Assembly: GCA_030057555.1 (NCBI GenBank) | Contig: JASGUU010000020.1 | Coordinates: 69,286 to 133,285 of the forward strand | Direction: 5' to 3' | DNA: 64,000 nucleotides | Source: Bacillota bacterium | GTDB taxonomy: Bacteria > Bacillota > Clostridia > Saccharofermentanales > Fastidiosipilaceae | Shown: positions 1 through 64,000 of the stretch, one piece after another | Position numbering within the stretch: position 1 is the first letter of the stretch | How the letters are laid out: each line of letters begins with the position of its first letter | Program-made: the position numbers and the translations under genes | The notes under the pieces: generated by a model | Told to the model about the DNA's origin: nothing | The model's input: only the letters and a program-made list of their open reading frames with translations | The model's database searches: none

Positions 1-1370
1 AGGTTTTCCTGACAGTCGGCGTCGCCGCGAAAGTCGCCGGGGCGGTCCGTGAGGCTGCGGACGAGACGCTCGCGCAGGGCAGCGATCCCGCCGTCGGCGA
101 CTGCGAGGCCGACCGCGCCGGCGTGGCCGCCGAACTCCAGCAGAAGATCCGCGGCCGTGGCCACGAGGGCGTAGAGGTCGCCGACCTCTCCTCCGGCACG
201 GCCGGAACCACGCCAGCGTTCCGGAGACTCCGGGTCGGGGGCGAGGGCGATTACCGGACAGGCGTATGCCCCGGCGAGGCGGGCGGCGAGGAGACCCAGG
301 ATGCCGACATGCCAGCCGGGATCGGCGACCAGCAGCAGGGGCTCGGCGAGCTGCTGCGGCTGCCGGGCCAGACCGGCCTCCACCGTGGCCCGTGCCTCGA
401 GTTCGAGCTGACGCCGCTCGGCGTTACTCGCCTCGAGCTCCGCCGCAATCGGCAGCGCCTCCGTCAGCGACCCGGCCAGCAGCAGGTCGAGTGCCCGCTG
501 CTGGCGGCCCAGCCTGCCGGCCGCGTTGATGCGCGGCGCTATGGTCCAGGCCAGATCACGGGCCGTCAGTTCATCGGGGTTGCTTCTGGTCTGCTGCAGC
601 AGGGCAGCCAGTCCGTAGCCGGGATCCCGGCGCAGCTGTTCCAGACCCATGCGCACGAGATCGCGGTTCTCATCAACCAGCGGCATCTGATCCGCGACCG
701 TGCCGATCGCTGCATAGCCGAGTCCAAGTTCCCAGAGTTCATCCTGTCCGAGGGCCAGCGAGAGGGCCCAGGTCAGTTTCAGCGCCACGGCGGCGCCGGA
801 GAGCTCGCGCTGCACACCCTGCTGGTCCTCACGCTGCGGATTGACAACGGCATGGCAGACCGGCAGTTCGGGACCGGGCAGATGGTGATCGGTGATGACC
901 ACCGGAATCCCAAGTGCCTCGATGCGCGCCACCATCTCGAGGTCGCGGACGCCACAGTCACAGGTGATCAGGGCCGAGGCGCGGGCCTCCAGCGCCGTTT
1001 CCAGAGCCCGTTCGGAGAGGCCGTAGCCCTCATCGAGGCGATTGGGAATCAGTGTTGTCACGGGTACGCCCAGGCGGCGCAGAAAACGCGTCAGGATGGC
1101 GGTGGCGGTCAGTCCGTCCGCATCGTAGTCGCCGTGGACGACGATGTTCTCGCGCAGGCGAATGGGGATCAGCAGGGTATCCACGGCCCGCTGCATGTCG
1201 AGCAGGAGGAAGGGATCGCTCAAGGGGTTGGGGACCGGACTCAGCAGCGCCTGGATGGCCGCTGGATCCGTATACCCGCGGGCGGCCAGAACGCGCTCAA
1301 GCGGCGGTCCGTCGACAATCGTATCGCTGCGACTCGTCCAGAGCTGACCATTCACTACAACCTGCGACAC
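1..1370 (-). CDS. recJ: Single-stranded-DNA-specific exonuclease RecJ (3' end beyond window)
   Basis: Translating the minus strand gives a DHH-family exonuclease that degrades single-stranded DNA 5' to 3' during recombination and mismatch repair. About 456 residues are visible. Motif I is DYDADG near residues 81-86, a DCG motif lies near 138-140, and DHH is at about 161-163. A DHHA1-type tail follows, with GSGRAGG and then GGHAGAVG close to the window edge. The usual C-terminal OB and regulatory parts lie outside. I chose the GTG at 1370 because a strong GGAGGGGGG sits just upstream of it; the in-frame ATG at 1388 has no such site. It lies directly downstream of rpsU, separated by a hairpin terminator, so it may have its own transcript or receive readthrough. 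Family call is firm. Confidence 0.93.
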   Translation of the reverse strand, partial: MSQVVVNGQLWTSRSDTIVDGPPLERVLAARGYTDPAAIQALLSPVPNPLSDPFLLLDMQRAVDTLLIPIRLRENIVVHGDYDADGLTATAILTRFLRRLGVPVTTLIPNRLDEGYGLSERALETALEARASALITCDCGVRDLEMVARIEALGIPVVITDHHLPGPELPVCHAVVNPQREDQQGVQRELSGAAVALKLTWALSLALGQDELWELGLGYAAIGTVADQMPLVDENRDLVRMGLEQLRRDPGYGLAALLQQTRSNPDELTARDLAWTIAPRINAAGRLGRQQRALDLLLAGSLTEALPIAAELEASNAERRQLELEARATVEAGLARQPQQLAEPLLLVADPGWHVGILGLLAARLAGAYACPVIALAPDPESPERWRGSGRAGGEVGDLYALVATAADLLLEFGGHAGAVGLAVADGGIAALRERLVRSLTDRPGDFRGDADCQEN

Positions 1371-1424
1371 CTGTCTCCCCCCCTCCATGTTATATTTCTG
1401 TCCGGCCACGGTCGGCCAAATGGT

Positions 1425-1457
1425 GGCAAAAGACCCGGCGTCTCGATGGCGCCGGGT
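1425..1457 (-). terminator. Rho-independent terminator after rpsU
   Basis: An 8-bp GC stem (ACCCGGCG / CGCCGGGT at 1433-1440 and 1450-1457) with a 9-nt loop is followed on the minus strand by CTTTTGCC. It lies between the rpsU stop and the recJ start, so it ends or attenuates the rpsU transcript. Confidence 0.65.
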
Positions 1458-1501
1458 CGTACTTGGCTTCATTTCGCGGCGAAGCAGCCTGTCCAGATCA
1501 G

Positions 1502-1675
1502 TCAGCGTTTACGCTTACGCGCCGCTTCGGACTTACGTTTACGACGGACACTGGGCTTCTCGTAATGCTCACGCTTCCGAACCTCAGCGAGGACGCCGGA
1601 CCGTGCACAGGAGCGCTTGAAACGGCGCAGTGCACTGTCGAGGGTTTCATTTTCCTTGACTCTCACTTCTGTCAT
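1502..1675 (-). CDS. rpsU: 30S ribosomal protein S21
   Basis: A 57-residue, very basic protein that starts [10 protein letters not shown] and ends in an Arg/Lys-rich tail (RKRKR). The pattern of an N-terminal [15 protein letters not shown] stretch followed by [12 protein letters not shown] is the S21 signature. S21 joins the 30S subunit and helps initiation. The ATG at 1675 is preceded by a strong GAGGGGGGAGAAC ribosome binding site. Length matches the Firmicutes family (about 57-58 residues). The gene is short, ends in a terminator at 1433-1457 and is followed by recJ. Confidence 0.95.
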
Positions 1676-1724
1676 GTTCTCCCCCCTCTCTCCGGCAAAG
1701 CGGTGTGATCCCGACTTCGCAATT

Positions 1725-1738
1725 TACACTAAAGTGTA
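1725..1738 (-). promoter_or_regulatory. Inverted repeat in the rpsU promoter region
   Basis: TACACT and AGTGTA form a 6-bp inverted repeat with a 2-nt spacer, about 50 bp upstream of the rpsU start. Read on the minus strand it contains TGATACACT, which fits an extended -10 element. It could be the core promoter or an operator; no convincing -35 is visible. Confidence 0.3.
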
Positions 1739-1769
1739 TCACGCTGGACTGGAGACTGTCCAGCTGTCC

Positions 1770-1806
1770 GAGTCCTCAATCCTCGAGTCCTCAAGTCCTC
1801 AAGCAG
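1770..1806. repeat. Short imperfect TCCTCAAG-type direct repeats
   Basis: Four imperfect copies of an octamer-like unit (TCCTCAAT, TCCTCGAG, TCCTCAAG, TCCTCAAG) run in a row between rpsU and the 71-bp repeat array. A related ACTCGAGTCCCCAAGTCC stretch recurs near 2412-2429. No function is evident. Confidence 0.4.
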
Positions 1807-1891
1807 TTGGGGTGTACGCCAAAATATCAGGAAACGGGTGAGCATGCCAGGGGGCGGTGGGTAAGGGAAAAAGGAGTTTGCGGACTTCAGA

Positions 1892-2104
1892 TGGTCAAAA
1901 CGAAGAGTTATCCAAAAAATAACTTGGAAAACTCGCCATCTTGACCACAAAGAGGCCGTTTCTGGTCAAAACGAGGAGTAATCCAAAAAACAATTTGGAA
2001 AACTCGCCATCTTGACCACAAAGGAGCTGTTTCTGGTCAAAACGAAGAGAAATCCAAAATACGATTTGGATTACTCGCTATCCTGACCACGAAGGGGCTG
2101 TTTC
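1892..2104. repeat. Three tandem 71-bp palindromic repeat units
   Basis: Units run 1892-1962, 1963-2033 and 2034-2104, all exactly 71 bp. Each opens with TGGTCAAAACGA and holds TTGACCA (or CTGACCA) about 50 bp later, so the outer arms are complementary. An inner arm pairs around CCAA/TTGG. The inner stem is kept although its bases change: unit 3 pairs AATCCAAA with TTTGGATT, unit 2 pairs CCAAA with TTTGG, and unit 1 pairs GAGTT and CCAA with TTGG and AACTC. That suggests selection for a hairpin. A partial fourth copy lies at 62375-62416 next to insertion-sequence remains. Confidence 0.85.
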
Positions 2105-2259
2105 TGGTCAAAGGGAGCGGCGAACCCCGGCCTTGTCTGGATCGCCTTTATCTAAAGGCACCAAAGCAGGAAAACCTGGATCGCTTCACAAGCTCCTTAA
2201 AAGCAACCAGGTCGTGTCTGTCACCTCGTCACTCGCTATTCTGTCGCGTGCCATTCACA

Positions 2260-2407
2260 TTTCAGCAGTTTGTGAGGCTGATCGCTACGCTGGCCATGGG
2301 AGAAGGGATCTTCCAAATGCCTGCAAGCAGGCTACGCTACAATTACGGTGTTTCAGGTGTTTGAGGAATGGCTCAGAAAAAGGTTTTACTCATCCCGACT
2401 AATATGA
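2260..2407 (+). pseudogene. Transposase C-terminal remnant (frameshifted)
   Basis: One frame from 2260 encodes FQQFVRLIATLAMGEGIF followed by a stretch ending RLRYNYGVSG. A one-base shift near 2352-2360 continues as VFEEWLRKRFYSSRLI and a stop at 2405. The pieces together look like the last ~50 residues of an IS4-type transposase, but the family is not certain. No upstream catalytic part is visible. The final ~50 bp are recognisably repeated at 62424-62471 beside another IS remnant, which supports a mobile-element origin. Confidence 0.4.
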
Positions 2408-2797
2408 CGTGCACTCGAGTCCCCAAGTCCACATCTCCCGGGAACAGTCCTCGCAACTGCGATGCACGAGGAGTATATCGAGAGCGCGGGTTAGAGGGAA
2501 GGCTGCAGACTGCAACCGCCTGGGCAGGAGCCGGAGCGATCCTGACCCACAAGCATGAATGCCTGCTGTTTCGAAGAGGCAGCTGAAAAGACAAGGCAAC
2601 AGCAGCCTCCTGATGCGCCAGGACTGCGAGCTGTATCAGCATTTTCCGACACAACCCGCATATTTGTCATGACGAATGCCATATGAGTGAAACAAATATT
2701 CAGCTTTCCTCCTTTCCATTTTGATCTGACCGGGTGAAGCATTCGTTTCCCCTGTAAAATACGTAAGAACCGATACATCAGCAAAGGAGGAGAAAGC
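2408..2797. other. Non-coding gap upstream of the acetyltransferase gene
   Basis: No convincing gene is present. Short open frames on both strands lack ribosome binding sites and resemble nothing known. The last 100 bp are AT-richer and probably hold the promoter of the downstream gene; an AAAGGAGG ribosome binding site lies at 2784-2791. Confidence 0.5.
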
Positions 2798-3373
2798 TTG
2801 TTGCTCATCAGAAAAGCTGCTGATTACGATAGAAGAGAGATTGCCACCTGCATCGCCAGTGCGTTTGAGAAGGACTTTTCTGCCATAAGCAAAAACACCG
2901 AGCTTGTCGCAAGTGCCCTGGAGAGTGGCATTCAGACACAGCGCTTTTATGTGGCGGTGGAGAATGAAGCCGTTATTGGGGTACTGGCCATTTCAGACCG
3001 CAACGGAAGAAGTGTATTGACTGACAACAGGGCTTTTATCAGGCACTTTGGTCTGATAAAGGGCACTATCGCAGCGATCATCTTAAAAGAAGAATGTGCA
3101 AAGCCGCTTGATTATCCGGAAACGGTTGGCTATATCGAGTTTGTCGCTGTTCTGGAGAACCATCGGAGAAGAGGCATAACTACGCAGCTGCTGTCCTTTG
3201 CCATGGCGAATGAGAAATACTCCCGCTATGAACTGGACGTCACGGATGTCAATCAGGCTGCCTTCCGCTGTTATGAGAAATACGGGTTCTCTGAATACCG
3301 AAGAGAAAAAGTCCGTCATGCCAGGCAGAAAGGCTTTCGTGAAAAGATATACATGATGTATGAGCGGCCGTGA
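2798..3373 (+). CDS. GNAT family N-acetyltransferase
   Basis: A 191-residue GNAT-fold protein that should transfer an acetyl group from acetyl-CoA to an unknown amine. The acetyl-CoA loop is visible as VLENHRRRGITTQLL near residues 115-130 (R/Q-x-x-G-x-G/A type), and the family's C-terminal DVN-x-x-A-x-x-x-Y-x-K-x-GF motif is clear (DVNQAAFRCYEKYGF). The start is a TTG at 2798 with AAAGGAGG ideally placed upstream. Base composition is lower in GC than the surrounding genes, and it follows repeat and transposase debris, so recent acquisition is possible. The substrate cannot be predicted. Confidence 0.88.
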   Translation: MLLIRKAADYDRREIATCIASAFEKDFSAISKNTELVASALESGIQTQRFYVAVENEAVIGVLAISDRNGRSVLTDNRAFIRHFGLIKGTIAAIILKEECAKPLDYPETVGYIEFVAVLENHRRRGITTQLLSFAMANEKYSRYELDVTDVNQAAFRCYEKYGFSEYRREKVRHARQKGFREKIYMMYERP

Positions 3374-3746
3374 CCTGCACCGGCGGCGGGGTTTTCCTGT
3401 TTTGCACTGCAGTTCATTAGTATGGGCGAAATGCCCCTTTATGAGAGGTGTCGAAATAAAGACCAGGTGTAAGGCATTTCTGAATAATGCCCGATTACGA
3501 TGAGACAGGCTGTCAGCTTGCCGGAGAGGTAGAACGAAACCGCATTCCAGGAATGGCGGTCATGCAGCCTGCCGAGGCGGGAAAACTTGAGCTGTCCAGT
3601 GCGCCTCACATCTCAGCTTAGTTTTTGGGAGCTGCAGGCAGGGCATGCAAACAAACACCGCAGTCCGGAGGGGCTGCGGTGTTCACTCGTGAGATCCCGT
3701 ACTGCAGAAAAGCCTGAGATGCTTCATCTGCACCTGGCGCAATGGT
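3374..3746. other. Non-coding gap between convergent genes
   Basis: Apart from the fbp terminator at 3654-3683, nothing recognisable is present. Small frames here are short, lack ribosome binding sites and show no family signature. Confidence 0.5.
3644..3683 (-). terminator. Rho-independent terminator of fbp
   Basis: A perfect 10-bp stem (AACACCGCAG / CTGCGGTGTT) with a 10-nt loop is followed on the minus strand by TGTTTGC. It lies about 65 bp past the fbp stop codon. Confidence 0.75.
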
Positions 3747-5699
3747 TCAGCGCAGGTTCTCCTTGATAAGCCCTTCCTTATAGGCCACGATAAGCTCCTC
3801 CAGATCCCTGCTCTTTTCCAGCAGCTCCTTGCCGCTGTCGGTGTCGGAAGTCAGCAGGCGTCTTTCCATGACATCCTCGATGCTGTATTTGGGCGTGTAG
3901 GACCCCATGTCGTTTTCAATCTGATCGAAGCTGTGGTGCTCGGCCAGGGCGAGGTGGTGGGAGTTGAAGATAAGGGTATAGCCGGCGATGCCGGTACGGG
4001 GCTGGTAGGCCTTGGAAATGCCGCCGTCAATGACGAAGAGCTTGCGGCCGGCTTTCACCGGACGCTCGCCGTCCTTGATTTTGACCGGCACATGTCCGTT
4101 GATGATATGGGAATGCTGATCGCTGAGGCCGAACTCGGCCAGAATCCTGTCGCAGATTTCCTCCCTCTCGGAAAGCTGGTAGTAGGGGTTATAGACCTCA
4201 CGGCGCAGCTCCTTGTCATCAACAAAGTAGTTCTCATAGGTGGCGATGCGGCTTTTGCCAAACATGGGAGATTTGGGCCCGCACCAGAGGTACCACATAA
4301 AGTCGACCGCCTCATCGTGTTCGGGCGTACCTTCCTCGCCATAATAGGCATGGGCCGTTTTGGCCGTGATGAAGTCCATCAGGGCCTTGCCGGCGAGCTC
4401 CTGACCCTTGATGTTCAGGCTGTCAAAGCTGCCGTCCTTCCGCATGGGGATGCAGCCGTGAAACAGCAGATTGCCGTTATGCACCTTATACGAAGCGCCC
4501 TTGGTATAGAGGAAGGCAACGTGGCGGTGCAGTTCCTCGGAGTGTCGGAAGGATGACTTCAGCGCCCGCAGGAGCAGCTCTTCTTCCGGGCTCAGCTTCG
4601 TGGGGTCATCCGGGTCGACAGTGGGGAAATTCGTGTCCAGCATGGGATATTCCCTGCCGTCCACCACATGCACCATGCGGCGGAAATCCGTAAAGGTAAT
4701 GCACTTGCGGTCGTCCATGCCGTACTCGGGATGCCTCTCCAGAAGCTGCGCCTCCAGCTTGAACATGAGGATCGCAATCGCCTTGTGCATCTTGGCGGCC
4801 AGATTGAGATCCACCATGTCATAGACATTTTCATCCAGAACCTTGGGGATGAAGCGCGCGCAGGGATCGTCCTTATAGACCTCCTGCGCAAACGATGAAA
4901 GCGCACGCAGGTTGAAGCTGTAGCCGTCCTCGAGAAGGTCGAAATTGTTATAGGCAATGTTCGCACGGATAACCGAACAGATGCAGACTTCACTGCCCGC
5001 CGCCGCACCCATCCATTGAATATCGTGATTTCCCCACTGGAAATCCACACGGCCGAAATCGAGCAGGGCCTCCATGATGCGGTTGGGTGCTTTGCCGCGA
5101 TCGTAAATGTCTCCGATGATATGCAGGCGATAGACAGAGACGCGCTGGATCATGTGGCAAAGCGCCTTGATGAAGCTCTCAGCTGCGTTGGCGGCAATGA
5201 TATAGGCAATGATATTGTTCCAGTAGGTCTCACGGTCGAAGTCGCCGGAGTAGGCATAGAGGAGTTCGGTGATGATCTCGGTATATTCCGGCGGCATTTT
5301 GGCGCGTATCGCCGAGCGCGCCTGTTTGGACGAGACATAGCGCAGCAGTTCGGCGAGGCGGATAATGGCAAAGCGTATCCACTCGCTGTCCAGCTGACCG
5401 CGCTCACGCAGAATATGCAGTACTTTCTCGGAGTCATAGATCAGATTGGCCAGCTGATTCTGCTCACTCTCGGTCAGGGTGTTGCCGTAGACTTCACGAA
5501 TCTTCACACGAATCGTGCCCGAGGCAGAGCGCATCAGATGGATGAAGGCGCCGGCCTCACCGTGCAGATCGGAAAAAAAGTACTCCGTGCCCTTGGGCAG
5601 GTTGCAGTAGGCGCGCAGCCGCACTATCTCACCGGTTGCCGCCTGTATGTTTGGATATTCACGAGCCAGCAGCTCCAGATATTTTCTCTTGTTGGTCAT
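3747..5699 (-). CDS. fbp: Fructose-1,6-bisphosphatase, class III
   Basis: A 650-residue cytosolic enzyme that removes the 1-phosphate from fructose 1,6-bisphosphate in gluconeogenesis. It belongs to the class III (Firmicutes-type) family, unrelated in fold to the classical enzyme and built on a metallophosphatase core. The metal-binding motifs are visible: SDLHGE at about 43-48, GDIYDRG at about 195-201 and GNHD at about 222-225, with NGHVP and GKLFVIDGG-like segments later. Length matches the family (640-670). The ATG at 5699 has GGGAGGG upstream; an in-frame upstream start at 5753 lacks this. It is a single gene ending in a strong terminator, which fits its role as a control point of sugar flux. 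Confidence 0.96.
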   Translation of the reverse strand: MTNKRKYLELLAREYPNIQAATGEIVRLRAYCNLPKGTEYFFSDLHGEAGAFIHLMRSASGTIRVKIREVYGNTLTESEQNQLANLIYDSEKVLHILRERGQLDSEWIRFAIIRLAELLRYVSSKQARSAIRAKMPPEYTEIITELLYAYSGDFDRETYWNNIIAYIIAANAAESFIKALCHMIQRVSVYRLHIIGDIYDRGKAPNRIMEALLDFGRVDFQWGNHDIQWMGAAAGSEVCICSVIRANIAYNNFDLLEDGYSFNLRALSSFAQEVYKDDPCARFIPKVLDENVYDMVDLNLAAKMHKAIAILMFKLEAQLLERHPEYGMDDRKCITFTDFRRMVHVVDGREYPMLDTNFPTVDPDDPTKLSPEEELLLRALKSSFRHSEELHRHVAFLYTKGASYKVHNGNLLFHGCIPMRKDGSFDSLNIKGQELAGKALMDFITAKTAHAYYGEEGTPEHDEAVDFMWYLWCGPKSPMFGKSRIATYENYFVDDKELRREVYNPYYQLSEREEICDRILAEFGLSDQHSHIINGHVPVKIKDGERPVKAGRKLFVIDGGISKAYQPRTGIAGYTLIFNSHHLALAEHHSFDQIENDMGSYTPKYSIEDVMERRLLTSDTDSGKELLEKSRDLEELIVAYKEGLIKENLR

Positions 5700-6079
5700 G
5701 TTCAGGCCCTCCCTGCCTTGTCTCAGCTTCGGTCGGCCCTGCCCTGCATCCATCCCGCAGGAGCGTCGGAGCCGGCTTTCTGCATGTCCTGTGTTTTTCC
5801 AGCCTGTTGTGAATGTGTGGCCTCATTTTCCTGCAGCTCAGTTCTTTTTGACAGGACCTGGCGTTATCAGATGATTACTGTTGCATAAGCGTTGAAATAA
5901 TATGGAAAGAGAATCGCCCACGATCCGGCTTCCGAACCCTGATGATGTAATGCCGGCCCGGATCGCTGCCGGGCACTGCGCAGGTTCTTTGTGACACATT
6001 ATGTAACTTTGATCATAAAGCCATGACTGGGCCATGTCAAAGCAGCGGACAGCGCTTCCCCGAACTTGCGGTCCAGCCG
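5700..6079. other. Non-coding gap upstream of fbp
   Basis: No gene is visible. The fbp promoter should be here, but no clear -35/-10 pair stands out. A near-palindrome GTGACACATTATGTAAC lies around 5990-6006. Confidence 0.4.
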
Positions 6080-7192
6080 TCAGCGTCTTCCGTGCTCCTG
6101 TACCAGCGCCATGATGTGCCGCAGACTCGTCAGCCGGCTGCCCGGATTGATCGAGCCGGCCGTCGACAGATTGACGCCGCCATAGCGGAGGCCGTCACAG
6201 CAGTCACGGATGGTCTGGCGCGTGAGCTCGCCGAGGTCGTTGCGGCTGAAGGCAAAGGGCGCGATGCAGCCGTCGATGCGGGCCCGTGGCAGGTAGCGGC
6301 GAATCTCCGGCACCAGCACGTTGGGACCGAAATTGACACCGGTCAGGTCGAGGCGGCCGAGCAGCGGCAGGAGGTGCCCCATGTCGCTGTCGGAGTGCTG
6401 GTAACGCGGATCCCCGGGATCAGGACTGTAATGGGCGAAGACGGCGCGCAGCACCGGATAGCCGAAGGCCTCGTACATCTCGGGGTTCAGCAGGCAGCAG
6501 TTGTCATCGGCAAAGCTGAAGCCGCGGACCGCAGCCGCCGGGGTTCCGGCTTCCTCATCCATGACCCGGCCCATCTCCAGAATCGCATGCGTGATCGCGC
6601 GCGCAAAACGCGCAGCCAGCTCCGCTGCGTCACAGAGAAGAAAGATCAGCTCCTCGGCCCCGTATACGGAGCAGGCGAGCGTCACCGGGCCGCGGACGTG
6701 GCGCAGCGGTTCGGGGCGAAGGCCGTACTGTTCATATAGGCGTGTCTTCTCCGCCTCCCATTCGGGCGGCAGCATGAATTCACGGAAATCCATGGTCTCA
6801 ACACGGTCCAGAACCTTCTCCAGCCCGGCGGGACTCATGATGCTGCGCTCGAGCCACTCGGTATGGTGCCGCCAGACATAGCGGCTGCCAAAGACCTCGC
6901 CGATGCGGCGGATGGCGGGAAACTGCTGTTCGCGGGGGCGGAGATTCTCGTTCAGGAGGCGGCGGCCGACGATACGCTCGGCCCTGTCGTTGTAGGCCCG
7001 GGCCCAGGCATTCATCTGCACGGGATCCGGCGTCTCCCAGGGATGCCCCCGTATGCCGAGTTCGTCGAAGACGCACTCGTGGTGCATGCGGATACCGAGG
7101 GCAACGAGGCTGCCGTCGTTGAAGGCGTTGTTCTCGTGGGCGCGTGCGTCATCGCGCCAGAACTGTTCGAGATCCAGGCCGTCGTCACACAT
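6080..7192 (-). CDS. Uroporphyrinogen decarboxylase-like (URO-D superfamily) protein
   Basis: A 370-residue protein of the URO-D/methyltransferase TIM-barrel superfamily. It shares the general layout seen in HemE-like proteins: PVTLACSVYGAEELIFLL in the middle, FADDNCCLLNPEMYEAF, then a QHSDSDMGHLLPLL segment and a C-terminal GSINPGSRL. No other heme biosynthesis genes are nearby and the HemE N-terminal substrate motif is not evident. A role as a methyltransferase-like or other non-heme member is more likely; the substrate is unknown. It is the last gene of a tight group behind alaS and the HIT gene, only 7 bp from the latter. A second member lies at 59.9-61.1 kb. Confidence 0.75.
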   Translation of the reverse strand: MCDDGLDLEQFWRDDARAHENNAFNDGSLVALGIRMHHECVFDELGIRGHPWETPDPVQMNAWARAYNDRAERIVGRRLLNENLRPREQQFPAIRRIGEVFGSRYVWRHHTEWLERSIMSPAGLEKVLDRVETMDFREFMLPPEWEAEKTRLYEQYGLRPEPLRHVRGPVTLACSVYGAEELIFLLCDAAELAARFARAITHAILEMGRVMDEEAGTPAAAVRGFSFADDNCCLLNPEMYEAFGYPVLRAVFAHYSPDPGDPRYQHSDSDMGHLLPLLGRLDLTGVNFGPNVLVPEIRRYLPRARIDGCIAPFAFSRNDLGELTRQTIRDCCDGLRYGGVNLSTAGSINPGSRLTSLRHIMALVQEHGRR

Positions 7193-7199
7193 CCGTCAG

Positions 7200-7556
7200 C
7201 TAGATCAGTCTGGGCGACAGAGGCTTTCCCCCGATGAGATGGATATGCACGTGGCCGACTGTCTGGCCCCCGTCCGGGCCGATATTCGAGATCAGCCGGT
7301 AGCCGTTCGCGAGCCCCTCGCTCTCCGCCACGGCGCGGGCGGCAACGAGCAGGGCCTCGGCGAGGGCGGCGCGCCCGGGCGCGTCCGCGAGCTCGTGGAG
7401 CGACGTGACGTGCTTCCTGGGAACGAGCAGGACGTGCGTCGGCGCGACGGGATTGAGATCTCGAAAGGCGATGATCTCCTCCGACTCGTAGACGATGTCC
7501 GCCGGGGCTTCACCTGCGGCAATGCGGCAGAAGATGCAGTTCTGATTCTGACTCAT
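7200..7556 (-). CDS. HIT family nucleotide-binding protein
   Basis: A 118-residue histidine-triad protein. The catalytic HVHIHLIGG motif is at about residues 102-110 near the C terminus and an N-terminal CxxC (CIFC) probably binds zinc, as in HinT-type members. Such proteins hydrolyse adenosine phosphoramidates and lysyl- or alanyl-AMP-like compounds. Its location directly behind alaS (24 bp) is suggestive because HinT enzymes act on aminoacyl-adenylates, but this link is inference. GGAAGGAG precedes the ATG at 7556. Confidence 0.92.
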   Translation of the reverse strand: MSQNQNCIFCRIAAGEAPADIVYESEEIIAFRDLNPVAPTHVLLVPRKHVTSLHELADAPGRAALAEALLVAARAVAESEGLANGYRLISNIGPDGGQTVGHVHIHLIGGKPLSPRLI

Positions 7557-7579
7557 ACTGGGACTCCTTCCCGGCCGGC

Positions 7580-10294
7580 TCAGGCGAGCTGCCGGCCGGC
7601 TACTTCACGGGCCATTTCGAGAGCGGCTTCGAGTCGGCTGGCGTCACGGGCACCGGCCTGTGCCATTTCTGGACGGCCGCCGCCACCGCCGCCGGCGGCC
7701 TTTGCCGCCGCTGAAATCAGCTTTCCGCAGTGGGCACCGGCCGCCACGGCGGCGGGCGAGGCCATCGCAACGAAGCTCAGGCGCTCTTCCTGGACGGCGG
7801 CCAGCAGGACCAGAGCGGGATCGAGCCTGTCACGCAGGGAGGCAGCGGTGTCACGCAGGGCATCGATGCCGCCTGCTGCTACCTCAGCGACGAGGACACG
7901 GATACCGTTAACGGAGACGGCCTCCATCTCGAGACTGCCGGCAGCGGCACTCGCGAGCTTCGATTCCAGGCGGACGCGTTCACGCTCCGACTGGCGCAGC
8001 TCCTGCTGCAGCTGGTGGATACGTTCGGCTACGGAAGCCGTGTCGCTGCGCAGCTCCGCGGCGGCCCGGCGCAGCTCGGCCTCGGCAGCATGGACGTGCC
8101 GCATGGCAGCGGCGCCGGTCAGGGCGGTGATGCGCCGGACACCGGCGGCGATGGATGCCTCCGAGAGGATGACAAAGAGGGCGGCCTGTGAGCTGCGCTC
8201 AAGGTGCGTGCCGCCGCAGAGTTCAATGCTGAAGACATCGGCCGGGGCCACGGGCCGTTCGGCGGCGCCGCCGGCAGCTCCCACCGTGATCACGCGGACG
8301 ATGTCGCCGTACTTCTCGTCAAAGAGTGCCGCCGCGCCTTCGGCTCTGGCTTCCTGAAGGCCCATGTGACGTACCGTCACCGGACGGTCATCGAGGATGG
8401 CACGGTTCACGGTCCGCTGCACACGCTCGAGCTCTTCAGCGCTCAGGGCGCGGTCCCAGGTGAAGTCGAAGCGGAAGCCGTCGGCATCCACCTCCGAACC
8501 CGCCTGATTGACCGTATCGCCCAGCTCCAGGCGCAGGGCCTGATGCAGCAGGTGGGTCGCCGTATGGTTGCGGGCTATGGCCAGGCGACGGGCGCCGTCG
8601 ACTGCCAGTTTCACCTTCTGGCCGCGCTGGACCAGGCCGCGGCGGATGAGGCCATGATGCAGCCTGAGACCGCTGTTGCTGACGGTTGTGTCCTGGACCT
8701 CAATTTCGAGGTCCCCGCCCGCCAGGATACGGCCGCTGTCGCCGACCTGTCCGCCGGAGCGGGCATAGAATGGCGTGCGGTCCGTGAGCAGCAGGATGCG
8801 GCTGCCCTCTCCGGCGGTCTCCACGTCCGCCGGTTCAGCCGCCTCCTCGGCGCTGCCGAGGGCGACGATACCGAGCACCACGCCTTCGTCCTCGAGGCGC
8901 TCATAGCCGCTGAAGACCGCGGCCGGCAGGGCCTCGATACTCCGCGGCAGAGCCGCCCCGGCCCAGGCGGAACCGTCCTGCGCCGCGAGGGCCTCGCGGG
9001 CCTGGCGACGCTGCTGCTCCATGCATGCCCGGAAGCCGGCCTCGTCGACAGCGAGTCCGGCCTCGAGGGCGATCTCACGGGTCAGGTCGAAGGGGAAGCC
9101 GTAGGTGTCATGGAGGCGGAAGGCATCGGCGCCGGCGAGCTCTGTCCCGCCCGCGCCGCGGACGGAGGCGATCATCTCGGCCAGCAGTCCCTCACCCTGG
9201 CTGAGCGTCTGCAGGAAGCGGCGCTCCTCGCGGTCGAGCACCGAGAGAATGTAGTCGCGGCGCTCCTCGAGCTCCGGATACGCCGAGCCCGAGGCGGCGA
9301 TGACCGTCCCGGCGAGGTCGGCGAGGAAGCACTCTGCGATGCCGAGCAGGCGGCCATTGCGGACGGCGCGGCGCAGCAGCCGCCGCAGCACATAGCCGCG
9401 GCCCTCGTTCGAGGGCAGGATGCCATCGGAGACCATCATGACGGTGGAGCGAATATGGTCGGTGATAATGCGGATGGAGACATCCTGTTTCGCATCGCTG
9501 CCGTAGGAGACCCCGGTCAATTCGCAGACACGGTCCAGAATCGAGCGGACAGTGTCGACCTCGAAGAGATTGTCGACGCCCTGGAGAATGGTCGCGATAC
9601 GCTCGAGGCCCGCACCGGTATCGATATTCTTCTGCCGCAGCGGGACATAGGAGCCGTCCTCGAGGCGGTCAAATTCGGTAAAGACCAGATTCCAGTACTC
9701 AATGAAGCGGTCGCAGTCACAGTCCGGGCCGCAGTCGGGAGAGTCGCAGCCGTATTCCCGGCCGCGATCATAGAAGAGCTCGGAGCAGGGTCCGCAGGGG
9801 CCGGTGCCGTGCTCCCAGAAGTTGGACTCCTTGCCCAGCCGCACGATGCGTGACTCGGGCACGCCGACGACATCGCGCCAGATCCCGTAGGCCTCGTCGT
9901 CATCGAGATAGACCGAGACGTGGATGCGTTCGGGATCGAGACCGAAAACCGTAGTCGAGAGTTCCCAGGACCAGGGAATGATCTCCTTTTTGAAATAGTT
10001 GCCAAAGCTGAAGTTGCCGAGCATTTCAAAGAAGGTGCCATGGCGCGCCGTAAATCCGACGTTCTCGATATCAATCGTGCGAATGCATTTCTGGCAGGTG
10101 GTCACCCGCGGATGCGGCGGTGTCTCCGTGCCGCGGAACCAGGACTTCATCGGTGTCATCCCGGCATTGATCAGAAGCAGCGACGGATCGTCGCGCGGAA
10201 CGAGCGAGAAGCTCGGCAGGCGCAGGTGGTCCCTGGCCTCGAAGAAAGCCAGAAAGGCCTCGCGAATTTCATTCAAACCCATGTATTTCATCAT
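7580..10294 (-). CDS. alaS: Alanyl-tRNA synthetase
   Basis: A 904-residue enzyme that charges tRNA-Ala and edits mischarged Ser/Gly-tRNA-Ala. The order is aminoacylation domain (starting GLNEIREAFLAFFE, with the LLINAGMTPMK motif and a Cys-rich YGCDSPDCGPDCDCDRF insert), editing domain with NHTATHLLH (HxxxH) and ELCGGTHLE (CxxxH), and the C-terminal oligomerisation and DHHA1 domain ending GGGGGRPEMAQAGA. All zinc and editing residues are present and the length is standard. No T-box leader is visible in the short gap to the divergent gene. It heads the alaS-HIT-URO-D-like group. The start could be ATG 10294 or the adjacent ATG. Confidence 0.97.
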   Translation of the reverse strand: MMKYMGLNEIREAFLAFFEARDHLRLPSFSLVPRDDPSLLLINAGMTPMKSWFRGTETPPHPRVTTCQKCIRTIDIENVGFTARHGTFFEMLGNFSFGNYFKKEIIPWSWELSTTVFGLDPERIHVSVYLDDDEAYGIWRDVVGVPESRIVRLGKESNFWEHGTGPCGPCSELFYDRGREYGCDSPDCGPDCDCDRFIEYWNLVFTEFDRLEDGSYVPLRQKNIDTGAGLERIATILQGVDNLFEVDTVRSILDRVCELTGVSYGSDAKQDVSIRIITDHIRSTVMMVSDGILPSNEGRGYVLRRLLRRAVRNGRLLGIAECFLADLAGTVIAASGSAYPELEERRDYILSVLDREERRFLQTLSQGEGLLAEMIASVRGAGGTELAGADAFRLHDTYGFPFDLTREIALEAGLAVDEAGFRACMEQQRRQAREALAAQDGSAWAGAALPRSIEALPAAVFSGYERLEDEGVVLGIVALGSAEEAAEPADVETAGEGSRILLLTDRTPFYARSGGQVGDSGRILAGGDLEIEVQDTTVSNSGLRLHHGLIRRGLVQRGQKVKLAVDGARRLAIARNHTATHLLHQALRLELGDTVNQAGSEVDADGFRFDFTWDRALSAEELERVQRTVNRAILDDRPVTVRHMGLQEARAEGAAALFDEKYGDIVRVITVGAAGGAAERPVAPADVFSIELCGGTHLERSSQAALFVILSEASIAAGVRRITALTGAAAMRHVHAAEAELRRAAAELRSDTASVAERIHQLQQELRQSERERVRLESKLASAAAGSLEMEAVSVNGIRVLVAEVAAGGIDALRDTAASLRDRLDPALVLLAAVQEERLSFVAMASPAAVAAGAHCGKLISAAAKAAGGGGGGRPEMAQAGARDASRLEAALEMAREVAGRQLA

Positions 10295-10356
10295 CTGTCA
10301 ACGTCTCCCAAAACTTGCCTAAGCTGGAATCATACCGTATTTTCAGGGGTGCCACA

Positions 10357-12870
10357 ATGAAGCCCGGGAGGTTAAGTTCTGTGCCCTCAAGTCCAGCCCT
10401 GCCTGCGAAGCCCCGCCTGAAGCCCTCTGCCTCCCTCCTCTGGCTCTCTCTTCCCCTCCTGCTCTGGCTCGGGCTCCTGCCCTTCGGCGACTGGGCCCCG
10501 GTCACGCTCGGCTGGTACTTTGCATCGATGCTCTTCGGCTTCGTGGCCCTGCCCCTCGCCCGCCTTCTCCTGCCGCGCCAGCCCGGCGCCCACTTCCTCC
10601 TCGCCCGTCCTCTCGGCCTCCTGCTCGCCGGCCTCGTCCTCTGGACAGCGGTCACGCTGGATCTCCTGCCCTACAGCCGCGCCTCCCTCGTCGCCGTCCT
10701 CGTCCTGCTCGCCCTGCTGCTGCGTCTCCCCGGGCTCAGACGACGGCAGTTCCGGCCACCGGCACCGCCCCTGACCGCCCTTCTCGGCGAGGTCCTTTTT
10801 CTCGCGGCCTTTCTCGCCTTCGCCTGGCTGCGCGGCATGCAGCCGGAACTTGATGGTCTCGAGAAATTCATGGACCTGGCCTTCCTCGCCTCCACCCTGC
10901 GCGGGCGCACGCTGCCGGCCCTGGATCCCTGGTTTGCAGGCTCGCGCATCAACTACTATGCCTTCGGCCAGTATCTCTGCTCCCTGCCCGCCCGCCTTCT
11001 TGATACGCCGCCGACGGTCGCCTACAACCTCGCCTTCGCCGGTGTCTTCGCCTCCTTCACGAGCCTCGCGGCCATCACGGGCTCCGCCCTCGTCGCTCTC
11101 GGCCGCCGCGGCCGTGCGGGACGCCTCGCGGGGGGCTTCCTCGCGTCCCTCCTCGCGACCTTCGGCGGCAACGGCCACGCCTTCTTCTACGCCCCCGGCA
11201 GCCCGGGCCGCCTGCTGACCCGGGCGGCCGCCCGCCTCGGTGTTCAGACCGGCGAACTCGAGCCCTATGCCTTTTCCGATGCCACCCGCTTCATCGGCTA
11301 CAATCCGCCGACGGATGACCGCACGATCCACGAATTTCCCTGGTACTCCTTCCTCGTCGGCGACCTCCACGCCCATCTCATCAACACGACAACGGTGCTG
11401 CTGGGCCTCGTCGTCCTCGTGGAGCTGGCCCGCTGCCTCCTCGCGCCCCGACCCGATCGCCGCCGCGCCGCCCGCCTGACGCTGGTGCTGGGCCTCACGG
11501 GTGCCGTCTCCGCCCTCGCAAACTTCTGGGACTATATCATCTATGCCGCCGTCTTCGGCCTTGTGCTCATGGCCCTCATGCTGCTTAAGCTGAAGCAGGG
11601 TCCCACGCCTCTCAGTGGCCTGAAAAGCTCTCTCGCCGTGCTCGCGCTGACCGTCACCCTCCTCGTCGTCCTCGAGCTCGCCGGCGCTCCCGACCTCGTC
11701 CCTCCCGCTGCAGTCGTCCTCACGGCGCTGCTCGCCTTTTTTGCCCGCCGCCGGCAGGATCCGGCCACCCTTTCCGCCTTCCTGCTGGCCCTCTGGTTCG
11801 CCGTGGCCCACCTCGGCGCCTGGACCTTCAGCCGGCAGTTCATCCCGATGTCGGATACGATCCGCACTGTGAGCAGCCGCACGCCGCCGTGGCAGTTTCT
11901 GGTCCTCTGGGGAACGCTGCTGCTGCTCGCGGCCCTGCTCAGTCTGCTGGCCGGGCGCACCGCCCGCGAGCCCCGGGCTGCCCTCCTGCTCTCTCTCTTC
12001 AGCGTGGCGGCTCTCTGTCTCCTGATCATCCCCGAGCTGGTCTATGTCGTTGATATCTACGGTGCCAGCTATGCCCGCGCCAACACCATGTTCAAGTTCA
12101 CCTACCAGGCCTTTATCCTCCTGACCATCGTGATCGGGGCCGGACTGGCTCTCGTCCTGCCGGTCCTGATAGAACGCTTCAGGGCCGGATCGGCGCGGAC
12201 GCAGCAGCTCCGTTCACTCGCGGCGGCAGTCGTCATCGTCCTGCTGGCCTCTCAGTCTGCGATCTATCCGCTCGGCTCGAGCGGGCTCTGGCTGCGCCGG
12301 CCCACACTCGCCGCCTGGCGGGGTCTTGACGGCGGAACCTGGCTCTATGACGACAGAAGCTACACAACGGACAGCGGCGGACAGCGCTACGCCTATCGTC
12401 TCGACGAAGACGCTGCCGTCATCGACTGGCTGAACAAAAACGAGACCCGGCAGGTCACCATACTCGAGGCCGCGGGACCCTCGTACACGCACTTTGCCCG
12501 CATATCCGCCTATACCGGCCTGCCCACCCTGATCGGCTGGGAAGTCCATGAGTGGCTCTGGCGCACGAGCCGCGAGGTGCCCAATGCCTGGCATCGTCTG
12601 GTCGAGCCGCGACAGGAGCTCGTCCGCTCCATCTATGAGACGACGGATCCGGTGGAGGCCGCCATCGATCTCGCGCGCTACGATGTCCACTACATTGTCA
12701 TCGGTGAACTTGAGCGCATCCGCTATCCCGGGCTCAATGAAAACGGCCTCGCCTCACTGGGCGAGACCGTTCTGCGGGAGGGCAATACCCGGCTCATCCG
12801 CCTGCCGGAGCCTCCCGGCTCCCAGCCTGTCAGCCAGGACCAGGACCAGAGCCAAGATCAGGGCCGGTAG
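10357..12870 (+). CDS. DUF2298 / Chlor_Arch_YYY-type polytopic membrane protein
   Basis: An 837-residue protein with more than ten predicted membrane helices. It carries the hallmarks of the DUF2298 (Chlor_Arch_YYY) family: a SRINYYAFGQYL stretch near 195, and TIHEFPWYSFLVGDLHAHL near 325, and AYAR-NTMFKFTYQ near 570. The C-terminal third is soluble, with a W-x-W-rich part and GLPTLIGWEVHEWLWR. The layout resembles GT-C-fold glycosyltransferases, so a role in transferring lipid-linked sugars at the membrane is plausible but unproven. The ATG at 10357 with AGGGG upstream is preferred to an upstream in-frame start. It is transcribed away from alaS, about 60 bp apart. The extreme C terminus is low-complexity (DQDQSQDQG). 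Confidence 0.78.
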   Translation: MKPGRLSSVPSSPALPAKPRLKPSASLLWLSLPLLLWLGLLPFGDWAPVTLGWYFASMLFGFVALPLARLLLPRQPGAHFLLARPLGLLLAGLVLWTAVTLDLLPYSRASLVAVLVLLALLLRLPGLRRRQFRPPAPPLTALLGEVLFLAAFLAFAWLRGMQPELDGLEKFMDLAFLASTLRGRTLPALDPWFAGSRINYYAFGQYLCSLPARLLDTPPTVAYNLAFAGVFASFTSLAAITGSALVALGRRGRAGRLAGGFLASLLATFGGNGHAFFYAPGSPGRLLTRAAARLGVQTGELEPYAFSDATRFIGYNPPTDDRTIHEFPWYSFLVGDLHAHLINTTTVLLGLVVLVELARCLLAPRPDRRRAARLTLVLGLTGAVSALANFWDYIIYAAVFGLVLMALMLLKLKQGPTPLSGLKSSLAVLALTVTLLVVLELAGAPDLVPPAAVVLTALLAFFARRRQDPATLSAFLLALWFAVAHLGAWTFSRQFIPMSDTIRTVSSRTPPWQFLVLWGTLLLLAALLSLLAGRTAREPRAALLLSLFSVAALCLLIIPELVYVVDIYGASYARANTMFKFTYQAFILLTIVIGAGLALVLPVLIERFRAGSARTQQLRSLAAAVVIVLLASQSAIYPLGSSGLWLRRPTLAAWRGLDGGTWLYDDRSYTTDSGGQRYAYRLDEDAAVIDWLNKNETRQVTILEAAGPSYTHFARISAYTGLPTLIGWEVHEWLWRTSREVPNAWHRLVEPRQELVRSIYETTDPVEAAIDLARYDVHYIVIGELERIRYPGLNENGLASLGETVLREGNTRLIRLPEPPGSQPVSQDQDQSQDQGR

Positions 12871-12900
12871 GGGCCTCCGGCATCCCGGGCCTCTCCTTTA

Positions 12901-13074
12901 CGACCTGGGTACAGTATGCAGTGCACAACAATCCGACTTATGCGCATCGGGGCCGTGTACAGGTTGCATATTTGCTCATAACAGCGTCCGAGTGGTGGTT
13001 TTCGGCTCAAAAATCCAGCTTGTACACAAGCTTTCGTGTACAGGTCGTTTTTTTGCTCACGACCCTCCCATGCA
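12901..13074. repeat. Dispersed 174-bp four-module palindromic element, copy 1
   Basis: The element starts with CGACCTGGGTACAGTATGCA, shared exactly with copy 2 at 24813. It holds four modules of about 26-29 nt in alternating orientation: plus 12921-12949, minus 12954-12980, plus 13004-13031, minus 13035-13062. The module consensus is TGAGCAAAAA, about five variable bases, then CCTGTACACG. It sits between convergent genes, past the stop of the DUF2298 gene and before the serA terminator. The organisation is like REP/BIME elements of other bacteria. Confidence 0.85.
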
Positions 13075-13097
13075 CTCACAGCCCGGCGGCAGAAAGA

Positions 13098-13134
13098 ACG
13101 GCCGAAACGCCTGTTTCGCGGACGTTTCGGCCGT
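13098..13134 (-). terminator. Rho-independent terminator of serA
   Basis: A perfect 12-bp stem (ACGGCCGAAACG / CGTTTCGGCCGT) with a 13-nt loop is followed on the minus strand by TCTTTCTG. It lies 20 bp past the serA stop. Confidence 0.8.
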
Positions 13135-13154
13135 TTGTCAGTGCAGAAGCCCGG

Positions 13155-14801
13155 CTAGCCCCTGAAATCCAGGAGGGAGACGTGGTTGACGCCCGAGAGA
13201 GCGCGCAGGTCTTCGAGCAGATCTTCGTCCGGCATCTGATCGATCGAGATCAGGGCCTCAGCGTGGGAGCGCAGCGATTTTCTCGCCCAGCGCATGTCGT
13301 CGATGTTGATCCCCCGCTCACCGATCAGTGAGCCGACGCGGCCAATGACACCGGGCACATCATCGTTGTGCAGGGCGAGCATGACCGGCGTGAATGTGTA
13401 GTCAACGGGGTAGCCGAAGAAGTCGACCAGAACCTCGCGCCCGCCGCCGATGACGGTGCCGGAGACCTCAAGTGCCCGGCCCTCGCGCTCGAAGCAGACG
13501 GTCAGCAGATCCGGGAAGCGGCCGTCCGGAACGCCACCCGCCTGGACTTCCTCGACCTCTTCGATGACGTCGATGCCCATGTCACGGATGTTCTGGCGCA
13601 CATTGACGAAGTTGATGCGGTGCTCGGAGATCGGGCGCAGGAAGCCCGTCAGCACTGACAGCGTCACGAGACCGTGTTCGTCGGACAGCACCCGGCCGGA
13701 ATAGCGGATGCGGATGAGGTCGACGGGCTTGTTTTCTGTCTGGAACCAGATCGAGCCAAGTTTCTCGGCCAGGCCAATCCAGGGTGCCATCTCGTCGAGA
13801 GAGCCTGCGATCGGGGGCAGGTTGACGGCAGGAACCAGTTCACCGTTCAGAACGCGTGCGATCTGCTCGGCGATCTGGGTCGACACCGCCTCCGAGGCCT
13901 CCCGGGTGGAAGCGCCGAGGTGCGGGGTCAGGAGGACATTATCCAGCTCCATCAGGCGATGCCGGAAGTTCTGGGTGCCGGGGGCGGCGGCGGTGTTCGG
14001 CTCGACGGCGAGCACGTCGAGAGCCGCAGCGGCGATATGTCCGGACGCGAGGGCATCGTAGAGAGCATCCTCATCGACGATGCCACCGCGCGAGGCATTG
14101 ACCAGGCGGGCACCGGGCTTCATCAGGGCGAGTTCGCGGGCGCCGATCAGGTTCAGAGTCTCCTTTGTCTTCGGCGTATGCAGTGTCAGCAGGTCTACCT
14201 GCTGCAGCAGTTCATCGAGACTGGAGGCGCGCCGGATACCGAGGCGGTCAAAGCGCTCCTGATTGACATACTGGTCATAGGCTACGACATCCATGCCCAG
14301 GCCGGCGAGCTTCCGCGCGACGATGGCGCCGATGCGGCCGAGGCCGATGACACCGGCTGTTTTCCCCTCAAGCTCGATGCCGACGAGGAGATTTTTCCGG
14401 AAATCATCCTCATGGAAGCGGCGGTCGGCCTGCGGGATGTTGCGGCAGATGGCCATGGCCAGCGCCACCGCAAACTCGGCGGCGGCCATGGTGTTGGCGT
14501 CGGGCGTGTTGCAGACCACGATGCCGTTTTCGGTCGAGGCCTGGAGATCGATGTTGTCAACGCCGGTGCCGGCGCGGCCGACGACACGCATGCGCGTGGC
14601 CTTTTCGATCAGACTGCGGTTGACCTTCGTCGCCGAGCGGACGATAAGGCCGTCATAGTCGCCGATGATGGCTTCGAGTGCGGCGGCGTCAAGCCCCAGC
14701 CTGACATCCACCGTCACACCGGCCTTCTCAAGGATCTCGATACCGGCAGGCGAGAGTTTCTCGCTGATGAGAACGCGTGGAGCAGCCACTTTCCCGGTCA
14801 T
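13155..14801 (-). CDS. serA: D-3-phosphoglycerate dehydrogenase
   Basis: A 548-residue NAD-dependent enzyme that oxidises 3-phosphoglycerate, the first step of serine synthesis. The N-terminal substrate-binding domain is followed by the Rossmann motif GVIGLGRIG near residue 150, and the catalytic Arg/Glu/His set is in the usual places (NASRGGIVDEDAL; LTPHLGAST). An intervening allosteric domain follows, and an ACT domain ends the protein (HNDDVPGVIGRVG), so serine feedback is likely. Length matches the long SerA type. Its ATG overlaps the stop of the aminotransferase gene by 4 bp (ATGA), so the two are translated together. A strong terminator follows. Confidence 0.96.
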   Translation of the reverse strand: MTGKVAAPRVLISEKLSPAGIEILEKAGVTVDVRLGLDAAALEAIIGDYDGLIVRSATKVNRSLIEKATRMRVVGRAGTGVDNIDLQASTENGIVVCNTPDANTMAAAEFAVALAMAICRNIPQADRRFHEDDFRKNLLVGIELEGKTAGVIGLGRIGAIVARKLAGLGMDVVAYDQYVNQERFDRLGIRRASSLDELLQQVDLLTLHTPKTKETLNLIGARELALMKPGARLVNASRGGIVDEDALYDALASGHIAAAALDVLAVEPNTAAAPGTQNFRHRLMELDNVLLTPHLGASTREASEAVSTQIAEQIARVLNGELVPAVNLPPIAGSLDEMAPWIGLAEKLGSIWFQTENKPVDLIRIRYSGRVLSDEHGLVTLSVLTGFLRPISEHRINFVNVRQNIRDMGIDVIEEVEEVQAGGVPDGRFPDLLTVCFEREGRALEVSGTVIGGGREVLVDFFGYPVDYTFTPVMLALHNDDVPGVIGRVGSLIGERGINIDDMRWARKSLRSHAEALISIDQMPDEDLLEDLRALSGVNHVSLLDFRG

Positions 14802-15883
14802 GCTTCCACCCCTTCCGTGTCCAGCCAGCGGTCGATCGTGGCCAGCAGCTCGTCGATGTCCTCCAGGTCCATCCAGCCCATGTGGGCGATACGGAAGGTC
14901 TTCCCCTTCAGGGCACCGTAGCCGTCGGAAATCTGGAAGCCCTGCGTGCCGAGCCAGCGGTTCATGGCTCCGACATCAATACCGCGTGTGTTCGCGATGC
15001 AGGTGACCGTCTGCGAGAGATGCTCCGGATCGGCGAAGAGGGCGAAGCGCTCCCGCGCCCAGTCGCGGACCCGCTCGGCCATGGCGGCGTGGCGGGCATA
15101 GCGGGCGCTGAAGCCCTCCTCGAGCATGCGGTCGAGGGCATGGTCGAGAGCGTAATAAAGCGAGATGTTAGGCGTCGCCGGATACTGATAGCCGCGCTCG
15201 CGGATGAAGCGGGCGAGCTCGAGGTAGTCGAAGTAGAGGCCGCGGTTCGGCACCGTCTCGGCGCGCTCGAGGGCCTTCTGGCTGACCGCCGCGACTGCGA
15301 GGCCGGGCGGCAGGCCAATGCACTTCTGGCTCGAGGTAATCAGGCAGTCGATGCCGAGCTCGTCGCAGGGAATGCGGTCGCCGCCGAGCGAGGAGACGGC
15401 GTCAACGCAGACGACGACATCCGGATAGCGCGACCAGACGGCGGCCAGAGCGGCCAGATTGTTGGCGACGCCGGTTGCAGTCTCGTTATGGGTCACCGTG
15501 ATGACATCGTAGCTGCCCGTCCCGAGAGCCTCCTCGATCTGGGCCGGCGTCGTGGCCTGGCCCTCGGGCGATCTGATGATGTCGGCAGCGATGCCGTTCG
15601 CACGGCACATCTTGTACCAGCGCTCGCCAAAGGCACCGATGGAGAAGACGGCAGCGCGCTTCGCCGTGAAGCAGCGCACGGCGCCCTCCATCAGGCCGGA
15701 GCCGCTCGAGGTCGACAGAACGATGAGATTCTCTGTCTCCATCAGCTGTGCGAGCTTTCTGGAAATGCGTTCTCCGAGCTCGGAGGCCTGGGAACTGCGG
15801 TGTCCGATCAAAGGCTGGCTCATCGCCTCCAGCACATCGGGACTGACTTCTGTCGGGCCCGGAATAAAGAGTTTGCGATGCAT
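14798..15883 (-). CDS. Class V aminotransferase (likely phosphoserine transaminase role)
   Basis: A 361-residue PLP enzyme of the class V small family (alanine-glyoxylate / serine-pyruvate aminotransferase type). The PLP lysine lies in ITSSQKCIGLPPGL near residue 190, the VDAVSSLGG motif just before it, and the N terminus LFIPGPTEVSP is typical. The gene overlaps serA by 4 bp in one operon. In several lineages that lack classical SerC, this enzyme class makes phosphoserine from 3-phosphohydroxypyruvate, which is the natural inference here. The substrate cannot be read from sequence alone. AGGAGG precedes the ATG at 15883. Confidence 0.88.
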   Translation of the reverse strand: MHRKLFIPGPTEVSPDVLEAMSQPLIGHRSSQASELGERISRKLAQLMETENLIVLSTSSGSGLMEGAVRCFTAKRAAVFSIGAFGERWYKMCRANGIAADIIRSPEGQATTPAQIEEALGTGSYDVITVTHNETATGVANNLAALAAVWSRYPDVVVCVDAVSSLGGDRIPCDELGIDCLITSSQKCIGLPPGLAVAAVSQKALERAETVPNRGLYFDYLELARFIRERGYQYPATPNISLYYALDHALDRMLEEGFSARYARHAAMAERVRDWARERFALFADPEHLSQTVTCIANTRGIDVGAMNRWLGTQGFQISDGYGALKGKTFRIAHMGWMDLEDIDELLATIDRWLDTEGVEA

Positions 15884-15975
15884 GGAAAACCTCCTGACGT
15901 AATGAACGATTCCCGCTGACTGTCAGCCCGAGCCAACGTCACAGCATGAGAACCATTCTGTTCAAGAAACAGCAA

Positions 15976-16015
15976 TTCGGCCGCCGCGTCAAGTACCTTG
16001 ACGTCAGCAGCCGAA
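15976..16015 (-). terminator. Hairpin terminator after the PP2C-like gene
   Basis: A long imperfect stem (TTCGGC, GC, CGTCAAG pairing with CTTGACG, GC, GCCGAA) is followed on the minus strand by TTGCTGTTTCTTG. It lies between the PP2C-like gene and the serine operon. A smaller GGAACG/CGTTCC hairpin precedes it. Confidence 0.55.
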
Positions 16016-16055
16016 AATTGGCGCTATCCGGAACGATTGCTTTTCGTTCCCGTAC

Positions 16056-17960
16056 CTAATTGACCGGCGGCAGCGTGATGATATCACCCGGCATGATGGT
16101 GTCGTTGATGCTTGAGAAGCCATTGGCAGCCAGAATGGCCTCGATAAAGCGCATCGTCTGGCCATCCGGAATGTCATAGTTGTTGTTCGCGATACTCCAG
16201 AAACTGTCTCCGGAGCTCACGGTGTAGTTGCGTGTCGAGGCGTTACGGTTGGTCGGCGCGGCGGTCGGCGCGGCGGTCGGCTGGGTCGGCGCAGGAGTCG
16301 GCGGGGTGGTTACGGTCGGCTGCGTCGTAGGATCCGTCGGCGGCTGGGTTGTGATGATGACCTCGATTGTCGTGGTATCCGACGGCAGGGGCGCAGGTGT
16401 GGTCGTCGTCAGCAGCGGCTGGACGCTCGTTCCCGTCGTCTCGTCGCCCGGCAGTACGGCTATGCCGGATTCACCGCTGGTACTGGTTGTAGGACTGCTC
16501 CCGGTGCCTTCAGCCGGCCTGGCAGGCCCCTTGATCAGGGAGCGTACGATAAAAATAAGCAAAACCACTGCGATCACCGCGAGTCCGATGACGGCGATGC
16601 GCTTGAGCAGTTCCGGATCGAGACCGTCTTTCGCCGGTGTCAACACACGGGAACGGGCTTCATCCTGCCCAAATTCCTGCCAGGCGGCGGCGATCTGATC
16701 TGTCTCGGCAGCCGGCCGGCCCTCGGCCGGGGGCTCACCAACGCCCAGATTGCCCCAGTCGGCAGGGCCGTCATCCGCAGTGCCGGCATCCCAGCCACGT
16801 CCGTAACGGTAGACGGCCGTGGCCTCGTCATCGGCAGCGGCATCCGGCAGGCGCTCGTAGGCACGGGTATCGTTCTGCGGCTCCCCGCCGTAGAACGAGC
16901 GGTAGCTCGAACCGGGTTCGGCCGGACGCCCGCTGCCGGAACTCCCGTCGTCATAGCCGCCCGAGGCGCCGGGAAGCGCGTCGCCCGCGCTCATGCCCCC
17001 GCGTGACCCGGGTGCCGGGGCCGCCTCGCGGTCGTTGCCATAGCCCGTGGAGATGTAGCTGGGCTCGCGCTCGGGACGCGGCTCATCGGAGAAGGGCCGA
17101 CGCTGGCTGTCGCGTTCCTGACGCGATGCGGTCACCCGTCCGGTGCTGCGGGCGGCAAAGCCGCGGGCCAGCGTTGAACGGCCGAGGCGGTCGATGGTGA
17201 TGACATCGTCGACATAGCCGATCATGAACTGCAGAGAAGCATGCTGCAGCTCCTCGGTCGCGATATCCATGACCGTGCCCGCCGCCTCCGCCTGGTCCTC
17301 GGACTCGTAGAGAATGCGCAGCATCTGATGCTGGCCGATGGCCTCCATGACCTCGCGGTTGCAGAGGATGATCGAGTCGTCGGGCTTCAGCTGGGCGATG
17401 TTGGAATAGCGGATCGTGCCGGCGACACCGGCGGCGAAATCATCCATGTTGCTCACGCGGCGGCCGTTATGGTCGACCGGTTCGAGCGGGAAATCATCCT
17501 GTGTCAGCGGGTACAGGGCATTATCGCGATAGAGATAGCAGCAGCCGCGGCCCAGAGTGATGGCAGCCATCTCCCCGTCCTTGACAATAATGCCGGCAAA
17601 GTACGGCTGGCGGACGGCCCCGTCGGAAAGCGTCAGCCGGCCGGCCACATTGACCGCACATTCAGCGAGATCGTTGATCTCCTCATCGATGTTGCGATGC
17701 TTATTGCGCTTCATGTCATCGCAGATCTTGTTCAGCAGATCGCGATTCCCGTCGTCGCCGCTGGCCGCATCACGCACACCGTGGGAAGATGCATAAACAG
17801 CAAAAAAAGAACCCCGTTCCTCGCGGTCCAGAGTCAGGTCCGCAAACTGCGTCTCTCGCCGGCTGTTCGAGCGACCGTCCATGTAAAATGCATCAACCGC
17901 CCCGAGGCCGGCGGTATAACGGGCTGTTATGGTCGTGGCAAGACGGGTATTTCTGGCCAT
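16056..17960 (-). CDS. PP2C-like (probable pseudophosphatase) membrane protein with LysM domain
   Basis: A 634-residue protein. Residues ~1-270 look like a PP2C-type phosphatase fold, but the metal-binding signatures are altered: the DGxGG position reads AVYASSHG, the SDG position reads LCNREV, and the GGxDNIT position reads YVDDVITI. Then come ~180 residues of polar linker, one membrane helix at ~451-475, a Thr/Pro/Ala-rich stretch, and a C-terminal LysM domain (~579-632, YTVSSGDSFWSIAN to PGDIITLPP) that should bind peptidoglycan outside. It would thus connect a cytosolic sensor-like fold to the wall. Family call for the N-terminal domain is moderate; LysM and the helix are clear. Confidence 0.72.
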   Translation of the reverse strand: MARNTRLATTITARYTAGLGAVDAFYMDGRSNSRRETQFADLTLDREERGSFFAVYASSHGVRDAASGDDGNRDLLNKICDDMKRNKHRNIDEEINDLAECAVNVAGRLTLSDGAVRQPYFAGIIVKDGEMAAITLGRGCCYLYRDNALYPLTQDDFPLEPVDHNGRRVSNMDDFAAGVAGTIRYSNIAQLKPDDSIILCNREVMEAIGQHQMLRILYESEDQAEAAGTVMDIATEELQHASLQFMIGYVDDVITIDRLGRSTLARGFAARSTGRVTASRQERDSQRRPFSDEPRPEREPSYISTGYGNDREAAPAPGSRGGMSAGDALPGASGGYDDGSSGSGRPAEPGSSYRSFYGGEPQNDTRAYERLPDAAADDEATAVYRYGRGWDAGTADDGPADWGNLGVGEPPAEGRPAAETDQIAAAWQEFGQDEARSRVLTPAKDGLDPELLKRIAVIGLAVIAVVLLIFIVRSLIKGPARPAEGTGSSPTTSTSGESGIAVLPGDETTGTSVQPLLTTTTPAPLPSDTTTIEVIITTQPPTDPTTQPTVTTPPTPAPTQPTAAPTAAPTNRNASTRNYTVSSGDSFWSIANNNYDIPDGQTMRFIEAILAANGFSSINDTIMPGDIITLPPVN

Positions 17961-18034
17961 GTATCAAGAACCTCCAAATGGGCATGGGCAAGCAATGTGC
18001 GGATTATAGCACAGGCCCGCGTATTTCAATCGTG

Positions 18035-20038
18035 TTAACGCAAGTTTACAATATGGCTACGAATGTGAACAGCCATCATGTCCATTCTACCCTTATAACA
18101 GCGCCGTGCGAGATGTCCGGAAACCGCCTTCCGCTCCTCGGGCGATGCCGGGGCGGCGAGCAGACGACGGGCCAGTTCGCGGCTGCCGATCTGACGGTAG
18201 AAGGCCGGTGACAGTCCCCCCTCGGCGGCACTGCGCCCGCCGTAGCGGCGCAGCCAGGCATCTTCGACACCCACCGAAAGTGCATCCAGAAAATGATCCA
18301 GCTGAGCCTGGCTGTCCACTGCCTCGTTCTCTGCGCACCCCCGTTCGAGTCCGCGCAGATAGGCTCGACAGCCGGCCAGGCGCTGGTAGCCGGCGGCAGA
18401 GAGATGGCGGACCCGGCCGGCGGCCGCGCAGATAAGCAGCACGAGCGGCAGCAGCAGCAGCGGCAGGCACTGGCGGCTCAGAATCGCGAGGGCTACGAGA
18501 AGCACCAGAAGAAGCACGGCGCTGAGTACATACAGCAGCTGGCGCCGGCGCTGGGAGCGCAGCAGACCCGCGGCCTCCAGCTCGGCCGTCACGGCGGCCC
18601 CATAGGCGGCGAGGACAGTGGCCATCGTCTGCCGTGTCCCGCGTTCCGTGGCGAGCTGCTGCAGCTGTTCCGTCGAAAAGCCCGCCAGCCCGCCGAGCAG
18701 CTCCCGCAGTCTGGCATAGAGTTCGAGCGTCGCCCGGTCACTGCTCCCGCGCCTGTTTTCCTCTTTCTCCGTCTCCGGATTCGGCCCTCCCCGCTCCGCC
18801 GGAGTCACGATGTGGTAAATGCCTTCGTTGTAGCGCAGAAGACCCATGGCTGTCAGATCTATCAGGGCCGCATAGAGCGCATCTCCGGTCACGCGGCCAC
18901 GGATCAGCCAGGCAAAGACGGATCTCGAAGTCTCTGCCGGCCGGTCGGGCAGCGTCCCGCGCTGCCGCCAGACGGCGACCCAGAGATCGAGCCGGCCCAG
19001 AAGCAGCATCAGGCCCACTGCGAAGGTCAGCAGGATCATGACATAGGGCAGCTGCAGGGTCAGCCGTCTCGCGAGGCGGCTGCTCAGCTGGTGTACGGCC
19101 CTCTGGTTTCGTATGTCGGCCTCGAGAAGCGGCCTGATGTTCTCCGAACTTTGCGTGCCCGAACCTGGAGGCAGGGGCAGGGCGATCTTCAGGGTCAATG
19201 GCAGCCGCGAATCGTAGGCCTCGAGATGCCAGCCGACTGCAGCATCCGTGATTGTGGGGCTGTGCTCACCCGCCCCGGTCCAGCCGGTCTCCAGATAGCC
19301 TAGAACGAGGGCGGGATCACGGGAGGATAAACGGGTGGTATCAACGCTCAGATCGAGGCTGGCGAGACCGCGCGACTGCTCACCGTGAAGCACCGGCAGT
19401 TCCAGCAGCAGCGCGTCGGCGCAGTCTCTGGCAACGGAGGCGAGTTCGGCCTCAAAACGCAGCTCCACTTCGGCCTCTCCGGCAAAGGGCAGCGCCAGAG
19501 CGAGCAGGCTGTAGCTGCCGGCGACCGAAAGCTGATAGCCGAGTCCAATGTCCGACTCGGCTATCGTCAAACCGTGGGTACTGGCTATCAGCCTGAGCTC
19601 CTGCCAGTCGCTGAACGTCTGCGGCGTGGCGGGCAGCTGCGCAGTAGCAGGGGACTGGGTATCACTCAGAACCAGCGGCCGGCGGCCCGTATCGTCGCCG
19701 GCCGGCACACGCTCCGCGAGCGGCTGCTGCGGATAGCGCAGCCAGAGGCGTGAAATGGCAAAGGCGTTTTCCTCGCCCCAGGGCAGGCGCATGACGATGT
19801 CCTGGCGCCCCGCGGCGATTTCCAGTACTGCTTCGTAGTCCAGCTCCCCTGCGCCCGTATCGTCAGGTCGGAAGTCGAGATCGAGCCGTACGATGGTCCA
19901 GTCAGGTTCCGACTCGGGATCGCGGCGGCTCTCGCCGGCCGAGGCGCAGCCGGACGCCAGCCACAGGATGAAAACCGGCAGCAGCACGGCTGCCAGAAAC
20001 CGGATTCGCCTGTCCTGTCGGCCTGCGATCATCCTCAC
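18035..20038 (-). CDS. DUF2207-like membrane protein, probable lipoprotein
   Basis: A 667-residue protein. It opens with a signal peptide and a possible lipobox (LASGC near residue 31), followed by an extracytoplasmic beta-rich part, a membrane helix (~330-350), a cytoplasmic winged-helix-like region (GDALYAALIDLTAMGLLRY), two adjacent helices and a C-terminal cytoplasmic tail. This order matches DUF2207-type proteins, whose function is unknown. It stands between the L-serine dehydratase and the PP2C-like gene, 47 bp from the former, in the same orientation. Leu-rich helices and high GC match neighbours. Confidence 0.62.
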   Translation of the reverse strand: MRMIAGRQDRRIRFLAAVLLPVFILWLASGCASAGESRRDPESEPDWTIVRLDLDFRPDDTGAGELDYEAVLEIAAGRQDIVMRLPWGEENAFAISRLWLRYPQQPLAERVPAGDDTGRRPLVLSDTQSPATAQLPATPQTFSDWQELRLIASTHGLTIAESDIGLGYQLSVAGSYSLLALALPFAGEAEVELRFEAELASVARDCADALLLELPVLHGEQSRGLASLDLSVDTTRLSSRDPALVLGYLETGWTGAGEHSPTITDAAVGWHLEAYDSRLPLTLKIALPLPPGSGTQSSENIRPLLEADIRNQRAVHQLSSRLARRLTLQLPYVMILLTFAVGLMLLLGRLDLWVAVWRQRGTLPDRPAETSRSVFAWLIRGRVTGDALYAALIDLTAMGLLRYNEGIYHIVTPAERGGPNPETEKEENRRGSSDRATLELYARLRELLGGLAGFSTEQLQQLATERGTRQTMATVLAAYGAAVTAELEAAGLLRSQRRRQLLYVLSAVLLLVLLVALAILSRQCLPLLLLPLVLLICAAAGRVRHLSAAGYQRLAGCRAYLRGLERGCAENEAVDSQAQLDHFLDALSVGVEDAWLRRYGGRSAAEGGLSPAFYRQIGSRELARRLLAAPASPEERKAVSGHLARRCYKGRMDMMAVHIRSHIVNLR

Positions 20039-20085
20039 ACCCCTTCAGCGGGCCCGGAGGCGGCACCGGGAACGCTCGAAATCGT

Positions 20086-21804
20086 TCAATTATCATAGCA
20101 CAGAGCCCGGTCCAGAACGCTCCCCAAAGCGCCTGAAGAGACGCCGTGCTCGGCCTTCCAGGCAACCGCGGTACCTCCCTCTCCCGTTTCGCGGAGACTC
20201 GCGGGCAGACATGAGCCGACCTCGCCCAGCGCCTGGATCATCGCATCGAGGCCGACCACCGGCGGCAGGCCGGCCAGAGCCATGGCGGCACTGACAAGCG
20301 CGTTGGCCACCCCCAGCGCGTTGCGGCGCTGACAGGGGGCTTCGACGAGGCCCCCTATGGGATCGCAGACCAGACCGAGCACATTCTGCAGGCAGGTCGA
20401 GGCGGCGGCCAGTGCCTGCGCGGCCGTGCCCCCGTCGAGCACGACCAGAGCAGCGGCGGCCATGGCGGCGGCCGAGCCCGTTTCGGCCTGGCAGCCACCC
20501 TCCGCCCCTGAAACCGAGCCATGCGCCATGATGAACAGGCCGACGGCAGCGGCTGTGAAAAGTGCGTCCAGCAGGGCCGCCTCAGATGCATTCCGCGTCT
20601 CGCTGCAGGCAAGCAGAGCCGCCGGCAGGATGCCGGCGGCGCCGGCCGTAGGCGCGGCGACAATCTGTCCCATCGCCGCATTCGTCTCGATAACCGCGAG
20701 GGCATAGGCCATGGCCCGGTTGAGGACGGGGCCGCCGACGGCGCTGTCCGCATGCTGCCAGACACGCTGCGCTTCTCCCCCGATGAGTCCGCCGAGCGAG
20801 CTCGCAGGGCTCTCAATCGCGGCTCTGGCGGACCGCTGCATGACGCGCCAGCTGCGCTCCATGCGCGAGAGGTGGAGGGCGTCGTCACCGCCGAAGAGCA
20901 GGCATTCGCGCGCCCGCATCAGGGTCGCAGGAGCCAGGCCCGTGCGTTCCACTGCTGTGAGAAGCTCGGCCGCCGCGGCGAAGGAGACGTCCTCGCGGCG
21001 CAGCAGACGGCCCGCGGGCCGGGACGTGCCGGACCGCCGGCCGACGGTTTCTATTTTGCCGTCGGGGCGGACGATGACAGCCTCCGGGAGGGGACCCGCA
21101 GCCGCCCCCTCCGGAGCCAGCTGCGGTATCAGGACGGCCTGCTCAACCGACGGCAGCGCCCGCAGGCGTTCGGGAACCAGCGGAGGGACCGCCTCGTCCG
21201 TCTCGATGATCGCCCAGGCCATGGCGCCGCGGTCTTCGCGGTAGATGCGCATATAGGCGATGTTGATGCCGTGTTCGGCGAGTATGCCGGTCATGGCCGA
21301 GATCACGCCGGGTCGGTCCTGATTGCGAATGACGAGGGTGTTGTAGAGCCCGCTGATCTCGACCTCGACGCCGTTGACGCGGGTGATGAGGATGCGTCCG
21401 CCGCCGGTTGAGATGCCGCGCACGCTGACACCTGTACCGCCTCGGTCCTCCAGCTGGATATCGACCGTGTTGGGGTGCATCTCGGCCAGCTCGCGCTCCG
21501 TCAGGCTGACGGGCTCCATGCTGACACGGACGCCTTGCTCGGCGGCATATCTGTAGCTGTCACGAATTCTGGGATCGTCGGCCCCGAATCCGAGCGCTCC
21601 CGCCAGCAGCGCGCGGTCGGTACCGTGGCCGCTGCCGGTGCTGGCGAAGGAGCCGTAGAGGCGGCAGCGTACCGCAGCGAGCGGCTCCGCCAGCAGGCTG
21701 GCCGCCACGCGGGCGATGCGCAGTGCACCGGCCGTATGGGAACTCGAGGGCCCGATCATGATCGGGCCGATGACGTCAAAGACGGATATCTCGTTGGGGC
21801 GCAT
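20086..21804 (-). CDS. sdaA: L-serine dehydratase, iron-sulfur type, fused beta and alpha parts
   Basis: A 572-residue single-chain L-serine ammonia-lyase that converts L-serine to pyruvate and ammonia. Residues ~1-220 form the beta part (start ISVFDVIGPIMIGPSSSHTAGA, then an ACT domain with GLYNTLVIRNQDRPGVISA). Residues ~270-572 form the alpha part with the [4Fe-4S] cysteines in EGGCQAETG, VCDPIGG and APCQRRNA. Most Firmicutes encode these as two genes (sdaAB, sdaAA); here they are one frame, in beta-alpha order as in E. coli-type enzymes. It lies a few genes from the serine biosynthesis pair, which runs in the opposite metabolic direction. Confidence 0.95.
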   Translation of the reverse strand: MRPNEISVFDVIGPIMIGPSSSHTAGALRIARVAASLLAEPLAAVRCRLYGSFASTGSGHGTDRALLAGALGFGADDPRIRDSYRYAAEQGVRVSMEPVSLTERELAEMHPNTVDIQLEDRGGTGVSVRGISTGGGRILITRVNGVEVEISGLYNTLVIRNQDRPGVISAMTGILAEHGINIAYMRIYREDRGAMAWAIIETDEAVPPLVPERLRALPSVEQAVLIPQLAPEGAAAGPLPEAVIVRPDGKIETVGRRSGTSRPAGRLLRREDVSFAAAAELLTAVERTGLAPATLMRARECLLFGGDDALHLSRMERSWRVMQRSARAAIESPASSLGGLIGGEAQRVWQHADSAVGGPVLNRAMAYALAVIETNAAMGQIVAAPTAGAAGILPAALLACSETRNASEAALLDALFTAAAVGLFIMAHGSVSGAEGGCQAETGSAAAMAAAALVVLDGGTAAQALAAASTCLQNVLGLVCDPIGGLVEAPCQRRNALGVANALVSAAMALAGLPPVVGLDAMIQALGEVGSCLPASLRETGEGGTAVAWKAEHGVSSGALGSVLDRALCYDN

Positions 21805-22934
21805 GACGCTTTCCTCGCTTTCGTTTCAGCTGCTCATCCCGGCTGAGAGGATGGTAGCCTTCCCGGCAACGGGGGGCAAACCCGACGGGGGCGCCAGTCA
21901 CCACCCCATTTCATGAAGCCAGCGGGCCGTTTGGGTTTCGCGCTCTCTGGCCTCGTCCGGCCGGTATCTCTCAGTCTCAGCTCGCCCCTGTACTCTGAGT
22001 CCAGACGATACAGAATCCGTTCTGCCGGCAACACAACCATCATGGATGACCGGCAGCGCCGTGGCATCTTCCCGAGCAATAGGGAACGGGAGCTGGACGG
22101 GTTCAGGAACCTTGAGATCTGCATGGCTGCCACTTCGCTGCTCCGCACAGGAGGCCTGCTTCCGGACAACAACGGCCCGCCGGGCATTTGGACAAAGTCC
22201 GGTGTCGCCCCTCTTCTCCCAGCCAGCTGTCTCAGCGCAGCCGCCCGGTCGGCAGAACACCTGGCAGCATAAGGCGACGACAGTTCGATTTCTTTGTCAT
22301 GTTCTCTTCCGTCTTCGCTTCATCTGCCGACAGCTTGTCGGTTCATGGGCAAAATAACAGGAACTGGCGCGTGCCTGATCACGCTTCATGCAGTCCTGTG
22401 ACTCGGATAACACATCCCGGATCGCCTGTAGCAGACCGCCTTCTCCGGCAGCAGGAATCCTCTCGACATGCCAGATAGAGGCCTGGTTCTTTCTTTCCAT
22501 GCCTATGACAGTGTCCTGCCTTTTTTAATGAAGCAGGGTATTCCGGGGCTTGTTCATCTGTTCCAGAACCTCAACGCCGGCGCAGCCGGCAAAATTCAGA
22601 GTCAGAACCGCTCCTGCCAGACGCTCCGGAAGCGGCGTGTCCCGATTCGCGATGATCGCTCCCCCCTGCAGGATCTGCTCCCGCCCCATCCCCTCCACGA
22701 TGGCGTCGAGGATCTCTTCCCTGGATGCAAAGCAGAAGCAGCCAGAGGCTGACAGCATAAATGTCTGCTCTGTATGATACAGGGGCAGCCCGGGCCCCGT
22801 TCCCTTCAGGGAACCTCACTGGAGCGACCCGGACACGGCCTGTCAGGTGGGCAAAGAGGGTGCATCCCGCCTTGTGTCGTGTTCAAGGCCTCGGACAGCT
22901 GCTAATTTGTCAGCGAAAGGAGTGGAGCACGCGA
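21805..22934. other. 1.1-kb gap without a recognisable gene
   Basis: Several short frames exist on both strands. The most gene-like is a minus-strand frame at 22525-22758 (77 residues, with EEILDAIVEGMGREQIL), which has no recognisable family or clear ribosome binding site and could be a fragment of a decayed gene. Nothing else can be supported; the last 40 bp carry the ribosome binding site of the HTH gene. Confidence 0.4.
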
Positions 22935-23450
22935 ATGGAGCAGGAAAAAATTGGAGCTTTGCTTAAAACGCTGCGCAGAGAAAAAGGACTCACACAGGAA
23001 GAGTTTGGGGAACTGTTTTTTGTATCCAACAGAACGGTGTCGCGCTGGGAAAATGGACACAACCTGCCGGATATTGATGTCCTGGTCCGGCTGGCGGATT
23101 ACTACGAAGTAGACCTGCGCGAACTGCTTGATGGTGAAAGGAGGAACACGCCCATGAATCAGGAAACAGAAGAAACGGTCATGAAAGCAGTTGCCTACAC
23201 GAATATGGAGACGGAAAAATACGCGAACAGGATACACGGACTGCTGCTGGCGGGTGCCATACTCTGGTTCTTTGCCCAGCTTATCAGCCATACGAAGCTG
23301 ATGGAAAATGCGACGCTTTCAGCGATTGCCAGTTTCTCAGAAGGGGCGGCTGCCGGGATGGTCCTCTGCGGACTTCTGGTGACGAGCCGCTTTGGACAGA
23401 GACTGAGAGCATTCAAGCAGCGCATCTTTGCAAAGACCGCGAAAAACTGA
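22935..23450 (+). CDS. Helix-turn-helix XRE-family regulator with membrane segments
   Basis: A 171-residue protein. An N-terminal Cro/C1-type HTH (residues ~6-62, RREKGLTQEEFGELFFVSNRTVSRWENGHN split across the helix pair) is followed by a linker and two hydrophobic stretches (GLLLAGAILWFFAQLI and AAAGMVLCGLLVTS). This layout, HTH plus membrane tail, is common in small Firmicutes regulators thought to respond to the envelope. The ATG at 22935 has GGAG about 8 nt upstream; longer in-frame starts lack this. The target is unknown. It is AT-richer than its neighbours. Confidence 0.85.
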   Translation: MEQEKIGALLKTLRREKGLTQEEFGELFFVSNRTVSRWENGHNLPDIDVLVRLADYYEVDLRELLDGERRNTPMNQETEETVMKAVAYTNMETEKYANRIHGLLLAGAILWFFAQLISHTKLMENATLSAIASFSEGAAAGMVLCGLLVTSRFGQRLRAFKQRIFAKTAKN

Positions 23451-23620
23451 TTTCCCGGGAACAGGTGCCGTACTCCGCTCCCTTTCTTGGGTTCCCGGCC
23501 TTTGCCGCTGCTGCCGGGCGCGGGCTCCCCACAGAAGCCATAAAGCCCTGCGCGCACACAGGTTGACAGTTCCCCGGCCATGAGGCGATAATGCCTGTGT
23601 TTCCGGCCACTGCCGGATTT

Positions 23621-23696
23621 GGGCTCGTGGCTCAGCTGGGAGAGCGCCGCGTTCGCAACGCGGAGGTCGAGGGTTCGAACCCCTTCGGGTCCACCA
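23621..23696 (+). tRNA. tRNA-Ala (anticodon CGC)
   Basis: A 76-nt cloverleaf with encoded CCA end. The anticodon arm is CCGCG / TTCGCAA / CGCGG, giving CGC for the GCG codon. The acceptor stem shows G3:U70, the identity base pair for alanyl-tRNA synthetase. T-arm GGGTTCGAACCCC is canonical. Confidence 0.97.
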
Positions 23697-23705
23697 AATG
23701 ACGAA

Positions 23706-23736
23706 GGCCACCTTACGGGTGGTCTTTGTTGTTTTC
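23706..23736 (+). terminator. Terminator after tRNA-Ala
   Basis: A 7-bp stem (GGCCACC / GGTGGTC) with a 5-nt loop is followed by TTTGTTGTTTTCC, 9 nt past the tRNA CCA end. Confidence 0.8.
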
Positions 23737-24263
23737 CTCCTTGTCCACCGAAATGAAGTTGCGGTCATCCCGGAATACTGCCCGCGGATTTTGCGCATAT
23801 ACCTGTCCAACAGATACGGGTGGCCGGGAGCACGCACATTGCGCAGAGAAAGCTGTCTGCCAGACATACGATGTTGCGGCGGAGGCGATAGGCGACAGGA
23901 ACTTTATGCGGGAGCCGGGACATATCCGATTGCAGAGTTTGGCAGAAAGGATGAGCAGACAGAGGGGGATTGAGGGTGTTGAAGACTGCTTTCGCGCACA
24001 GCAGGGATACAGCCGTGGTTCCTGACGGCCTGGCTTCTGCCGGAACGGTCACGGCGGCAGGGACATTTGTCGCGGCGTCTGGTCGCCTGCCTGCATAACA
24101 TGGCCGTCATCTCTTCTATTGGCGCGCCACCCGTGCGCTGGATTTATCGTGGCTCAGGTGGCAGATATGTTATATTTTTTAACAATTCCCTGAAATCACG
24201 GTATGCCCCGTGAAATTGTCCGCTGACAGCGTTTTGGCGCGTCCGCTGTAACTGGAGGCACGT
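23737..24263. other. Non-coding gap before the DtxR-type regulator
   Basis: No gene is supported between the tRNA terminator and the regulator. The distal end has a dyad: TCACGG and CCGTGA (24196-24213) flanked by ACAATT (24182-24187) and AATTGT (24214-24219), about 45 bp before the start codon, a plausible operator. Confidence 0.45.
24182..24219 (+). promoter_or_regulatory. Dyad-symmetric putative operator upstream of the DtxR-type gene
   Basis: TCACGG-N6-CCGTGA forms an inner dyad; ACAATT and AATTGT form an asymmetrically placed outer one. It follows an AT-rich TATATTTTTTAAC stretch. Autoregulation by the downstream metal-dependent repressor is possible but unproven. Confidence 0.35.
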
Positions 24264-24764
24264 ATGAAACTGCAGGAATCTGCCGAGAACTATCTGGAAA
24301 ACATTCTGATATTGAGCATGGAACAGGATGAAGTGCGCTCGATTGATCTCGCCAATGCCATGAGTTTCTCCAAACCCTCCGTCAGCCGCGCCGTCCACCT
24401 GCTGAAAGATGGCGGTTATCTCAATATTGATCCTGACGGGCTGCTGAAACTGACCCCGCGGGGCGAGGCCTATGCCGTCCGGGTCTACCAGCGCCATCTG
24501 GCACTGATGTGCTGGCTCGAAAGCCTCGGTGTATCCGAGGCGGTCGCCGCCTGCGACGCCTGCCGCATGGAGCATGTGCTCTCGGATGAGAGCTTCGCGG
24601 CGATCCATGATGATCTCGAACGCCGGGGAGTCCTGCATCCGGAGGCCGATCCGGAATCGCTGCGGAAGTGGCACCGCGCCATGATCGAGGGCAGCGATGC
24701 GGCTCTGAAGGAAGAAATCAAGGCGCGTTGCGAGGACCGCCAGCGGGACGTTCCGGATAATTGA
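24264..24764 (+). CDS. DtxR/MntR-family metal-dependent transcriptional regulator
   Basis: A 166-residue regulator with an N-terminal winged helix (ESAENYLENILIL, then SIDLANAMSFSKPSVSRAVHLL as the recognition helix region) and a dimerisation domain carrying metal ligands (CRMEHVLSDESF near residues 95-107). Such proteins repress iron or manganese uptake genes when loaded with metal. No C-terminal SH3-like domain is present, as in MntR-type short members. Whether it senses iron or manganese cannot be decided. No transporter of its own is adjacent; the corrinoid uptake operon is convergent to it. Confidence 0.9.
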   Translation: MKLQESAENYLENILILSMEQDEVRSIDLANAMSFSKPSVSRAVHLLKDGGYLNIDPDGLLKLTPRGEAYAVRVYQRHLALMCWLESLGVSEAVAACDACRMEHVLSDESFAAIHDDLERRGVLHPEADPESLRKWHRAMIEGSDAALKEEIKARCEDRQRDVPDN

Positions 24765-24812
24765 GCCACTAACGGCTGAGAAGCTTCTCCTTACGAAGAA
24801 AACAGCATTTTT

Positions 24813-24986
24813 CGACCTGGGTACAGTATGCAGTGAGCAAAAAAGCAGCCTGTACACGTCCCGCTGCGCACAACCCGAAATACTGCTACAAAATTCGCTT
24901 CGTGTGGTGGTTTCAGGCTCAGAAACACAACTTATGCGCAGTTGTCCGTGTACAACTTGAATTTCTGCTCACCGACCCTCTATGCA
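24813..24986. repeat. Dispersed 174-bp four-module palindromic element, copy 2
   Basis: Begins with the same 20 bp as copy 1 (12901). Modules: plus 24833-24858, minus 24862-24889, plus 24916-24941, minus 24947-24972. The middle spacer GTGTGGTGGTTT and the end CGACCCTC-TATGCA also match copy 1. It lies between the convergent DtxR-type gene and the adenosyltransferase-like gene. The best single module reads TGAGCAAAAAAGCAGCCTG followed by TACACG. Confidence 0.85.
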
Positions 24987-25100
24987 GGAGGCCAGGCACG
25001 ATGCCGGCCGTGACCGCCATCGCCTGCTTCCGGCTTTGTCCCTCTCGGCCGGACCGGCCCGGGGTTCACATCTCACCGGATGCTTGTCGTTTCTCCACCA

Positions 25101-25748
25101 TTAAGAACTGGGAACGTCCCGCCGGGAGTCTGCCTCAGTCTGAGGGTAATTGCGGCTGACAAAGCGTCGCTCGGGCACGCCAAACGACAGATTGACCAGG
25201 AGTGAGAGGGCGAAGATGTAGGCCGCGAGGCGGCTGAAGAAATCGATGAGGCGGGGATCTACCGTGCTGCCCGCATGATGCGCCCGATAGAGCAGACGCA
25301 GAACCTGTTTCGTATCGCAGCGCACGATATGGGCGGCCGTCGCCGCCTCATGGCCCACCGTCACAACAAACTGCTTCTGGCGCTCTCCCAGGATGTTCTC
25401 GGCAGCGAGGGTGATTTCATCGAGCCATGCGATCTCTTCCTCCGTCAGCCGGCAGGGAGTGCGCAGTCCCGCATTCGCGTGATAGCAGAGTTCTGAAAGG
25501 GTCTCGAGATCCGCCGGGGCGGCCGCGAGCCACTGGCAGGCGGCTGCCGTGCCCGGTTCGACAGCCACAGTCAGCGGCTGCCTCCCGACCAGGCAGCGGC
25601 GCAGCAGGGCGGCCAGCCAGCCGAGGCTGCCCGCGAGGCGGTCGCTCGCGATCTCATAGTCGCAGCGCAGGTCCTCCGCCGCTTCCGGGAGAAAGGGATA
25701 GGCCTCCCAGCGGCTGCGATAGGGCCTGTTCTCCTGGTCTTTCATCAC
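25101..25748 (-). CDS. Cobalamin adenosyltransferase-like protein
   Basis: A 215-residue protein at the end of the corrinoid uptake operon, overlapping btuD by 4 bp. Its C-terminal half (HEAATAAHIVRCDTKQVLRLLY, then LIDFFSRLAAYIFALSLLVNLSFG) resembles the helical-bundle PduO-type ATP:cob(I)alamin adenosyltransferases in the position of the R/D-rich helix and the last helix, but the N-terminal ATP-binding motif is not clearly recognised. Adenosylation of imported corrinoid would fit its place. The call rests on both weak sequence similarity and context. Confidence 0.5.
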   Translation of the reverse strand: MMKDQENRPYRSRWEAYPFLPEAAEDLRCDYEIASDRLAGSLGWLAALLRRCLVGRQPLTVAVEPGTAAACQWLAAAPADLETLSELCYHANAGLRTPCRLTEEEIAWLDEITLAAENILGERQKQFVVTVGHEAATAAHIVRCDTKQVLRLLYRAHHAGSTVDPRLIDFFSRLAAYIFALSLLVNLSFGVPERRFVSRNYPQTEADSRRDVPSS

Positions 25749-26530
25749 CCTTCTCCTTCCCAGTGGGCGTAGCGGCGCCGCATGAGCCTGGTCACGTTGA
25801 TGCCAAAGGCTCTCTCGAGATTCCGGTCCGTGGCCGCCTCTTCCCAGCTTCCGCAGGCGAGAACACGACCCGCGTCCAGAATCAGGACTCTGTCGGCAAA
25901 GTCAGCGGCGAGGCCGAGATCATGGAGAACTCCGCAGATGGCCCGGCCGGGCTCGGCCACCCAGCGGTCGAGGTAGATCTGGAGTTCCTCCTGATAGCGC
26001 AGGTCGAGGTGATTGGTCGGCTCATCGAGCAGAATGACGCTCGGCTCCTGAGCGAAGGTGCGGGCCAGAAAAACACGCTGCAGCTGGCCCCCCGACAGTT
26101 CCGTAATCGGACGCCTGGCGAGATCCGCCAGTCCGACGGCTTCGAGACTGAGAGCCACGACCTCATCTTCCGTCCGGCTCCAGCCCCCGAAGAGGCCGCT
26201 GCGGTGGGCATAGCGGCCGAGGCGCACAGTCTCCTCGACGGTAAACGAGAACCACTGCGCCGACAGCTGGCCCAGAACGGCCATGCGTCTGGCCCGTTCG
26301 CGGCTCGAAAGGCGGGCGACGGAATCCCCCAGGATCCGGACCTCGCCGCGGGAGGGGATCAGGCCGGAAACAGCGCGGATAAGAGTGGTCTTCCCGCAGC
26401 CGTTGGCGCCGAGGACAACCAGCTTCTCTCCCTCGTAGAGTTCGAGCGAGACATCCTCGAGGACGTCGAAATCACCATAGCCCGCGGACAGCTCCCGCAC
26501 CGTGAGCAGAGAACGGGAAGCCGGCGTCAT
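25745..26530 (-). CDS. btuD: Corrinoid/iron-siderophore-type ABC transporter ATP-binding protein
   Basis: A 261-residue ABC ATPase. Walker A is GANGCGKTTL near residue 40, the signature is ELSGGQLQRVFLAR near 140, Walker B is VILLDEPTNHLDL and the H-loop follows (LHDLG). It overlaps btuC upstream and the adenosyltransferase-like gene downstream by 4 bp each. It should energise import through BtuC. The BtuCD/FecCD family is clear; corrinoid specificity rests on the riboswitch and operon content. Confidence 0.92.
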   Translation of the reverse strand: MTPASRSLLTVRELSAGYGDFDVLEDVSLELYEGEKLVVLGANGCGKTTLIRAVSGLIPSRGEVRILGDSVARLSSRERARRMAVLGQLSAQWFSFTVEETVRLGRYAHRSGLFGGWSRTEDEVVALSLEAVGLADLARRPITELSGGQLQRVFLARTFAQEPSVILLDEPTNHLDLRYQEELQIYLDRWVAEPGRAICGVLHDLGLAADFADRVLILDAGRVLACGSWEEAATDRNLERAFGINVTRLMRRRYAHWEGEG

Positions 26531-27585
26531 GTGGTCGGCCTCCGGCGGCGAAAGTAGATCCAGACGAAAAAGGGTCCCCCGATGAGGGATGTGATCGCGC
26601 CGACCGGCAGTTCGCGCGGGCTGAAGAGCGTACGGCTGACGAGGTCGGCTAGCAGCATCAGCGTGGCGCCGACAAGAGCCGACAGAGGGAGCACCCGGCG
26701 ATGGGCAGGACCGGTCAGCCGGCGGACCAGATGGGGTGCGACGAGATCGACGAAGCCGATAATGCCGGCAAAGGCTATCGCGGCACCCGTCAGCAGAGAA
26801 GAAAGCAGCAGCAGGGCGGGTTTCAGACGCCGGGGTTCCGCGCCCATGGCACGGGCTTCCTCCTCCCCGAAGGTCAAAAGGTCGAGGCTGGAGGCCTGCG
26901 CATAGATAAGCAGGAAGACCACGGCCAGCAAAACGGCAAGCAGCAGGGCCTCATCGTAGCGGAAGGCGCTGAAGGTGCCCAACTGCCAGAAGACCAGCGC
27001 CTCCATGGACTCATGCCGCAGCGTGACCAGGATGGTCAGGACACCGGAGACGAAGAGGGAGACTACCATGCCCATCAGGACAATGGTGTTGCTCGAAAGA
27101 CTGTGGTCAATGCGGGCGGCGAGGGCCAGAACGAGGAGAACCGTCAGAAAGCCGCCGACAAAACCGGCAAACGGCATCCCGATCATGAAGCCGAGAGCCG
27201 TCTGCGACATCCCTGCGAGCGGCGTCATCAGCAGGAGACCCGCTCCGAGTGCCGCACCCGAAGAGGCACCGAGGGTGAAGGATGAGGCGAGCGGATTGCG
27301 CAGCACAGCCTGCATGACAACGCCGCTGACCGACAGGGCTGCCCCGGTCAGCGCCGCCCCGAGCGCCCGCGGCAGGCGCAGCGAGAGCAGGATGGAACGC
27401 TCCATGGCGAGCGGATCATCTGCCGGGGGACTGCGCCGCAGCAGGGCGTCGAGAAGGATAGAGAAGCTGTCGCCGGGTGCAATGGCTATTGAGCCGATCG
27501 CGAGCGCCAGAATCCCGGCCAGCAGGCAGAGTCCGGCGGCGCCGGCGAGAAGCGCGCCAAATGCAGGAGGGCGCGGTCGGGTCAT
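26527..27585 (-). CDS. btuC: Corrinoid ABC transporter permease, FecCD/BtuC family
   Basis: A 352-residue polytopic protein with about ten helices. Typical FecCD motifs are SVSGVVMQAVLRNPLASSFTLGASSGAALGA split around residue 90, and the coupling region AGIIGFVDLVAPHLVRRL near 270 with GxxHRxxLPLSAL after it. It overlaps both neighbouring genes by 4 bp, so the operon is translationally coupled. Confidence 0.93.
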   Translation of the reverse strand: MTRPRPPAFGALLAGAAGLCLLAGILALAIGSIAIAPGDSFSILLDALLRRSPPADDPLAMERSILLSLRLPRALGAALTGAALSVSGVVMQAVLRNPLASSFTLGASSGAALGAGLLLMTPLAGMSQTALGFMIGMPFAGFVGGFLTVLLVLALAARIDHSLSSNTIVLMGMVVSLFVSGVLTILVTLRHESMEALVFWQLGTFSAFRYDEALLLAVLLAVVFLLIYAQASSLDLLTFGEEEARAMGAEPRRLKPALLLLSSLLTGAAIAFAGIIGFVDLVAPHLVRRLTGPAHRRVLPLSALVGATLMLLADLVSRTLFSPRELPVGAITSLIGGPFFVWIYFRRRRPTT

Positions 27586-28700
27586 GGTTTGTCGAGGCCG
27601 AACTCACCGCGCAGGGGACCGAAAAGCTCCGGCGCAATCACTTCACCCATGGCGAGCATACCCTCAATGACATGCGTATTGGCCAGCGAGGTGGCGTTGT
27701 TGTCGATAAAGGCAACCTGTTCCGTCTTCACGGCGGTCACCTGTTCCCAGCCCTCCCGCTTCAGAATGTCGCCAACCGGGTCGGCCTCATAGGTGACGTT
27801 GGTGAAAATCACGTCAGGATTCAGAGCGACGGCCGCCTCTTCGGTCACCGGCACCCAGGAGGTCTCGTCGGCGAGAACGTTTTCGGCTCCGATGGTCGTG
27901 ATCATCTGATCGAGATAGCTGCCCGCACCGGTGCTGTAGATATGGGGCGCGGAGGCGATTTCAAAGAGAACACGCGGCTTCTTCTCGAGCGTCCGGGCCA
28001 CCTCGGTGATGCGCTCAAGCTGCTCGTCAAAGGTCTCGATCAGTTCTTCGCCTTCTTTGGCCCGGTCGACGGCCGCGGCGATGAAGCGGACATCCTCGCG
28101 AATGCCGTCAAAGTCGGTCGGGGTCGGGAGATAGAGGATGCAGATGCCGGCATCCTTCAGCGGCTGCATGGGGTCGGTGTCGCCGCCCATGAAGCTCATG
28201 TCGGAGGCGATGATGACATCGGGCTTGAGTGCCAACAGCTGCTCAAGGTCAATGTTCATCATATCGATCCTCGGCAGGTCCTCAGGTGCCGAAATGCCCT
28301 CGACATCCAGTGAGACGGCGACCAGGCGGTCATGGCTGTCGAGGTCCTCCAGGATCTGCGTGTAGGTCGGTCCGAGACTCGCGATGGTCCTCACCTCGTC
28401 CGGGATCTCCACCGCATTGCCGGCGCGGTCGACCTCGGGCTTGGCCGGAGGGGTTTCGTCAGCAGGCGTCCCGGTGGTCTCCGGGGCGGCTGTCGTGGTA
28501 GGGGCGACCGTCGTCTCCGGAGCCGCCGTCGTCTCCGGAGCCGCCGTCGTGGTCGGGGCGGCTGTTGTGGTCGGCGCAGCCGTCGTCGGGGTGGTGGTCG
28601 CGGCCGTACCACAGGCCGTGAGCCACAGCGCGGCCATGAGTGCCGCCAGCAGCGACGGCAGCCAGCGCCGCCTGATGCGCGTATCCAGCTTCTGCTTCAT
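27582..28700 (-). CDS. btuF: Corrinoid ABC transporter substrate-binding lipoprotein
   Basis: A 372-residue lipoprotein of the BtuF/FhuD fold. The signal peptide ends in the lipobox LTAC (about residue 27), followed by a ~50-residue Thr/Ala/Pro stalk (TTAAP- and ETTAAP-type repeats) and then the binding domain, starting VDRAGNAVEIPDEVRTIAS with PEVIIASDMSF-like (KPDVIIASDMSF) in the middle. ATG 28700 has GGAGGAAGC upstream; a longer frame to 28928 runs into the riboswitch and is not used. It is the first gene behind the cobalamin riboswitch, which supports the substrate assignment. Confidence 0.92.
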   Translation of the reverse strand: MKQKLDTRIRRRWLPSLLAALMAALWLTACGTAATTTPTTAAPTTTAAPTTTAAPETTAAPETTVAPTTTAAPETTGTPADETPPAKPEVDRAGNAVEIPDEVRTIASLGPTYTQILEDLDSHDRLVAVSLDVEGISAPEDLPRIDMMNIDLEQLLALKPDVIIASDMSFMGGDTDPMQPLKDAGICILYLPTPTDFDGIREDVRFIAAAVDRAKEGEELIETFDEQLERITEVARTLEKKPRVLFEIASAPHIYSTGAGSYLDQMITTIGAENVLADETSWVPVTEEAAVALNPDVIFTNVTYEADPVGDILKREGWEQVTAVKTEQVAFIDNNATSLANTHVIEGMLAMGEVIAPELFGPLRGEFGLDKP

Positions 28701-28744
28701 GATGCTTCCTCCGAGCATGCTCTGCCAACGGCCCCCCGGCGCCA

Positions 28745-28775
28745 GTAAACAAAAAAGAACACCCTGCGGTGTTCC
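28745..28775 (-). terminator. Riboswitch expression-platform terminator
   Basis: A 7-bp stem (GAACACC / GGTGTTC) with a short loop is followed on the minus strand by TTTTTTGTTTAC. It lies between the cobalamin aptamer and the btuF start, as expected for ligand-driven transcription termination. Confidence 0.8.
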
Positions 28776-28827
28776 CGTGCCGAATGCATGCATCCGGATC
28801 ACGCGCGTCTCGCCCGCCGAAAGACGT

Positions 28828-29035
28828 TTGGCCAGACATCGGCAGGTCTCCTGGCTCACATGATGAGGATGATCCGGCCTTCCCAGACACAGAGGTCCAG
28901 TGGCATCATCGGTATCCAGCATGCTCACAGTAGCGGGGGCTGCCGCGGATTCGCACCGCGTTCCCTATTCTATGTCGCCGGCTCGGAAGCCGACGCCATC
29001 ACCGAAGTCTCGATTCAGTTGTCCCTGCCGCCTCT
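28828..29035 (-). ncRNA. Cobalamin riboswitch
   Basis: The minus strand carries the B12 box AGCCAGGAGACCTGCC (28841-28856) and, upstream of it, the conserved GCCACTGG (around 28909-28916) and GCGGGGGCTGCC-type segments with paired arms. The order and spacing match the cobalamin aptamer. It precedes btuF-btuC-btuD and a terminator hairpin, so binding of a corrinoid should switch off uptake. Outer limits are approximate. Confidence 0.92.
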
Positions 29036-29055
29036 GCCGGCGGCAGCTTCAGCTA

Positions 29056-29084
29056 ACAGTAGGCAAAGCCCGGCCCGCTGTCAA
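29056..29084 (-). promoter_or_regulatory. Sigma-70-type promoter of the corrinoid operon
   Basis: On the minus strand TTGACA (29079-29084), a 17-bp spacer and TACTGT (29056-29061) lie just before the riboswitch. The -35 overlaps the murD stop codon. Confidence 0.55.
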
Positions 29085-30451
29085 GCATCCTCACGCTGAC
29101 CGTAGCGGGCGACGAGGCTGCGAAACTCATCGCCGCGCTCCTCGAAACTGCGCCAGCGGTGATAGGAGGAGGCCGCCGGCGAGAGCAGGCAGGCCCGGCC
29201 CGGCCGCGTCCGTGCGAAAGCCGCCGCCACCGCCTCTTCCAGAGTCTCGACCATGATGCTGCGGCCGGGTGCAGTGGCGGCGATCCGGGCGTGAATCGCG
29301 CGTCCCGTGTCAGGCAGGCAGATGACCGTCTCGATACCGCTCGCAATCAGATGCTCGGCAAAGTCCGTCAAATCGATGCCGCGGTCCATGCCGCCCACGA
29401 TGAGGGTGGCCACGCTGCCGAGTGTCTCGATCGCGAGCTCGGTCGCAGCCGGGATCGTGGCGATGGAATCGTTATAGAAGGCGATGCCGGACCAGACGCC
29501 GAGGGGTTCGCAGCGGTGCGGGATCGGCCGGAAACCACGAATCGCCCTGCGGATCGCCGCCTCATCGGCTCCGGCAGCACTCGCCAGAGCTGCGGCCAGC
29601 GCCATGTCCAGCGCATGGTGCGGTCCACCGAGAGCATCATGGAGGCCCAGATAGCGTCTGCCATCGGCCGACGTTACATCCTGCACCCTGCCCTTAACCA
29701 GAGGGTCCGAACGCCGTACGAGATCACCGTCCGCGCCGTTGCGGACAAAGAGCGCCCCGGAGTCTTGAAAACGCAGGATCTGCAGCTTCGCATCGCGATA
29801 CTCATCGTAGGAGCGATAGTGATCCAGATGCTCCGGGTAGAAATTTGTAATCGCCGCGAGCTGCGGCGAGCCCCAGGCAAACTGCAGCTGATGCGAAGAG
29901 AGCTCCACGACCGGAACGGTATCGGGACCGAGCCTCTCCCAGTCGTCGAGGACGGGCACGCCGATATTCCCGATCAGGGGCGCGTCCATGCCGGCCTCGC
30001 GCAGCATGGCGGCTGTCAGAGTGGCGGTGGTCGTCTTCCCCTTCGTTCCCGTAATGCCGATCAGGCGACGGCAGGGGTGAAAACGCAGCAGCAGGTCAAT
30101 CTGTCCGCCAATCACCGCACCCGGCCAGGCACCGAGGCGTCCCTCACCCAGCCAGTGATCCGTATAATCGCGCAGGCTGATGCCCGGTGACTTGAACACA
30201 TAGTCGGCTGCTGCCATCGCGTCGAGATAGTGCTCACCCGTGACGAGCCCCGCTTCCGGATCGAGGGCGGCCAGTTCGGCTGGATCGAGGCGGCCGCGGT
30301 CCGCAACCGTGACGCTGCGCGGTACCAGCTCGTCGCGATGGCGGGAGATGAAGCCGAGCGTCGAGCGTCCCTCGCGTCCGAAGCCGAGCAGCAGCAGGTG
30401 ACGGTCTCCGATGGCTTCAACGAGAGCGTCGGGCAGGCTTTGGGCTGTCAT
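29081..30451 (-). CDS. murD: UDP-N-acetylmuramoyl-L-alanine:glutamate ligase (MurD, likely MurD2 type)
   Basis: A 456-residue Mur ligase that adds glutamate to UDP-MurNAc-L-Ala in cytosolic peptidoglycan synthesis. The ATP loop GITGTKGKTTTATL is near residue 140, VELSSHQLQF near 190, and NFYPEHLDHYRSYDEY follows. The C-terminal domain carries VGGMDRGIDL. Its start overlaps the upstream murL-type gene by 4 bp. In Xanthomonas, a MurD2 paired with MurL uses L-glutamate, and MurL then epimerises the product; the same is inferred here. Which isomer this ligase uses cannot be read from sequence. Confidence 0.93.
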   Translation of the reverse strand: MTAQSLPDALVEAIGDRHLLLLGFGREGRSTLGFISRHRDELVPRSVTVADRGRLDPAELAALDPEAGLVTGEHYLDAMAAADYVFKSPGISLRDYTDHWLGEGRLGAWPGAVIGGQIDLLLRFHPCRRLIGITGTKGKTTTATLTAAMLREAGMDAPLIGNIGVPVLDDWERLGPDTVPVVELSSHQLQFAWGSPQLAAITNFYPEHLDHYRSYDEYRDAKLQILRFQDSGALFVRNGADGDLVRRSDPLVKGRVQDVTSADGRRYLGLHDALGGPHHALDMALAAALASAAGADEAAIRRAIRGFRPIPHRCEPLGVWSGIAFYNDSIATIPAATELAIETLGSVATLIVGGMDRGIDLTDFAEHLIASGIETVICLPDTGRAIHARIAATAPGRSIMVETLEEAVAAAFARTRPGRACLLSPAASSYHRWRSFEERGDEFRSLVARYGQREDA

Positions 30452-31884
30452 CGCGAAACCGGCTCCGAATCCGGAAAGGCAGCGGCCCCGTCAGCCAGAA
30501 GGTCCGCGATGGCGGGGCGGAACTCCGCCGGTATGTGGTCCTCCGTCGTCTGCAGGCGGAAGGGATGCTTCGTGCCAACAGGGACGGACGGCAGGCAGCC
30601 CGCCCGCCGGGCCTCGAGCCAGCGGCGGACCAGGGCCGGGGGACGGGCGCCCGGCTCCAGCCAGCCCTGGTTTTTCACAGCCAGCCCCAGGGCAAAGTTC
30701 ACCTCCGTGACCGTGCCGACACACTCCCAGGGCTTGGTATCCCGGAGCCCGACGAGGCCGTCAAAGGCTTCCTCGAGCTCCTTCCGCTCCAGAATGTCGG
30801 GGGCGATGAGGGTTTGGATGCGCTCCGGACCGAGGAAGGGCAGCAGCATGAGGGCGACAAAGAGGCACTTCCCGCAGGCGCCGCACCAGCGGTTGGCACG
30901 GCCGCCGAGATTGCAGGACAGAAAGACATCGTGGTACCGGGGGTGCCGGCAGAACTCTCTGGCGATCGCCAGCTCCGAGAAGGGGCGCAGCAGGCTGAAA
31001 TACTGGACCGGCCAGGGGTAGGCACGCTCCTCGTACCTGCGAAAGAGGGTTTCAAAGGCAAAGGACTTGGACCACTGGTGATTGACATCGCTGCCCGCCA
31101 CCGTAGCGTCCGAGGCGGAGGCCTCGTTCGAGAGCGCCACGAAGCCGCAGCCGTGCAGCAGGGCGGCGAGTTCCGCGACGAAGGCCAGCAGTGCCGAGAA
31201 GGGGGTGTGGCCGTTCAGAAAGCCGCGGCTGTTCAGTTCAAGCAGGGCCGGATCGAGGCGCCGGCGGACCAGAACGCGGTCGTCAGGGGCAATCCCCGCC
31301 TGCTCCATCGTCCCCAGAGCGGCCCCGGTGGCGTTGAGCGCAAAGGCAACACGGCGGCGCGGCCCCGGGCTCAGGCGTTCGAGCGCAACAACCGAATCCT
31401 TTCCGCCGCCTACAGGAACCAGCACCGCATCAAAGCGGAGAGTGGCGGGGGCGGCAGGCAGCGGCCCGGCCCCGGCCCCGGTAAGAGCCTCAAAACGCAG
31501 GGGCGGCTCATCCGGCGCAATCCCGTTGCGGTAGAAGAATTCCCCGAGGCCGTTACGATAGACCTGATACCACCAGTCGGCCTCCTCCGGACCCGGCCGC
31601 CAGCCCTCGATCCGTACCGTGGGAGGACAGCAGCACTTCCAGTAGGAGATCATCTCGATCAGGGCGAGATCGCGGACCAGGCGCTCTATCCATGCGGCCG
31701 GCAGCGAGGCGGCCTGATTACCCGGCGACAGCGGGAACAGGAGCCGCGGTGCAAAGTCCGCGAGACCCGGAATTTCAAAATCAAACTGAATGTCCAGCTC
31801 CGTGGTCGTCAGCCGCCAGCGGGGGCTGCGTACGACAAATACCGGATAGCGGTTCCGGAGCTGTCGGTAATCCATCTCCTGCAT
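30448..31884 (-). CDS. murL: UDP-MurNAc-L-Ala-L-Glu epimerase-like protein (MurL family)
   Basis: A 478-residue protein with a PP-loop-like nucleotide site (PVGGGKDS at ~157-164), SNEASASD at ~252-259, NHQWSKS at ~268-274 and a CGACGKC cluster at ~334-340. These match the MurL family, which uses ATP to epimerise the terminal L-glutamate of UDP-MurNAc-L-Ala-L-Glu to D-glutamate, replacing the need for glutamate racemase. The 4-bp overlap with murD supports the role. ATG 31884 has GGAG at good distance; another ATG at 31875 is too close to the site. A MurL call is by motif memory and context, not by alignment. Confidence 0.78.
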   Translation of the reverse strand: MQEMDYRQLRNRYPVFVVRSPRWRLTTTELDIQFDFEIPGLADFAPRLLFPLSPGNQAASLPAAWIERLVRDLALIEMISYWKCCCPPTVRIEGWRPGPEEADWWYQVYRNGLGEFFYRNGIAPDEPPLRFEALTGAGAGPLPAAPATLRFDAVLVPVGGGKDSVVALERLSPGPRRRVAFALNATGAALGTMEQAGIAPDDRVLVRRRLDPALLELNSRGFLNGHTPFSALLAFVAELAALLHGCGFVALSNEASASDATVAGSDVNHQWSKSFAFETLFRRYEERAYPWPVQYFSLLRPFSELAIAREFCRHPRYHDVFLSCNLGGRANRWCGACGKCLFVALMLLPFLGPERIQTLIAPDILERKELEEAFDGLVGLRDTKPWECVGTVTEVNFALGLAVKNQGWLEPGARPPALVRRWLEARRAGCLPSVPVGTKHPFRLQTTEDHIPAEFRPAIADLLADGAAAFPDSEPVSR

Positions 31885-31914
31885 GAACTGCTCCTGCCTG
31901 AGTATCGCGCGATC

Positions 31915-31988
31915 ATGCTATAATGCAGTCGCCGCCGCGGCACATCCCAAAATTCGGGACTGCCGGCGTACGGCGGTCATTATAGCAT
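31915..31988. promoter_or_regulatory. Face-to-face extended -10 elements in an inverted repeat
   Basis: ATGCTATAATG at 31915-31925 (plus) and the same 11 bp at 31978-31988 (minus) form an inverted repeat; GC-rich flanks partly continue the symmetry. Each arm has TGCTATAAT, an extended -10. The plus copy faces the MerR-like gene at 32019 and the minus copy faces murL at 31884, so the two transcripts would overlap by about 45 bp. Confidence 0.6.
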
Positions 31989-32018
31989 CGTAGCCTGAAG
32001 TGGAGGCAGTTTCGCTAC

Positions 32019-32597
32019 ATGGACTTTCAGACGGTCTGCGAGGGCAGCGCGCTCGGCACCGAACTCGTTCGTTTCTACGTGAACGAGGGGCTTGTCGAGC
32101 CTCTGTATACAGCCAGTCACCTGCCCGATGATGCCGAATATGCCGAGGAGGATCTCACCCGGCTGCAGGTCATCGCAAACCTCAACCGCCTGAACCTGCC
32201 ACTGGGTGAGATGAAGCTCTTCTTCGAGCAGCCGGAACGGGTGCCGGCCATCATGCTGGAGCACCATCAGCGTCTTCAGAAAGAGACCGCGAACAGCCAG
32301 ACGCGCCTCGCCATTCTCGACAACTTCGATCTGGCCAGGTTCAGCGACAGCGAAAGCAGCTGCGAGCTGCTGGCCGGGCTGGAGCTTGACCTCCCGCTGA
32401 GCGATCCCGAACGACAGCGCAGCGACCGTCGTCTGCGCAGCGAGACCATCCGTCGCCTGCAGCAGGAACTCGATGATCTGGCCTACGAGCTGACGGCGAT
32501 GGGCATGCGCCAGCACAGGCAGTTTCTGGTCATCCTGATTCTGGTTTTTCTGCTGCTGCTGTCACTCGGCTGGATTGTCGGACCCTACATATTATGA
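32019..32597 (+). CDS. MerR-like HTH protein with C-terminal membrane anchor
   Basis: A 192-residue protein. The N-terminal ~75 residues resemble a MerR winged helix (VRFYVNEGLVEPL, then EEDLTRLQVIANLNRLNLPLGEMK), followed by a coiled-coil region and a single membrane helix at ~168-188 (FLVILILVFLLLLSLGWIVG). Membrane-tethered MerR proteins are uncommon. It is divergent from murL and sits 9 bp upstream of the wall amidase, so it may control cell-wall genes. No cysteine or effector-binding domain hints at a ligand. Confidence 0.68.
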   Translation: MDFQTVCEGSALGTELVRFYVNEGLVEPLYTASHLPDDAEYAEEDLTRLQVIANLNRLNLPLGEMKLFFEQPERVPAIMLEHHQRLQKETANSQTRLAILDNFDLARFSDSESSCELLAGLELDLPLSDPERQRSDRRLRSETIRRLQQELDDLAYELTAMGMRQHRQFLVILILVFLLLLSLGWIVGPYIL

Positions 32598-32606
32598 GGA
32601 TTATTT

Positions 32607-33947
32607 GTGTTGAACTCTGAAACCCAGCAGCCGGGCCCGCGCCGGGGTACCGTCCGTTTTATTCTTCTCGGCGCTCTCCTGATTGTCATGGCCTCCACCA
32701 TCATCGCGGCCGCCCGCGGCAATCTGCCCCTGCCCATTCCGCCGCAGGCCGACACGGCCGCAAAGGAGCGGGAAAGCAGCTCCATTGTCACCGACATTAC
32801 TGCCGGCGAAAGCTCCGGCACGGAACACGGTACAGCCGACGCGGCCGCCACCGGGCCGCTGCTCACCGATGCCACGACAACAGTGCCGGCAACAACAGCC
32901 GCGGACACGGCGGGCGAGGCGGCGGCCGATCCCGACCGGGTACGCTATCTGCTGAGCGAGAACAGTGCCGTCGCCGATGCCGAGACCAGACCCGACGCCA
33001 GTGGCGCCTGGACGCAGTGGGCACCCGGCATTTCAACCCCCTATCTGCTGGATGTCCGCCTGCCCGAATTTGACGCGGCTCGTCCGCTCAACGGTGTTAC
33101 CGTCATTCTGGATCCGGGACACGGCGGCAAGGATCCGGGTACGGCAGGTTTCGACAGCAGCGGCAACGAGCATCCCGAGAAGACTTTCAATCTCTGTCTC
33201 GCGAACCGGCTTACTCCCCTGCTCGAAGCCCAGGGCGCCCAGGTGATCCCCACCCGCACCGGCGACGAATGGGTCTCCCTCTATTCCCGCATCGCTCTGG
33301 CCGGTCAGCACGCCACATCGATCTGGCAGGCCCTGCTGGATCAGCTTAATGTCGACACGGCCTGGATAGGGGCCATCGATGCCGGCTTCCAGGTCATGCG
33401 CTCGATCAACGAGGACACCGCCGGCAGCGGCGGGCGCGGCATGGCTCAGGGCGTCGGCATGAACGAGGCCATGCGCAAGGCCATGGACATGCAGCGCCAG
33501 CTGACCAACACCATCTATCTTTCGATCCACGCCAACGCCTCGACCGAGTCCACGGAGGTGCGGGGCTTTCAGGTCTTCTACACGAGTTCCGACGCTGTCT
33601 ATGCCTCGGAGGGCGAGCGGGTGCGCACCCAGCCCGACGGCGAAGACACGAAACCGGTCAGTCCCTTCTACCCCCACTATGACAACGAGGGCCGGCGGGC
33701 CCTCGCCACCGCCGTAGCCCAGGCCCTCGGCGAAGCCGTCCCTGAGCTCAACAAGCATGCCGAGCCCGTAACCAGCGGCAACTATGCCTATCTGCGCGAG
33801 GTCAACTACAACGCCATCATGCTCGAGGCAGGCTTCATGTCGAATCCCTACGACCTCGCTCTGCTGATCGACGAATCCGTGCAGCAGCGTCTCGCCGAAG
33901 GTCTCGTCCGCGGCCTCGCTGCCTACGTCGAAAGCCTCTCGCCATAA
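32607..33947 (+). CDS. N-acetylmuramoyl-L-alanine amidase (Amidase_3 family)
   Basis: A 446-residue zinc hydrolase that cuts the MurNAc-L-Ala bond of peptidoglycan. One N-terminal helix anchors it (VRFILLGALLIVMAS), then a Thr/Ala-rich linker and the catalytic domain. Zinc and catalytic residues are visible: DPGHGGKDPG, the Glu in HPEKTFNLCL, SIHANAS and the late EAGFMSN. The domain has an insert of about 70 residues between the second and third ligand (HATSIWQALLDQLNVDTAWIG onward, split by VMRSINEDTAG). The start is a GTG with GAGGA upstream, 9 bp behind the MerR-like gene. Confidence 0.93.
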   Translation: MLNSETQQPGPRRGTVRFILLGALLIVMASTIIAAARGNLPLPIPPQADTAAKERESSSIVTDITAGESSGTEHGTADAAATGPLLTDATTTVPATTAADTAGEAAADPDRVRYLLSENSAVADAETRPDASGAWTQWAPGISTPYLLDVRLPEFDAARPLNGVTVILDPGHGGKDPGTAGFDSSGNEHPEKTFNLCLANRLTPLLEAQGAQVIPTRTGDEWVSLYSRIALAGQHATSIWQALLDQLNVDTAWIGAIDAGFQVMRSINEDTAGSGGRGMAQGVGMNEAMRKAMDMQRQLTNTIYLSIHANASTESTEVRGFQVFYTSSDAVYASEGERVRTQPDGEDTKPVSPFYPHYDNEGRRALATAVAQALGEAVPELNKHAEPVTSGNYAYLREVNYNAIMLEAGFMSNPYDLALLIDESVQQRLAEGLVRGLAAYVESLSP

Positions 33948-33977
33948 GGGCGACACGGACGCAGGGAGCTTCTGAGA

Positions 33978-35141
33978 GTGGAACTCGACAGCCGCAACAC
34001 CCGGCGCATCCTCCTCATCATCGCCTTTGCGGTGCTGCTTTTCCTCGCTGTCCAGAACATCGCCGCCATTCTACGCTTCATCGCCTGGATTCTCGGCATC
34101 ATAAGTCCCCTGCTGGTCGGGGCTGCCATGGCCTTTGTCATCAACGTTCCGATGACCGCCATTGAGCGGCGCTTCTTCGGCAGCCCCTGGAAACGCTGCG
34201 ATGGTTTCCGTCGCCGCGGCGGCCGCCCCGCTGCGATGCTGATCACGCTGCTTCTGATTCTGGCGGCAATAGGCGGGCTCTTTTTCCTCGTCATCCCGGA
34301 AATTGCCCGCTCCATCGCCTCCCTGGCCGAACGCCTGCCCTTCTTTATCCGCGAAGTGCAGGTTGCCGTCAGAAAACTCAGCCACGACATCCCGGCGCTG
34401 GGTGAGATTCTTCAGGAGTCGGACCTGGATCTCAACAAGCTCGGCGGCGGCCTGACGAAATGGCTGACCGATGCCTCCGGTCAGATCGCCTCGATGGCGG
34501 TCAGCATCACCGGCCGCATTGTCGGCATCATCTTCGACCTCTTCATGTCGCTGATCTTCGCGCTTTACATCCTGTCACGCAAAGAACGCCTCGGCGAACA
34601 GGCGCGTTCCCTCCTCTATGCCTTCCTGCCCGAAGCCAGAGCCGACCGCATCGTCACACTGACCTCACTGGTGGCCGATTCCTTCGCCAACTTTCTGACA
34701 GGACAGGTCACCGAGGCCTTTATCCTCGCCGTGCTGATGTTCATCACCAACTCTCTCTTCCGCTTCCCCTACGCCCTGATGATCTCCGTGCTCGTCGGGA
34801 CCCTGAACCTCATTCCCATCTTCGGTGCTGTTATTGGCGCCATCATCGGAGCCGTCCTCGTCCTGATCGAATCGCCGATGCTCGCCATCGCCTTTCTCAT
34901 CGTCAACATCACCGTCCAGCAGTTCGAGAACAACGTGATCTACCCGCGCACGGTGGGCAGGCAGGTCGGACTGCCGGCGATGTGGGTGCTGGCCGCGACC
35001 GTTGTCGGCGGTGCCGTCGGTGGCGTGGCGGGTATTCTGCTCGCCATCCCTCTGCTCTCGGTGCTCTACGTCCTCACGAGCCATCAGGTGCACGAACGCC
35101 TGAAACGGCGGCGCATACCGCGCTTCAAGATCGACCGCTGA
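33978..35141 (+). CDS. AI-2E family transporter (PF01594-type)
   Basis: A 387-residue polytopic protein with about eight helices and the typical central loop (LPFFIREVQVAVRKLSHDIPAL) and signature GTLNLIPIFGAVIGAIIGAV. Members export small molecules, ions or quorum signals; the substrate here is unknown. Start GTG 33978 lies 30 bp past the amidase stop. A bidirectional terminator follows. Often such genes are near wall genes, but no specific link is proven. Confidence 0.9.
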   Translation: MELDSRNTRRILLIIAFAVLLFLAVQNIAAILRFIAWILGIISPLLVGAAMAFVINVPMTAIERRFFGSPWKRCDGFRRRGGRPAAMLITLLLILAAIGGLFFLVIPEIARSIASLAERLPFFIREVQVAVRKLSHDIPALGEILQESDLDLNKLGGGLTKWLTDASGQIASMAVSITGRIVGIIFDLFMSLIFALYILSRKERLGEQARSLLYAFLPEARADRIVTLTSLVADSFANFLTGQVTEAFILAVLMFITNSLFRFPYALMISVLVGTLNLIPIFGAVIGAIIGAVLVLIESPMLAIAFLIVNITVQQFENNVIYPRTVGRQVGLPAMWVLAATVVGGAVGGVAGILLAIPLLSVLYVLTSHQVHERLKRRRIPRFKIDR

Positions 35142-35145
35142 AGCA

Positions 35146-35180
35146 AAAGGGCCCTCCGCATGAGAAGGGCCCTTTCCTTT
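35146..35180. terminator. Bidirectional terminator between convergent genes
   Basis: A perfect 10-bp stem (AAAGGGCCCT / AGGGCCCTTT) with a 10-nt loop and A/T-rich flanks on both sides lies between the AI-2E gene and the alpha-mannosidase gene. Confidence 0.85.
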
Positions 35181-35195
35181 CGCTGATCGCCGGAC

Positions 35196-38144
35196 TCAGC
35201 TGTCTGCCGGCCGGAGATCGAAGATTGCCGTCTCGCCGACCGCCAGTGTCCGGCCCGCTGCATCCGTCACTCTGATGCCGGGCTGATGGAGGGTCCGGCA
35301 GCGGTAGACAGCCATGCCTCGAGGTATTTCGGCAAAGGAGACCTCTGTCTCCGCGAGCCCTTCGTTGGTCAGAATCAGGCGCATCCCGCCCGCCGGCAGG
35401 CGTTCCAGCGTCGTCAGGCTGGCCGAGCCGGGGTCGAGGCCGAGCAGCCCGGCCCGTGCGGCCTGGGTTCCGGCATGCAGACTGTTCGACCAGGCGCGCA
35501 GCGGCTGGAGAAAACGGAGCGAACTCGCCTTCAGGGCGGCTGGATCGCCGTCACAGAGGGAGACGCGCAGGCGGAAACGATTCTTCCCGCGCTCCGGATC
35601 CGGATCCGGGCTGGTGCTGGCATGCAGGAGATTGAGCAGCAGGCCTTCGCGGCGGATGCGATAGCCGTAGCTGTTGGCATTCGTGAAGACCACGGCACGG
35701 TCGCCCCGGAGGGCGGCCATATAGCTCGAGGCGGGGCAGTCGAGCTCGGCCGGACCGCGGCTGATGGAGCCGCCGGGGATGTCATTTCGCCAGCTGTCGG
35801 CTCCCACCGGCAGATACCAGGCGAGCAGCGGCACCGGCCGGCCCGCCTCCGTGCGCTCCTGCCAGTCGACGTCGAGGTCGACATCGAATCCGTCTGCATC
35901 CTGATCGAGACAAACAGTTGTCGTGACAGTCGAGGGGCCGAAATGCTGCTTCATCCGGAATCCCTGGCGCAGCTCGCCGCACTCGAAATGGGGCTCGATC
36001 ACTTCGGTCAGATCGGCGGCGGCGGCACCCGTGTGGCGGCCGATCACCCAGCCGCTCGAGGTTTTCGCCTCGGTCTCGATGCGCCGCAGCCCGCCGCGTT
36101 CGCCGGCACTTACGCGCTCCTCGTTCGTTGTCTTGTCCAGCAGACTCAGGAGCGCACCATCCGTGATGCTGAATGTGGCCCGCAGCCTGTCGTTTTCCAG
36201 CACGATATCCTCATAGGGATGATGCGAGCGGATCGGGTTCTGGTAGTAGACGGGGATCTTCTCCATCGGGGCCTCGTCGAGAACCAGACTGGCATAGCCG
36301 AGAGCGGGCACGGTCAGACGCACGAGCAGGCGCACATACTGGTGATCCCAGTAGCGTACCAGCTGCCGGTCCAGCAGCTGGCAGGGCAGCAGACTCCCCT
36401 CATCATCACGCACGCGGATCAGACGCAGATCACCGGGCCAGTCCCAGAGCTGGAGTTCCAGCGTCTCCGTACGCTCCCGGGGCAGCTGGTTGTGTACCTG
36501 CCAGACACGCACCAGGCCGGAGCCGCGCTCCGTCTGCGTCGCCGTGTTCAGCACGCCGAGACCGAAGCCGGGACCGGCGCCCGGCGACTGCGCCATCGCC
36601 TCCGACTGGGTGCTCAGCTGCGGGATCTCCCGCCGCTCGGGAATGACACGCCGGACGAGTTCCTCCGTGTCGATCGAACGCCCGATGTCACCGAGGGAGG
36701 CGAAGAGACGGCTGCCCGTCGCCGCGGCTACCTCCTGCAGATTGCCCAGGGCATGCTCGCGGCTCTCGCGGGTGTTCGAGCCGGTGATGATGTCATGAAA
36801 ATGCATCAGCAGGAGCTTCCGGACGGCCTCGTCCGGAATCGGAATGCGCCCCGTCCGCGGCGCCAGAGCATCCCAGACACGGGCCTCGTAGAGAGAGCGT
36901 TCGCCGCGGCGGTTCGCGGCCTTCACCCGTGACTGCGAAGTGTAGCAGCCGGTAAAGATGAAGTTGAGCTCGCGCTCGACCAGGGGCAGTCGCTCCCGGA
37001 CGCTCTCCGCCGCCTCGTAGAATTCGCTGTAGCGGCCGAAGCGCAGCCGTGGCCAGAGCGGCCAGTCCATCATGGTCCGGGCCATGGTCAGATCGCGGCG
37101 GGTGGCGCCGCCGCCGTGGTTGCCGACGCCGTAGACGATGAGACCCATGGCGAGGCCGCCCGAACGGCGCACGATATCCGGCAGGCCGATGCCGATGTGC
37201 GGCGTGATCGCCGCGTTGTACCAGTAGGGCTCGCGGTAGACGAGAACTTCGTCGCCGGGTTCCGAGCGCCAGCGGTAGAGGACATGGTCGCCGTCCACAG
37301 CGCGGCAGTGATACATCCAGGGCAGTTCACCGAGGCGGTTGAGATGGGGCATCCGGCGGGAATGGCCGAAGGTGTCCGGCTGAAAGTCCAGTTTCAGAGT
37401 GGCGGCCGGAACGCCCCAGGTTCCGGTCATGTAGCGCCGCGCCTGGGCCAGATGGTCCAGCAGCGACGCCGTCGAAGGCATGTTGCGGTCCGTCTCGACC
37501 CAGTTGGTAGCCGTGACCTCCCAGCGGCCCTCGCGGATCCGCGCCTCCATCTCGGGCTTCAGTTCCGGGGCATACTGCTCCACAATGTGATAGACCGATG
37601 CCTGTGACTGGGCGAAATGGTAGTCCGGATCCTCCTCCAGCAGATCGAGCATGGTGCGCACCGTCGCGATAACCGCGGCGACGGTTTCATCCATGCCCCA
37701 CATCCAGTTCATGTCGAGATGGGCATGTCCGACCAGAATCAGTTCCGGCCTCCGGGCGGCATCTCGAAGCTCCGCGAGACAGCCTTCCGCCCCGGCACAG
37801 ACACTGTCCGTCAGCACCCCCTCGGCAGCCATGGCGGCTTCGAGAAGATCGAGCGCCCGGGCCAGCGGCTCGAGTGACAGGCCATGATCGATTTCCGCGA
37901 GATTGAGCAGGTACTGCAGCTCGCTCAGGATGCGCAGATTCCAGAGGCTCGCGGTTTTGAGGCCGAACTGCTCCTCGTGGGGCATACCGAAGCTTTCTTC
38001 GTAGCGGAAGCGGCGCCTCCAGCCCGGCGTCTGGCGCTGCAGACCATCGAGTCTCGCGGTCAGCCCGGCATGCAGCCGCGCATCCGGGTGCGGCCCGCCG
38101 CAGACAGGCAGCTCATAGATCCTGGTATTCCCTGTTACGTTCAT
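35196..38144 (-). CDS. Alpha-mannosidase, glycoside hydrolase family 38
   Basis: A 982-residue enzyme that releases mannose from alpha-mannosides. The GH38 N-terminal catalytic domain shows HAHLDMNWMW at ~140-149 (zinc ligands) and QPDTFGHS at ~255-262, with Asp257 the likely nucleophile. The mid-region MHFHDIITGSNTRESREHAL carries a further zinc His. Beta-rich C-terminal domains follow. No signal peptide, so it acts in the cytosol on imported oligosaccharides. ATG 38144 has GAGGGAGAA upstream. It is divergent from a flavin reductase-like gene and ~1 kb from a sugar ABC transporter, suggesting a mannoside-use locus. Confidence 0.94.
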   Translation of the reverse strand: MNVTGNTRIYELPVCGGPHPDARLHAGLTARLDGLQRQTPGWRRRFRYEESFGMPHEEQFGLKTASLWNLRILSELQYLLNLAEIDHGLSLEPLARALDLLEAAMAAEGVLTDSVCAGAEGCLAELRDAARRPELILVGHAHLDMNWMWGMDETVAAVIATVRTMLDLLEEDPDYHFAQSQASVYHIVEQYAPELKPEMEARIREGRWEVTATNWVETDRNMPSTASLLDHLAQARRYMTGTWGVPAATLKLDFQPDTFGHSRRMPHLNRLGELPWMYHCRAVDGDHVLYRWRSEPGDEVLVYREPYWYNAAITPHIGIGLPDIVRRSGGLAMGLIVYGVGNHGGGATRRDLTMARTMMDWPLWPRLRFGRYSEFYEAAESVRERLPLVERELNFIFTGCYTSQSRVKAANRRGERSLYEARVWDALAPRTGRIPIPDEAVRKLLLMHFHDIITGSNTRESREHALGNLQEVAAATGSRLFASLGDIGRSIDTEELVRRVIPERREIPQLSTQSEAMAQSPGAGPGFGLGVLNTATQTERGSGLVRVWQVHNQLPRERTETLELQLWDWPGDLRLIRVRDDEGSLLPCQLLDRQLVRYWDHQYVRLLVRLTVPALGYASLVLDEAPMEKIPVYYQNPIRSHHPYEDIVLENDRLRATFSITDGALLSLLDKTTNEERVSAGERGGLRRIETEAKTSSGWVIGRHTGAAAADLTEVIEPHFECGELRQGFRMKQHFGPSTVTTTVCLDQDADGFDVDLDVDWQERTEAGRPVPLLAWYLPVGADSWRNDIPGGSISRGPAELDCPASSYMAALRGDRAVVFTNANSYGYRIRREGLLLNLLHASTSPDPDPERGKNRFRLRVSLCDGDPAALKASSLRFLQPLRAWSNSLHAGTQAARAGLLGLDPGSASLTTLERLPAGGMRLILTNEGLAETEVSFAEIPRGMAVYRCRTLHQPGIRVTDAAGRTLAVGETAIFDLRPADS

Positions 38145-38199
38145 CCCTTCTCCCTCATTTCCATGCCTCACCGACTGTTAGCATGACAGCGGCGCACGA

Positions 38200-38215
38200 A
38201 CTTTGCAAACAAAGT
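38200..38215. promoter_or_regulatory. Inverted repeat ACTTTG-N4-CAAAGT, putative operator
   Basis: A perfect 6-bp inverted repeat with a 4-nt spacer lies in the AT-rich divergent region (TATAAAAAGTATAAC adjacent) between the mannosidase and the flavin reductase-like gene. Its form is that of a small-dyad operator; the cognate regulator is not in this window. Confidence 0.4.
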
Positions 38216-38325
38216 ATAAAAAGTATAACAAAGGTCGGCCCGGCGCTGCCGAACAGGTGTAGGATGAAACACGACGAGGCTCCCATCCGCCGGATTACCG
38301 GTCCCAAGATTCTGGAGGTCATAAT

Positions 38326-38868
38326 ATGCAGATTCAGTTCGAAAACTTCGCCCGGGCTTACTACGACGTGTTTGCCCTCTTCAACCAGCGCTGGGCTCTG
38401 TGCACAGCCGGCACACCGGAGGAATTCAACACCATGACCATCGGCTGGGGCTCCATGGGAACCATCTGGGGACCGGCCGGGCAGGGGCGCTCCATCCTGA
38501 CCGTCTATCTGCGCGAGCAGCGCTACACTACCGAAATACTGCAGAGGCACGAACGCTTCACAGTTTCCTTCTTTCCTGAGGAGTACCGCCGCGACCTGAG
38601 CCTCCTCGGCACGAAATCCGGACGTGACGAACCCGACAAAATCGCGCTCACCAGACTGACTCCCCGGCCCCTGGGTAACGCCGTCGGCTTCGCGGAGGCC
38701 GAGCTGACCTTTGTCTGCAGGAAAATCTACCGTCATAAGATGACCCTGGACGAGCTGCCGGACTTCGCCCGTGACACGTTCTATCCCACCGGCAACCTGC
38801 ATTACCTTTATATGGGTGAGATTGAGGACGCCTTCGGGACAGCAGCCGGCGGACAGACCGGGGCATAG
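38326..38868 (+). CDS. Flavin reductase-like, FMN-binding split-barrel protein
   Basis: A 180-residue protein with the flavin reductase fold: FNTMTIGWGSMG near residue 35, VYLREQRYTTEIL and FTVSFFPEEYR in the middle, and TFYPTGNLHYLYMGEI near the end. It probably binds FMN and acts as a small oxidoreductase. GGAGG is spaced 8 nt from the ATG. Its partner is unknown, and a link to mannoside use is not evident. Confidence 0.83.
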   Translation: MQIQFENFARAYYDVFALFNQRWALCTAGTPEEFNTMTIGWGSMGTIWGPAGQGRSILTVYLREQRYTTEILQRHERFTVSFFPEEYRRDLSLLGTKSGRDEPDKIALTRLTPRPLGNAVGFAEAELTFVCRKIYRHKMTLDELPDFARDTFYPTGNLHYLYMGEIEDAFGTAAGGQTGA

Positions 38869-39117
38869 CGGCAGGCACTCCGGCGCAGCACGGAGGCGGC
38901 GGAGCATTCTGACTGCCCAAATCTGCCTGCTGCGAGAGCCCGTGCCTCCATGCGGCCAAAACCGTTTTCGCACCCTGTCATTCAGGGCGTGCTCTCCGGC
39001 GCCCATATTTCGTTCGGAATCCTTCCTAAATATGCTAAGCTTATGTTAGATGCCCGCTGTTCCCTGTGGCATTGAGCCCTATTTGCGATTTGCAGAAGCT
39101 GCAGAAGGATGTGGACG

Positions 39118-40098
39118 ATGGCAAAACAATGGAAAGCCCGGAGAGAGAGTCGGGAGATCACCGTGACGAACTCTGCCGGCGAGACAGTGGTGCTCGGACG
39201 CCGGAGGCGCTCTTTGCGTACCTTCATCCCCTTCTATGTGATGCTGGTCATCCCGGTCGTCTGGTACCTTGTCTTTCATTATTATCCGATGACGGGTCTG
39301 CTGATTGCCTTTCAGAAATACAGTTTCAAGGGAGGCTTCTACCGCAACCCCTGGGTGGGTCTGCGCTATTTCCGCGACTTTCTCGGCGACCCCGTCTTCT
39401 GGTCACTGATCCGCAACACCCTGGTCATCAGCATCTCGAAGCTGATCTTCGCCTTCCCGGCACCGATCATCCTCGCCCTGATGCTGAACGAGGTAAACGT
39501 ACCCTGGTACAAGCGCACCATTCAGACCGTGTCCTATCTGCCGCACTTCGTCTCCTGGGCCGTCGTCGCCGCCCTGATTCATAAGTTCTTCGGCCTCTAC
39601 AACGGTCTCTTCAACGACCTGCGCATCGCGAACGGCGAAGCGCCCTATTTCTACCTCGGCGATCGCAATCTCTTCCTGCCCTTCGTTGTCCTCAGCGACA
39701 TCTGGAAGGGGGTCGGCTTCGGCTCGATTGTCTACCTCGCCGCCCTCTCCGGCGTCGACCCCGCCCTTTACGAGGCGGCAACCATCGACGGCGCCAACGG
39801 CCGTCAGCGCATGTGGCATATCACCCTGCCGTCCATCGCCCCGACCATCGGCATCATGCTGCTGATGAACATCGGCGGTCTCTTCGGCGCCAACATGGAG
39901 CAGATCCTGCTGCTGCAGACGCCGGCCACCTTCGATATCTCGGAAGTGCTCGACACCTACATTCTGAAGCGCGGCATCATGATGAATCAGCCCGACTATG
40001 CGGCGGCGGTCACCATCTTCCGCTCGACGATCAGTCTGGGCCTCGTCGCCGCCGTGAACACAATCTCGAAGAAGCTCTCGGGCATCTCGCTCTGGTAG
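39118..40098 (+). CDS. Sugar ABC transporter permease (LplB type)
   Basis: A 326-residue permease with six helices and the coupling-loop motif EAATIDGANGRQRMWHITLP near 225. The LplB-type N-terminal RTFIPFYVMLVIPVVWYLVFHYYP-like stretch is present. I prefer ATG 39118 to ATG 39109 since AGAAGGA lies 8-9 nt upstream. It is first in a permease-permease-binding protein operon that lacks its own ATPase, as usual for this type, which shares an MsmX-like ATPase. The adjacent alpha-mannosidase suggests a mannoside as substrate. Confidence 0.92.
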   Translation: MAKQWKARRESREITVTNSAGETVVLGRRRRSLRTFIPFYVMLVIPVVWYLVFHYYPMTGLLIAFQKYSFKGGFYRNPWVGLRYFRDFLGDPVFWSLIRNTLVISISKLIFAFPAPIILALMLNEVNVPWYKRTIQTVSYLPHFVSWAVVAALIHKFFGLYNGLFNDLRIANGEAPYFYLGDRNLFLPFVVLSDIWKGVGFGSIVYLAALSGVDPALYEAATIDGANGRQRMWHITLPSIAPTIGIMLLMNIGGLFGANMEQILLLQTPATFDISEVLDTYILKRGIMMNQPDYAAAVTIFRSTISLGLVAAVNTISKKLSGISLW

Positions 40099-40136
40099 CG
40101 ACGAGCCGCAAAGCACCGTGAGGGAAGGACAGTAAA

Positions 40137-41069
40137 ATGAGTTCTGGAGTATCAGGCCACAGCTATCTGAAAAAGAGTCGCGGTTACTATGTCATTCAGG
40201 CGATCAACTATACGCTGCTGCTCGGGCTCGGATTAATTACTCTCTACCCGTTCTGGTACGCCTTTGTGCTCGCCTTCAACGATGGCAACGACGCGATGCG
40301 CGGGGGCATTTACATCTGGCCGCGTATCTTCTCGCTCGACAACTTCCAGGTCGCCTTCCGCAACCGCCTGATCCGCCCGGCCTTTACCATCTCAATTTCG
40401 CGTACCGCGCTCGCCATTATCATCGGTGTCACGATGCAGGCGATGATGGCCTACGCACTGACCAAGCGTGATCTGCCGGGGCGCAGCGGCATCATCTTCT
40501 TTTTCTACTTCACCACCCTCTTCGGCGGTGGTCTCGCACCTACCTATATCCTCTATCGACAGATCGGCCTGCTGAATAATTTCTGGGTCTATGTCATTCC
40601 CGGCATCTTCAGCTTCTTCAATGCGATCATTCTGCGCACGGCCTTCTACTCGGTTCCCGACTCGCTCTCGGAGTCGGCCCGCATCGACGGCGCCTCGGAA
40701 TTCCGCATTTTCTTCCAGATCATTATTCCCCTCTCGCTGCCCACCATCGCGACCATCGCGCTCTTTATCGGCGTCGGCAACTGGAACGACTGGTTTACGG
40801 GCCAGTACTTCGTCCCCAATAAAAAGCTCTGGCCGGCGGCTACCCTGCTCAACGACCTGATGAACACATTCCAGCAGTCAGCCACGGCGACCACCACCGG
40901 CGGCCAGGCGCAGGTCAACGAGGCGCTCGCCGGCGGTCAGGCGCGTGTGACCGCGGAATCGGTCAAGATGGCCTTCCTCGTCATTCTCACGATGCCCATT
41001 ATCGTGATTTACCCGTTCGTACAGAAATACTTCGTCAAGGGGGTGATGATCGGCTCGATTAAGGAATAA
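40137..41069 (+). CDS. Sugar ABC transporter permease (LplC/YtcP type)
   Basis: A 310-residue permease, six helices, with the coupling-loop motif SESARIDGASEFRIFFQIIIPL near 185. It forms a pair with the upstream LplB-type permease, 38 bp away, with AGGGAAGGA before the ATG. It ends about 65 bp before the binding-protein gene. The loop holds an unusual AGGQA-type repeat region (ATTTGGQAQVNEALAGGQARV) around residue 260. Confidence 0.92.
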   Translation: MSSGVSGHSYLKKSRGYYVIQAINYTLLLGLGLITLYPFWYAFVLAFNDGNDAMRGGIYIWPRIFSLDNFQVAFRNRLIRPAFTISISRTALAIIIGVTMQAMMAYALTKRDLPGRSGIIFFFYFTTLFGGGLAPTYILYRQIGLLNNFWVYVIPGIFSFFNAIILRTAFYSVPDSLSESARIDGASEFRIFFQIIIPLSLPTIATIALFIGVGNWNDWFTGQYFVPNKKLWPAATLLNDLMNTFQQSATATTTGGQAQVNEALAGGQARVTAESVKMAFLVILTMPIIVIYPFVQKYFVKGVMIGSIKE

Positions 41070-41135
41070 GAATCAAGCAGAAATAACACAGGACATGACG
41101 CCCTGCAAAGGGCGCAAACAAGGAGGTTAGGTAGT

Positions 41136-43064
41136 TTGAAGAAAAGAATATCCTTTATCGCGGCCGTACTGGCCGTAGTGATGCTTCTCGCCGCCTGCGG
41201 AGGAACGGCTGCCACGACGGCTGCGCCGACCACGGCCGCACCGAAGACAGAAGCGCCCGAGACGGAAGCACCGAAAACGGAGAAGCCCGAAACCGAGGCG
41301 CCGGAGACCGATGCTCCCGAGACCGAGGCACCGGAGACCGAAGCGCCTGAAACAGAGGCCCCGGAGACGGAAGCTCCCGAGACGGAAGCACCCGAAACCG
41401 AGGCGCCGGAGACGGAAGCTCCCGAGACGGAAGCGCCCGAAACCGAGGCGCCGGAAACGGAAGGCCCGGAGATCAGCGCCGATGCACCGACTGCAGTCGT
41501 CCCCTACGAGACCGTGGAAAGCTACGATGATGTGAAGACCTACTCCTTCCTCATGTGCTGGAACGGTGGCGCAGGCGCCTTCCCCTTCGGCTTCAACGAT
41601 GGCGCGATCGCCAAGGCGCTCGAGGAGCGTACCGGCGTCCGTCTCGAGGCCGAAACCATCGTCTCCTCCGAGCGTGAGAAGCTGGCTCAGGTCTTCATGA
41701 GCGGCATCGTGCCGGATATCACCAACGCACCGCACTGGAGCACCAACCCCGGCGGCGAGGGCGAACTGATCAAGAACGCGGCGATCGACGGTCTGCTGCT
41801 GAACCTGGTCGGCCTCTACGAGCGCTTCCCGAACATCGTCCGTTCGATGACCGAAGGCGTCTCCTCCGTCTACCTCGCACGTGACCTCGAGCACCCCGAC
41901 TACGAAGGCGCCCGCTATGTCATCCCGACTCAGACACCCCGCACCGATGCCGACGTCCAGAACTGGGCCTATGGTATCTTCGTGCGCAAGGACATCCTCG
42001 AGGATCTCGGCTACGAGCCTGCTGACATCAATACGCAGGACAAGCTCTACACCTTCCTGACCGAGATCCGGGATGGCGGCTATGTCGACATCAACGATCG
42101 TCCCGTCATCCCCGCCGGTTCCTGGCACAACGGCTGGAGCTACAACAGCCTGATCAACGGCTTCTCCGATCTGAGCGCCACCGGCTGGTATGTCGATGAA
42201 GACGGCAAGGTCCAGAATGATATCTTCGCCGACTGGCAGGTTGACCGTCTGCTGTACATGCGCAAACTGGTCAATGAGGGTCTCTTCGACGTCGAGAGCC
42301 TGACCCACACCGACTCCGTCGCCCGCGAGAAGGCCTCCACCGGCCGCGTCGCGGTCATCACCGGTCACTATCCGCACGTGCGCGGCGCCTTCCAGGCCAA
42401 CCTCTATCTGACCAACCCCGAGATGGAATACGTCCCGGTTGGCCCGCTGCAGAACGACGAGGGCAAGATCCCGACGACCTGGAACCGCCACGGCCGCACC
42501 GGCTCGCCCGTCCTCTTCTTCAACGCCGACATCGAGGAGCCCGAGCGCGCTCTGAACATGGTCGACTTTATCAACTCCGATGAGGGCCTGCTGCTGTCGT
42601 CCTTCGGTATTGAGGGCACACACTACAACTTCGAGGACGGCATCCCCGTCCGCACCGAAGAGTGGGACAAGATCAGCAAGGAAGACCCCGAGCGCTACAA
42701 CCTCGAAGGCTTCGGCATCGGCGGCCAGTTCATCGGCGCCGACCCCTTCAAGGGCTGGGGTTGGGATGCCAGCTACATGGAAGATGGCTATGTCAACGCC
42801 CGCGAATTCGTTCCCATGCAGTTCTTCGATGGCAAGACCTTTGATGACCTCGCCCAGGAATGGGAAGGCCGCAAGGAGTACGACGAGCTGATGTCCACCA
42901 TCAACTGGGGCGATGACCAGAAGCGCGCGATCGCCGCGGAAAGCGACGAGGCCGCCATCGAGATCCTCGAGAACTATCGCAACCGCATGCTCGAGGCCGG
43001 CATGGAAGAGATGATCGCCTACATCCAGGCCGCCTACGACGAGGATCCCTCGATCATCTACTAA
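41136..43064 (+). CDS. Extracellular sugar-binding lipoprotein with pentapeptide-repeat stalk
   Basis: A 642-residue solute-binding lipoprotein for the LplB/LplC transporter. The start is TTG 41136 with AAGGAGG upstream. The lipobox is LAAC, followed by ~15 copies of a pentapeptide ETEAP (residues ~37-110) and the binding domain (LMCWNGGAGAFPFGFNDGAIAK and later domains typical of LipO-type proteins). The stalk probably holds the domain away from the membrane through the wall. Inside the stalk DNA a 45-bp unit is repeated almost exactly at 41361-41405 and 41406-41450. Confidence 0.92.
   Translation: MKKRISFIAAVLAVVMLLAACGGTAATTAAPTTAAPKTEAPETEAPKTEKPETEAPETDAPETEAPETEAPETEAPETEAPETEAPETEAPETEAPETEAPETEAPETEGPEISADAPTAVVPYETVESYDDVKTYSFLMCWNGGAGAFPFGFNDGAIAKALEERTGVRLEAETIVSSEREKLAQVFMSGIVPDITNAPHWSTNPGGEGELIKNAAIDGLLLNLVGLYERFPNIVRSMTEGVSSVYLARDLEHPDYEGARYVIPTQTPRTDADVQNWAYGIFVRKDILEDLGYEPADINTQDKLYTFLTEIRDGGYVDINDRPVIPAGSWHNGWSYNSLINGFSDLSATGWYVDEDGKVQNDIFADWQVDRLLYMRKLVNEGLFDVESLTHTDSVAREKASTGRVAVITGHYPHVRGAFQANLYLTNPEMEYVPVGPLQNDEGKIPTTWNRHGRTGSPVLFFNADIEEPERALNMVDFINSDEGLLLSSFGIEGTHYNFEDGIPVRTEEWDKISKEDPERYNLEGFGIGGQFIGADPFKGWGWDASYMEDGYVNAREFVPMQFFDGKTFDDLAQEWEGRKEYDELMSTINWGDDQKRAIAAESDEAAIEILENYRNRMLEAGMEEMIAYIQAAYDEDPSIIY
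41361..41450 (+). repeat. Two tandem 45-bp units within the lipoprotein stalk
   Basis: Two adjacent 45-bp copies differ by one third-position base (GCA/GCG) and encode three ETEAP pentads each. Other pentads around them differ at synonymous sites, so this pair is a recent expansion. Confidence 0.8.
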
Positions 43065-43097
43065 GTCTTAGCCTGAGCGGCCAAAAGCCGCACACGG

Positions 43098-43128
43098 AAA
43101 GGGCCGGTCATAGCGACCGGCCCTTTTG
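43098..43128. terminator. Bidirectional terminator between convergent genes
   Basis: A perfect 12-bp stem (AAAGGGCCGGTC / GACCGGCCCTTT) with a 5-nt loop, flanked by a T-run on the plus side. It lies between the sugar-binding lipoprotein gene and the oppF-type gene. Confidence 0.85.
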
Positions 43129-43152
43129 CCTGTGCCATTCATTGCGTTGACG

Positions 43153-44046
43153 TCATGGCGCCCCGCCTGCAGCGGTGGGGAACTCGTCCTCCTCAGACAG
43201 CAGATCGTCACTCGTGAGGTCCCAGGGCTCATAGATGGACGGGACGTCGCTGAGCAGGCGCTTCGTATAGTCCGACTTGGGATGCAGGATCACTTCGTCC
43301 GAGGTGCCCTGTTCGACGAACTGGCCGCTCTTCATGATGTAGATCGTGTCAGAGACATAATAGGCGAGGCCAATATCGTGGGTGATGAAGACGATTGTCA
43401 TGTCCTCCTCGTCACGCAGCTTCAGCAGCATGTCGAGGATGGTCGCCCGCGAACAGGCATCGACCATGGAGGTCGGCTCGTCGGCAATCAGGAGTTTGGG
43501 TTTCAGAATGTAGATGCGCGCGATCATCAGGCGCTGCATCTGGCCGCCGGAGAGTTCGAAGGGATACTTGTTGGTCAGCTCGGCGAAGCGCAGATTGACG
43601 AAGGAGCAGGCCTCCGTCATAATTTCGACCTTCTGTGCATAGGGCAGGTCTTTCTGCCCGCGCAGCTCGATGCAGTTCAGGAGAACCTTGTCGATCTTGC
43701 TGAAGACGTTGTAGGTCGAAAAGGGATCCTGGAAAATTGCCTGAATGTTCTTCCAGTACTCCCGCTTCTCGGCTGTGGTCCCGAAGGCCCGGGGCTGCCC
43801 ATAGAGCTCCAGCTGGCCCTCGGTGATCGAGGTCAGGCCCAGAATCATTTTTGCCAGGGTAGTCTTGCCGGAGCCGCTTTCGCCCACGATGGAGACGATC
43901 TCGCCCCGTCTGAATTTGAAGTTGACATTGTCGACGGCCCGGTTCGCGCGGCGCCCCATGCCATAGACCTTGCTCATGTTCTTCCCTTCGAGGAAGGTTT
44001 CGGTCAACTCCCGGCGCTTAACTTTGACGCGATCTGTCTCAGCCAT
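43153..44046 (-). CDS. Peptide-type ABC transporter ATP-binding protein (OppF/DppF type)
   Basis: A 297-residue ABC ATPase: Walker [16 protein letters not shown] near 55, signature [14 protein letters not shown] near 165, Walker [14 protein letters not shown] near 185. It is last in an Opp/Dpp-type operon, 3 bp behind the OppD-type gene. It lacks the C-terminal oligopeptide-binding Cys motif found in its partner. Substrate could be peptides or, with this SBP family, a sugar oligomer; see the binding proteins. Confidence 0.9.
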
Positions 44047-44048
44047 GA

Positions 44049-45161
<1,113 letters not shown>

Positions 45162-45176
45162 GGTCTCCTCCCTCCT

Positions 45177-46427
45177 CTAGCGCAGTGTTGGGTTGAAGAC
45201 CTGATCCAGGCCTGTGTTCATCAGGTTCATTGAGAAGCTTATCAGGGCGATGCTGAGTACTACCGGAATGAAGGCCCACCAGGCTCCGCTCAGAGGCGCC
45301 TGGAACTGCATCGACCAGCTGAGCATCAGACCCAGAGTCGCATGCGTCGTGGTTGACGGTCCCAGTCCCAGCATCGAGAGCTGTGCTTCGGCCAGAATGG
45401 CGGAGGAAATCTGCAGGATGTAGGCCATCACCACATAGGACAGGACGTAGGGCAGGATGTCCGTTACGATAATGCGCACCGTACCGAAGCCGGAGAGCCG
45501 CGAAATGTTCACATGATCGCGGTTCTTCAGCGTCAATGTCTGGGAACGCACAGAACGCGCCGTCCAGGGCCAGGCTGTCAGTCCTATGACAAAGGCGACC
45601 ACCACGATGGAGCGTGAGCTGCTCGAGATGCTGTAGGAGAGCAGGATCAGGATGACAAAAGATGGTATGACCGTGAACATGTTGGTCACGAAGGTCAGGA
45701 AGTTGTCGAGCCAGCCGCCGACATAGCCCGATGTCAGACCGATCAGGAGGCCGATGGTGGTGGCGATGGAGCCGGCGATCAGGCCGACCATGAGCGAGTT
45801 GCCGATGGCGGAAATCAGCTCGTGGAAGACATCACGCCCGAAGTTGTCGGTACCGAGGAGAAAGAAGCGCCTGGCCGGCACATCCTTGACATTCGTGAAG
45901 TCACGGGACTCGATCTTCCCGACTTCGCGATAGCCACTTTCGCTGTCCGGATCCGCCACATGAACGACATAGCCGTCCGCTGACAGCAGGTTTTGAACCT
46001 TGTTATAGAGACGGGTAAAGCCCTTGCGGTAGGCGGAGGTACCGGGCAGCCGGATGCTGTCATCGTAGTTTGCCAGGAACAGCTCGACAATTGCCGCACG
46101 ATCCTTTTCCGGATCGAGTCCTTTCCATTCGACATCGAGCTCGGACTTTTCGAGCCACTCCAGCATCTGTTTTGCCTCGTCATTGCTGACGGCGGCACCC
46201 AGACGGATTGAGGCGACTTCGATGCTCATAGGATACTTGGGTGCGTCAATAACCCCCATGCGGTTGACATAGTTGCCTGGTTTGTTGAAGAGGGTGCCGA
46301 CCATGTCAAGTGGTGAGCCCTGCATGAAAAGAGGAGTCACAAAGGTCAGCAGCAGCAGCAGCACCAGAATGCTGAAGCCAACTACGAAGTTCGTGTTCTG
46401 AAAGGTCGTGCGTAATCTGTGTTTCAT
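45177..46427 (-). CDS. Peptide-type ABC transporter permease (OppC/DppC type) with large extracytoplasmic insert
   Basis: A 416-residue permease, longer than the usual ~300. One N-terminal helix (VGFSILVLLLLLTFVTPLF) is followed by about 150 residues of charged, extracytoplasmic sequence before the helical core (GRDVFHELISAIGNSLMVGLIAG onward, split across motifs). The coupling loop SQTLTLKNRDHVNISRLSG is present. The insert (VDWKGLDPEKDRAAIVELFLANYDD region) has no recognisable fold and may dock one of the binding proteins. It is followed 15 bp later by the OppD-type gene. Confidence 0.9.
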   Translation of the reverse strand: MKHRLRTTFQNTNFVVGFSILVLLLLLTFVTPLFMQGSPLDMVGTLFNKPGNYVNRMGVIDAPKYPMSIEVASIRLGAAVSNDEAKQMLEWLEKSELDVEWKGLDPEKDRAAIVELFLANYDDSIRLPGTSAYRKGFTRLYNKVQNLLSADGYVVHVADPDSESGYREVGKIESRDFTNVKDVPARRFFLLGTDNFGRDVFHELISAIGNSLMVGLIAGSIATTIGLLIGLTSGYVGGWLDNFLTFVTNMFTVIPSFVILILLSYSISSSSRSIVVVAFVIGLTAWPWTARSVRSQTLTLKNRDHVNISRLSGFGTVRIIVTDILPYVLSYVVMAYILQISSAILAEAQLSMLGLGPSTTTHATLGLMLSWSMQFQAPLSGAWWAFIPVVLSIALISFSMNLMNTGLDQVFNPTLR

Positions 46428-46440
46428 AACTGCCTACCCC

Positions 46441-47445
46441 CTACTCCTGCTGGTTCGCTTTAATCCGCGGATCGATGAAGCCGTACAGGATTTCGATGAC
46501 CAGGTTCGCAAGCAGAACACCGACGGTGATGAAAAGTGTCGCGCCCGAAATCATGGGGTAATCTTGCGCCTTGATGGAAGACAGAATCGTCGATCCGATA
46601 CCGGGGTAGCTGAAGATGGTCTCCGCGACGAGGGCGCCGCCAACCATGGTACCGAGTGAGAGTGCCAGACCGGTAACCTGCGGCAGCATGGCGTTGCGGA
46701 AGACATAGCCAACAATGCGGCGGTCTCGAATGCCGAGGAAGCGTGAGTACTTCACGTAGTCGGCATTGAGTTCATAGATCGACATGGAGCGCATGCCAAT
46801 GGCCTGGCCGCCGATGGTGTTGAGCACTATGGACCAGAATGGCAGCTGATAGTGACGGACGGCGGAGGCGATGAACTGCAGGTTGAAGCCCGGAATCAGG
46901 TCGAAGCCATAGCCGCCGCTGGTCGGCAGGACGCGCAGCATGATGCCAAAGACGAAGAGCAGGATGATCGCCAGTCCAAAGGACGGGAAGGCTCCGACAA
47001 AGAGAAAAGCCGGGAAGATCGCCCTGTCAAATACGCCACGGCGGTAGGCGGCAACAGCGCCCAACAGGTTTCCGAGCATCCAGCCGGTCAAAATGGCCGG
47101 CAGCTGCAGCGCAATGGTCCAGGGCACTGATTCCTTCAGGATCTGTACAACAGGCGTCGGATAACGCCGGAACGAGACACCCAGATCCCCTTTCAGGAGA
47201 TTGCCAATGAAGACGAGAAACTGTTCGGGCAGCGACTTGTCGAGTCCAAAGGCGCGGGTATATTCCTCCATCATTTCAGCCGCGGCTTTCGAGTCTGTCA
47301 GGCTCTCGGTCACGCCTGCTGCTATGGACGCAACCGGATTGCCCGGCATCAGCCGGGGCAGGACAAAGTTCAGGACAAGAGCAACCGCAAATGTCAGCAG
47401 ATACCAGAGGATGCGGTTGCGAAAGTAACGAGTGTAGCCCTTCAT
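46441..47445 (-). CDS. Peptide-type ABC transporter permease (OppB/DppB type)
   Basis: A 334-residue permease with the N-terminal helix and PRLMPGNPV of the family, six helices, and the coupling-loop region RSMSIYELNADYVKYSRFLGIRD split near residue 235. It lies 13 bp from the OppC-type gene and about 70 bp past a hairpin that separates it from the binding protein upstream. Confidence 0.92.
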   Translation of the reverse strand: MKGYTRYFRNRILWYLLTFAVALVLNFVLPRLMPGNPVASIAAGVTESLTDSKAAAEMMEEYTRAFGLDKSLPEQFLVFIGNLLKGDLGVSFRRYPTPVVQILKESVPWTIALQLPAILTGWMLGNLLGAVAAYRRGVFDRAIFPAFLFVGAFPSFGLAIILLFVFGIMLRVLPTSGGYGFDLIPGFNLQFIASAVRHYQLPFWSIVLNTIGGQAIGMRSMSIYELNADYVKYSRFLGIRDRRIVGYVFRNAMLPQVTGLALSLGTMVGGALVAETIFSYPGIGSTILSSIKAQDYPMISGATLFITVGVLLANLVIEILYGFIDPRIKANQQE

Positions 47446-47478
47446 GGCCGACCAACCCCTTCCTTACTGATCAGACAA

Positions 47479-47504
47479 CAGAGCGAGCCCGAAGGCTCGC
47501 TCTG
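47479..47504 (-). terminator. Intercistronic hairpin between binding protein and permease genes
   Basis: A perfect 11-bp stem (CAGAGCGAGCC / GGCTCGCTCTG) with a 4-nt loop. No good U-run follows, so it may stabilise the upstream message or attenuate rather than fully stop transcription. A near-identical hairpin lies at 50129-50153 after the paralogous gene. Confidence 0.65.
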
Positions 47505-47518
47505 CGATCCTCTGCCGA

Positions 47519-49498
47519 TTACGGATCTACAAGTTCAAGATCGTAGAGACCGGCGATGCTGTAACCCTGCGCGAGAATGTTGGGCGGAATGTTGCGGCCG
47601 TCATTGGCCTCGGGGAAGTTCGTCCAGACAGACTCGTTCACGGTATGGAAACTCGAGGGACGATACATCAGCGGAATCGTGGGGACATCCGTCAGATAGA
47701 TTTCGTTCAGCTCGGTGTAGTACTCAATGAGCTTGTCCTCATCCGTTTCCGTCGGGATCAGGTCGATGAGCTCGTCGACACGCTCGTTGCTGTAGCGGCT
47801 GTAGTTGGTGAAAACCCGCTCCGCCGTCAGGTTTGCACCGCCGTCGCTGTAGAGTGTCTGATAGCTGCGCAGCCAGGGGTTGATCGGTGAAGCCGATGCA
47901 TAGCTGATCATGGCAATGTCAAAGTTACCTGTTTGGATGTCATCATAGTAAACCGTACGCTCCGGGAAGTAGGTCGACAGTTCCATGCCGAGTTCCTTGC
48001 CCGCCGCTGCCACGATTTCAAGCGCCGCATTCCAGTCCGTCCAGCCGGCCGGGCACTCGACCTGGAATTCGAGTTTGACACCATCGACTTCACGGATGCC
48101 GTCGCCGTCCGTGTCAACGATGCCGGCTTCGTCGAGGAGAGCATTGGCCTCGTCGACCTGCTTACCGGTCCACTGGAGAGGCTTCAGGGCATCCATATCC
48201 ACCTTCGCCCTTTCAGGTTCGGTACAGTTAACCAGCGCGGGAACCATGGGCAGGGTGTAGCCGCTCATGGCCGCCTCGCCGATCTGATCATAGTCAATCG
48301 CCATCGCGAGGGCACGACGCACGGTTGCGTTGTCGAGACCCGGACGGGTGACATTGAAGCCGGCCGAGGGCATCTGCGCTCCGATATAGTAGGGCGGCTC
48401 GTCGAGGTAGGTGCTGACGGGCAGGCCGTCTTCCCACATCTTCCAGACCTGGGGCATGAACTGCTGAGCCATGTCAACTTCGCCCTGCTGGAAGGCGACC
48501 GAACCGGCGTTGTTGTCACTGAAGATGTTGTGTGCGATGTACTTGGGCGCCGGCAGCTTGCCCCACATGGACTCATCCTGACCCCAGTAGTTGTCGTCAC
48601 GGATGAAGACAATCTTCGTGTTGTCGAAATGATAGGGCTTATAGGGTCCGGAACCAATGGCGCCTTCATTGTAGTCATTCTTGATCGCTTCGATATCGCC
48701 GTCGTAGGAGTCGACCAGGGCACCCAGTTGATGCTTGGGATAGATATGCATCTGCGGGAAGTATTCGAGAATCTTAAGGGGATTGTAGTTGTCCTTGTCT
48801 GCTGTGATCTGGACAGTCTTTTCGTCAAGCGCCACGATCTCGGAGATGTACTGCATCGCAACGGCCTGCGAGGTATTGCAGAACGCGTTTACCTCATAAG
48901 TGAAGACAACATCCTCTGCCGTCAGCGGCTCACCGTCGCTCCACCTGGCAGCTTCCTTGATCTTGATGGTGTAGACGCCGTCTTCCTCAATGTAGTCCCC
49001 GTCCGCCAGCAGCGGATACAGCAGACCGTCATTCTGGTTGTACATATAAAGAGATTCATAGAATAAAAGAGTCGTCAGAGAGGACTCCTCAAAAAACATG
49101 TTGAGGTTATGTGAGTTGGACAGCGGATTCATGCTGTTCACAGGACCCCACTGCCTGCCGTTGTAGTAGAGGGTTTCCTTACGCGGCAGCTGATCCGGGT
49201 CATCGCCCTCGAGATCCGGCGTGGCCGGTCCATCATCATCGGCTTCAGTCTCAGGCGCATCGGTTTCGGGCGCCTCGGTTGCGGGGGCTTCCGTCTCTTC
49301 GGCCTCGGTCTTTTCAGCCTCAGTTTTCTCGGCTTCCGTCTTTTCGGCTTCCGTCTTCTCGGCTTCCGTCTTCTTGGCCTCGGTGGCTTTCGTTGTCGGC
49401 GCAGCCGTAGTCGCGGGGCTGCCGCCGCAGGCGGCCAGCAGACCGGCAAACATCAAAACGGCCAGCAGAATGGACAGCAACTTACCGTATCTTTTCAT
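47519..49498 (-). CDS. Extracellular binding lipoprotein, family 5 (paralog 2)
   Basis: A 659-residue SBP_bac_5-type lipoprotein. The lipobox LAAC is followed by a charged repeat stalk (KTEAE units, then ETEAP-type), and the binding domain begins near TLYYNGRQWGPVNSMNPLS. It is largely the same as the 50181-52205 gene (PLPAPKYIAHN, GEVDMAQQFMPQVWKMWEDGL and most of the C-terminal half agree), so the two are products of a duplication. ATG 49498 follows AGGAGG; a TTG six bases upstream is possible. The gene is first in line with the OppB/C/D/F-type genes. Confidence 0.92.
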   Translation of the reverse strand: MKRYGKLLSILLAVLMFAGLLAACGGSPATTAAPTTKATEAKKTEAEKTEAEKTEAEKTEAEKTEAEETEAPATEAPETDAPETEADDDGPATPDLEGDDPDQLPRKETLYYNGRQWGPVNSMNPLSNSHNLNMFFEESSLTTLLFYESLYMYNQNDGLLYPLLADGDYIEEDGVYTIKIKEAARWSDGEPLTAEDVVFTYEVNAFCNTSQAVAMQYISEIVALDEKTVQITADKDNYNPLKILEYFPQMHIYPKHQLGALVDSYDGDIEAIKNDYNEGAIGSGPYKPYHFDNTKIVFIRDDNYWGQDESMWGKLPAPKYIAHNIFSDNNAGSVAFQQGEVDMAQQFMPQVWKMWEDGLPVSTYLDEPPYYIGAQMPSAGFNVTRPGLDNATVRRALAMAIDYDQIGEAAMSGYTLPMVPALVNCTEPERAKVDMDALKPLQWTGKQVDEANALLDEAGIVDTDGDGIREVDGVKLEFQVECPAGWTDWNAALEIVAAAGKELGMELSTYFPERTVYYDDIQTGNFDIAMISYASASPINPWLRSYQTLYSDGGANLTAERVFTNYSRYSNERVDELIDLIPTETDEDKLIEYYTELNEIYLTDVPTIPLMYRPSSFHTVNESVWTNFPEANDGRNIPPNILAQGYSIAGLYDLELVDP

Positions 49499-49602
49499 AA
49501 TCAAGTCATTCCTCCTCCCCTGTCAGGGCACATTTTCCGCAAGCAACAAATGAACGCAAATTCCAGAATCACCCCCTGTCAGTTGGTATTTTTAATTAAT
49601 GT

Positions 49603-49631
49603 ATAATATCGATAAGCTCGATTAACGTCAA
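49603..49631 (-). promoter_or_regulatory. Sigma-70-type promoter for the downstream binding protein gene
   Basis: On the minus strand TTGACG (49626-49631), a 17-bp spacer and TATTAT (49603-49608) lie about 100 bp before the start codon. Overlaps a TCGATATTATAC palindromic stretch. Confidence 0.72.
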
Positions 49632-50128
49632 CATCCATGTGCACTTTTAGAACAATAAGTCTTCAAATATCCGTACTGTCTTTAGCCATCTATCACATCT
49701 GCTTTTTGCCTGCACCTGCAACATGGACATTCTGCTTATGTTTCCTCGCAGGCCCTTATGCATTTTGCCAAATACTAATAATAGATCTTATTAAATAACA
49801 TGTAAGCTGCGTGCACGTGCACTGCCGGGCATAAGACCTGCTGTCTCTCCGGCCGCACAGCATATTCATGACGTTTATATACATCTTAGACCTGCTTTCC
49901 GCCCGGCCATAGTTAAGGGATTGACTGAAAAAGCCTGGCACCTTATCCCTGATGCACAGGAGATTGGCCGCAGCCTGCGATATCTATCCGGCGGAGTTTT
50001 GGTACGCACAGGAGAATGACGCTTGAGGAACAGGCAGACCTGCGCGTTTACTGCGCCATCCGGATGGCTGTGTGACTCGCCCATCCGCCCGGATTCTCAG
50101 CTGCCCGGCAGCAAAAAGCATGAAAGTA
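49632..50128. other. Non-coding gap between paralogous binding protein genes
   Basis: AT-rich, with no recognisable gene. It holds the promoter of the 47.5-49.5 kb gene at its left edge and the hairpin of the 50.2-52.2 kb gene at its right edge. Confidence 0.45.
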
Positions 50129-50153
50129 CAGAGCGAGCCGGTGGCTCGCTCTG
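50129..50153 (-). terminator. Terminator-like hairpin after paralog 1
   Basis: An 11-bp stem CAGAGCGAGCC / GGCTCGCTCTG with a short loop, followed on the minus strand by TACTTTCATGCTTTTTGC. The stem matches that at 47479, so hairpin and gene were copied together. Confidence 0.65.
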
Positions 50154-50180
50154 CTGTCGCTGCTTATTCAGGGATCGGTA

Positions 50181-52205
50181 TCAGGGTTCTACAAGTTCGA
50201 GATCATAGAGACCGGCAATTCCGTAGCCCTGGTAGAGGATGCAGGGCGGGATGTTGCGGCCGTCATTGGCTTCCGGGAAATTCGTCCAGACGGACTCGTT
50301 CACGGTGTGGAAGAACGTGGGACGATACATCAGCGGGATTGTTGGAACATCCGTCAGATAGATTTCGTTCAGCTCGGTGTAATATTCGATGAGCTTGTCC
50401 TCATCCGCCTCGGTCGGTATCAGATCAATCAGCTCGTCAACACGTTCGTTGCTGTAGCGGCTGTAGTTGCGGAATACACGGTCTGCATCCTGGTTTGCTC
50501 CGCCATCGCTGTAGAGCGTCTGATAGACACGCAGCCAGGGGTTGATGACCGAGGCCGCCGAATAGTTGACCATGGCAATGTCGAAGTTTCCGGTCTGAAT
50601 GTCATCGCTGTAGACCGCAGCTTCCGGGAAGTAGGTCGACAGATCCATGCCGATTTCCTTGCCGGCAGCTGCCACGATTTCAAGCGCCGCGTTCCAGTCC
50701 GTCCAGCCGGCCGGGCACTCAACCTGGAAGACCAGATTGACCCCGTCAACTTCGCGGATGCCATCGCCGTCGGTGTCAACGATACCGGCTTCATCGAGGA
50801 GGTCGTTGGCTTCGTCGACCTGCTTGCCGGTCCACTGGAGATCCTTCAGCGCATCCAGATCCACCATTGCCTCTTCGGGTGCGGTGCGGTTGATAAGCGC
50901 AGGAACCATGGGCAGGGTATAGCCGCTCATGGCCGCCTCGCCAATCTGGTCGTAGTCAATCGCCATGGCAATGGCCCGGCGCACGGTAGCATTGTCCAGA
51001 CCCGGACGGGTCACGTTGAAACCGGCCGAGGGCATGCCCGTTCCGATGTAGTAGGGTGCTTCTTCAAGATAGGTACTGACCGGCAGTCCGTCTTCCCACA
51101 TTTTCCAGACCTGTGGCATGAACTGCTGTGCCATGTCGACCTCGCCCTGCTGGAAGGCGACCGAACCGGCGTTGTTGTCGCTGAACAGGTTGTGGGCGAT
51201 GTACTTCGGTGCCGGCAGCTTACCCCACATGGACTCATCCTGACCCCAGTAGTTGTCATCACGGATAAAGACCACTTTCGTGTTATCAAAATGGTAGGGC
51301 TTGTAGGGTCCGGAGCCTATGGCATCTTCGTTGTAGTCGTTCTTGATCGCCTCGACGTCGCCGTCATAGGAGTCGACCAGCGCGCCCAGCTGGTGCTTCG
51401 GCAGAATATAGAGCTGCGGGAAGTACTCGATGATTTTATAGGGATTGTAGTTGTCAGGATCGGCGGTGATCTGGACGGTTTTCTCGTCCAGCGCCACGAT
51501 CTCGGAGATGTACTCCATCGCCACGGCCTGCCCGGTGCTGCAGAATTCGTTTACCTCATAGCTGAAAACGACATCCTCTGCCGTAACCGGCTCGCCATCG
51601 CTCCACCTGGCTGCTTCCTTGAGCTTGATGGTGTAGACGCCATCTTCCTCGGTGTAGTCCCCGTCCGCTAGCAACGGATAGATCTGACCGTCGTTCTGGT
51701 TGTACATGTACAGGGTCTCAAAGAAGAACAGCCCGGCAGCGGGGCTCTGCTCAAAAAGCATGTTGTTCGGTACGTTCGCCAGCGGGTTCATGCTGTTCAC
51801 CGGACCCCACTGCTCGCCGTTGTAGTAGAGCGTTTCCTTGCGTGGCAGCTGATCCGGGTCAGCACCATCAGGATCCGCCACGACTGGAGCTTCAGTTTCG
51901 TCGGCTTCAGTTGCGGCTGCTTCGGTTTCGGGCGCTTCAGTTTCGGGCGCCTCGGTTGCGGGGGCATCCGTCTCTTCAGCCTCGGTCGTTTCAGCTGCGG
52001 TTGTTTCGGCTTCGGTTTTTTCCGCCTCAGTCTTTTCAGCTGCGGTCGTTTCGGCTTCGGTTTTTTCAGCTTCCGTCTTCTTGGCCTCGGTGGCTTTCGT
52101 CGTCGGTGCAGCCGTGGTTTCGGGGCTGCCGCCGCAGGCGGCCAGCATGCCTGCCAGCATCAATACAGCCAGCAGAATGGACAGCATTTTTCCATGTTTT
52201 CTCAT
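50181..52205 (-). CDS. Extracellular binding lipoprotein, family 5 (paralog 1)
   Basis: A 674-residue SBP_bac_5-type lipoprotein. Lipobox LAAC near residue 24 is followed by an AEKTEAETTAAE-type stalk and the binding domain (TLYYNGEQWGPVNSMNPLA). Near-identical to the 47519-49498 protein over most of its length. ATG 52205 has AGGAGG 12 nt upstream; a longer frame to 52286 lacks support. It lies upstream of the other paralog and has its own promoter and hairpin, so the two can be expressed separately and may give the transporter two specificities. Confidence 0.92.
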   Translation of the reverse strand: MRKHGKMLSILLAVLMLAGMLAACGGSPETTAAPTTKATEAKKTEAEKTEAETTAAEKTEAEKTEAETTAAETTEAEETDAPATEAPETEAPETEAAATEADETEAPVVADPDGADPDQLPRKETLYYNGEQWGPVNSMNPLANVPNNMLFEQSPAAGLFFFETLYMYNQNDGQIYPLLADGDYTEEDGVYTIKLKEAARWSDGEPVTAEDVVFSYEVNEFCSTGQAVAMEYISEIVALDEKTVQITADPDNYNPYKIIEYFPQLYILPKHQLGALVDSYDGDVEAIKNDYNEDAIGSGPYKPYHFDNTKVVFIRDDNYWGQDESMWGKLPAPKYIAHNLFSDNNAGSVAFQQGEVDMAQQFMPQVWKMWEDGLPVSTYLEEAPYYIGTGMPSAGFNVTRPGLDNATVRRAIAMAIDYDQIGEAAMSGYTLPMVPALINRTAPEEAMVDLDALKDLQWTGKQVDEANDLLDEAGIVDTDGDGIREVDGVNLVFQVECPAGWTDWNAALEIVAAAGKEIGMDLSTYFPEAAVYSDDIQTGNFDIAMVNYSAASVINPWLRVYQTLYSDGGANQDADRVFRNYSRYSNERVDELIDLIPTEADEDKLIEYYTELNEIYLTDVPTIPLMYRPTFFHTVNESVWTNFPEANDGRNIPPCILYQGYGIAGLYDLELVEP

Positions 52206-52311
52206 TTTTCTGTTTTCCTCCTGCCCGATACGGGACAAATCCAAACACCAGAAATTAACATGTACTCTTCCGGTGATCACCCCCAAACCGAGCGGTTATT
52301 AAACACACTTA

Positions 52312-52340
52312 ATATTAAGCGCACAGGGTGTTACTGTCAA
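52312..52340 (-). promoter_or_regulatory. Sigma-70-type promoter of binding protein paralog 1
   Basis: On the minus strand TTGACA (52335-52340), a 17-bp spacer and TAATAT (52312-52317). The -10 lies within the palindrome CTTAATATTAAG, a candidate operator. Consensus match is good. Confidence 0.78.
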
Positions 52341-52500
52341 TGTTTCTTTTTGTTACATGGCAGGCAGCTGAATGAACCCATAACTTGTCATGTACATATT
52401 CCTGCCATCCTGACTTCTGTTTTCCGCAACTAGTGTGAACACGGCCCAGTGCTTCAACATGATTTTTTTAGTGAATTGACATGACAGCCGGTCATTACTT

Positions 52501-52546
52501 GACGAAAAAATGTCCGAAAACCCTTTCTCTTCAGGGTTTTCGGACA
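52501..52546 (-). terminator. Terminator of tRNA-Ser
   Basis: A perfect 14-bp stem (TGTCCGAAAACCCT / AGGGTTTTCGGACA) with an 8-nt loop is followed on the minus strand by TTTTTTCGTC, just past the tRNA CCA end. Confidence 0.9.
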
Positions 52547-52551
52547 AATTA

Positions 52552-52642
52552 TGGCGGAGAGTGGGGGATTTGAACCCCCGTTACGCTATTAACGTAAACA
52601 CGATTTCCAATCGTGCGCCTTCAGCCACTCAGCCAACTCTCC
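52552..52642 (-). tRNA. tRNA-Ser (anticodon GGA)
   Basis: A 91-nt type II tRNA with encoded CCA. The anticodon stem is CACGA / TCGTG with loop TTGGAAA, giving GGA for UCC/UCU. It has the long variable arm typical of tRNA-Ser (TACGTTAATAGCGTA) and T-arm GGGGGTTCAAATCCCCC. Acceptor GGAGAGT / ACTCTCC is fully paired. Confidence 0.96.
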
Positions 52643-52703
52643 AGTTCTGCCGTCAGGAGCGGTAGACACGTCAGTTTAGCACCCCCAGGCATGGGGCGTC
52701 AAT

Positions 52704-53780
52704 TCACACACGATTTCGTGCTCGTCCCGGCTTTCTCTGTGCTTCCTCCCGTTCGGCAAGGAGGCGGCGGTAGATCGCCAGCAGCTGCCTGCCGACCTCG
52801 GGCAGGCTGCGCTGCCGGGCGACATGACGTCCGGCGGCTACCGTCGACGGCAGCCGGCCCTCGAGGACGGCCTCCATACGCTCCGAGAACTCATCCAGAG
52901 TCGTGGCCTTGTAGCAGTCCACTCCGTCCGTCATCCACTCGCGGTAGATTTCAATGTCGCGAACCAGCACCGGGATATCGCTGGCCAGAGCCTCAAGAAG
53001 GACAATCCCCTCGGTCTCCTCATGGGTCATAAAGACGAAAATATCACAACCGGCGTAGGCCTCCGCCAGCTCGTAGCTCGGCACGAAGCCGGGCAGCTTG
53101 AGATTCGGCGGCAGGTTCCGCAGTTCCCGGCGCACCTCTTCACTGAGCACCCCGGCGGCGGTATAGCCATACCAGATGAAGGAGCGCTCAGGGTGACGGC
53201 GCGCGAGGCGGATGAAGTCCGGGAAGCCTTTGCGTTCCATATAGTGACCAACAGAGAGAACCACCTGCTCGTCGTCGCGATAGCCCTGGCGTTCGCGGAA
53301 GCGCCGGCGACGTTCGGGATCCGGACGGAAGGCGGAGAGGTCGATGCCGTTCGTGATATCGCGGACCGGCCGGTTGAGGTGATAGCGGGTTTCGAGGAGA
53401 CGACGCGAATAGGGTGTCGGAGTCAGTACGAGATGACACTGGCGATAGCAGATGCGCAGCCAGAGGCCAAACAGCGGGGCCAGCAGATTGGATCCGAAAA
53501 AGGAGTTGCGGAAATCCTCCTCGGTGGAATGGGCATGATAGATAACAGCCTGACCACGACGCATGGCGAGGCGGGCCAGCAGGGCCGAGCTCGGGAAGAT
53601 GGTGTTGACATGTACAATATCGGCGTCACGCGCATAGCGCGTGCTGACATCAACGGCTTCGTCCTGCAGAGCGAGCGCGGTCGTCTGATTGACGCGTGCC
53701 TGTCCGATGCCGCTCTTCTCGACCCAGCGGTAGTGGCCGAAGTAGATCGAGACCTTGATCAGTGCTTCAACTGCTTTCAT
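52704..53780 (-). CDS. Glycosyltransferase family 4 protein
   Basis: A 358-residue GT-B enzyme. The donor-binding part shows VLSVGHYMERKGFPDFI near 195 and the E-x7-E motif THEETEGIVLLEALAS near 270. The N-terminal IYFGHYRWVEKSGIGQARVNQ is like the diacylglycerol glucosyltransferase branch, where KSGIG is common, so a lipid acceptor is plausible. It ends an operon behind a permease-like gene and a TVP38 protein. A GTG at 53795 is an alternative start; ATG 53780 is preferred by alignment of the N terminus. Confidence 0.88.
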   Translation of the reverse strand: MKAVEALIKVSIYFGHYRWVEKSGIGQARVNQTTALALQDEAVDVSTRYARDADIVHVNTIFPSSALLARLAMRRGQAVIYHAHSTEEDFRNSFFGSNLLAPLFGLWLRICYRQCHLVLTPTPYSRRLLETRYHLNRPVRDITNGIDLSAFRPDPERRRRFRERQGYRDDEQVVLSVGHYMERKGFPDFIRLARRHPERSFIWYGYTAAGVLSEEVRRELRNLPPNLKLPGFVPSYELAEAYAGCDIFVFMTHEETEGIVLLEALASDIPVLVRDIEIYREWMTDGVDCYKATTLDEFSERMEAVLEGRLPSTVAAGRHVARQRSLPEVGRQLLAIYRRLLAEREEAQRKPGRARNRV

Positions 53781-53801
53781 GTTCACAATATACACGATCG
53801 C

Positions 53802-54413
53802 TCACTTCGCGAGCTCAAGCTGCAGCATCGCCAGCCAGTTGAAGATACTGGTCAGGCTGAAACTGTAGAGGGCGATCGAGAGAGGCTTCCCCAGCAGGAT
53901 GATGAGACTGTAGCGCCGCCAGCTCATGTTCGAGAGACCTGCGAGATAGCAAAGGGCGTCGTCGGGGGCAAAGGGAAAGAAGATGGCGAGTGCGAAGAGG
54001 CGGTCGAAGCGCTTCTCATCGTTCAGCCAGCCACCGTAGCGGGTCATGGTCTTCTCGCCGATGAGACGCAGGGCGAGAGGTTTGCCAAACGTACGCATGA
54101 GGGCAAAGATCGCGAAGGAACCGAGGCAGATCCCGATGTAATTGTAGACCCAGCCGAGCCAGGGGCCAAAGAGGAGGACACCGGCGCCGAGAGTGATGCC
54201 GCCGGGGATCATCGGCACGACGACCTGAACGATCTGCAGCAGCACGAAGGCAACCGGACCCCAGACACCGAGACGGGAGACCAGGGCCTGCAGATTCTCC
54301 AGCGATGTGAACAGACCGAGCTGCCAGCCACGAATTGCGAGGATGACAATGGCCAGCGTCATCAGGATGGTCAGCCAGCGCGTCAGCCGTTCGAAGCGGC
54401 GCCCGTCACTCAT
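53802..54413 (-). CDS. TVP38/TMEM64 family (DedA-like fold) membrane protein
   Basis: A 203-residue protein with about five helices. It carries the SNARE-associated/DedA-type motif PWLGWVYNYIGICLGSFAIFALMRTFG near 90-115 and FPFAPDDALCYLAGLS near 145-160. Members move lipids between leaflets. It overlaps the upstream gene by 4 bp and precedes the glycosyltransferase by 21 bp, fitting a role in glycolipid handling. Confidence 0.88.
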   Translation of the reverse strand: MSDGRRFERLTRWLTILMTLAIVILAIRGWQLGLFTSLENLQALVSRLGVWGPVAFVLLQIVQVVVPMIPGGITLGAGVLLFGPWLGWVYNYIGICLGSFAIFALMRTFGKPLALRLIGEKTMTRYGGWLNDEKRFDRLFALAIFFPFAPDDALCYLAGLSNMSWRRYSLIILLGKPLSIALYSFSLTSIFNWLAMLQLELAK

Positions 54414-55213
54414 GGCAGTGGCGGCAGAGCAAAGGGTGGCGTGGCGGCCTCCTCCCCGGCCTCCGCCGGGCGAAGGCGCCGTCCGAGAGTCCGCAGCAGG
54501 GCGGTCAGCAGGGCGGCAGCCAGCAGGTAGAGAACAGCAGCCGTGACAAGCGGCAGGATGCCTGCGGCCATCTCTCCGGCGGCTGCCAGGCCAAGGGCGC
54601 GTCCGAGAAGCTCGCGGCGGCTGAGAAAGCCCAGGACCGAGCTGGCTTCGAAGGCCGCGAGGAGAACACTCCCGAGAGGCCAGACGGAAGCGGCCAGCAG
54701 CTCGCCGAGAGGCAGTTCCGGTGCCTGCACGAGGGCGGTCATGGCGAGGTGATTGGCGCTGGCAGCCGCACTACGCAGGGCAATGACGAGAACGGCCGCG
54801 ACCCAGGCGGCGGGCGGCAGCTCGCCGCCCGCCTGAAGCTTCGCTCCGGCCGCGATGACGGCGATCAGCAGCCAGAGCGGCAGAGGGACGCCGGCGAGGG
54901 CGCTGACAAATATGTTGATCAGAGCATGGCGGGTTGACTGGCGCCTCGCTTCGGGCTGGCGAAGCGTACCGCGGTCGAGCTGGAAGAGCAGCACACCGAG
55001 CGGCAGGCCAATGAGCAGACTGGCCGCCCAGAGCAGCAGGGTCCAGCCAAGGCCCAGAAGCAGTTCGATCCCGCCGCCTTCGTTGAATAGAAAGGTGCGC
55101 AGCGACCGGGCCATCAGGTCCCAGGTCTCGTAACGCAGCAGGCCGAGCTTCCATACTGCCAGACCCAGCAGCATCAGAATGGCGAGCCGCAGCCGGACAG
55201 CCCACTTCCGCAT
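54410..55213 (-). CDS. Polytopic membrane protein resembling an ABC permease
   Basis: A 267-residue protein with about six helices. The stretch LGLGWTLLLWAASLLIGLPLGVLL (near residues 50-75) recalls the start of the amino-acid-type ABC permease domain, but no coupling-loop EAA motif can be recognised clearly (ALVQAPELPLGELLAASVWPL is the closest). No ATPase or binding protein is adjacent. It may be a diverged or repurposed permease. ATG 55213 has GGAGACAGAG upstream. First gene of the TVP38/glycosyltransferase operon. Confidence 0.5.
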   Translation of the reverse strand: MRKWAVRLRLAILMLLGLAVWKLGLLRYETWDLMARSLRTFLFNEGGGIELLLGLGWTLLLWAASLLIGLPLGVLLFQLDRGTLRQPEARRQSTRHALINIFVSALAGVPLPLWLLIAVIAAGAKLQAGGELPPAAWVAAVLVIALRSAAASANHLAMTALVQAPELPLGELLAASVWPLGSVLLAAFEASSVLGFLSRRELLGRALGLAAAGEMAAGILPLVTAAVLYLLAAALLTALLRTLGRRLRPAEAGEEAATPPFALPPLP

Positions 55214-55339
55214 CTCTGTCTCCTTTCTCAAAACGGCTCCCCGGACTTTCAGTTCAAGTTCAGGAAGCCTGTGCTAAGCTCTAGCAGTATAGCAAAGGAC
55301 CCGCAGAGGTTCGTTCAGGAATTCTTAAGAGGAGATCCT

Positions 55340-56581
55340 ATGGACGCTGTCAGTGATCGTCGTTTTCAATTCACCTACAACCGCGATGTCCGCCGGCGCA
55401 CGCTGGAAACGAGGATTGTGGGCCTCCATGAGCGGAGTGGATCGCTCTGGGCAGCCCTCGAGGACACGGTCTTCTATCCCGAGGGCGGCGGCCAGCCGGG
55501 AGACCGCGGCCATCTTCTGGCCGTGCTGGCAGGACGGGAGGAAAGCTTCGCCGTCATCGACGCCCGCTATCGTGACAACTACGTGGAGCATGAAATCGCA
55601 GCACAGGATGAGGAGCGGGCCCGGGCTCTGCTCAAACCGGATCTCTCGGTAGTCGCTGAGATCGACTGGGAACGCCGCTTCGAGCTGATGCAGCAGCACA
55701 GTGCCGAGCATCTGATATCGGGTCTGGTGGGACAGCTGCACGGCTGGAACAATGTCGGCTTTCACATCAACGAGGAGCTGATGACGCTCGATTTTGACGG
55801 TCCTCTCGAGGCGGACGAGATCGTCGACATCGAGCAGCGCGTGCAGGCGGCGATCTATGCCGAACGGCCGGTTCGCATTCTCTACCATGAAAATGACAAG
55901 GACATCCCTCCCTACCGCGCAAAAATCGACATTCCCGGCACACTGCGCATCGTCGAGGTGCCCGGCATCGACCGCTGTGCCTGCAGCGGCACCCACGTCG
56001 GGAGCACAGGCGAGATCGGCGGGCTCCTGATCACGGATGCCGTGCGCTATAAGGGCGGTGTACGCCTCACTGCCATCGCCGGCTGGCGGGCGGCGCGTCT
56101 GTCTCGTGCCCAGCTCGAACGCGAGCGCGGACTCGGTGCCCTGCTCTCGACACCTCCCGGCGAGCTGGTCCGTGCTGTCGCTGCACTGCTCGAGAAGCGT
56201 GACGAGCTGATCGCGGAGGGCAACCGTCTGCGTCAGGCGCTGACGGACGAGGCCATCCGCCATCTGCCGGCAGACGGGCACGAGCTCATCTGGCTCGAGC
56301 TGCCGCAGCTCGATGCCGTCTCGCTGGCCCGGGCAGCCGAGAACATCGCAGCACGGGGAGGGCGCATCGGCGTCGCAACTACGGAACTGGGGGAGCACCG
56401 CCTGCTCGCGGCCCGCTCGGCCGCGGCGGACGACGGGAGAGAGCTCGCGGAGCTGGCGGCTGCGATGAAACGGGAACTCGGCTTTCGCGGCGGCGGCCGC
56501 GACGGCTTTCTGCAGGGGCGCCTCAGTGCTCCCCGTGAAGCTGTCGAGCATTTCTTCGCCGTCTGGGACGCAGAGCGGTAG
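55340..56581 (+). CDS. Alanyl-tRNA editing protein AlaX-type with DHHA1-like tail
   Basis: A 413-residue stand-alone relative of the alaS editing domain. It has QQHSAEHLISG (HxxxH) near 118-127, CSGTHVGSTGEIG (CxxxH) near 215-227 and a DHHA1-like tail ending GGGRDGFLQG. It should hydrolyse mischarged Ser- or Gly-tRNA-Ala in trans. The organism already has a full alaS at 7.6-10.3 kb. ATG 55340 has AAGAGGAG upstream. Single gene, divergent from the permease-like operon. Confidence 0.9.
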   Translation: MDAVSDRRFQFTYNRDVRRRTLETRIVGLHERSGSLWAALEDTVFYPEGGGQPGDRGHLLAVLAGREESFAVIDARYRDNYVEHEIAAQDEERARALLKPDLSVVAEIDWERRFELMQQHSAEHLISGLVGQLHGWNNVGFHINEELMTLDFDGPLEADEIVDIEQRVQAAIYAERPVRILYHENDKDIPPYRAKIDIPGTLRIVEVPGIDRCACSGTHVGSTGEIGGLLITDAVRYKGGVRLTAIAGWRAARLSRAQLERERGLGALLSTPPGELVRAVAALLEKRDELIAEGNRLRQALTDEAIRHLPADGHELIWLELPQLDAVSLARAAENIAARGGRIGVATTELGEHRLLAARSAAADDGRELAELAAAMKRELGFRGGGRDGFLQGRLSAPREAVEHFFAVWDAER

Positions 56582-56730
56582 AAGGGAATCGAAGCCCCGG
56601 ATCATGCAGACCATGAACCGCTCACGCTTCATAAAAAGACAGATACGCTGCCCGCAACGGGACAGGATGACTGGTAAAGCAGTGTGCTTACGTGCCGGGC
56701 GTTCAGCGAAGGCTCTGCCGTCTTAGTGCC

Positions 56731-56900
56731 GGGCCCGGTGCAGGGAATGTTCCTGAGCGAAAACCAGCCTGTACACGAAAACACAGATGCAAATCATTTT
56801 TTGCTGCCGATAGCCGGTGCCCATACGGCACTTTGTGCGATTATTCGAGCTGTACACAGCGATAACACGCACGAGTCCTGCTTCTGCTTGTATACCCTGC
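56731..56900. repeat. Dispersed four-module palindromic element, copy 3 (diverged)
   Basis: Four modules in the same alternating order as the copies at 12901 and 24813: plus 56753-56777, minus 56784-56809, plus 56833-56861, minus 56866-56893. The first reads TGAGCGAAAACCAGCCTG then TACACG, close to consensus; the flanks have diverged. Lies between the convergent AlaX-type gene and the anchored beta-propeller-like gene. Confidence 0.75.
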
Positions 56901-56941
56901 CCGGATAATCCCGAATGCTGGATTTCCCGGGGAAAATCCCG

Positions 56942-58111
56942 TCAGGGTTCGTTTGCGGCCAGCTTCAGGGCGGAGAGGCCGGTAGGCAGGCCGTTGTCGT
57001 CACCCGAGCCGATGTAGAGTGTCGTGGCATCGGGCGAGAGGGCCAGAACCCGGCAAACTTCGCCATCACCCTCCTCTCCAGTCCCGTGGAGATGGAACCA
57101 GCGTTCGAGGGGCCGCAGGTAGAAGGTTGTGTCGTGGACGGCGACGAGGCCGTTCTGTACATAAAGCCGGGGTTCGATGCCTGTCATCAGGTCGGTCATC
57201 GCGACGAGGGCTTCCTGCCCTTCGCGGCTGCGATCCGGTATCGCAAAGAGCTGCCATTCAAACTGCTCCGTGCTGCGGTCCAGGCGGTGGAGGGCGAGAG
57301 CGTAGAGCTCGGAAGCCAGCGACTGGGCCGTCCTATACCAGCGTGCGCCGTCGACATAGGACCAGCCAAGAGGCACTCCGGACCAGATCTTTGCGAGCTC
57401 CCAATCCGCGACGCGGCGGCAGGCGGGTTCACGGCGCTCGATACTGCCGTCTGAGAGGGCGACGGCGAGCCAGGCCACGGGCTTCGAGCTCCCGGGCTGG
57501 GTCACCAGCTCGGTGGTGTAGAAGTGATCGGCAGCATCAAGCTCAAAACCGTAGTAGCCGGCCTCGGATTCGAGGATACGGCGGCGCTGGCCGCTCGCGA
57601 TCTCGCAGGCGTCGACAGCGAAGACCTCATCTCCCCCTTCCCCGTACACGATCCAGCGGTCGTTCGCAGCGGCCTGCAGGCCAAATTCGGCCTCGTGGAT
57701 GATCTCCGCGGCAGCGGTCCGGGGGTCCAGGATGGCAAGAGAGATGGGGTTCAGGAGGACGATACGGCCGTCAGGGAGCACATGGAGAACGGCAAAGCCA
57801 CGCCGAACGAAAGCTTCCGGCAACTGTACGGGAGTGGCGACGGACGGATCGAGTTCGATTGCGGTATCCAGCCACAGCCCCGGCGGCTCCGGACTCTCCG
57901 TCGGCGGCGCTGTGTCCCCGGACGGCTCCTCGACGATGCCGGCCGCGTTCGTCGCAGCTGCTTCCGTTCCCTGTGCTCCAGGCTGTGTTCGCCGGCTGAC
58001 GACCAGCAGGACAACAAGCAGAAAGAGGACGAGAAGCGCGAGCGGGAGCAGCAGACGATTGAGATCGAACGGCTGCGGAGGGCGTTTGGGATCCGGCCTG
58101 AAATGGCTCAT
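56942..58111 (-). CDS. Membrane-anchored extracytoplasmic protein, beta-propeller-like
   Basis: A 389-residue protein with one N-terminal helix (LLLPLALLVLFLLVVLLVV, ~19-40), a Pro/Thr-rich linker and a ~300-residue extracytoplasmic domain of repeated short strands (GRIVLLNPISLAILDPRT, DRWIVYGEGGDEVFAV and similar), suggesting a beta propeller. No family is recognised. It overlaps the C39 protein gene by 4 bp and is last in the Smr-UDG-C39 operon. Confidence 0.6.
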   Translation of the reverse strand: MSHFRPDPKRPPQPFDLNRLLLPLALLVLFLLVVLLVVSRRTQPGAQGTEAAATNAAGIVEEPSGDTAPPTESPEPPGLWLDTAIELDPSVATPVQLPEAFVRRGFAVLHVLPDGRIVLLNPISLAILDPRTAAAEIIHEAEFGLQAAANDRWIVYGEGGDEVFAVDACEIASGQRRRILESEAGYYGFELDAADHFYTTELVTQPGSSKPVAWLAVALSDGSIERREPACRRVADWELAKIWSGVPLGWSYVDGARWYRTAQSLASELYALALHRLDRSTEQFEWQLFAIPDRSREGQEALVAMTDLMTGIEPRLYVQNGLVAVHDTTFYLRPLERWFHLHGTGEEGDGEVCRVLALSPDATTLYIGSGDDNGLPTGLSALKLAANEP

Positions 58112-58776
58112 GAGGAACCCCGGCTGATTTCCAGAAAGCGGATGTATTCCCAGGCGGGATCGATGGCATCGAGATTGGGGTAGTCGTTGTTGGTACTCGT
58201 ATCGTAGGTCTCGACGATGTAGGCGCCGTTCTCGAAGCGGTAGCCATGGACGACGATGAAGTGGGTGGTCAGATGCTCACGGTGCTGGATGCCGACGATG
58301 ACCGGGTGCCCCTGGGCGAGGGCGCGGACGGCACTGTCGCGGACCCAGTCGCGGTCGGCAACATGAGGGTCGATGTCCAGAAGATTATCCTCGCGCACGA
58401 TGCGCAGATTGTGCAGGGTAGTATAGACCTCCCACTCGAGGGGCGCGGCCCAGGAACCGAGGTCCGCTGCGACTTCGGCGGGGTTCTGTTCGATGCCATA
58501 GACATGGCCGAGCATCGCGAGGCTGGTCAGTGCACAGCCGATGTCGCCAATCGTGCGCCCCGGGCGCAGTTCACAGCCGGCCCAGGCGGGGTCGGTCTGG
58601 CGGAAGTGGGGCATCTCGAGACTGACGCTGTCGGGCACCGTGACACCGTTGACGCAGAGGCGGGGCGTCTCGGCGCACAGAAGTGCCGGGCTGCCGGGGT
58701 GCAGCACCGTGAGCGCCAGAATAAGGAGGACGACCGCCAGGAGGCGGCATGGCGGTTTTCTAGAAGGCGGCGGCAT
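58108..58776 (-). CDS. C39-like peptidase domain protein, exported
   Basis: A 222-residue protein with a signal peptide (LLAVVLLILALTVLHPGSPALLCA) and a papain-like C39-type domain: the nucleophile Cys in IGCALTSLAMLGHVYG near residue 80, and a His in THFIVVHGYRF near 170, with the late Asn/Asp in ETYDTSTNNDY. Likely acts outside on peptides or wall proteins. ATG 58776 with GAGGCG upstream is chosen; the longer frame upstream is the UDG gene read in another frame. The gene overlaps the end of the UDG gene by 17 bp. Confidence 0.8.
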   Translation of the reverse strand: MPPPSRKPPCRLLAVVLLILALTVLHPGSPALLCAETPRLCVNGVTVPDSVSLEMPHFRQTDPAWAGCELRPGRTIGDIGCALTSLAMLGHVYGIEQNPAEVAADLGSWAAPLEWEVYTTLHNLRIVREDNLLDIDPHVADRDWVRDSAVRALAQGHPVIVGIQHREHLTTHFIVVHGYRFENGAYIVETYDTSTNNDYPNLDAIDPAWEYIRFLEISRGSS

Positions 58777-59422
58777 CGGGCGCCTCGCCGGTGGGCAGCG
58801 GGGGAATCCCGCCGAGTTCTTCGAGCTTCGCGCGCACAGCCGTGAGATCCTGCCAGAAGGGTTCACGCTGACGGCGATCGCGCAGCAGGTAGGCGGGATG
58901 GTAGCTCGGCATGATCCAGTAGCCGCGGGATTCGCGCCAGATGCCGCGCACCTTCGTGATGCCGACGGTCTCACCGGTGAAGTAGCGCAGGGCCGTCGCT
59001 CCGAGAAGGAGTATGACACGTGAACCGGCGTACTGCAGCTGGCGGCGCAGCCAGGGGCGACAGGCCTCCGCCTCGGCCGGGGTCGGCTGGCGGTTGCCGG
59101 GCGGGCGACACTTGACGATATTGCAGATGTGGTAGGTCGAGGGATCGAGGCCCTGAGCGGTGAGGGCGGTATCCAGCAGTTCGCCGGAGCGGCCGACAAA
59201 GGGCAGCCCCTGCTCGTCCTCGCTGGCGCCGGGCCCCTCGCCAACGATCAGCAGGGGGGCGACGACAGCGCCGCGCCAGACGACAACGTTGCGGCGTGTG
59301 GCGGCGAGTTCACAGCGGGTGCAGGCCGAACAGGCGGCGACGAACTCGGACCAGTTGCGATCCTGCATGGGGGCTGTCGGGCCGCCCGAGGAATCAAAGG
59401 ACAACGAGTGAGACACCGTCAT
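58760..59422 (-). CDS. Uracil-DNA glycosylase, family 4 type
   Basis: A 220-residue enzyme that removes uracil from DNA. Motif GEGPGASEDEQGLPFVGRSG near 60-80, SACTRCELAATR with the Fe-S cysteines near the N terminus, ICNIVKCRPPGNR, and PSYHPAYLLR are all typical of family 4 (UdgA-like) with [4Fe-4S]. It overlaps the Smr gene upstream and the C39 gene downstream, so the operon is tightly packed. ATG 59422 is preferred; an internal ATG at 59368 has no ribosome binding site. Confidence 0.93.
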   Translation of the reverse strand: MTVSHSLSFDSSGGPTAPMQDRNWSEFVAACSACTRCELAATRRNVVVWRGAVVAPLLIVGEGPGASEDEQGLPFVGRSGELLDTALTAQGLDPSTYHICNIVKCRPPGNRQPTPAEAEACRPWLRRQLQYAGSRVILLLGATALRYFTGETVGITKVRGIWRESRGYWIMPSYHPAYLLRDRRQREPFWQDLTAVRAKLEELGGIPPLPTGEAPDAAAF

Positions 59423-59735
59423 TGCGCCGCGACCAGTCCGGATCCTGACGCAGCCGGGTATCCAGTTTGACGATCTCGAGCCCCTCCTTTTCGAAAGGAC
59501 CGAAAAGCTCGCCGGGACAGAAGCCGCGGATGCGCTCGGCGAGGAGCTCGCTGCGCAGCCAGCGGCGGGCGGCAATGCGGATCTGCCCACCCTCCCCCGT
59601 GGAGCCGTAGCCGTGGATGACCTTGATCGAAGTCGCGCCCAGACGGCGCAGCGTCGCGAGTTCAAAGCGCAGACGATCCATCGCTTTATCCACGCTTGGA
59701 TAGCCCTCTTCTATGTTCACGATGCTGACTGCCAT
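59394..59735 (-). CDS. Small Smr domain protein
   Basis: A 113-residue protein. The Smr signature is TSIKVIHGYGSTGEGGQIR near residues 40-58, with VNIEEGYPSVDKAMDRL before it. Smr domains can nick nucleic acid. First gene of the Smr-UDG-C39-sensor-like operon. ATG 59735 has AGGGGGAATC upstream; the longer frame to 59801 is not supported. The link between Smr and UDG suggests a DNA-metabolism role, by inference. Confidence 0.82.
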   Translation of the reverse strand: MAVSIVNIEEGYPSVDKAMDRLRFELATLRRLGATSIKVIHGYGSTGEGGQIRIAARRWLRSELLAERIRGFCPGELFGPFEKEGLEIVKLDTRLRQDPDWSRRNDGVSLVVL

Positions 59736-59904
59736 GATTCCCCCTGATTCTGTGGTACCGCCGCGGCCGCATAAAAGCAGGCGGTGCCGATGTACCGACA
59801 CTGCGGTGTTTGTTAAACATACTTATTCAATTATACCATTTTGATAGGCGTGGCTAATCGTCTCTGCGGGGCTTTTTCGGCAGCGTGCGGCAGCTTCGTC
59901 AGCT

Positions 59905-61149
59905 TCAGGTCCCGGCCCGAACCAGCTCCATGGCGATCCCGGCCCAGCGCCAGAGTCGCTCCGGATCGTAGCGCACCGAGCTGATATCCTTCAGAATCAG
60001 CTCAAGGGGACAGCCGAACTCGCGGCAGACCGCAATGGAGTCGGCGAGATGGCGGCGGACTTCGTTCTCGTCGAAGCGGCTGCCCGCGAGCTGCGCCGGA
60101 CTCGGTTTCCGCGAATAGACATAGTCGGAGCCGATCCGGGCGGCGCCGCGGCGCTCGTCCACCCAGGGACTCATGCTGACTTTGCGCAGATTGGGAATCA
60201 GGCGCACCGCATCCATCTTCTGGTCCAGCGGGTCGCAGCAGCCGTAGTAGACAAGGCCGAAGCGTTCGAAGAGGGGCAGATTCGGCTCAATCTCGTAATG
60301 CAGAAACATCTCGGGCGACACGGAGGCGAAGATCTGCGCCAGACCAAACATCCAGATATCCTGCGTGCGCGGACGGGCGGGATCATAGCCGGGGGCGGGA
60401 AGCTCGTCCGTCCAGGCGCCGGTGCAGTGGATCAGGGGCTGCGGGCGCGTCAGGAGACCCGCTTCCTCCAGCTGGTCGAGCTGCAGCAGGTAGCCCCTCA
60501 CCATGCGTTCGGCCAGTGCCAGCATGAAGTCGGGGCGGTCGATCAGGGCGAAAAGCAGATCCTCGGCGCCCATCCAGGTGGTGATGGGATCCCAGACCGA
60601 GAGATAGGGGTCGACACCGGCCATCTCCACTTCCAGCAGATTGCCGAAGACCTCCTCCGCCCAGGCGAGGCGGCGTGCCGTCTCCTCGGTGTCATGGCGC
60701 AGTTCGGGCATTCTGATGCGCTCGAGGTCTGAGTCTTCTGTCAGCTGGTTGTGATAGAGCTGACCCCGGACATCGCTTGTCTCGTCATATACAGCGGCAT
60801 CCCTCTCGACGCTGATGCCGAAATCGAGTCCGCTGACGGCCGGACGGATGCGGATGACAGCATCGACAACCTGATCCACCGGGAAGTGGCGCCACTGGTA
60901 GAGCTGGCGACGCAGCTGCTGCTCATGGGCACGCGCCTCGTCCCCCTCACAGCGGAGGGTCAGCTCGTCGTTCACGTTCATCTCGTTCCAGCAGACCTGG
61001 TCGATCATGACCATCGGGCGAACGGGATCGAGCGCGTTGAGACGGCGCCAGAGCTCCCTCGTCTCCTCCTGCACGGGAAGCGCGGCGATCGAGGCAGTCT
61101 CCTCGGCGAGGCGGCGCAGAATGTCACGATCGTGCTGATTGATCTTCAT
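59905..61149 (-). CDS. Uroporphyrinogen decarboxylase-like (URO-D superfamily) protein
   Basis: A 414-residue member of the URO-D/methyltransferase barrel superfamily. GLVYYGCCDPLDQKMDAVRLIPNLRKVSMSPW (split near residue 310) is highly characteristic of a Firmicutes/Bacteroidetes subgroup without known heme function. A Cys/His pair around LIHCTGAWTDELPAP is typical of zinc-binding relatives in methyl transfer. I chose ATG 61149, since AAGGA lies ~10 nt upstream; ATG 61158 nearby is possible, and the much longer frame is not supported. No corrinoid protein is adjacent. A second member lies at 6.1-7.2 kb. Confidence 0.78.
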   Translation of the reverse strand: MKINQHDRDILRRLAEETASIAALPVQEETRELWRRLNALDPVRPMVMIDQVCWNEMNVNDELTLRCEGDEARAHEQQLRRQLYQWRHFPVDQVVDAVIRIRPAVSGLDFGISVERDAAVYDETSDVRGQLYHNQLTEDSDLERIRMPELRHDTEETARRLAWAEEVFGNLLEVEMAGVDPYLSVWDPITTWMGAEDLLFALIDRPDFMLALAERMVRGYLLQLDQLEEAGLLTRPQPLIHCTGAWTDELPAPGYDPARPRTQDIWMFGLAQIFASVSPEMFLHYEIEPNLPLFERFGLVYYGCCDPLDQKMDAVRLIPNLRKVSMSPWVDERRGAARIGSDYVYSRKPSPAQLAGSRFDENEVRRHLADSIAVCREFGCPLELILKDISSVRYDPERLWRWAGIAMELVRAGT

Positions 61150-61559
61150 GTTCTCCATTCCTTCCCGGCCGCGCCGCTGATTTGTTTCCGTCAATGTATC
61201 AGTGCATGTCCGCCGAGGGGTCCCTGCCGCTGATGCTGGACGGGATGGCGGACCCTCCGGCACCATTATTACATGGAGAGCTTGCTGTACGGATGCTGTT
61301 TCGCAGTTCTGCCGCCTATTGCCAGCTGTAGCCGACGGCAATCCAGTGAAAACAGGATCGAGAAGAAGACAGAAAGAGCTCTCAGGATCTTCTGCAGCTG
61401 CATCATCAGGAAAGCCAGCTGATTGTGTTGCTACCAGGGAGACGTCTGCACTTTTTAGACGACAGCGATGAAATGAAGCCATGCTGTGCCCCAAAGCGCG
61501 CGTGTCAGACAGAATCTGCAGGCAAACAAGCACATGCAGTTATTCACGAAAAGAAAAAA
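61150..61559. other. Gap upstream of the URO-D-like gene
   Basis: AT-richer mixed sequence without a gene. The promoter of the URO-D-like gene should be here; nothing specific is seen. Confidence 0.4.
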
Positions 61560-61577
61560 TGAAAGCTTGTCATCAAC

Positions 61578-62327
61578 CCCATAGCCATAGCGGCCATGGC
61601 TGGCAGCGAACAGCTCCCGTATGAAGCCGCGAAGCTCCCTGTTCTTGTCTTTCCGGTGCTGATGAGCCTTATGGTAGTAGCAGCTACTGCGGGTCAGACG
61701 CATCGTCTTCAGCAGCATGGGTAGTGGATACCGGTTCAGCAGGGCGTCGATCACCATTACCTTCTCCGCGTTCTTCAGTTTGCTCAGGTCGACGCCGGGG
61801 TCTGCTTTTTAAGATGTTGATCGTTTCCTGCAGGATGTCGCGTTCCAGCTGCGCCTGCAGGAGTTTGGCTTTGAGCCGTTCCGCCTCGATCTGCAACTGT
61901 CGGAGCTTTTCGATTTCGCCTTCCGTTGGCGCTGGCTTGCGCGGTGACCTCCCCTTCTTCTTTGCGGGTGTCATGGGACGTACCCATCCTCCTTGAGTGA
62001 ACTCATTCGCCCAAGTATAGATCGCTCAGCGGCTAAACCCCAGCTCCGTCGCCACATCCGTTACAGACTCTCCGTCTTCGAAGCAGCGTCTAACCGCTGA
62101 CCACTTTTCTTCCAACGCCACACGACAATGGGCGCAGCGAGTACGTGTCTGGCAGCGTACAGGCTCCTTATGCCCAGGCAGCTCTGAAAGACGGCCTGCA
62201 TCTCGCAGGGCCACCCAACGCTTCAGAAGCTCGAGGCCTGGATAGCCGAGATGACGAATGGTCTTGGAATACGACCCAACTGGTCGTATACCTGCAGAGC
62301 CTCTTCGATTTCTTCGCGTCGATACAT
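61578..62327 (-). pseudogene. Decayed IS3-type transposase (orfA and truncated orfB)
   Basis: Reading the minus strand from ATG 62327 gives an orfA N terminus (MYRREEIEEALQVYDQ) which shifts frame near 62280 into GSYSKTIRHLGYPGLELLKRW, stops in frame at 62026, continues in frame as AIYTWANEFTQ and then KLRQLQIEAERLKAKLLQAQ (leucine zipper). The orfB start follows in another frame (VIDALLNRYPLPMLLKTMRLTRSSCYYH) and ends at about 61578 (SHGRYGYG), before the DDE core. The HTH-leucine zipper-orfB order is typical of the IS150-like IS3 group. At least one frameshift, one stop and one truncation make it inactive. Confidence 0.85.
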
Positions 62328-62374
62328 GCTGATTTTCTCCTGATTCGGTGTTCAAGATATTGTCGGCATCCCCA

Positions 62375-62416
62375 TCACTCGCCATCCTGACCACAAAGAG
62401 GCTGTTTCTGGTCAAA
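62375..62416. repeat. Partial copy of the 71-bp hairpin repeat
   Basis: ACTCGCCATCCTGACCAC through TTTCTGGTCAAA matches the second half of unit 3 of the array at 1892-2104 with few differences. It lies directly before the transposase-tail-like stretch at 62424. Confidence 0.7.
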
Positions 62417-62423
62417 CGAATGC

Positions 62424-62471
62424 TTGAGGAAAGCTCAAAAAAGTTTTCCTGTTCCAACAAGTATGACGTGC
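62424..62471 (+). pseudogene. Degenerate copy of the transposase tail seen near 2.4 kb
   Basis: TTGAGGAAAGCTCAAAAAAG and the following bases to TATGACGTGC match 2361-2412 with small indels. No open frame of length remains. It suggests a formerly complete element of the same kind at both places. Confidence 0.55.
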
Positions 62472-62588
62472 GCCCCCAAAATGGAACTAAAATGAACTTC
62501 AGGGTGCCGGACAAGTATTGAACGATCTAGTTGAAGAAAATAAACTTCACCATGGAGCATAGCCACGGAGTTTGATGGGAGAAGACAC

Positions 62589-63749
62589 ATGAGTACGCAG
62601 CAGATGAACTATAAAATCACCAGATCGGATCAAACCATAATATGCGCTCTCGATTTTTCAGCTGCTGAGTGGAGTGCCGTTGCCAGTGCGAAAAGACGGG
62701 ACAGCTTCAGACGAGGCATGTCCATGCTGCTTACAGGCTTGATGGGTGTCGCTGCAACTGTTTGTACATATGGCATCTGGAAATGGGTTCTGTTGGGAGC
62801 AGGAATCGTATTGTGCGCACTTGGAATCAGAGCCTTTTTTCGAAATCCAACAGGACTCGACAGAGATGGCCGTGTGGTCAATCAAGCGGTGTTGAATAAA
62901 CTGATCGTCCGGACACTGCAATCCCACTACCAGAATCCTGGCATGCCCGCCGAAGCAGCACCGTGCTCAGAGGATGATGCCATGAGAGATGAACGCGGTG
63001 CAACAACAGAAAGTATCCCGCTCTCGCTTTTTCTTCCTCCCGTTACACGCAGAAAATTCATGAACGGCATGGCTGTAGAAGTTCCTGTTGAGACTGGTCC
63101 AATACACATCGGGAAAACGCTTTTGTTTACTGTTCCTCTGATTTTGCTGGATCTGGCATTGTATGCCTCATGGGCCAATAACATAGCTCATTCTTTTTTC
63201 CGTGTTTTGTTCACCGCTTCCAGTCTGTTACTCGGTGTACTGATTCTGACGTGGCATCCAATAACCAGAACGGGGAAGGCATGTCTTACGCTCTTCTGCC
63301 TGTTTCTGGCAGTCCAGACCGGGATGGCAGCGTATACGAACTATGTTATGCCAAAGTACATTGAAGTCGCCTATCAGACGGAAACCATAGATCAGTCAGG
63401 CGATGAACATCGCCTGTTCATTGTTCGCGAGTATGAAAACGGCAGTCCAAAGATCATTTATGCTACTCCGGGTCTTCCGACATCATGCGCTTATTATGCA
63501 ATCGCAGAAGCCGATGTTCCATATGACACTGCCGAATACGGAAAGATAAAGCATCTTGAAGCACGTGCCTATTGTTGTGACTGTGTCATTTATGACCTGG
63601 CCACACGAGAGCCGCTGACAACCATCAACATCAGGCGGCTGTTTCCGAGTTCGATCTCAGAGAATGAGAAGCGCGATTTTCATCCGCACAATGATCAGAT
63701 CATTGAGCAGACACTGACCTGGGTAAAACAGAATCCAGGTCAGCCTTAA
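62589..63749 (+). CDS. AT-rich polytopic membrane protein, function unknown
   Basis: A 386-residue protein with helices near 45-62 and 65-85 and three more around 180-250, a cytoplasmic linker between them and a C-terminal soluble domain of ~120 residues (QSGDEHRLFIVREYENGSPKIIY). The first part recalls YcxB-like proteins, but I cannot assign a family. ATG 62589 has GGGAGA upstream. Its GC is clearly below its neighbours and it lies right beside IS debris, so horizontal transfer is likely. Confidence 0.7.
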   Translation: MSTQQMNYKITRSDQTIICALDFSAAEWSAVASAKRRDSFRRGMSMLLTGLMGVAATVCTYGIWKWVLLGAGIVLCALGIRAFFRNPTGLDRDGRVVNQAVLNKLIVRTLQSHYQNPGMPAEAAPCSEDDAMRDERGATTESIPLSLFLPPVTRRKFMNGMAVEVPVETGPIHIGKTLLFTVPLILLDLALYASWANNIAHSFFRVLFTASSLLLGVLILTWHPITRTGKACLTLFCLFLAVQTGMAAYTNYVMPKYIEVAYQTETIDQSGDEHRLFIVREYENGSPKIIYATPGLPTSCAYYAIAEADVPYDTAEYGKIKHLEARAYCCDCVIYDLATREPLTTINIRRLFPSSISENEKRDFHPHNDQIIEQTLTWVKQNPGQP

Positions 63750-64000
63750 GCCTCGAACGACAGAGACACCGGTCGAGCCGGATTCAGATCCCGGCCGGGA
63801 GCTTCTGGCCTCCGGTGCTGATCGCTCTTTGAACGCTTGTGGAGACTGATGAAAATCATCATAATCCACTGCTCTCCGGAGGGAAGCGGCAGGAGCTGCT
63901 GAGTGCCTGGGCTCCTGCCGGGGTAAACCCCGCACAAGTTTCCGGTTAAATTCCCGCCGGAACAGGCATAACGCCGGCCGACGTGATACCCTTGCGTGGT
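63750..64000. other. Window-end gap
   Basis: No gene is supported. The minus-strand frame here resembles the artefact produced by tRNA-like or repetitive GC-rich DNA rather than a protein. A hairpin-rich GGCAGGAGC stretch lies near 63890-63930. Confidence 0.35.

Follow-up and report, generated by a model that had tools for sequence, protein, structure and literature searches.

The window, meaning the whole 64-kb stretch of DNA that was analysed, contains three copies of a dispersed, four-module repeat (Table 1). Copy 1 is framed by the stop codons of two convergent genes (GTAG at 12867-12870 and CTAG at 13155-13158), copy 2 lies at a pair of iron-dependent-repressor-like and cobalamin-adenosyltransferase-like genes, and the end-like sequence of copy 3 immediately follows the TGA stop of the gene at 56942-58111. 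A cobalamin riboswitch is also present in the window (28824-29021, minus strand; Rfam RF00174, 122.6 bits). The three copies had been reported in a preliminary description of this DNA, and a consensus search of the 64-kb window recovered all of them, with E values of 6e-22 for copy 1, 2e-38 for copy 2 and 1e-8 for copy 3; the last was reassigned to the minus strand (56904-56735). The head common to copies 1 and 2, CGACCTGGGTACAGTATGCAGTG, and the four alternating modules were borne out, the modules by a family consensus built from aligned copies, and so was the dispersed, genomic, modular and palindromic character of the repeat, whose location is intergenic. What had been described as a 174-bp element is a genuine repeat, but it constitutes only the core of a larger element with terminal inverted repeats (TIRs, CGGGACKTTCCGG), which at copy 2 spans 24744-25121.

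Table 1. Positions of the repeat copies, their parts and one further repeat element in the window.
Feature	Position	Strand	Remarks
Family B TIR element (not the family of the core)	1811..2416	-	TIR of GGGTGCACGTCA type; 71-bp hairpin tandem array at 1892-2112
Copy 1, whole element (inferred)	12871..13154	+	Between TAG stops of two convergent genes
Copy 1, core with four modules	12897..13074	+	Consensus match
Copy 1, module M1	12921..12946	+	
Copy 1, module M2 (inverted)	12954..12978	-	
Copy 1, module M3	13004..13027	+	
Copy 1, module M4 (inverted)	13035..13060	-	
Copy 1, terminator-like hairpin	13018-13045		Followed by TTTTTTT
Copy 2, whole TIR-bounded element (378 bp)	24744..25121	+	TIRs CGGGACGTTCC..GGAACGTCCCG
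Copy 2, left TIR	24744..24756	+	15-mer profile score 21.9 of 24.9
Copy 2, core	24805..24992	+	Consensus match, BLAST
Copy 2, right TIR	25109..25121	-	15-mer profile score 19.8
Copy 3, diverged core	56735..56904	-	Consensus match
Copy 3, TIR-like end CGGGATTTTCCCC	56929..56941	-	Weak match

The core was aligned over 64 full-length copies of about 188 bp, 57 of them at less than 80% mutual identity. It measures 174-188 bp and consists of a head (CTGGGTASAGTATGCAGTG), module M1, an inverted M2, a middle, M3, an inverted M4 and a tail (CACnAnCCCTTTATGCA). The modules are about 25 nt each, with the family consensus GTGAGCAAAAATTCGACTTGTGCGCA for M1, CGTGCACAACTCGAATTTTTGC for M2, GGCTCAAAAATTCAACTTATACACG for M3 and CGTGTATAAGTTGAATTTTTGCTCAC for M4, and the middle between M2 and M3, CACAAAATCCGCTGCGAGTGGTGGTTT, is conserved and asymmetric, although shorter in one subgroup. 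Adjacent modules pair as hairpins that are preceded by an A-tract and followed by a T-tract on both strands. Covariation was assessed by permuting the 3′ arm among copies. In the non-redundant set, pairing between M3 and M4 exceeded the permutations (z 3.8), the excess for M1 and M2 was weak (z 1.9), the non-adjacent control pair M1 and M4 displayed none (z 0.3), and the A- and T-tracts gave no surplus pairing. The M3/M4 hairpin thus covaries within copies, although the RNAalifold consensus fold of the core retained almost nothing. Rfam had no match at the element, and a known RNA family was rejected on that basis.

Terminator-like hairpins, defined by a stem of at least 8 and at least 5 T of 8, were counted in the 64 cores and in dinucleotide shuffles of them. 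They occurred on the plus strand in 44% of the cores (9% of shuffles), on the minus strand in 34% (3%), on at least one strand in 64% (11%) and on both strands in 14%. Within the window, copy 1 has five such sites against 0.4 in shuffles, and copy 2, with one site against 0.4, is hardly above its control. Judged from its sequence, the core may form a bidirectional terminator or a 3′-end structure; of these, termination in both directions is plausible and a role at RNA 3′ ends possible.

A profile search of the whole genome and its relatives, as had been suggested for this repeat, revealed many further copies in two genomes: that of the window itself (G000; 2.9 Mb in 90 contigs) and that of a sister species (G001; Bacillota bacterium MAG87_KBP, JASGUW01), the sole other genome of the genus compared. 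BLAST found 52 matching segments in G000, and the profile found 87 non-overlapping hits, including partial ones, at E<1e-3, which corresponds to about 85 copies; with many contigs ending near copies, this is probably an underestimate. G001 gave 22 profile hits within the fetched loci only, i.e., more than 20 copies. There was no match at E<=1e-4 in 116 other relatives. Exact matches to the head elsewhere, in Chlorobiota, Gammaproteobacteria, Saprospiraceae and one Clostridiales genome, were taken as chance because each genome had a single hit, and viral contigs had no exact match to the head, so a phage origin was rejected. An ordinary insertion sequence (IS) or a local duplication was likewise rejected, since copies occur on most of the larger contigs with differing flanks and few share longer arms. 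The repeat family is real, sizeable and restricted to one genus of uncultured Bacillota, which comprises two species.

In full, the element extends over about 380-650 bp and comprises a TIR, a variable arm, the four-module core and a second TIR. The arms often contain a ACGGCCGAAACGC..GCGTTTCGGCCGT hairpin and are common to six copies out to about -190 bp. A TIR profile trained on twenty ends, two of them from copy 2 itself, detected a convergent pair around window copy 2. It missed the TIRs of copy 1, whose ends at 12871 and 13154 we infer. When G000 was searched with the TIR pattern at no more than one mismatch, 70 TIR-like places were found, 18 of which lay within 300 bp of a core where 1.5 were expected (p 1e-14), an excess to which circularity contributes, as about a dozen such copies had supplied the pattern; five of the six exact hits were near a core, and the reversed pattern gave 42 hits across the whole of G000. 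Only about one copy in four has recognisable TIRs; those of window copies 1 and 3 are weak or absent, and the copies that bear TIRs are spread across the diversity of cores. Their left ends read CTRG-CGGGACTTTCCGG and their right ends GGAAAGTCCCG-CTAG or close variants.

Copy 2 was compared with the sister species, where the same gene pair is conserved. The homologous stretches on either side are 43 bp apart in G001 and 424 bp apart in the window, and the difference of 381 bp is within one base of the 378-bp element and a 4-bp duplication taken together. Both neighbouring genes now end inside the element. Copy 2 is thus an insertion polymorphism, absent at the orthologous G001 gene pair, and this is the one clear empty site. 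The tetranucleotides just outside the TIRs are CTAG and CTAG in G000 C47 and around a TIR pair of G001 C21, CTAG and CTGG in C28, and CCAG and CCGG at window copy 2; the one copy that has a clear empty site is thus flanked by two differing tetranucleotides.

Insertion context was examined in 752 kb of fully read sequence, 26% of the genome. The 21 copies in this sample were all intergenic, with no gene overlap. Eleven of the 20 classifiable copies lay between convergent genes, compared to 65 of 472 junctions (p 9e-6; 0.0009 when weighted by intergenic length), although gene calling relied on a custom codon-usage caller and may have misjudged single contexts. In 9 of the 20 element-facing gene ends above the 95th percentile of background, the TIR was at offset 0 from the stop codon. 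CTAG followed by CG occurred at 10 of 109 element-facing stops and at 7 of 477 background ends, and some copies adjoin stop codons contained in CTAG or CTGA. Two convergent genes can share four bases at their stop codons precisely when those bases form a YTAR tetranucleotide, and YTAR-like targets are known for IS5 and IS701 elements. A transposase that targeted YTAR would therefore produce a convergent bias without selection for function.

Conservation gave two different pictures. Between paralogues, the core was 93-97% identical and the arms 55-79% in two of the closest pairs (one pair: 97% against 75-79%), which suggested strong purifying selection on the core. The orthologues contradicted this at three loci, where the core was 69-74% identical and neighbouring 50-bp windows, mostly coding, reached 80-96%; a fourth orthologous locus was about 92% identical throughout. 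The low core identity at the three loci is evidence against strong selection there. Taken together, the paralogue and orthologue results are a better fit to gene conversion, which homogenises copies within a genome, than to strong per-site selection, and gene conversion is the simpler reading.

Several other intergenic repeats share the genus with this element. The family B element of Table 1 is an object of the same kind as the present element and belongs to a family of TIR elements about 600 bp long, with ends GGGTGCACGTCA..GTCGGGA, conserved arms of about 300 bp and 85 bp, and 71-bp units that number one to six per locus at 25 loci in the 752-kb sample; it has no special preference for convergent genes. 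Further hairpin repeats are families C (71-72 bp), D (60-61 bp), E (70 bp) and F (92 bp). Families B and D were searched for in 56 relatives from outside the genus and found in none. In G001, several unrelated hairpin repeats of 60-71 bp form intergenic arrays (C163:30463-32023, C121:1-800, C93:1-900 and C106:10400-11400) at or near the positions that correspond by orthology to window copies 1 and 3; the flanks homologous to those of these two copies are on different G001 contigs. At L226 (G001 C21:8966-10210), a family B array sits within an A-type TIR pair that is flanked by CTAG on each side, and the neighbouring called genes end at the TIRs. In G000 C14, G001 C237 and G001 C174, a family D array and an A-type TIR are no more than about 100 bp apart, and at C14 the element also has the arm hairpin of core-type elements; these few loci suggest an exchange of cores between elements. 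One could extend this to a single TIR platform with exchangeable hairpin cargo, in which CGGGACKTTCCGG ends and the arm hairpin would carry either the four-module core or the unrelated 60-bp tandem hairpins of family D, would insert at convergent stop codons, and would give the genus mobile bidirectional terminators or insulators, a scheme that we regard as quite unlikely.

Some copies have themselves been invaded. An IS with the end GTAAGCGCTCAAAAAACGGCATCTCG interrupts L108, L113, L137, L029 and L148, at G000 contig ends, and closely flanks L096; IS66-like ends start GTAAGCGC. A second IS, with the end CTTGTATATTGCAGTCGGCC (nine genome matches), is inserted at TTTTTG^CT inside the modules of L145, L100, L147 and L246-L253. 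Its CT junction is reminiscent of the IS110 elements, among which are some that target repetitive extragenic palindromes (REPs).

We consider that the repeat is probably the hairpin-rich core of a non-autonomous TIR element (MITE) mobilised in trans, with core hairpins that possibly act as terminators or stabilisers. The element is short, is present in many copies, has no transposase gene, and carries TIRs on a subset of copies, with a complete pair in copy 2. A DDE-type transposase with a YTAR/CTAG-like target would mobilise it, insertion into the overlapping stop codons of convergent genes would be harmless, and the core hairpins, with their A-tract, stem and T-tract on both strands, could as a side effect work as bidirectional terminators or 3′-end stabilisers. 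The 19 DDE_Tnp_1 loci of G000 and G001 had no matching TIR pair, and these transposases were rejected as the parent; among the other TIR hits examined (0-1 mismatch), none was evidently paired around a transposase in these incomplete genomes. The transposase partner may have been lost, may lie in an assembly gap, or may come from a family outside DDE_Tnp_1. A plain MITE does not predict that the core should be more alike than the arms between paralogues. That greater conservation speaks for a core that is itself mobile or gene-converting, a REPIN-like hairpin doublet that exists primarily as core only and resides in a TIR element only sometimes; most copies indeed have no recognisable TIR, and in window copy 1 just 26 bp separate the gene end from the core. 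Such a core is nevertheless unlikely to be the primary form, as core-only ends are unmarked, with neither a duplication nor a tag tetranucleotide, TIR-bearing copies are scattered over the core diversity, and a Y1 transposase was not found in G000.

A structured RNA or regulatory site selected locus by locus, such as a bidirectional terminator between convergent genes whose mobility is only historical, would account for the convergent bias, the M3/M4 covariation, the terminator-like hairpins on both strands and the excess conservation of the core over the arms. We rate it as very unlikely, given that the core has no consensus RNA fold and no Rfam match, orthologous cores fall to 69-74% at three loci, copy 2 barely exceeds its shuffles in terminator-like sites, and convergent bias is also known for plainly parasitic repeats (PMC3049150). 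The preliminary description had likened the repeat to REP/BIME elements and had suggested that, if genomic, it could be mobilised by a RAYT-like transposase or serve RNA stability. The likeness stands as far as alternating inverted modules in intergenic, downstream locations are concerned, and fails in transposase, unit size, tag and TIRs. No Y1_Tnp gene was found in G000, and G001 has a single broken fragment with four stop codons (L275, C163:17297-17530). The unit is 188 bp, compared to the 20-40 bp of a REP, a palindrome with a GTAG or CGTC tag at one end (PMC3733652), and no conserved GTAG or CGTC is found at the module ends in the alignment of 64 copies. This repeat has TIRs and a complete copy, matched by an empty site, that represents a clean insertion of TIR length, and REPs mobilised by RAYTs have neither. 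There is next to no chance, then, that RAYT mobilises it.

The repeat had been thought to have no described counterpart in this type of organism. A literature search for similar repeats in Clostridia found nothing, but at phylum level the claim fails, for the pneumococcal BOX, RUP and SPRITE repeats are comparable elements of Bacillota that form stem-loops, are enriched between convergent genes and are regarded as mainly parasitic (PMC3049150). They are its nearest known kin, by analogy in kind. BOX, of Streptococcus pneumoniae and S. suis, is a dispersed, modular, intergenic stem-loop repeat that is enriched between convergent genes, is thought to be parasitic and sometimes provides the stop codon of a neighbouring gene (PMC3049150). 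It resembles the core in kind, and its number of boxB modules varies, whereas the core has a fixed plus-minus-plus-minus set with a conserved middle and variable tandem arrays are found in the separate families B-F. SPRITE, a pneumococcal element resembling a Rho-independent terminator, is similarly dispersed, terminator-like and strongly convergent (PMC3049150), but it is one long hairpin, while the core has two hairpins and TIR-bounded arms. MITEs such as RUP, CIR and QMITE2 share TIRs, the lack of genes, intergenic location and internal palindromes, and truncated QMITE copies without TIRs look like REPs (PMC10969869); the core element differs in that its parent transposon was not found among the loci searched. 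REP, BIME and REPIN elements likewise lie in non-coding DNA downstream of genes and consist of modules in alternating, inverted orientation (PMC3116915, PMC3733652), and the core element is unlike them in module design, size, its TIRs and the lack of a RAYT.

In a bacterium without RAYT, alternating palindromes that look like REPs can thus form the core of a TIR element, a caution against classifying such repeats by appearance alone. If insertion into stop codons through a CTAG target is true, it would provide a simple cause for the convergent bias of many bacterial repeats, for which selection for function would not be needed. The filled and empty sites in two species make this mechanism of stop-codon insertion testable.

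Follow-up and report, generated by a model that had tools for sequence, protein, structure and literature searches.

The window, by which we mean the whole 64,000-nucleotide stretch of DNA that was analyzed, carries two overlapping genes on its minus strand. murL (30448..31884) encodes a protein of 478 amino acids, recognized by its match to the NCBIfam model NF041275 and its placement among other MurLs in a tree, and murD (29081..30451) encodes a ligase of 456 amino acids with residues of the MurD2 type. The initial annotation had described a 4-bp overlap between them, and this was borne out: both minus-strand open reading frames lie at these coordinates and have in common the sequence ATGA (30448..30451), in which start and stop codons overlap. 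Judging from this arrangement, translation of murL and murD is likely to be coupled. As far as the neighboring genes show, the pair is not part of a dcw-type cluster. An Amidase_3 N-acetylmuramoyl-L-alanine amidase gene (32607-33947, plus strand) is located close to murL in divergent orientation. Elsewhere in the window, an open reading frame at 41136-43064 (plus strand), which has a lipoprotein-like start (LLAACGG) followed by a long PETEA repeat, lies just downstream of two permease-like open reading frames (39109-40098 and 40137-41069).

The NF041275 model represents UDP-N-acetyl-alpha-D-muramoyl-L-alanyl-L-glutamate epimerase MurL and is named for the Xanthomonadales. The window MurL matched it over nearly its whole length with 268 bits (E 8e-80), residues 42-424 aligning with model positions 34-410 of 447. 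The cut-off of 700 bits was missed by the window protein and by all 13 MurL genomes of the order; it delimits a narrow Xanthomonadales group, not the function. A Pfam scan found no family above its cut-off, and the QueC and QatC families were absent from both the Pfam and the NCBIfam matches, so that MurL was the sole family, and no other PP-loop family, matched by sequence. The three motifs that had been singled out earlier are all present in MurL: GGGKDS (residue 159), SNEASA (252), and CGACGKC (334). The first of these (residues 159-164; 31393..31410, minus strand) is the putative PP-loop, or ATP pyrophosphate site, which lies in a predicted PP-loop fold and is nearly invariant in 41 MurLs. 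NHQWSK (residues 268-273; 31066..31083, minus strand) is invariant except for its Trp. A four-Cys motif, C324...C334..C337..C340 (SCN...WCGACGKC; 30865..30915, minus strand), forms a putative, QueC-like metal site whose Cys residues are invariant in the 41 MurLs; its spacing is close to that of the four-Cys zinc site of QueC. Across 25 MurL homologues, GGG.DS, NHQ.SK, SCN, and WC..C.KC were invariant or nearly so; CVG belongs to the same class of residues.

MurL has been described in reviews as a protein without known domains. We obtained an AF2 model of the window MurL with a mean pLDDT of 88.7, and its nearest solved folds were QatC (Z 17.2 over 332 residues) and QueC (Z 13.2 and 12.6), with Cap9 and further PP-loop ATP pyrophosphatases coming next. 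QueC adenylates a carboxylate to activate it, and the modeled MurL, with a QueC/QatC-like PP-loop fold and a four-Cys motif, fits such chemistry, which gives a concrete and testable mechanism for the enzyme. Predicted fold, PP-loop, and four-Cys motif are thus common to MurL and QueC/QatC; MurL differs from them in its partner genes, in an extra N-terminal part that is partly common to QatC, and in having no sequence relation to them detectable in the Pfam and NCBIfam scans. Given how close the folds are, the missing sequence match is no evidence against shared ancestry. The structural resemblance would also suit a different PP-loop enzyme of the QatC/QueC type that modifies a nucleobase or a protein and lies next to murD by chance. 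We consider this extremely unlikely, as MurL alone is matched by sequence and the association with murD recurs across phyla: murD adjoins murL or is fused to it at 52 of the 56 named MurL loci, and of the four exceptions three are at or near contig ends.

The overlapping partner had been called murD, and its TIGR01087 match (275 bits against a cut-off of 212) upholds that identity; it is the single MurD over the cut-off in the genome. The MurD2 of Xanthomonas oryzae adds L-Glu and is turned into a D-Glu ligase by the change E197D/R358K, these residues being the counterparts of D182 and K348 in E. coli MurD (PMC8788868). In an alignment to E. coli MurD, the window protein carries the MurD2-type residue at both specificity positions: Glu207 (codon 29831..29833, minus strand) corresponds to D182 and E197, with its role taken from the same work (PMC8788868), and Arg357 (codon 29381..29383, minus strand) corresponds to K348 and R358. 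We then looked at these columns more widely, comparing 65 MurL-linked MurDs with 24 racemase-linked ones, which come from members of the window's order that retain glutamate racemase. At K348 the residue was Arg in 65/65 of the MurL-linked and Lys in 24/24 of the racemase-linked proteins. The D182 column of the MurL-linked proteins held 25 Glu and 40 Asp, with Asp in many of the actinobacterial ones; within the order it was Glu in all MurL-linked MurDs and Asn in racemase-linked ones. Because of the clean split in the K348 column and because Glu is not universal, Arg is the better marker. Arg alone is nevertheless insufficient, since the MurD of Streptococcus mutans uses D-Glu yet has Arg at this position (PMC8788868). 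We also considered E. coli MurD K319 as a marker for L-Glu use and rejected it; Ile is found at this position in MurDs of the order whether they are linked to MurL or to the racemase. The window MurD has its Mur ligase domains in common with the canonical MurD of the order, which, unlike it, combines Lys at K348 and Asn at D182 with a MurI in the genome and membership of a separate clade.

The window comes from a draft assembly of 2.9 Mb with 96% completeness. 16S was absent from this assembly, and we used RpoB for taxonomy instead. The best solved relatives of RpoB were entries 8i23 and 7l7b, the polymerases of Clostridium thermocellum and Clostridioides difficile, followed by Bacillus-type and then actinobacterial ones; the earlier placement of the host as Firmicutes-like is thereby supported, with the Clostridia as its closest solved counterparts. 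We searched the genome for murI and for a D-amino-acid aminotransferase, and found neither. There was no match to PF01177 (Asp/Glu racemase), a model that was positive in 10 of 14 controls, and none to the glutamate racemase model TIGR00067. The sole PF01063 (class IV aminotransferase) match was a fragment at a contig edge that most resembles type II IlvE, and the D-amino-acid aminotransferase model TIGR01121 had no match in the 96% complete assembly. A single missing gene could reflect an assembly gap in such a draft, although the absence recurs across the family.

In a sample of 398 genomes from the phylum, the window genome alone has MurL. Within the order, MurL was found in 13 of 188 genomes; 11 of these belong to the window's family, of which 12 genomes were covered, and the remaining two to a second family. 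The twelfth family genome, 84% complete, lacks MurL, but it lacks murD as well, so the murL-murD locus is probably just missing there. The low count in the phylum is what a recent horizontal acquisition, or a contaminant with no role in the host, would give. Such an origin is almost vanishingly improbable in view of the near-complete presence in the family, the base composition of the pair, which is that of the neighboring genes, and the fact that the genome has this murD only. Of the 188 genomes, 136 had a glutamate racemase over the cut-off, and not one of the 13 with MurL was among them (hypergeometric p = 1.6e-8, a value that overstates independence because the genomes are related). PF01177 matches in four genomes (G436, G445, G571, and G572) were considered as exceptions to this exclusion and rejected; TIGR00067 does not recognize them. 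The D-amino-acid aminotransferase model exceeded its cut-off in 0 of the 188 genomes, G532 coming close. Glutamate racemase has been lost in this bacterial family, and the MurD2/MurL route has very probably taken its place; this is apparently how an entire family of Clostridia-like bacteria obtains its D-Glu.

The two genes are even more closely joined in sister genomes. In six of them, from four genera of the window's family, MurL and MurD are encoded in one stop-free open reading frame of 1019-1070 amino acids (G446, G438, G439, G440, G442, and G443, at loci L098, L099, L100, L101, L102, and L103, respectively); three of the fused frames were scanned, and all three matched both the MurL and the MurD family models. 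In a further genome, G437 (L104:2840-2842), murL and murD are in the same frame and parted by a single TAA, an arrangement that may represent a step from operon to fusion, working by readthrough or reinitiation. Two Staskawiczbacteria loci (L015 and L062) encode an 831-amino-acid MurL-MurD fusion. The recurrence of overlap, adjacency, and fusion is strong evidence that both proteins act sequentially on one intermediate, and natural MurL-MurD fusion enzymes point to channeling of the L-Glu intermediate.

Named MurL relatives came from the Bdellovibrionales (41% identity), from candidate phyla including Peregrinibacteria and Staskawiczbacteria, and from Alphaproteobacteria, Actinomycetota, and Acidobacteria. 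A Saccharibacteria locus (L065) has a divergent MurL-like open reading frame in which the GGGKDS PP-loop could not be aligned and murD lies upstream, not downstream. In the MurD tree, the order's MurL-linked MurDs grouped in a single clade (99/96) and were separate from its racemase-linked ones (100/99). Their neighbors were the MurL-linked proteins of Bdellovibrionales and candidate phyla, in a tree with several long branches. The MurL tree agreed, giving an order clade (96/90) with a Bdellovibrionales protein as its sister (100/100). In ancestors of the window's family, the native murD and murI probably gave way to a murL-murD2 pair.

These results also bear on whether the ligase might be an ordinary D-Glu-adding MurD, with D-Glu coming from an unrecognized source (a moonlighting DapF, a PLP racemase, or uptake) and the MurL-like protein doing another job. 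Glutamate racemase activity of a DapF has been reported, in Chlamydia (PMC5885031), and the Arg-bearing S. mutans enzyme uses D-Glu all the same. Against this stand the mutual exclusion of MurL and racemase in 188 genomes, the fusions in six sister genomes, both MurD2 residues, and a MurD clade different from that of the racemase-linked proteins, and we regard it as very unlikely. In the MurD2/MurL route known from Xanthomonas, L-Glu is attached first and epimerized afterwards, and the initial annotation had read the window pair in this way. We find it highly probable, from the sequence data, that the window operon encodes this route to peptidoglycan D-Glu. What was observed directly, namely, the genes, their homology (including the MurL match), the specificity residues, the absent alternatives, the phyletic exclusion of racemase, the fusions, and the predicted fold, supports that reading, as does the MurD tree; the adjacent murL/murD pair sits in a genome in which neither MurI nor a D-amino-acid aminotransferase was found.

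Use of L-Glu by MurD, epimerase activity of MurL, and its adenylate chemistry are inferred. We propose adenylation of the alpha-carboxylate of L-Glu because QueC adenylates a carboxylate and MurL makes AMP. MurL, as a QueC-like PP-loop ATP pyrophosphatase, would convert the alpha-carboxylate of the newly added L-Glu residue to an adenylate, with ATP yielding AMP and PPi, the PP-loop site being the proposed place of this reaction. Formation of the adenylate would make the alpha proton acidic, exchange of that proton would turn the L-Glu residue into D-Glu, and hydrolysis of the adenylate would make the L-to-D step one-way. Adenylate chemistry was previously proposed for X. oryzae MurL, since AMP is formed (PMC8788868).

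Other lineages of the order have neither racemase over the cut-off nor MurL. In genus g287 and six g286 genomes, MurD is instead fused or adjacent to a PGA_cap/CapA domain (L144:1046-3427 in G551, L145:1002-3398 in G545, and L152-L168), and in G495 and G496 the CapA-type domain follows MurD directly, unfused. Every copy of the g287/g286 MurD that was read has the Arg of GG[ML]DR, the same as the MurD2-type Arg, and two sampled g287 proteins fell with the MurL-linked MurDs in the tree (97/92), on a long branch. The closest solved relative of the PGA_cap/CapA domain is MslH, a lasso-peptide epimerase; in an alignment, MslH E44, N87, H88, D91, H259, and H295 have counterparts in the CapA-type domain, D11 has a probable one in a TGD motif, and H261 has none (PMC10406935). 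None of the 27 same-order genomes with a strong CapA-type module had a racemase over the cut-off (p 1.5e-18), and none had MurL. Racemase, MurL, and the CapA-type module together cover 176 of the 188 genomes without overlap, and most of the other 12 are less than 90% complete. Neither a racemase over the cut-off nor MurL nor a strong CapA-type module was found in G502 and G578, two genomes that are 95-96% complete.

The sequences suggest that the MurD-CapA/MslH-type module may be a further ligate-then-epimerise system; if so, it would add another, undescribed route to the D-Glu of peptidoglycan, and these sister lineages suggest that glutamate racemase was replaced more than once by systems of this kind. 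We lean slightly toward a broader reading in which a MurD2-type, L-Glu-adding ligase is combined within the order with interchangeable epimerase modules, these being MurL in the window's family (overlapping, one stop codon apart, or fused) and a CapA/MslH-type metallophosphatase-fold domain in other lineages.

Nearly all walled bacteria cannot live without a supply of D-Glu, and that supply is a narrow-spectrum antibiotic target. Reviews list the MurD2/MurL route for Proteobacteria and Actinobacteria, and our literature search, which covered few subscription papers, turned up neither a MurL in Firmicutes nor a fusion of MurD to MurL or to CapA. The window pair is the known MurD2/MurL system in a lineage for which we found no literature report, and its interest is raised by the MurL-MurD fusions, by the assignment of a fold, and by a parallel module of the CapA/MslH type. 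The closest known system is MurD2/MurL of X. oryzae (XOO_1320/XOO_1319), with assayed orthologues in Micromonospora and Salinispora. Like that system, the window pair has near-full-length MurL homology, an adjacent MurD with the Glu/Arg pair, and a genome in which no glutamate racemase or D-amino-acid aminotransferase was found. It differs in its distant score (268 bits against the 700-bit cut-off), in having Ser/Tyr at the A414/L416 positions in place of Pro/Phe, in its Clostridia-like host, and in the one-chain fusion of both enzymes in sister genera.
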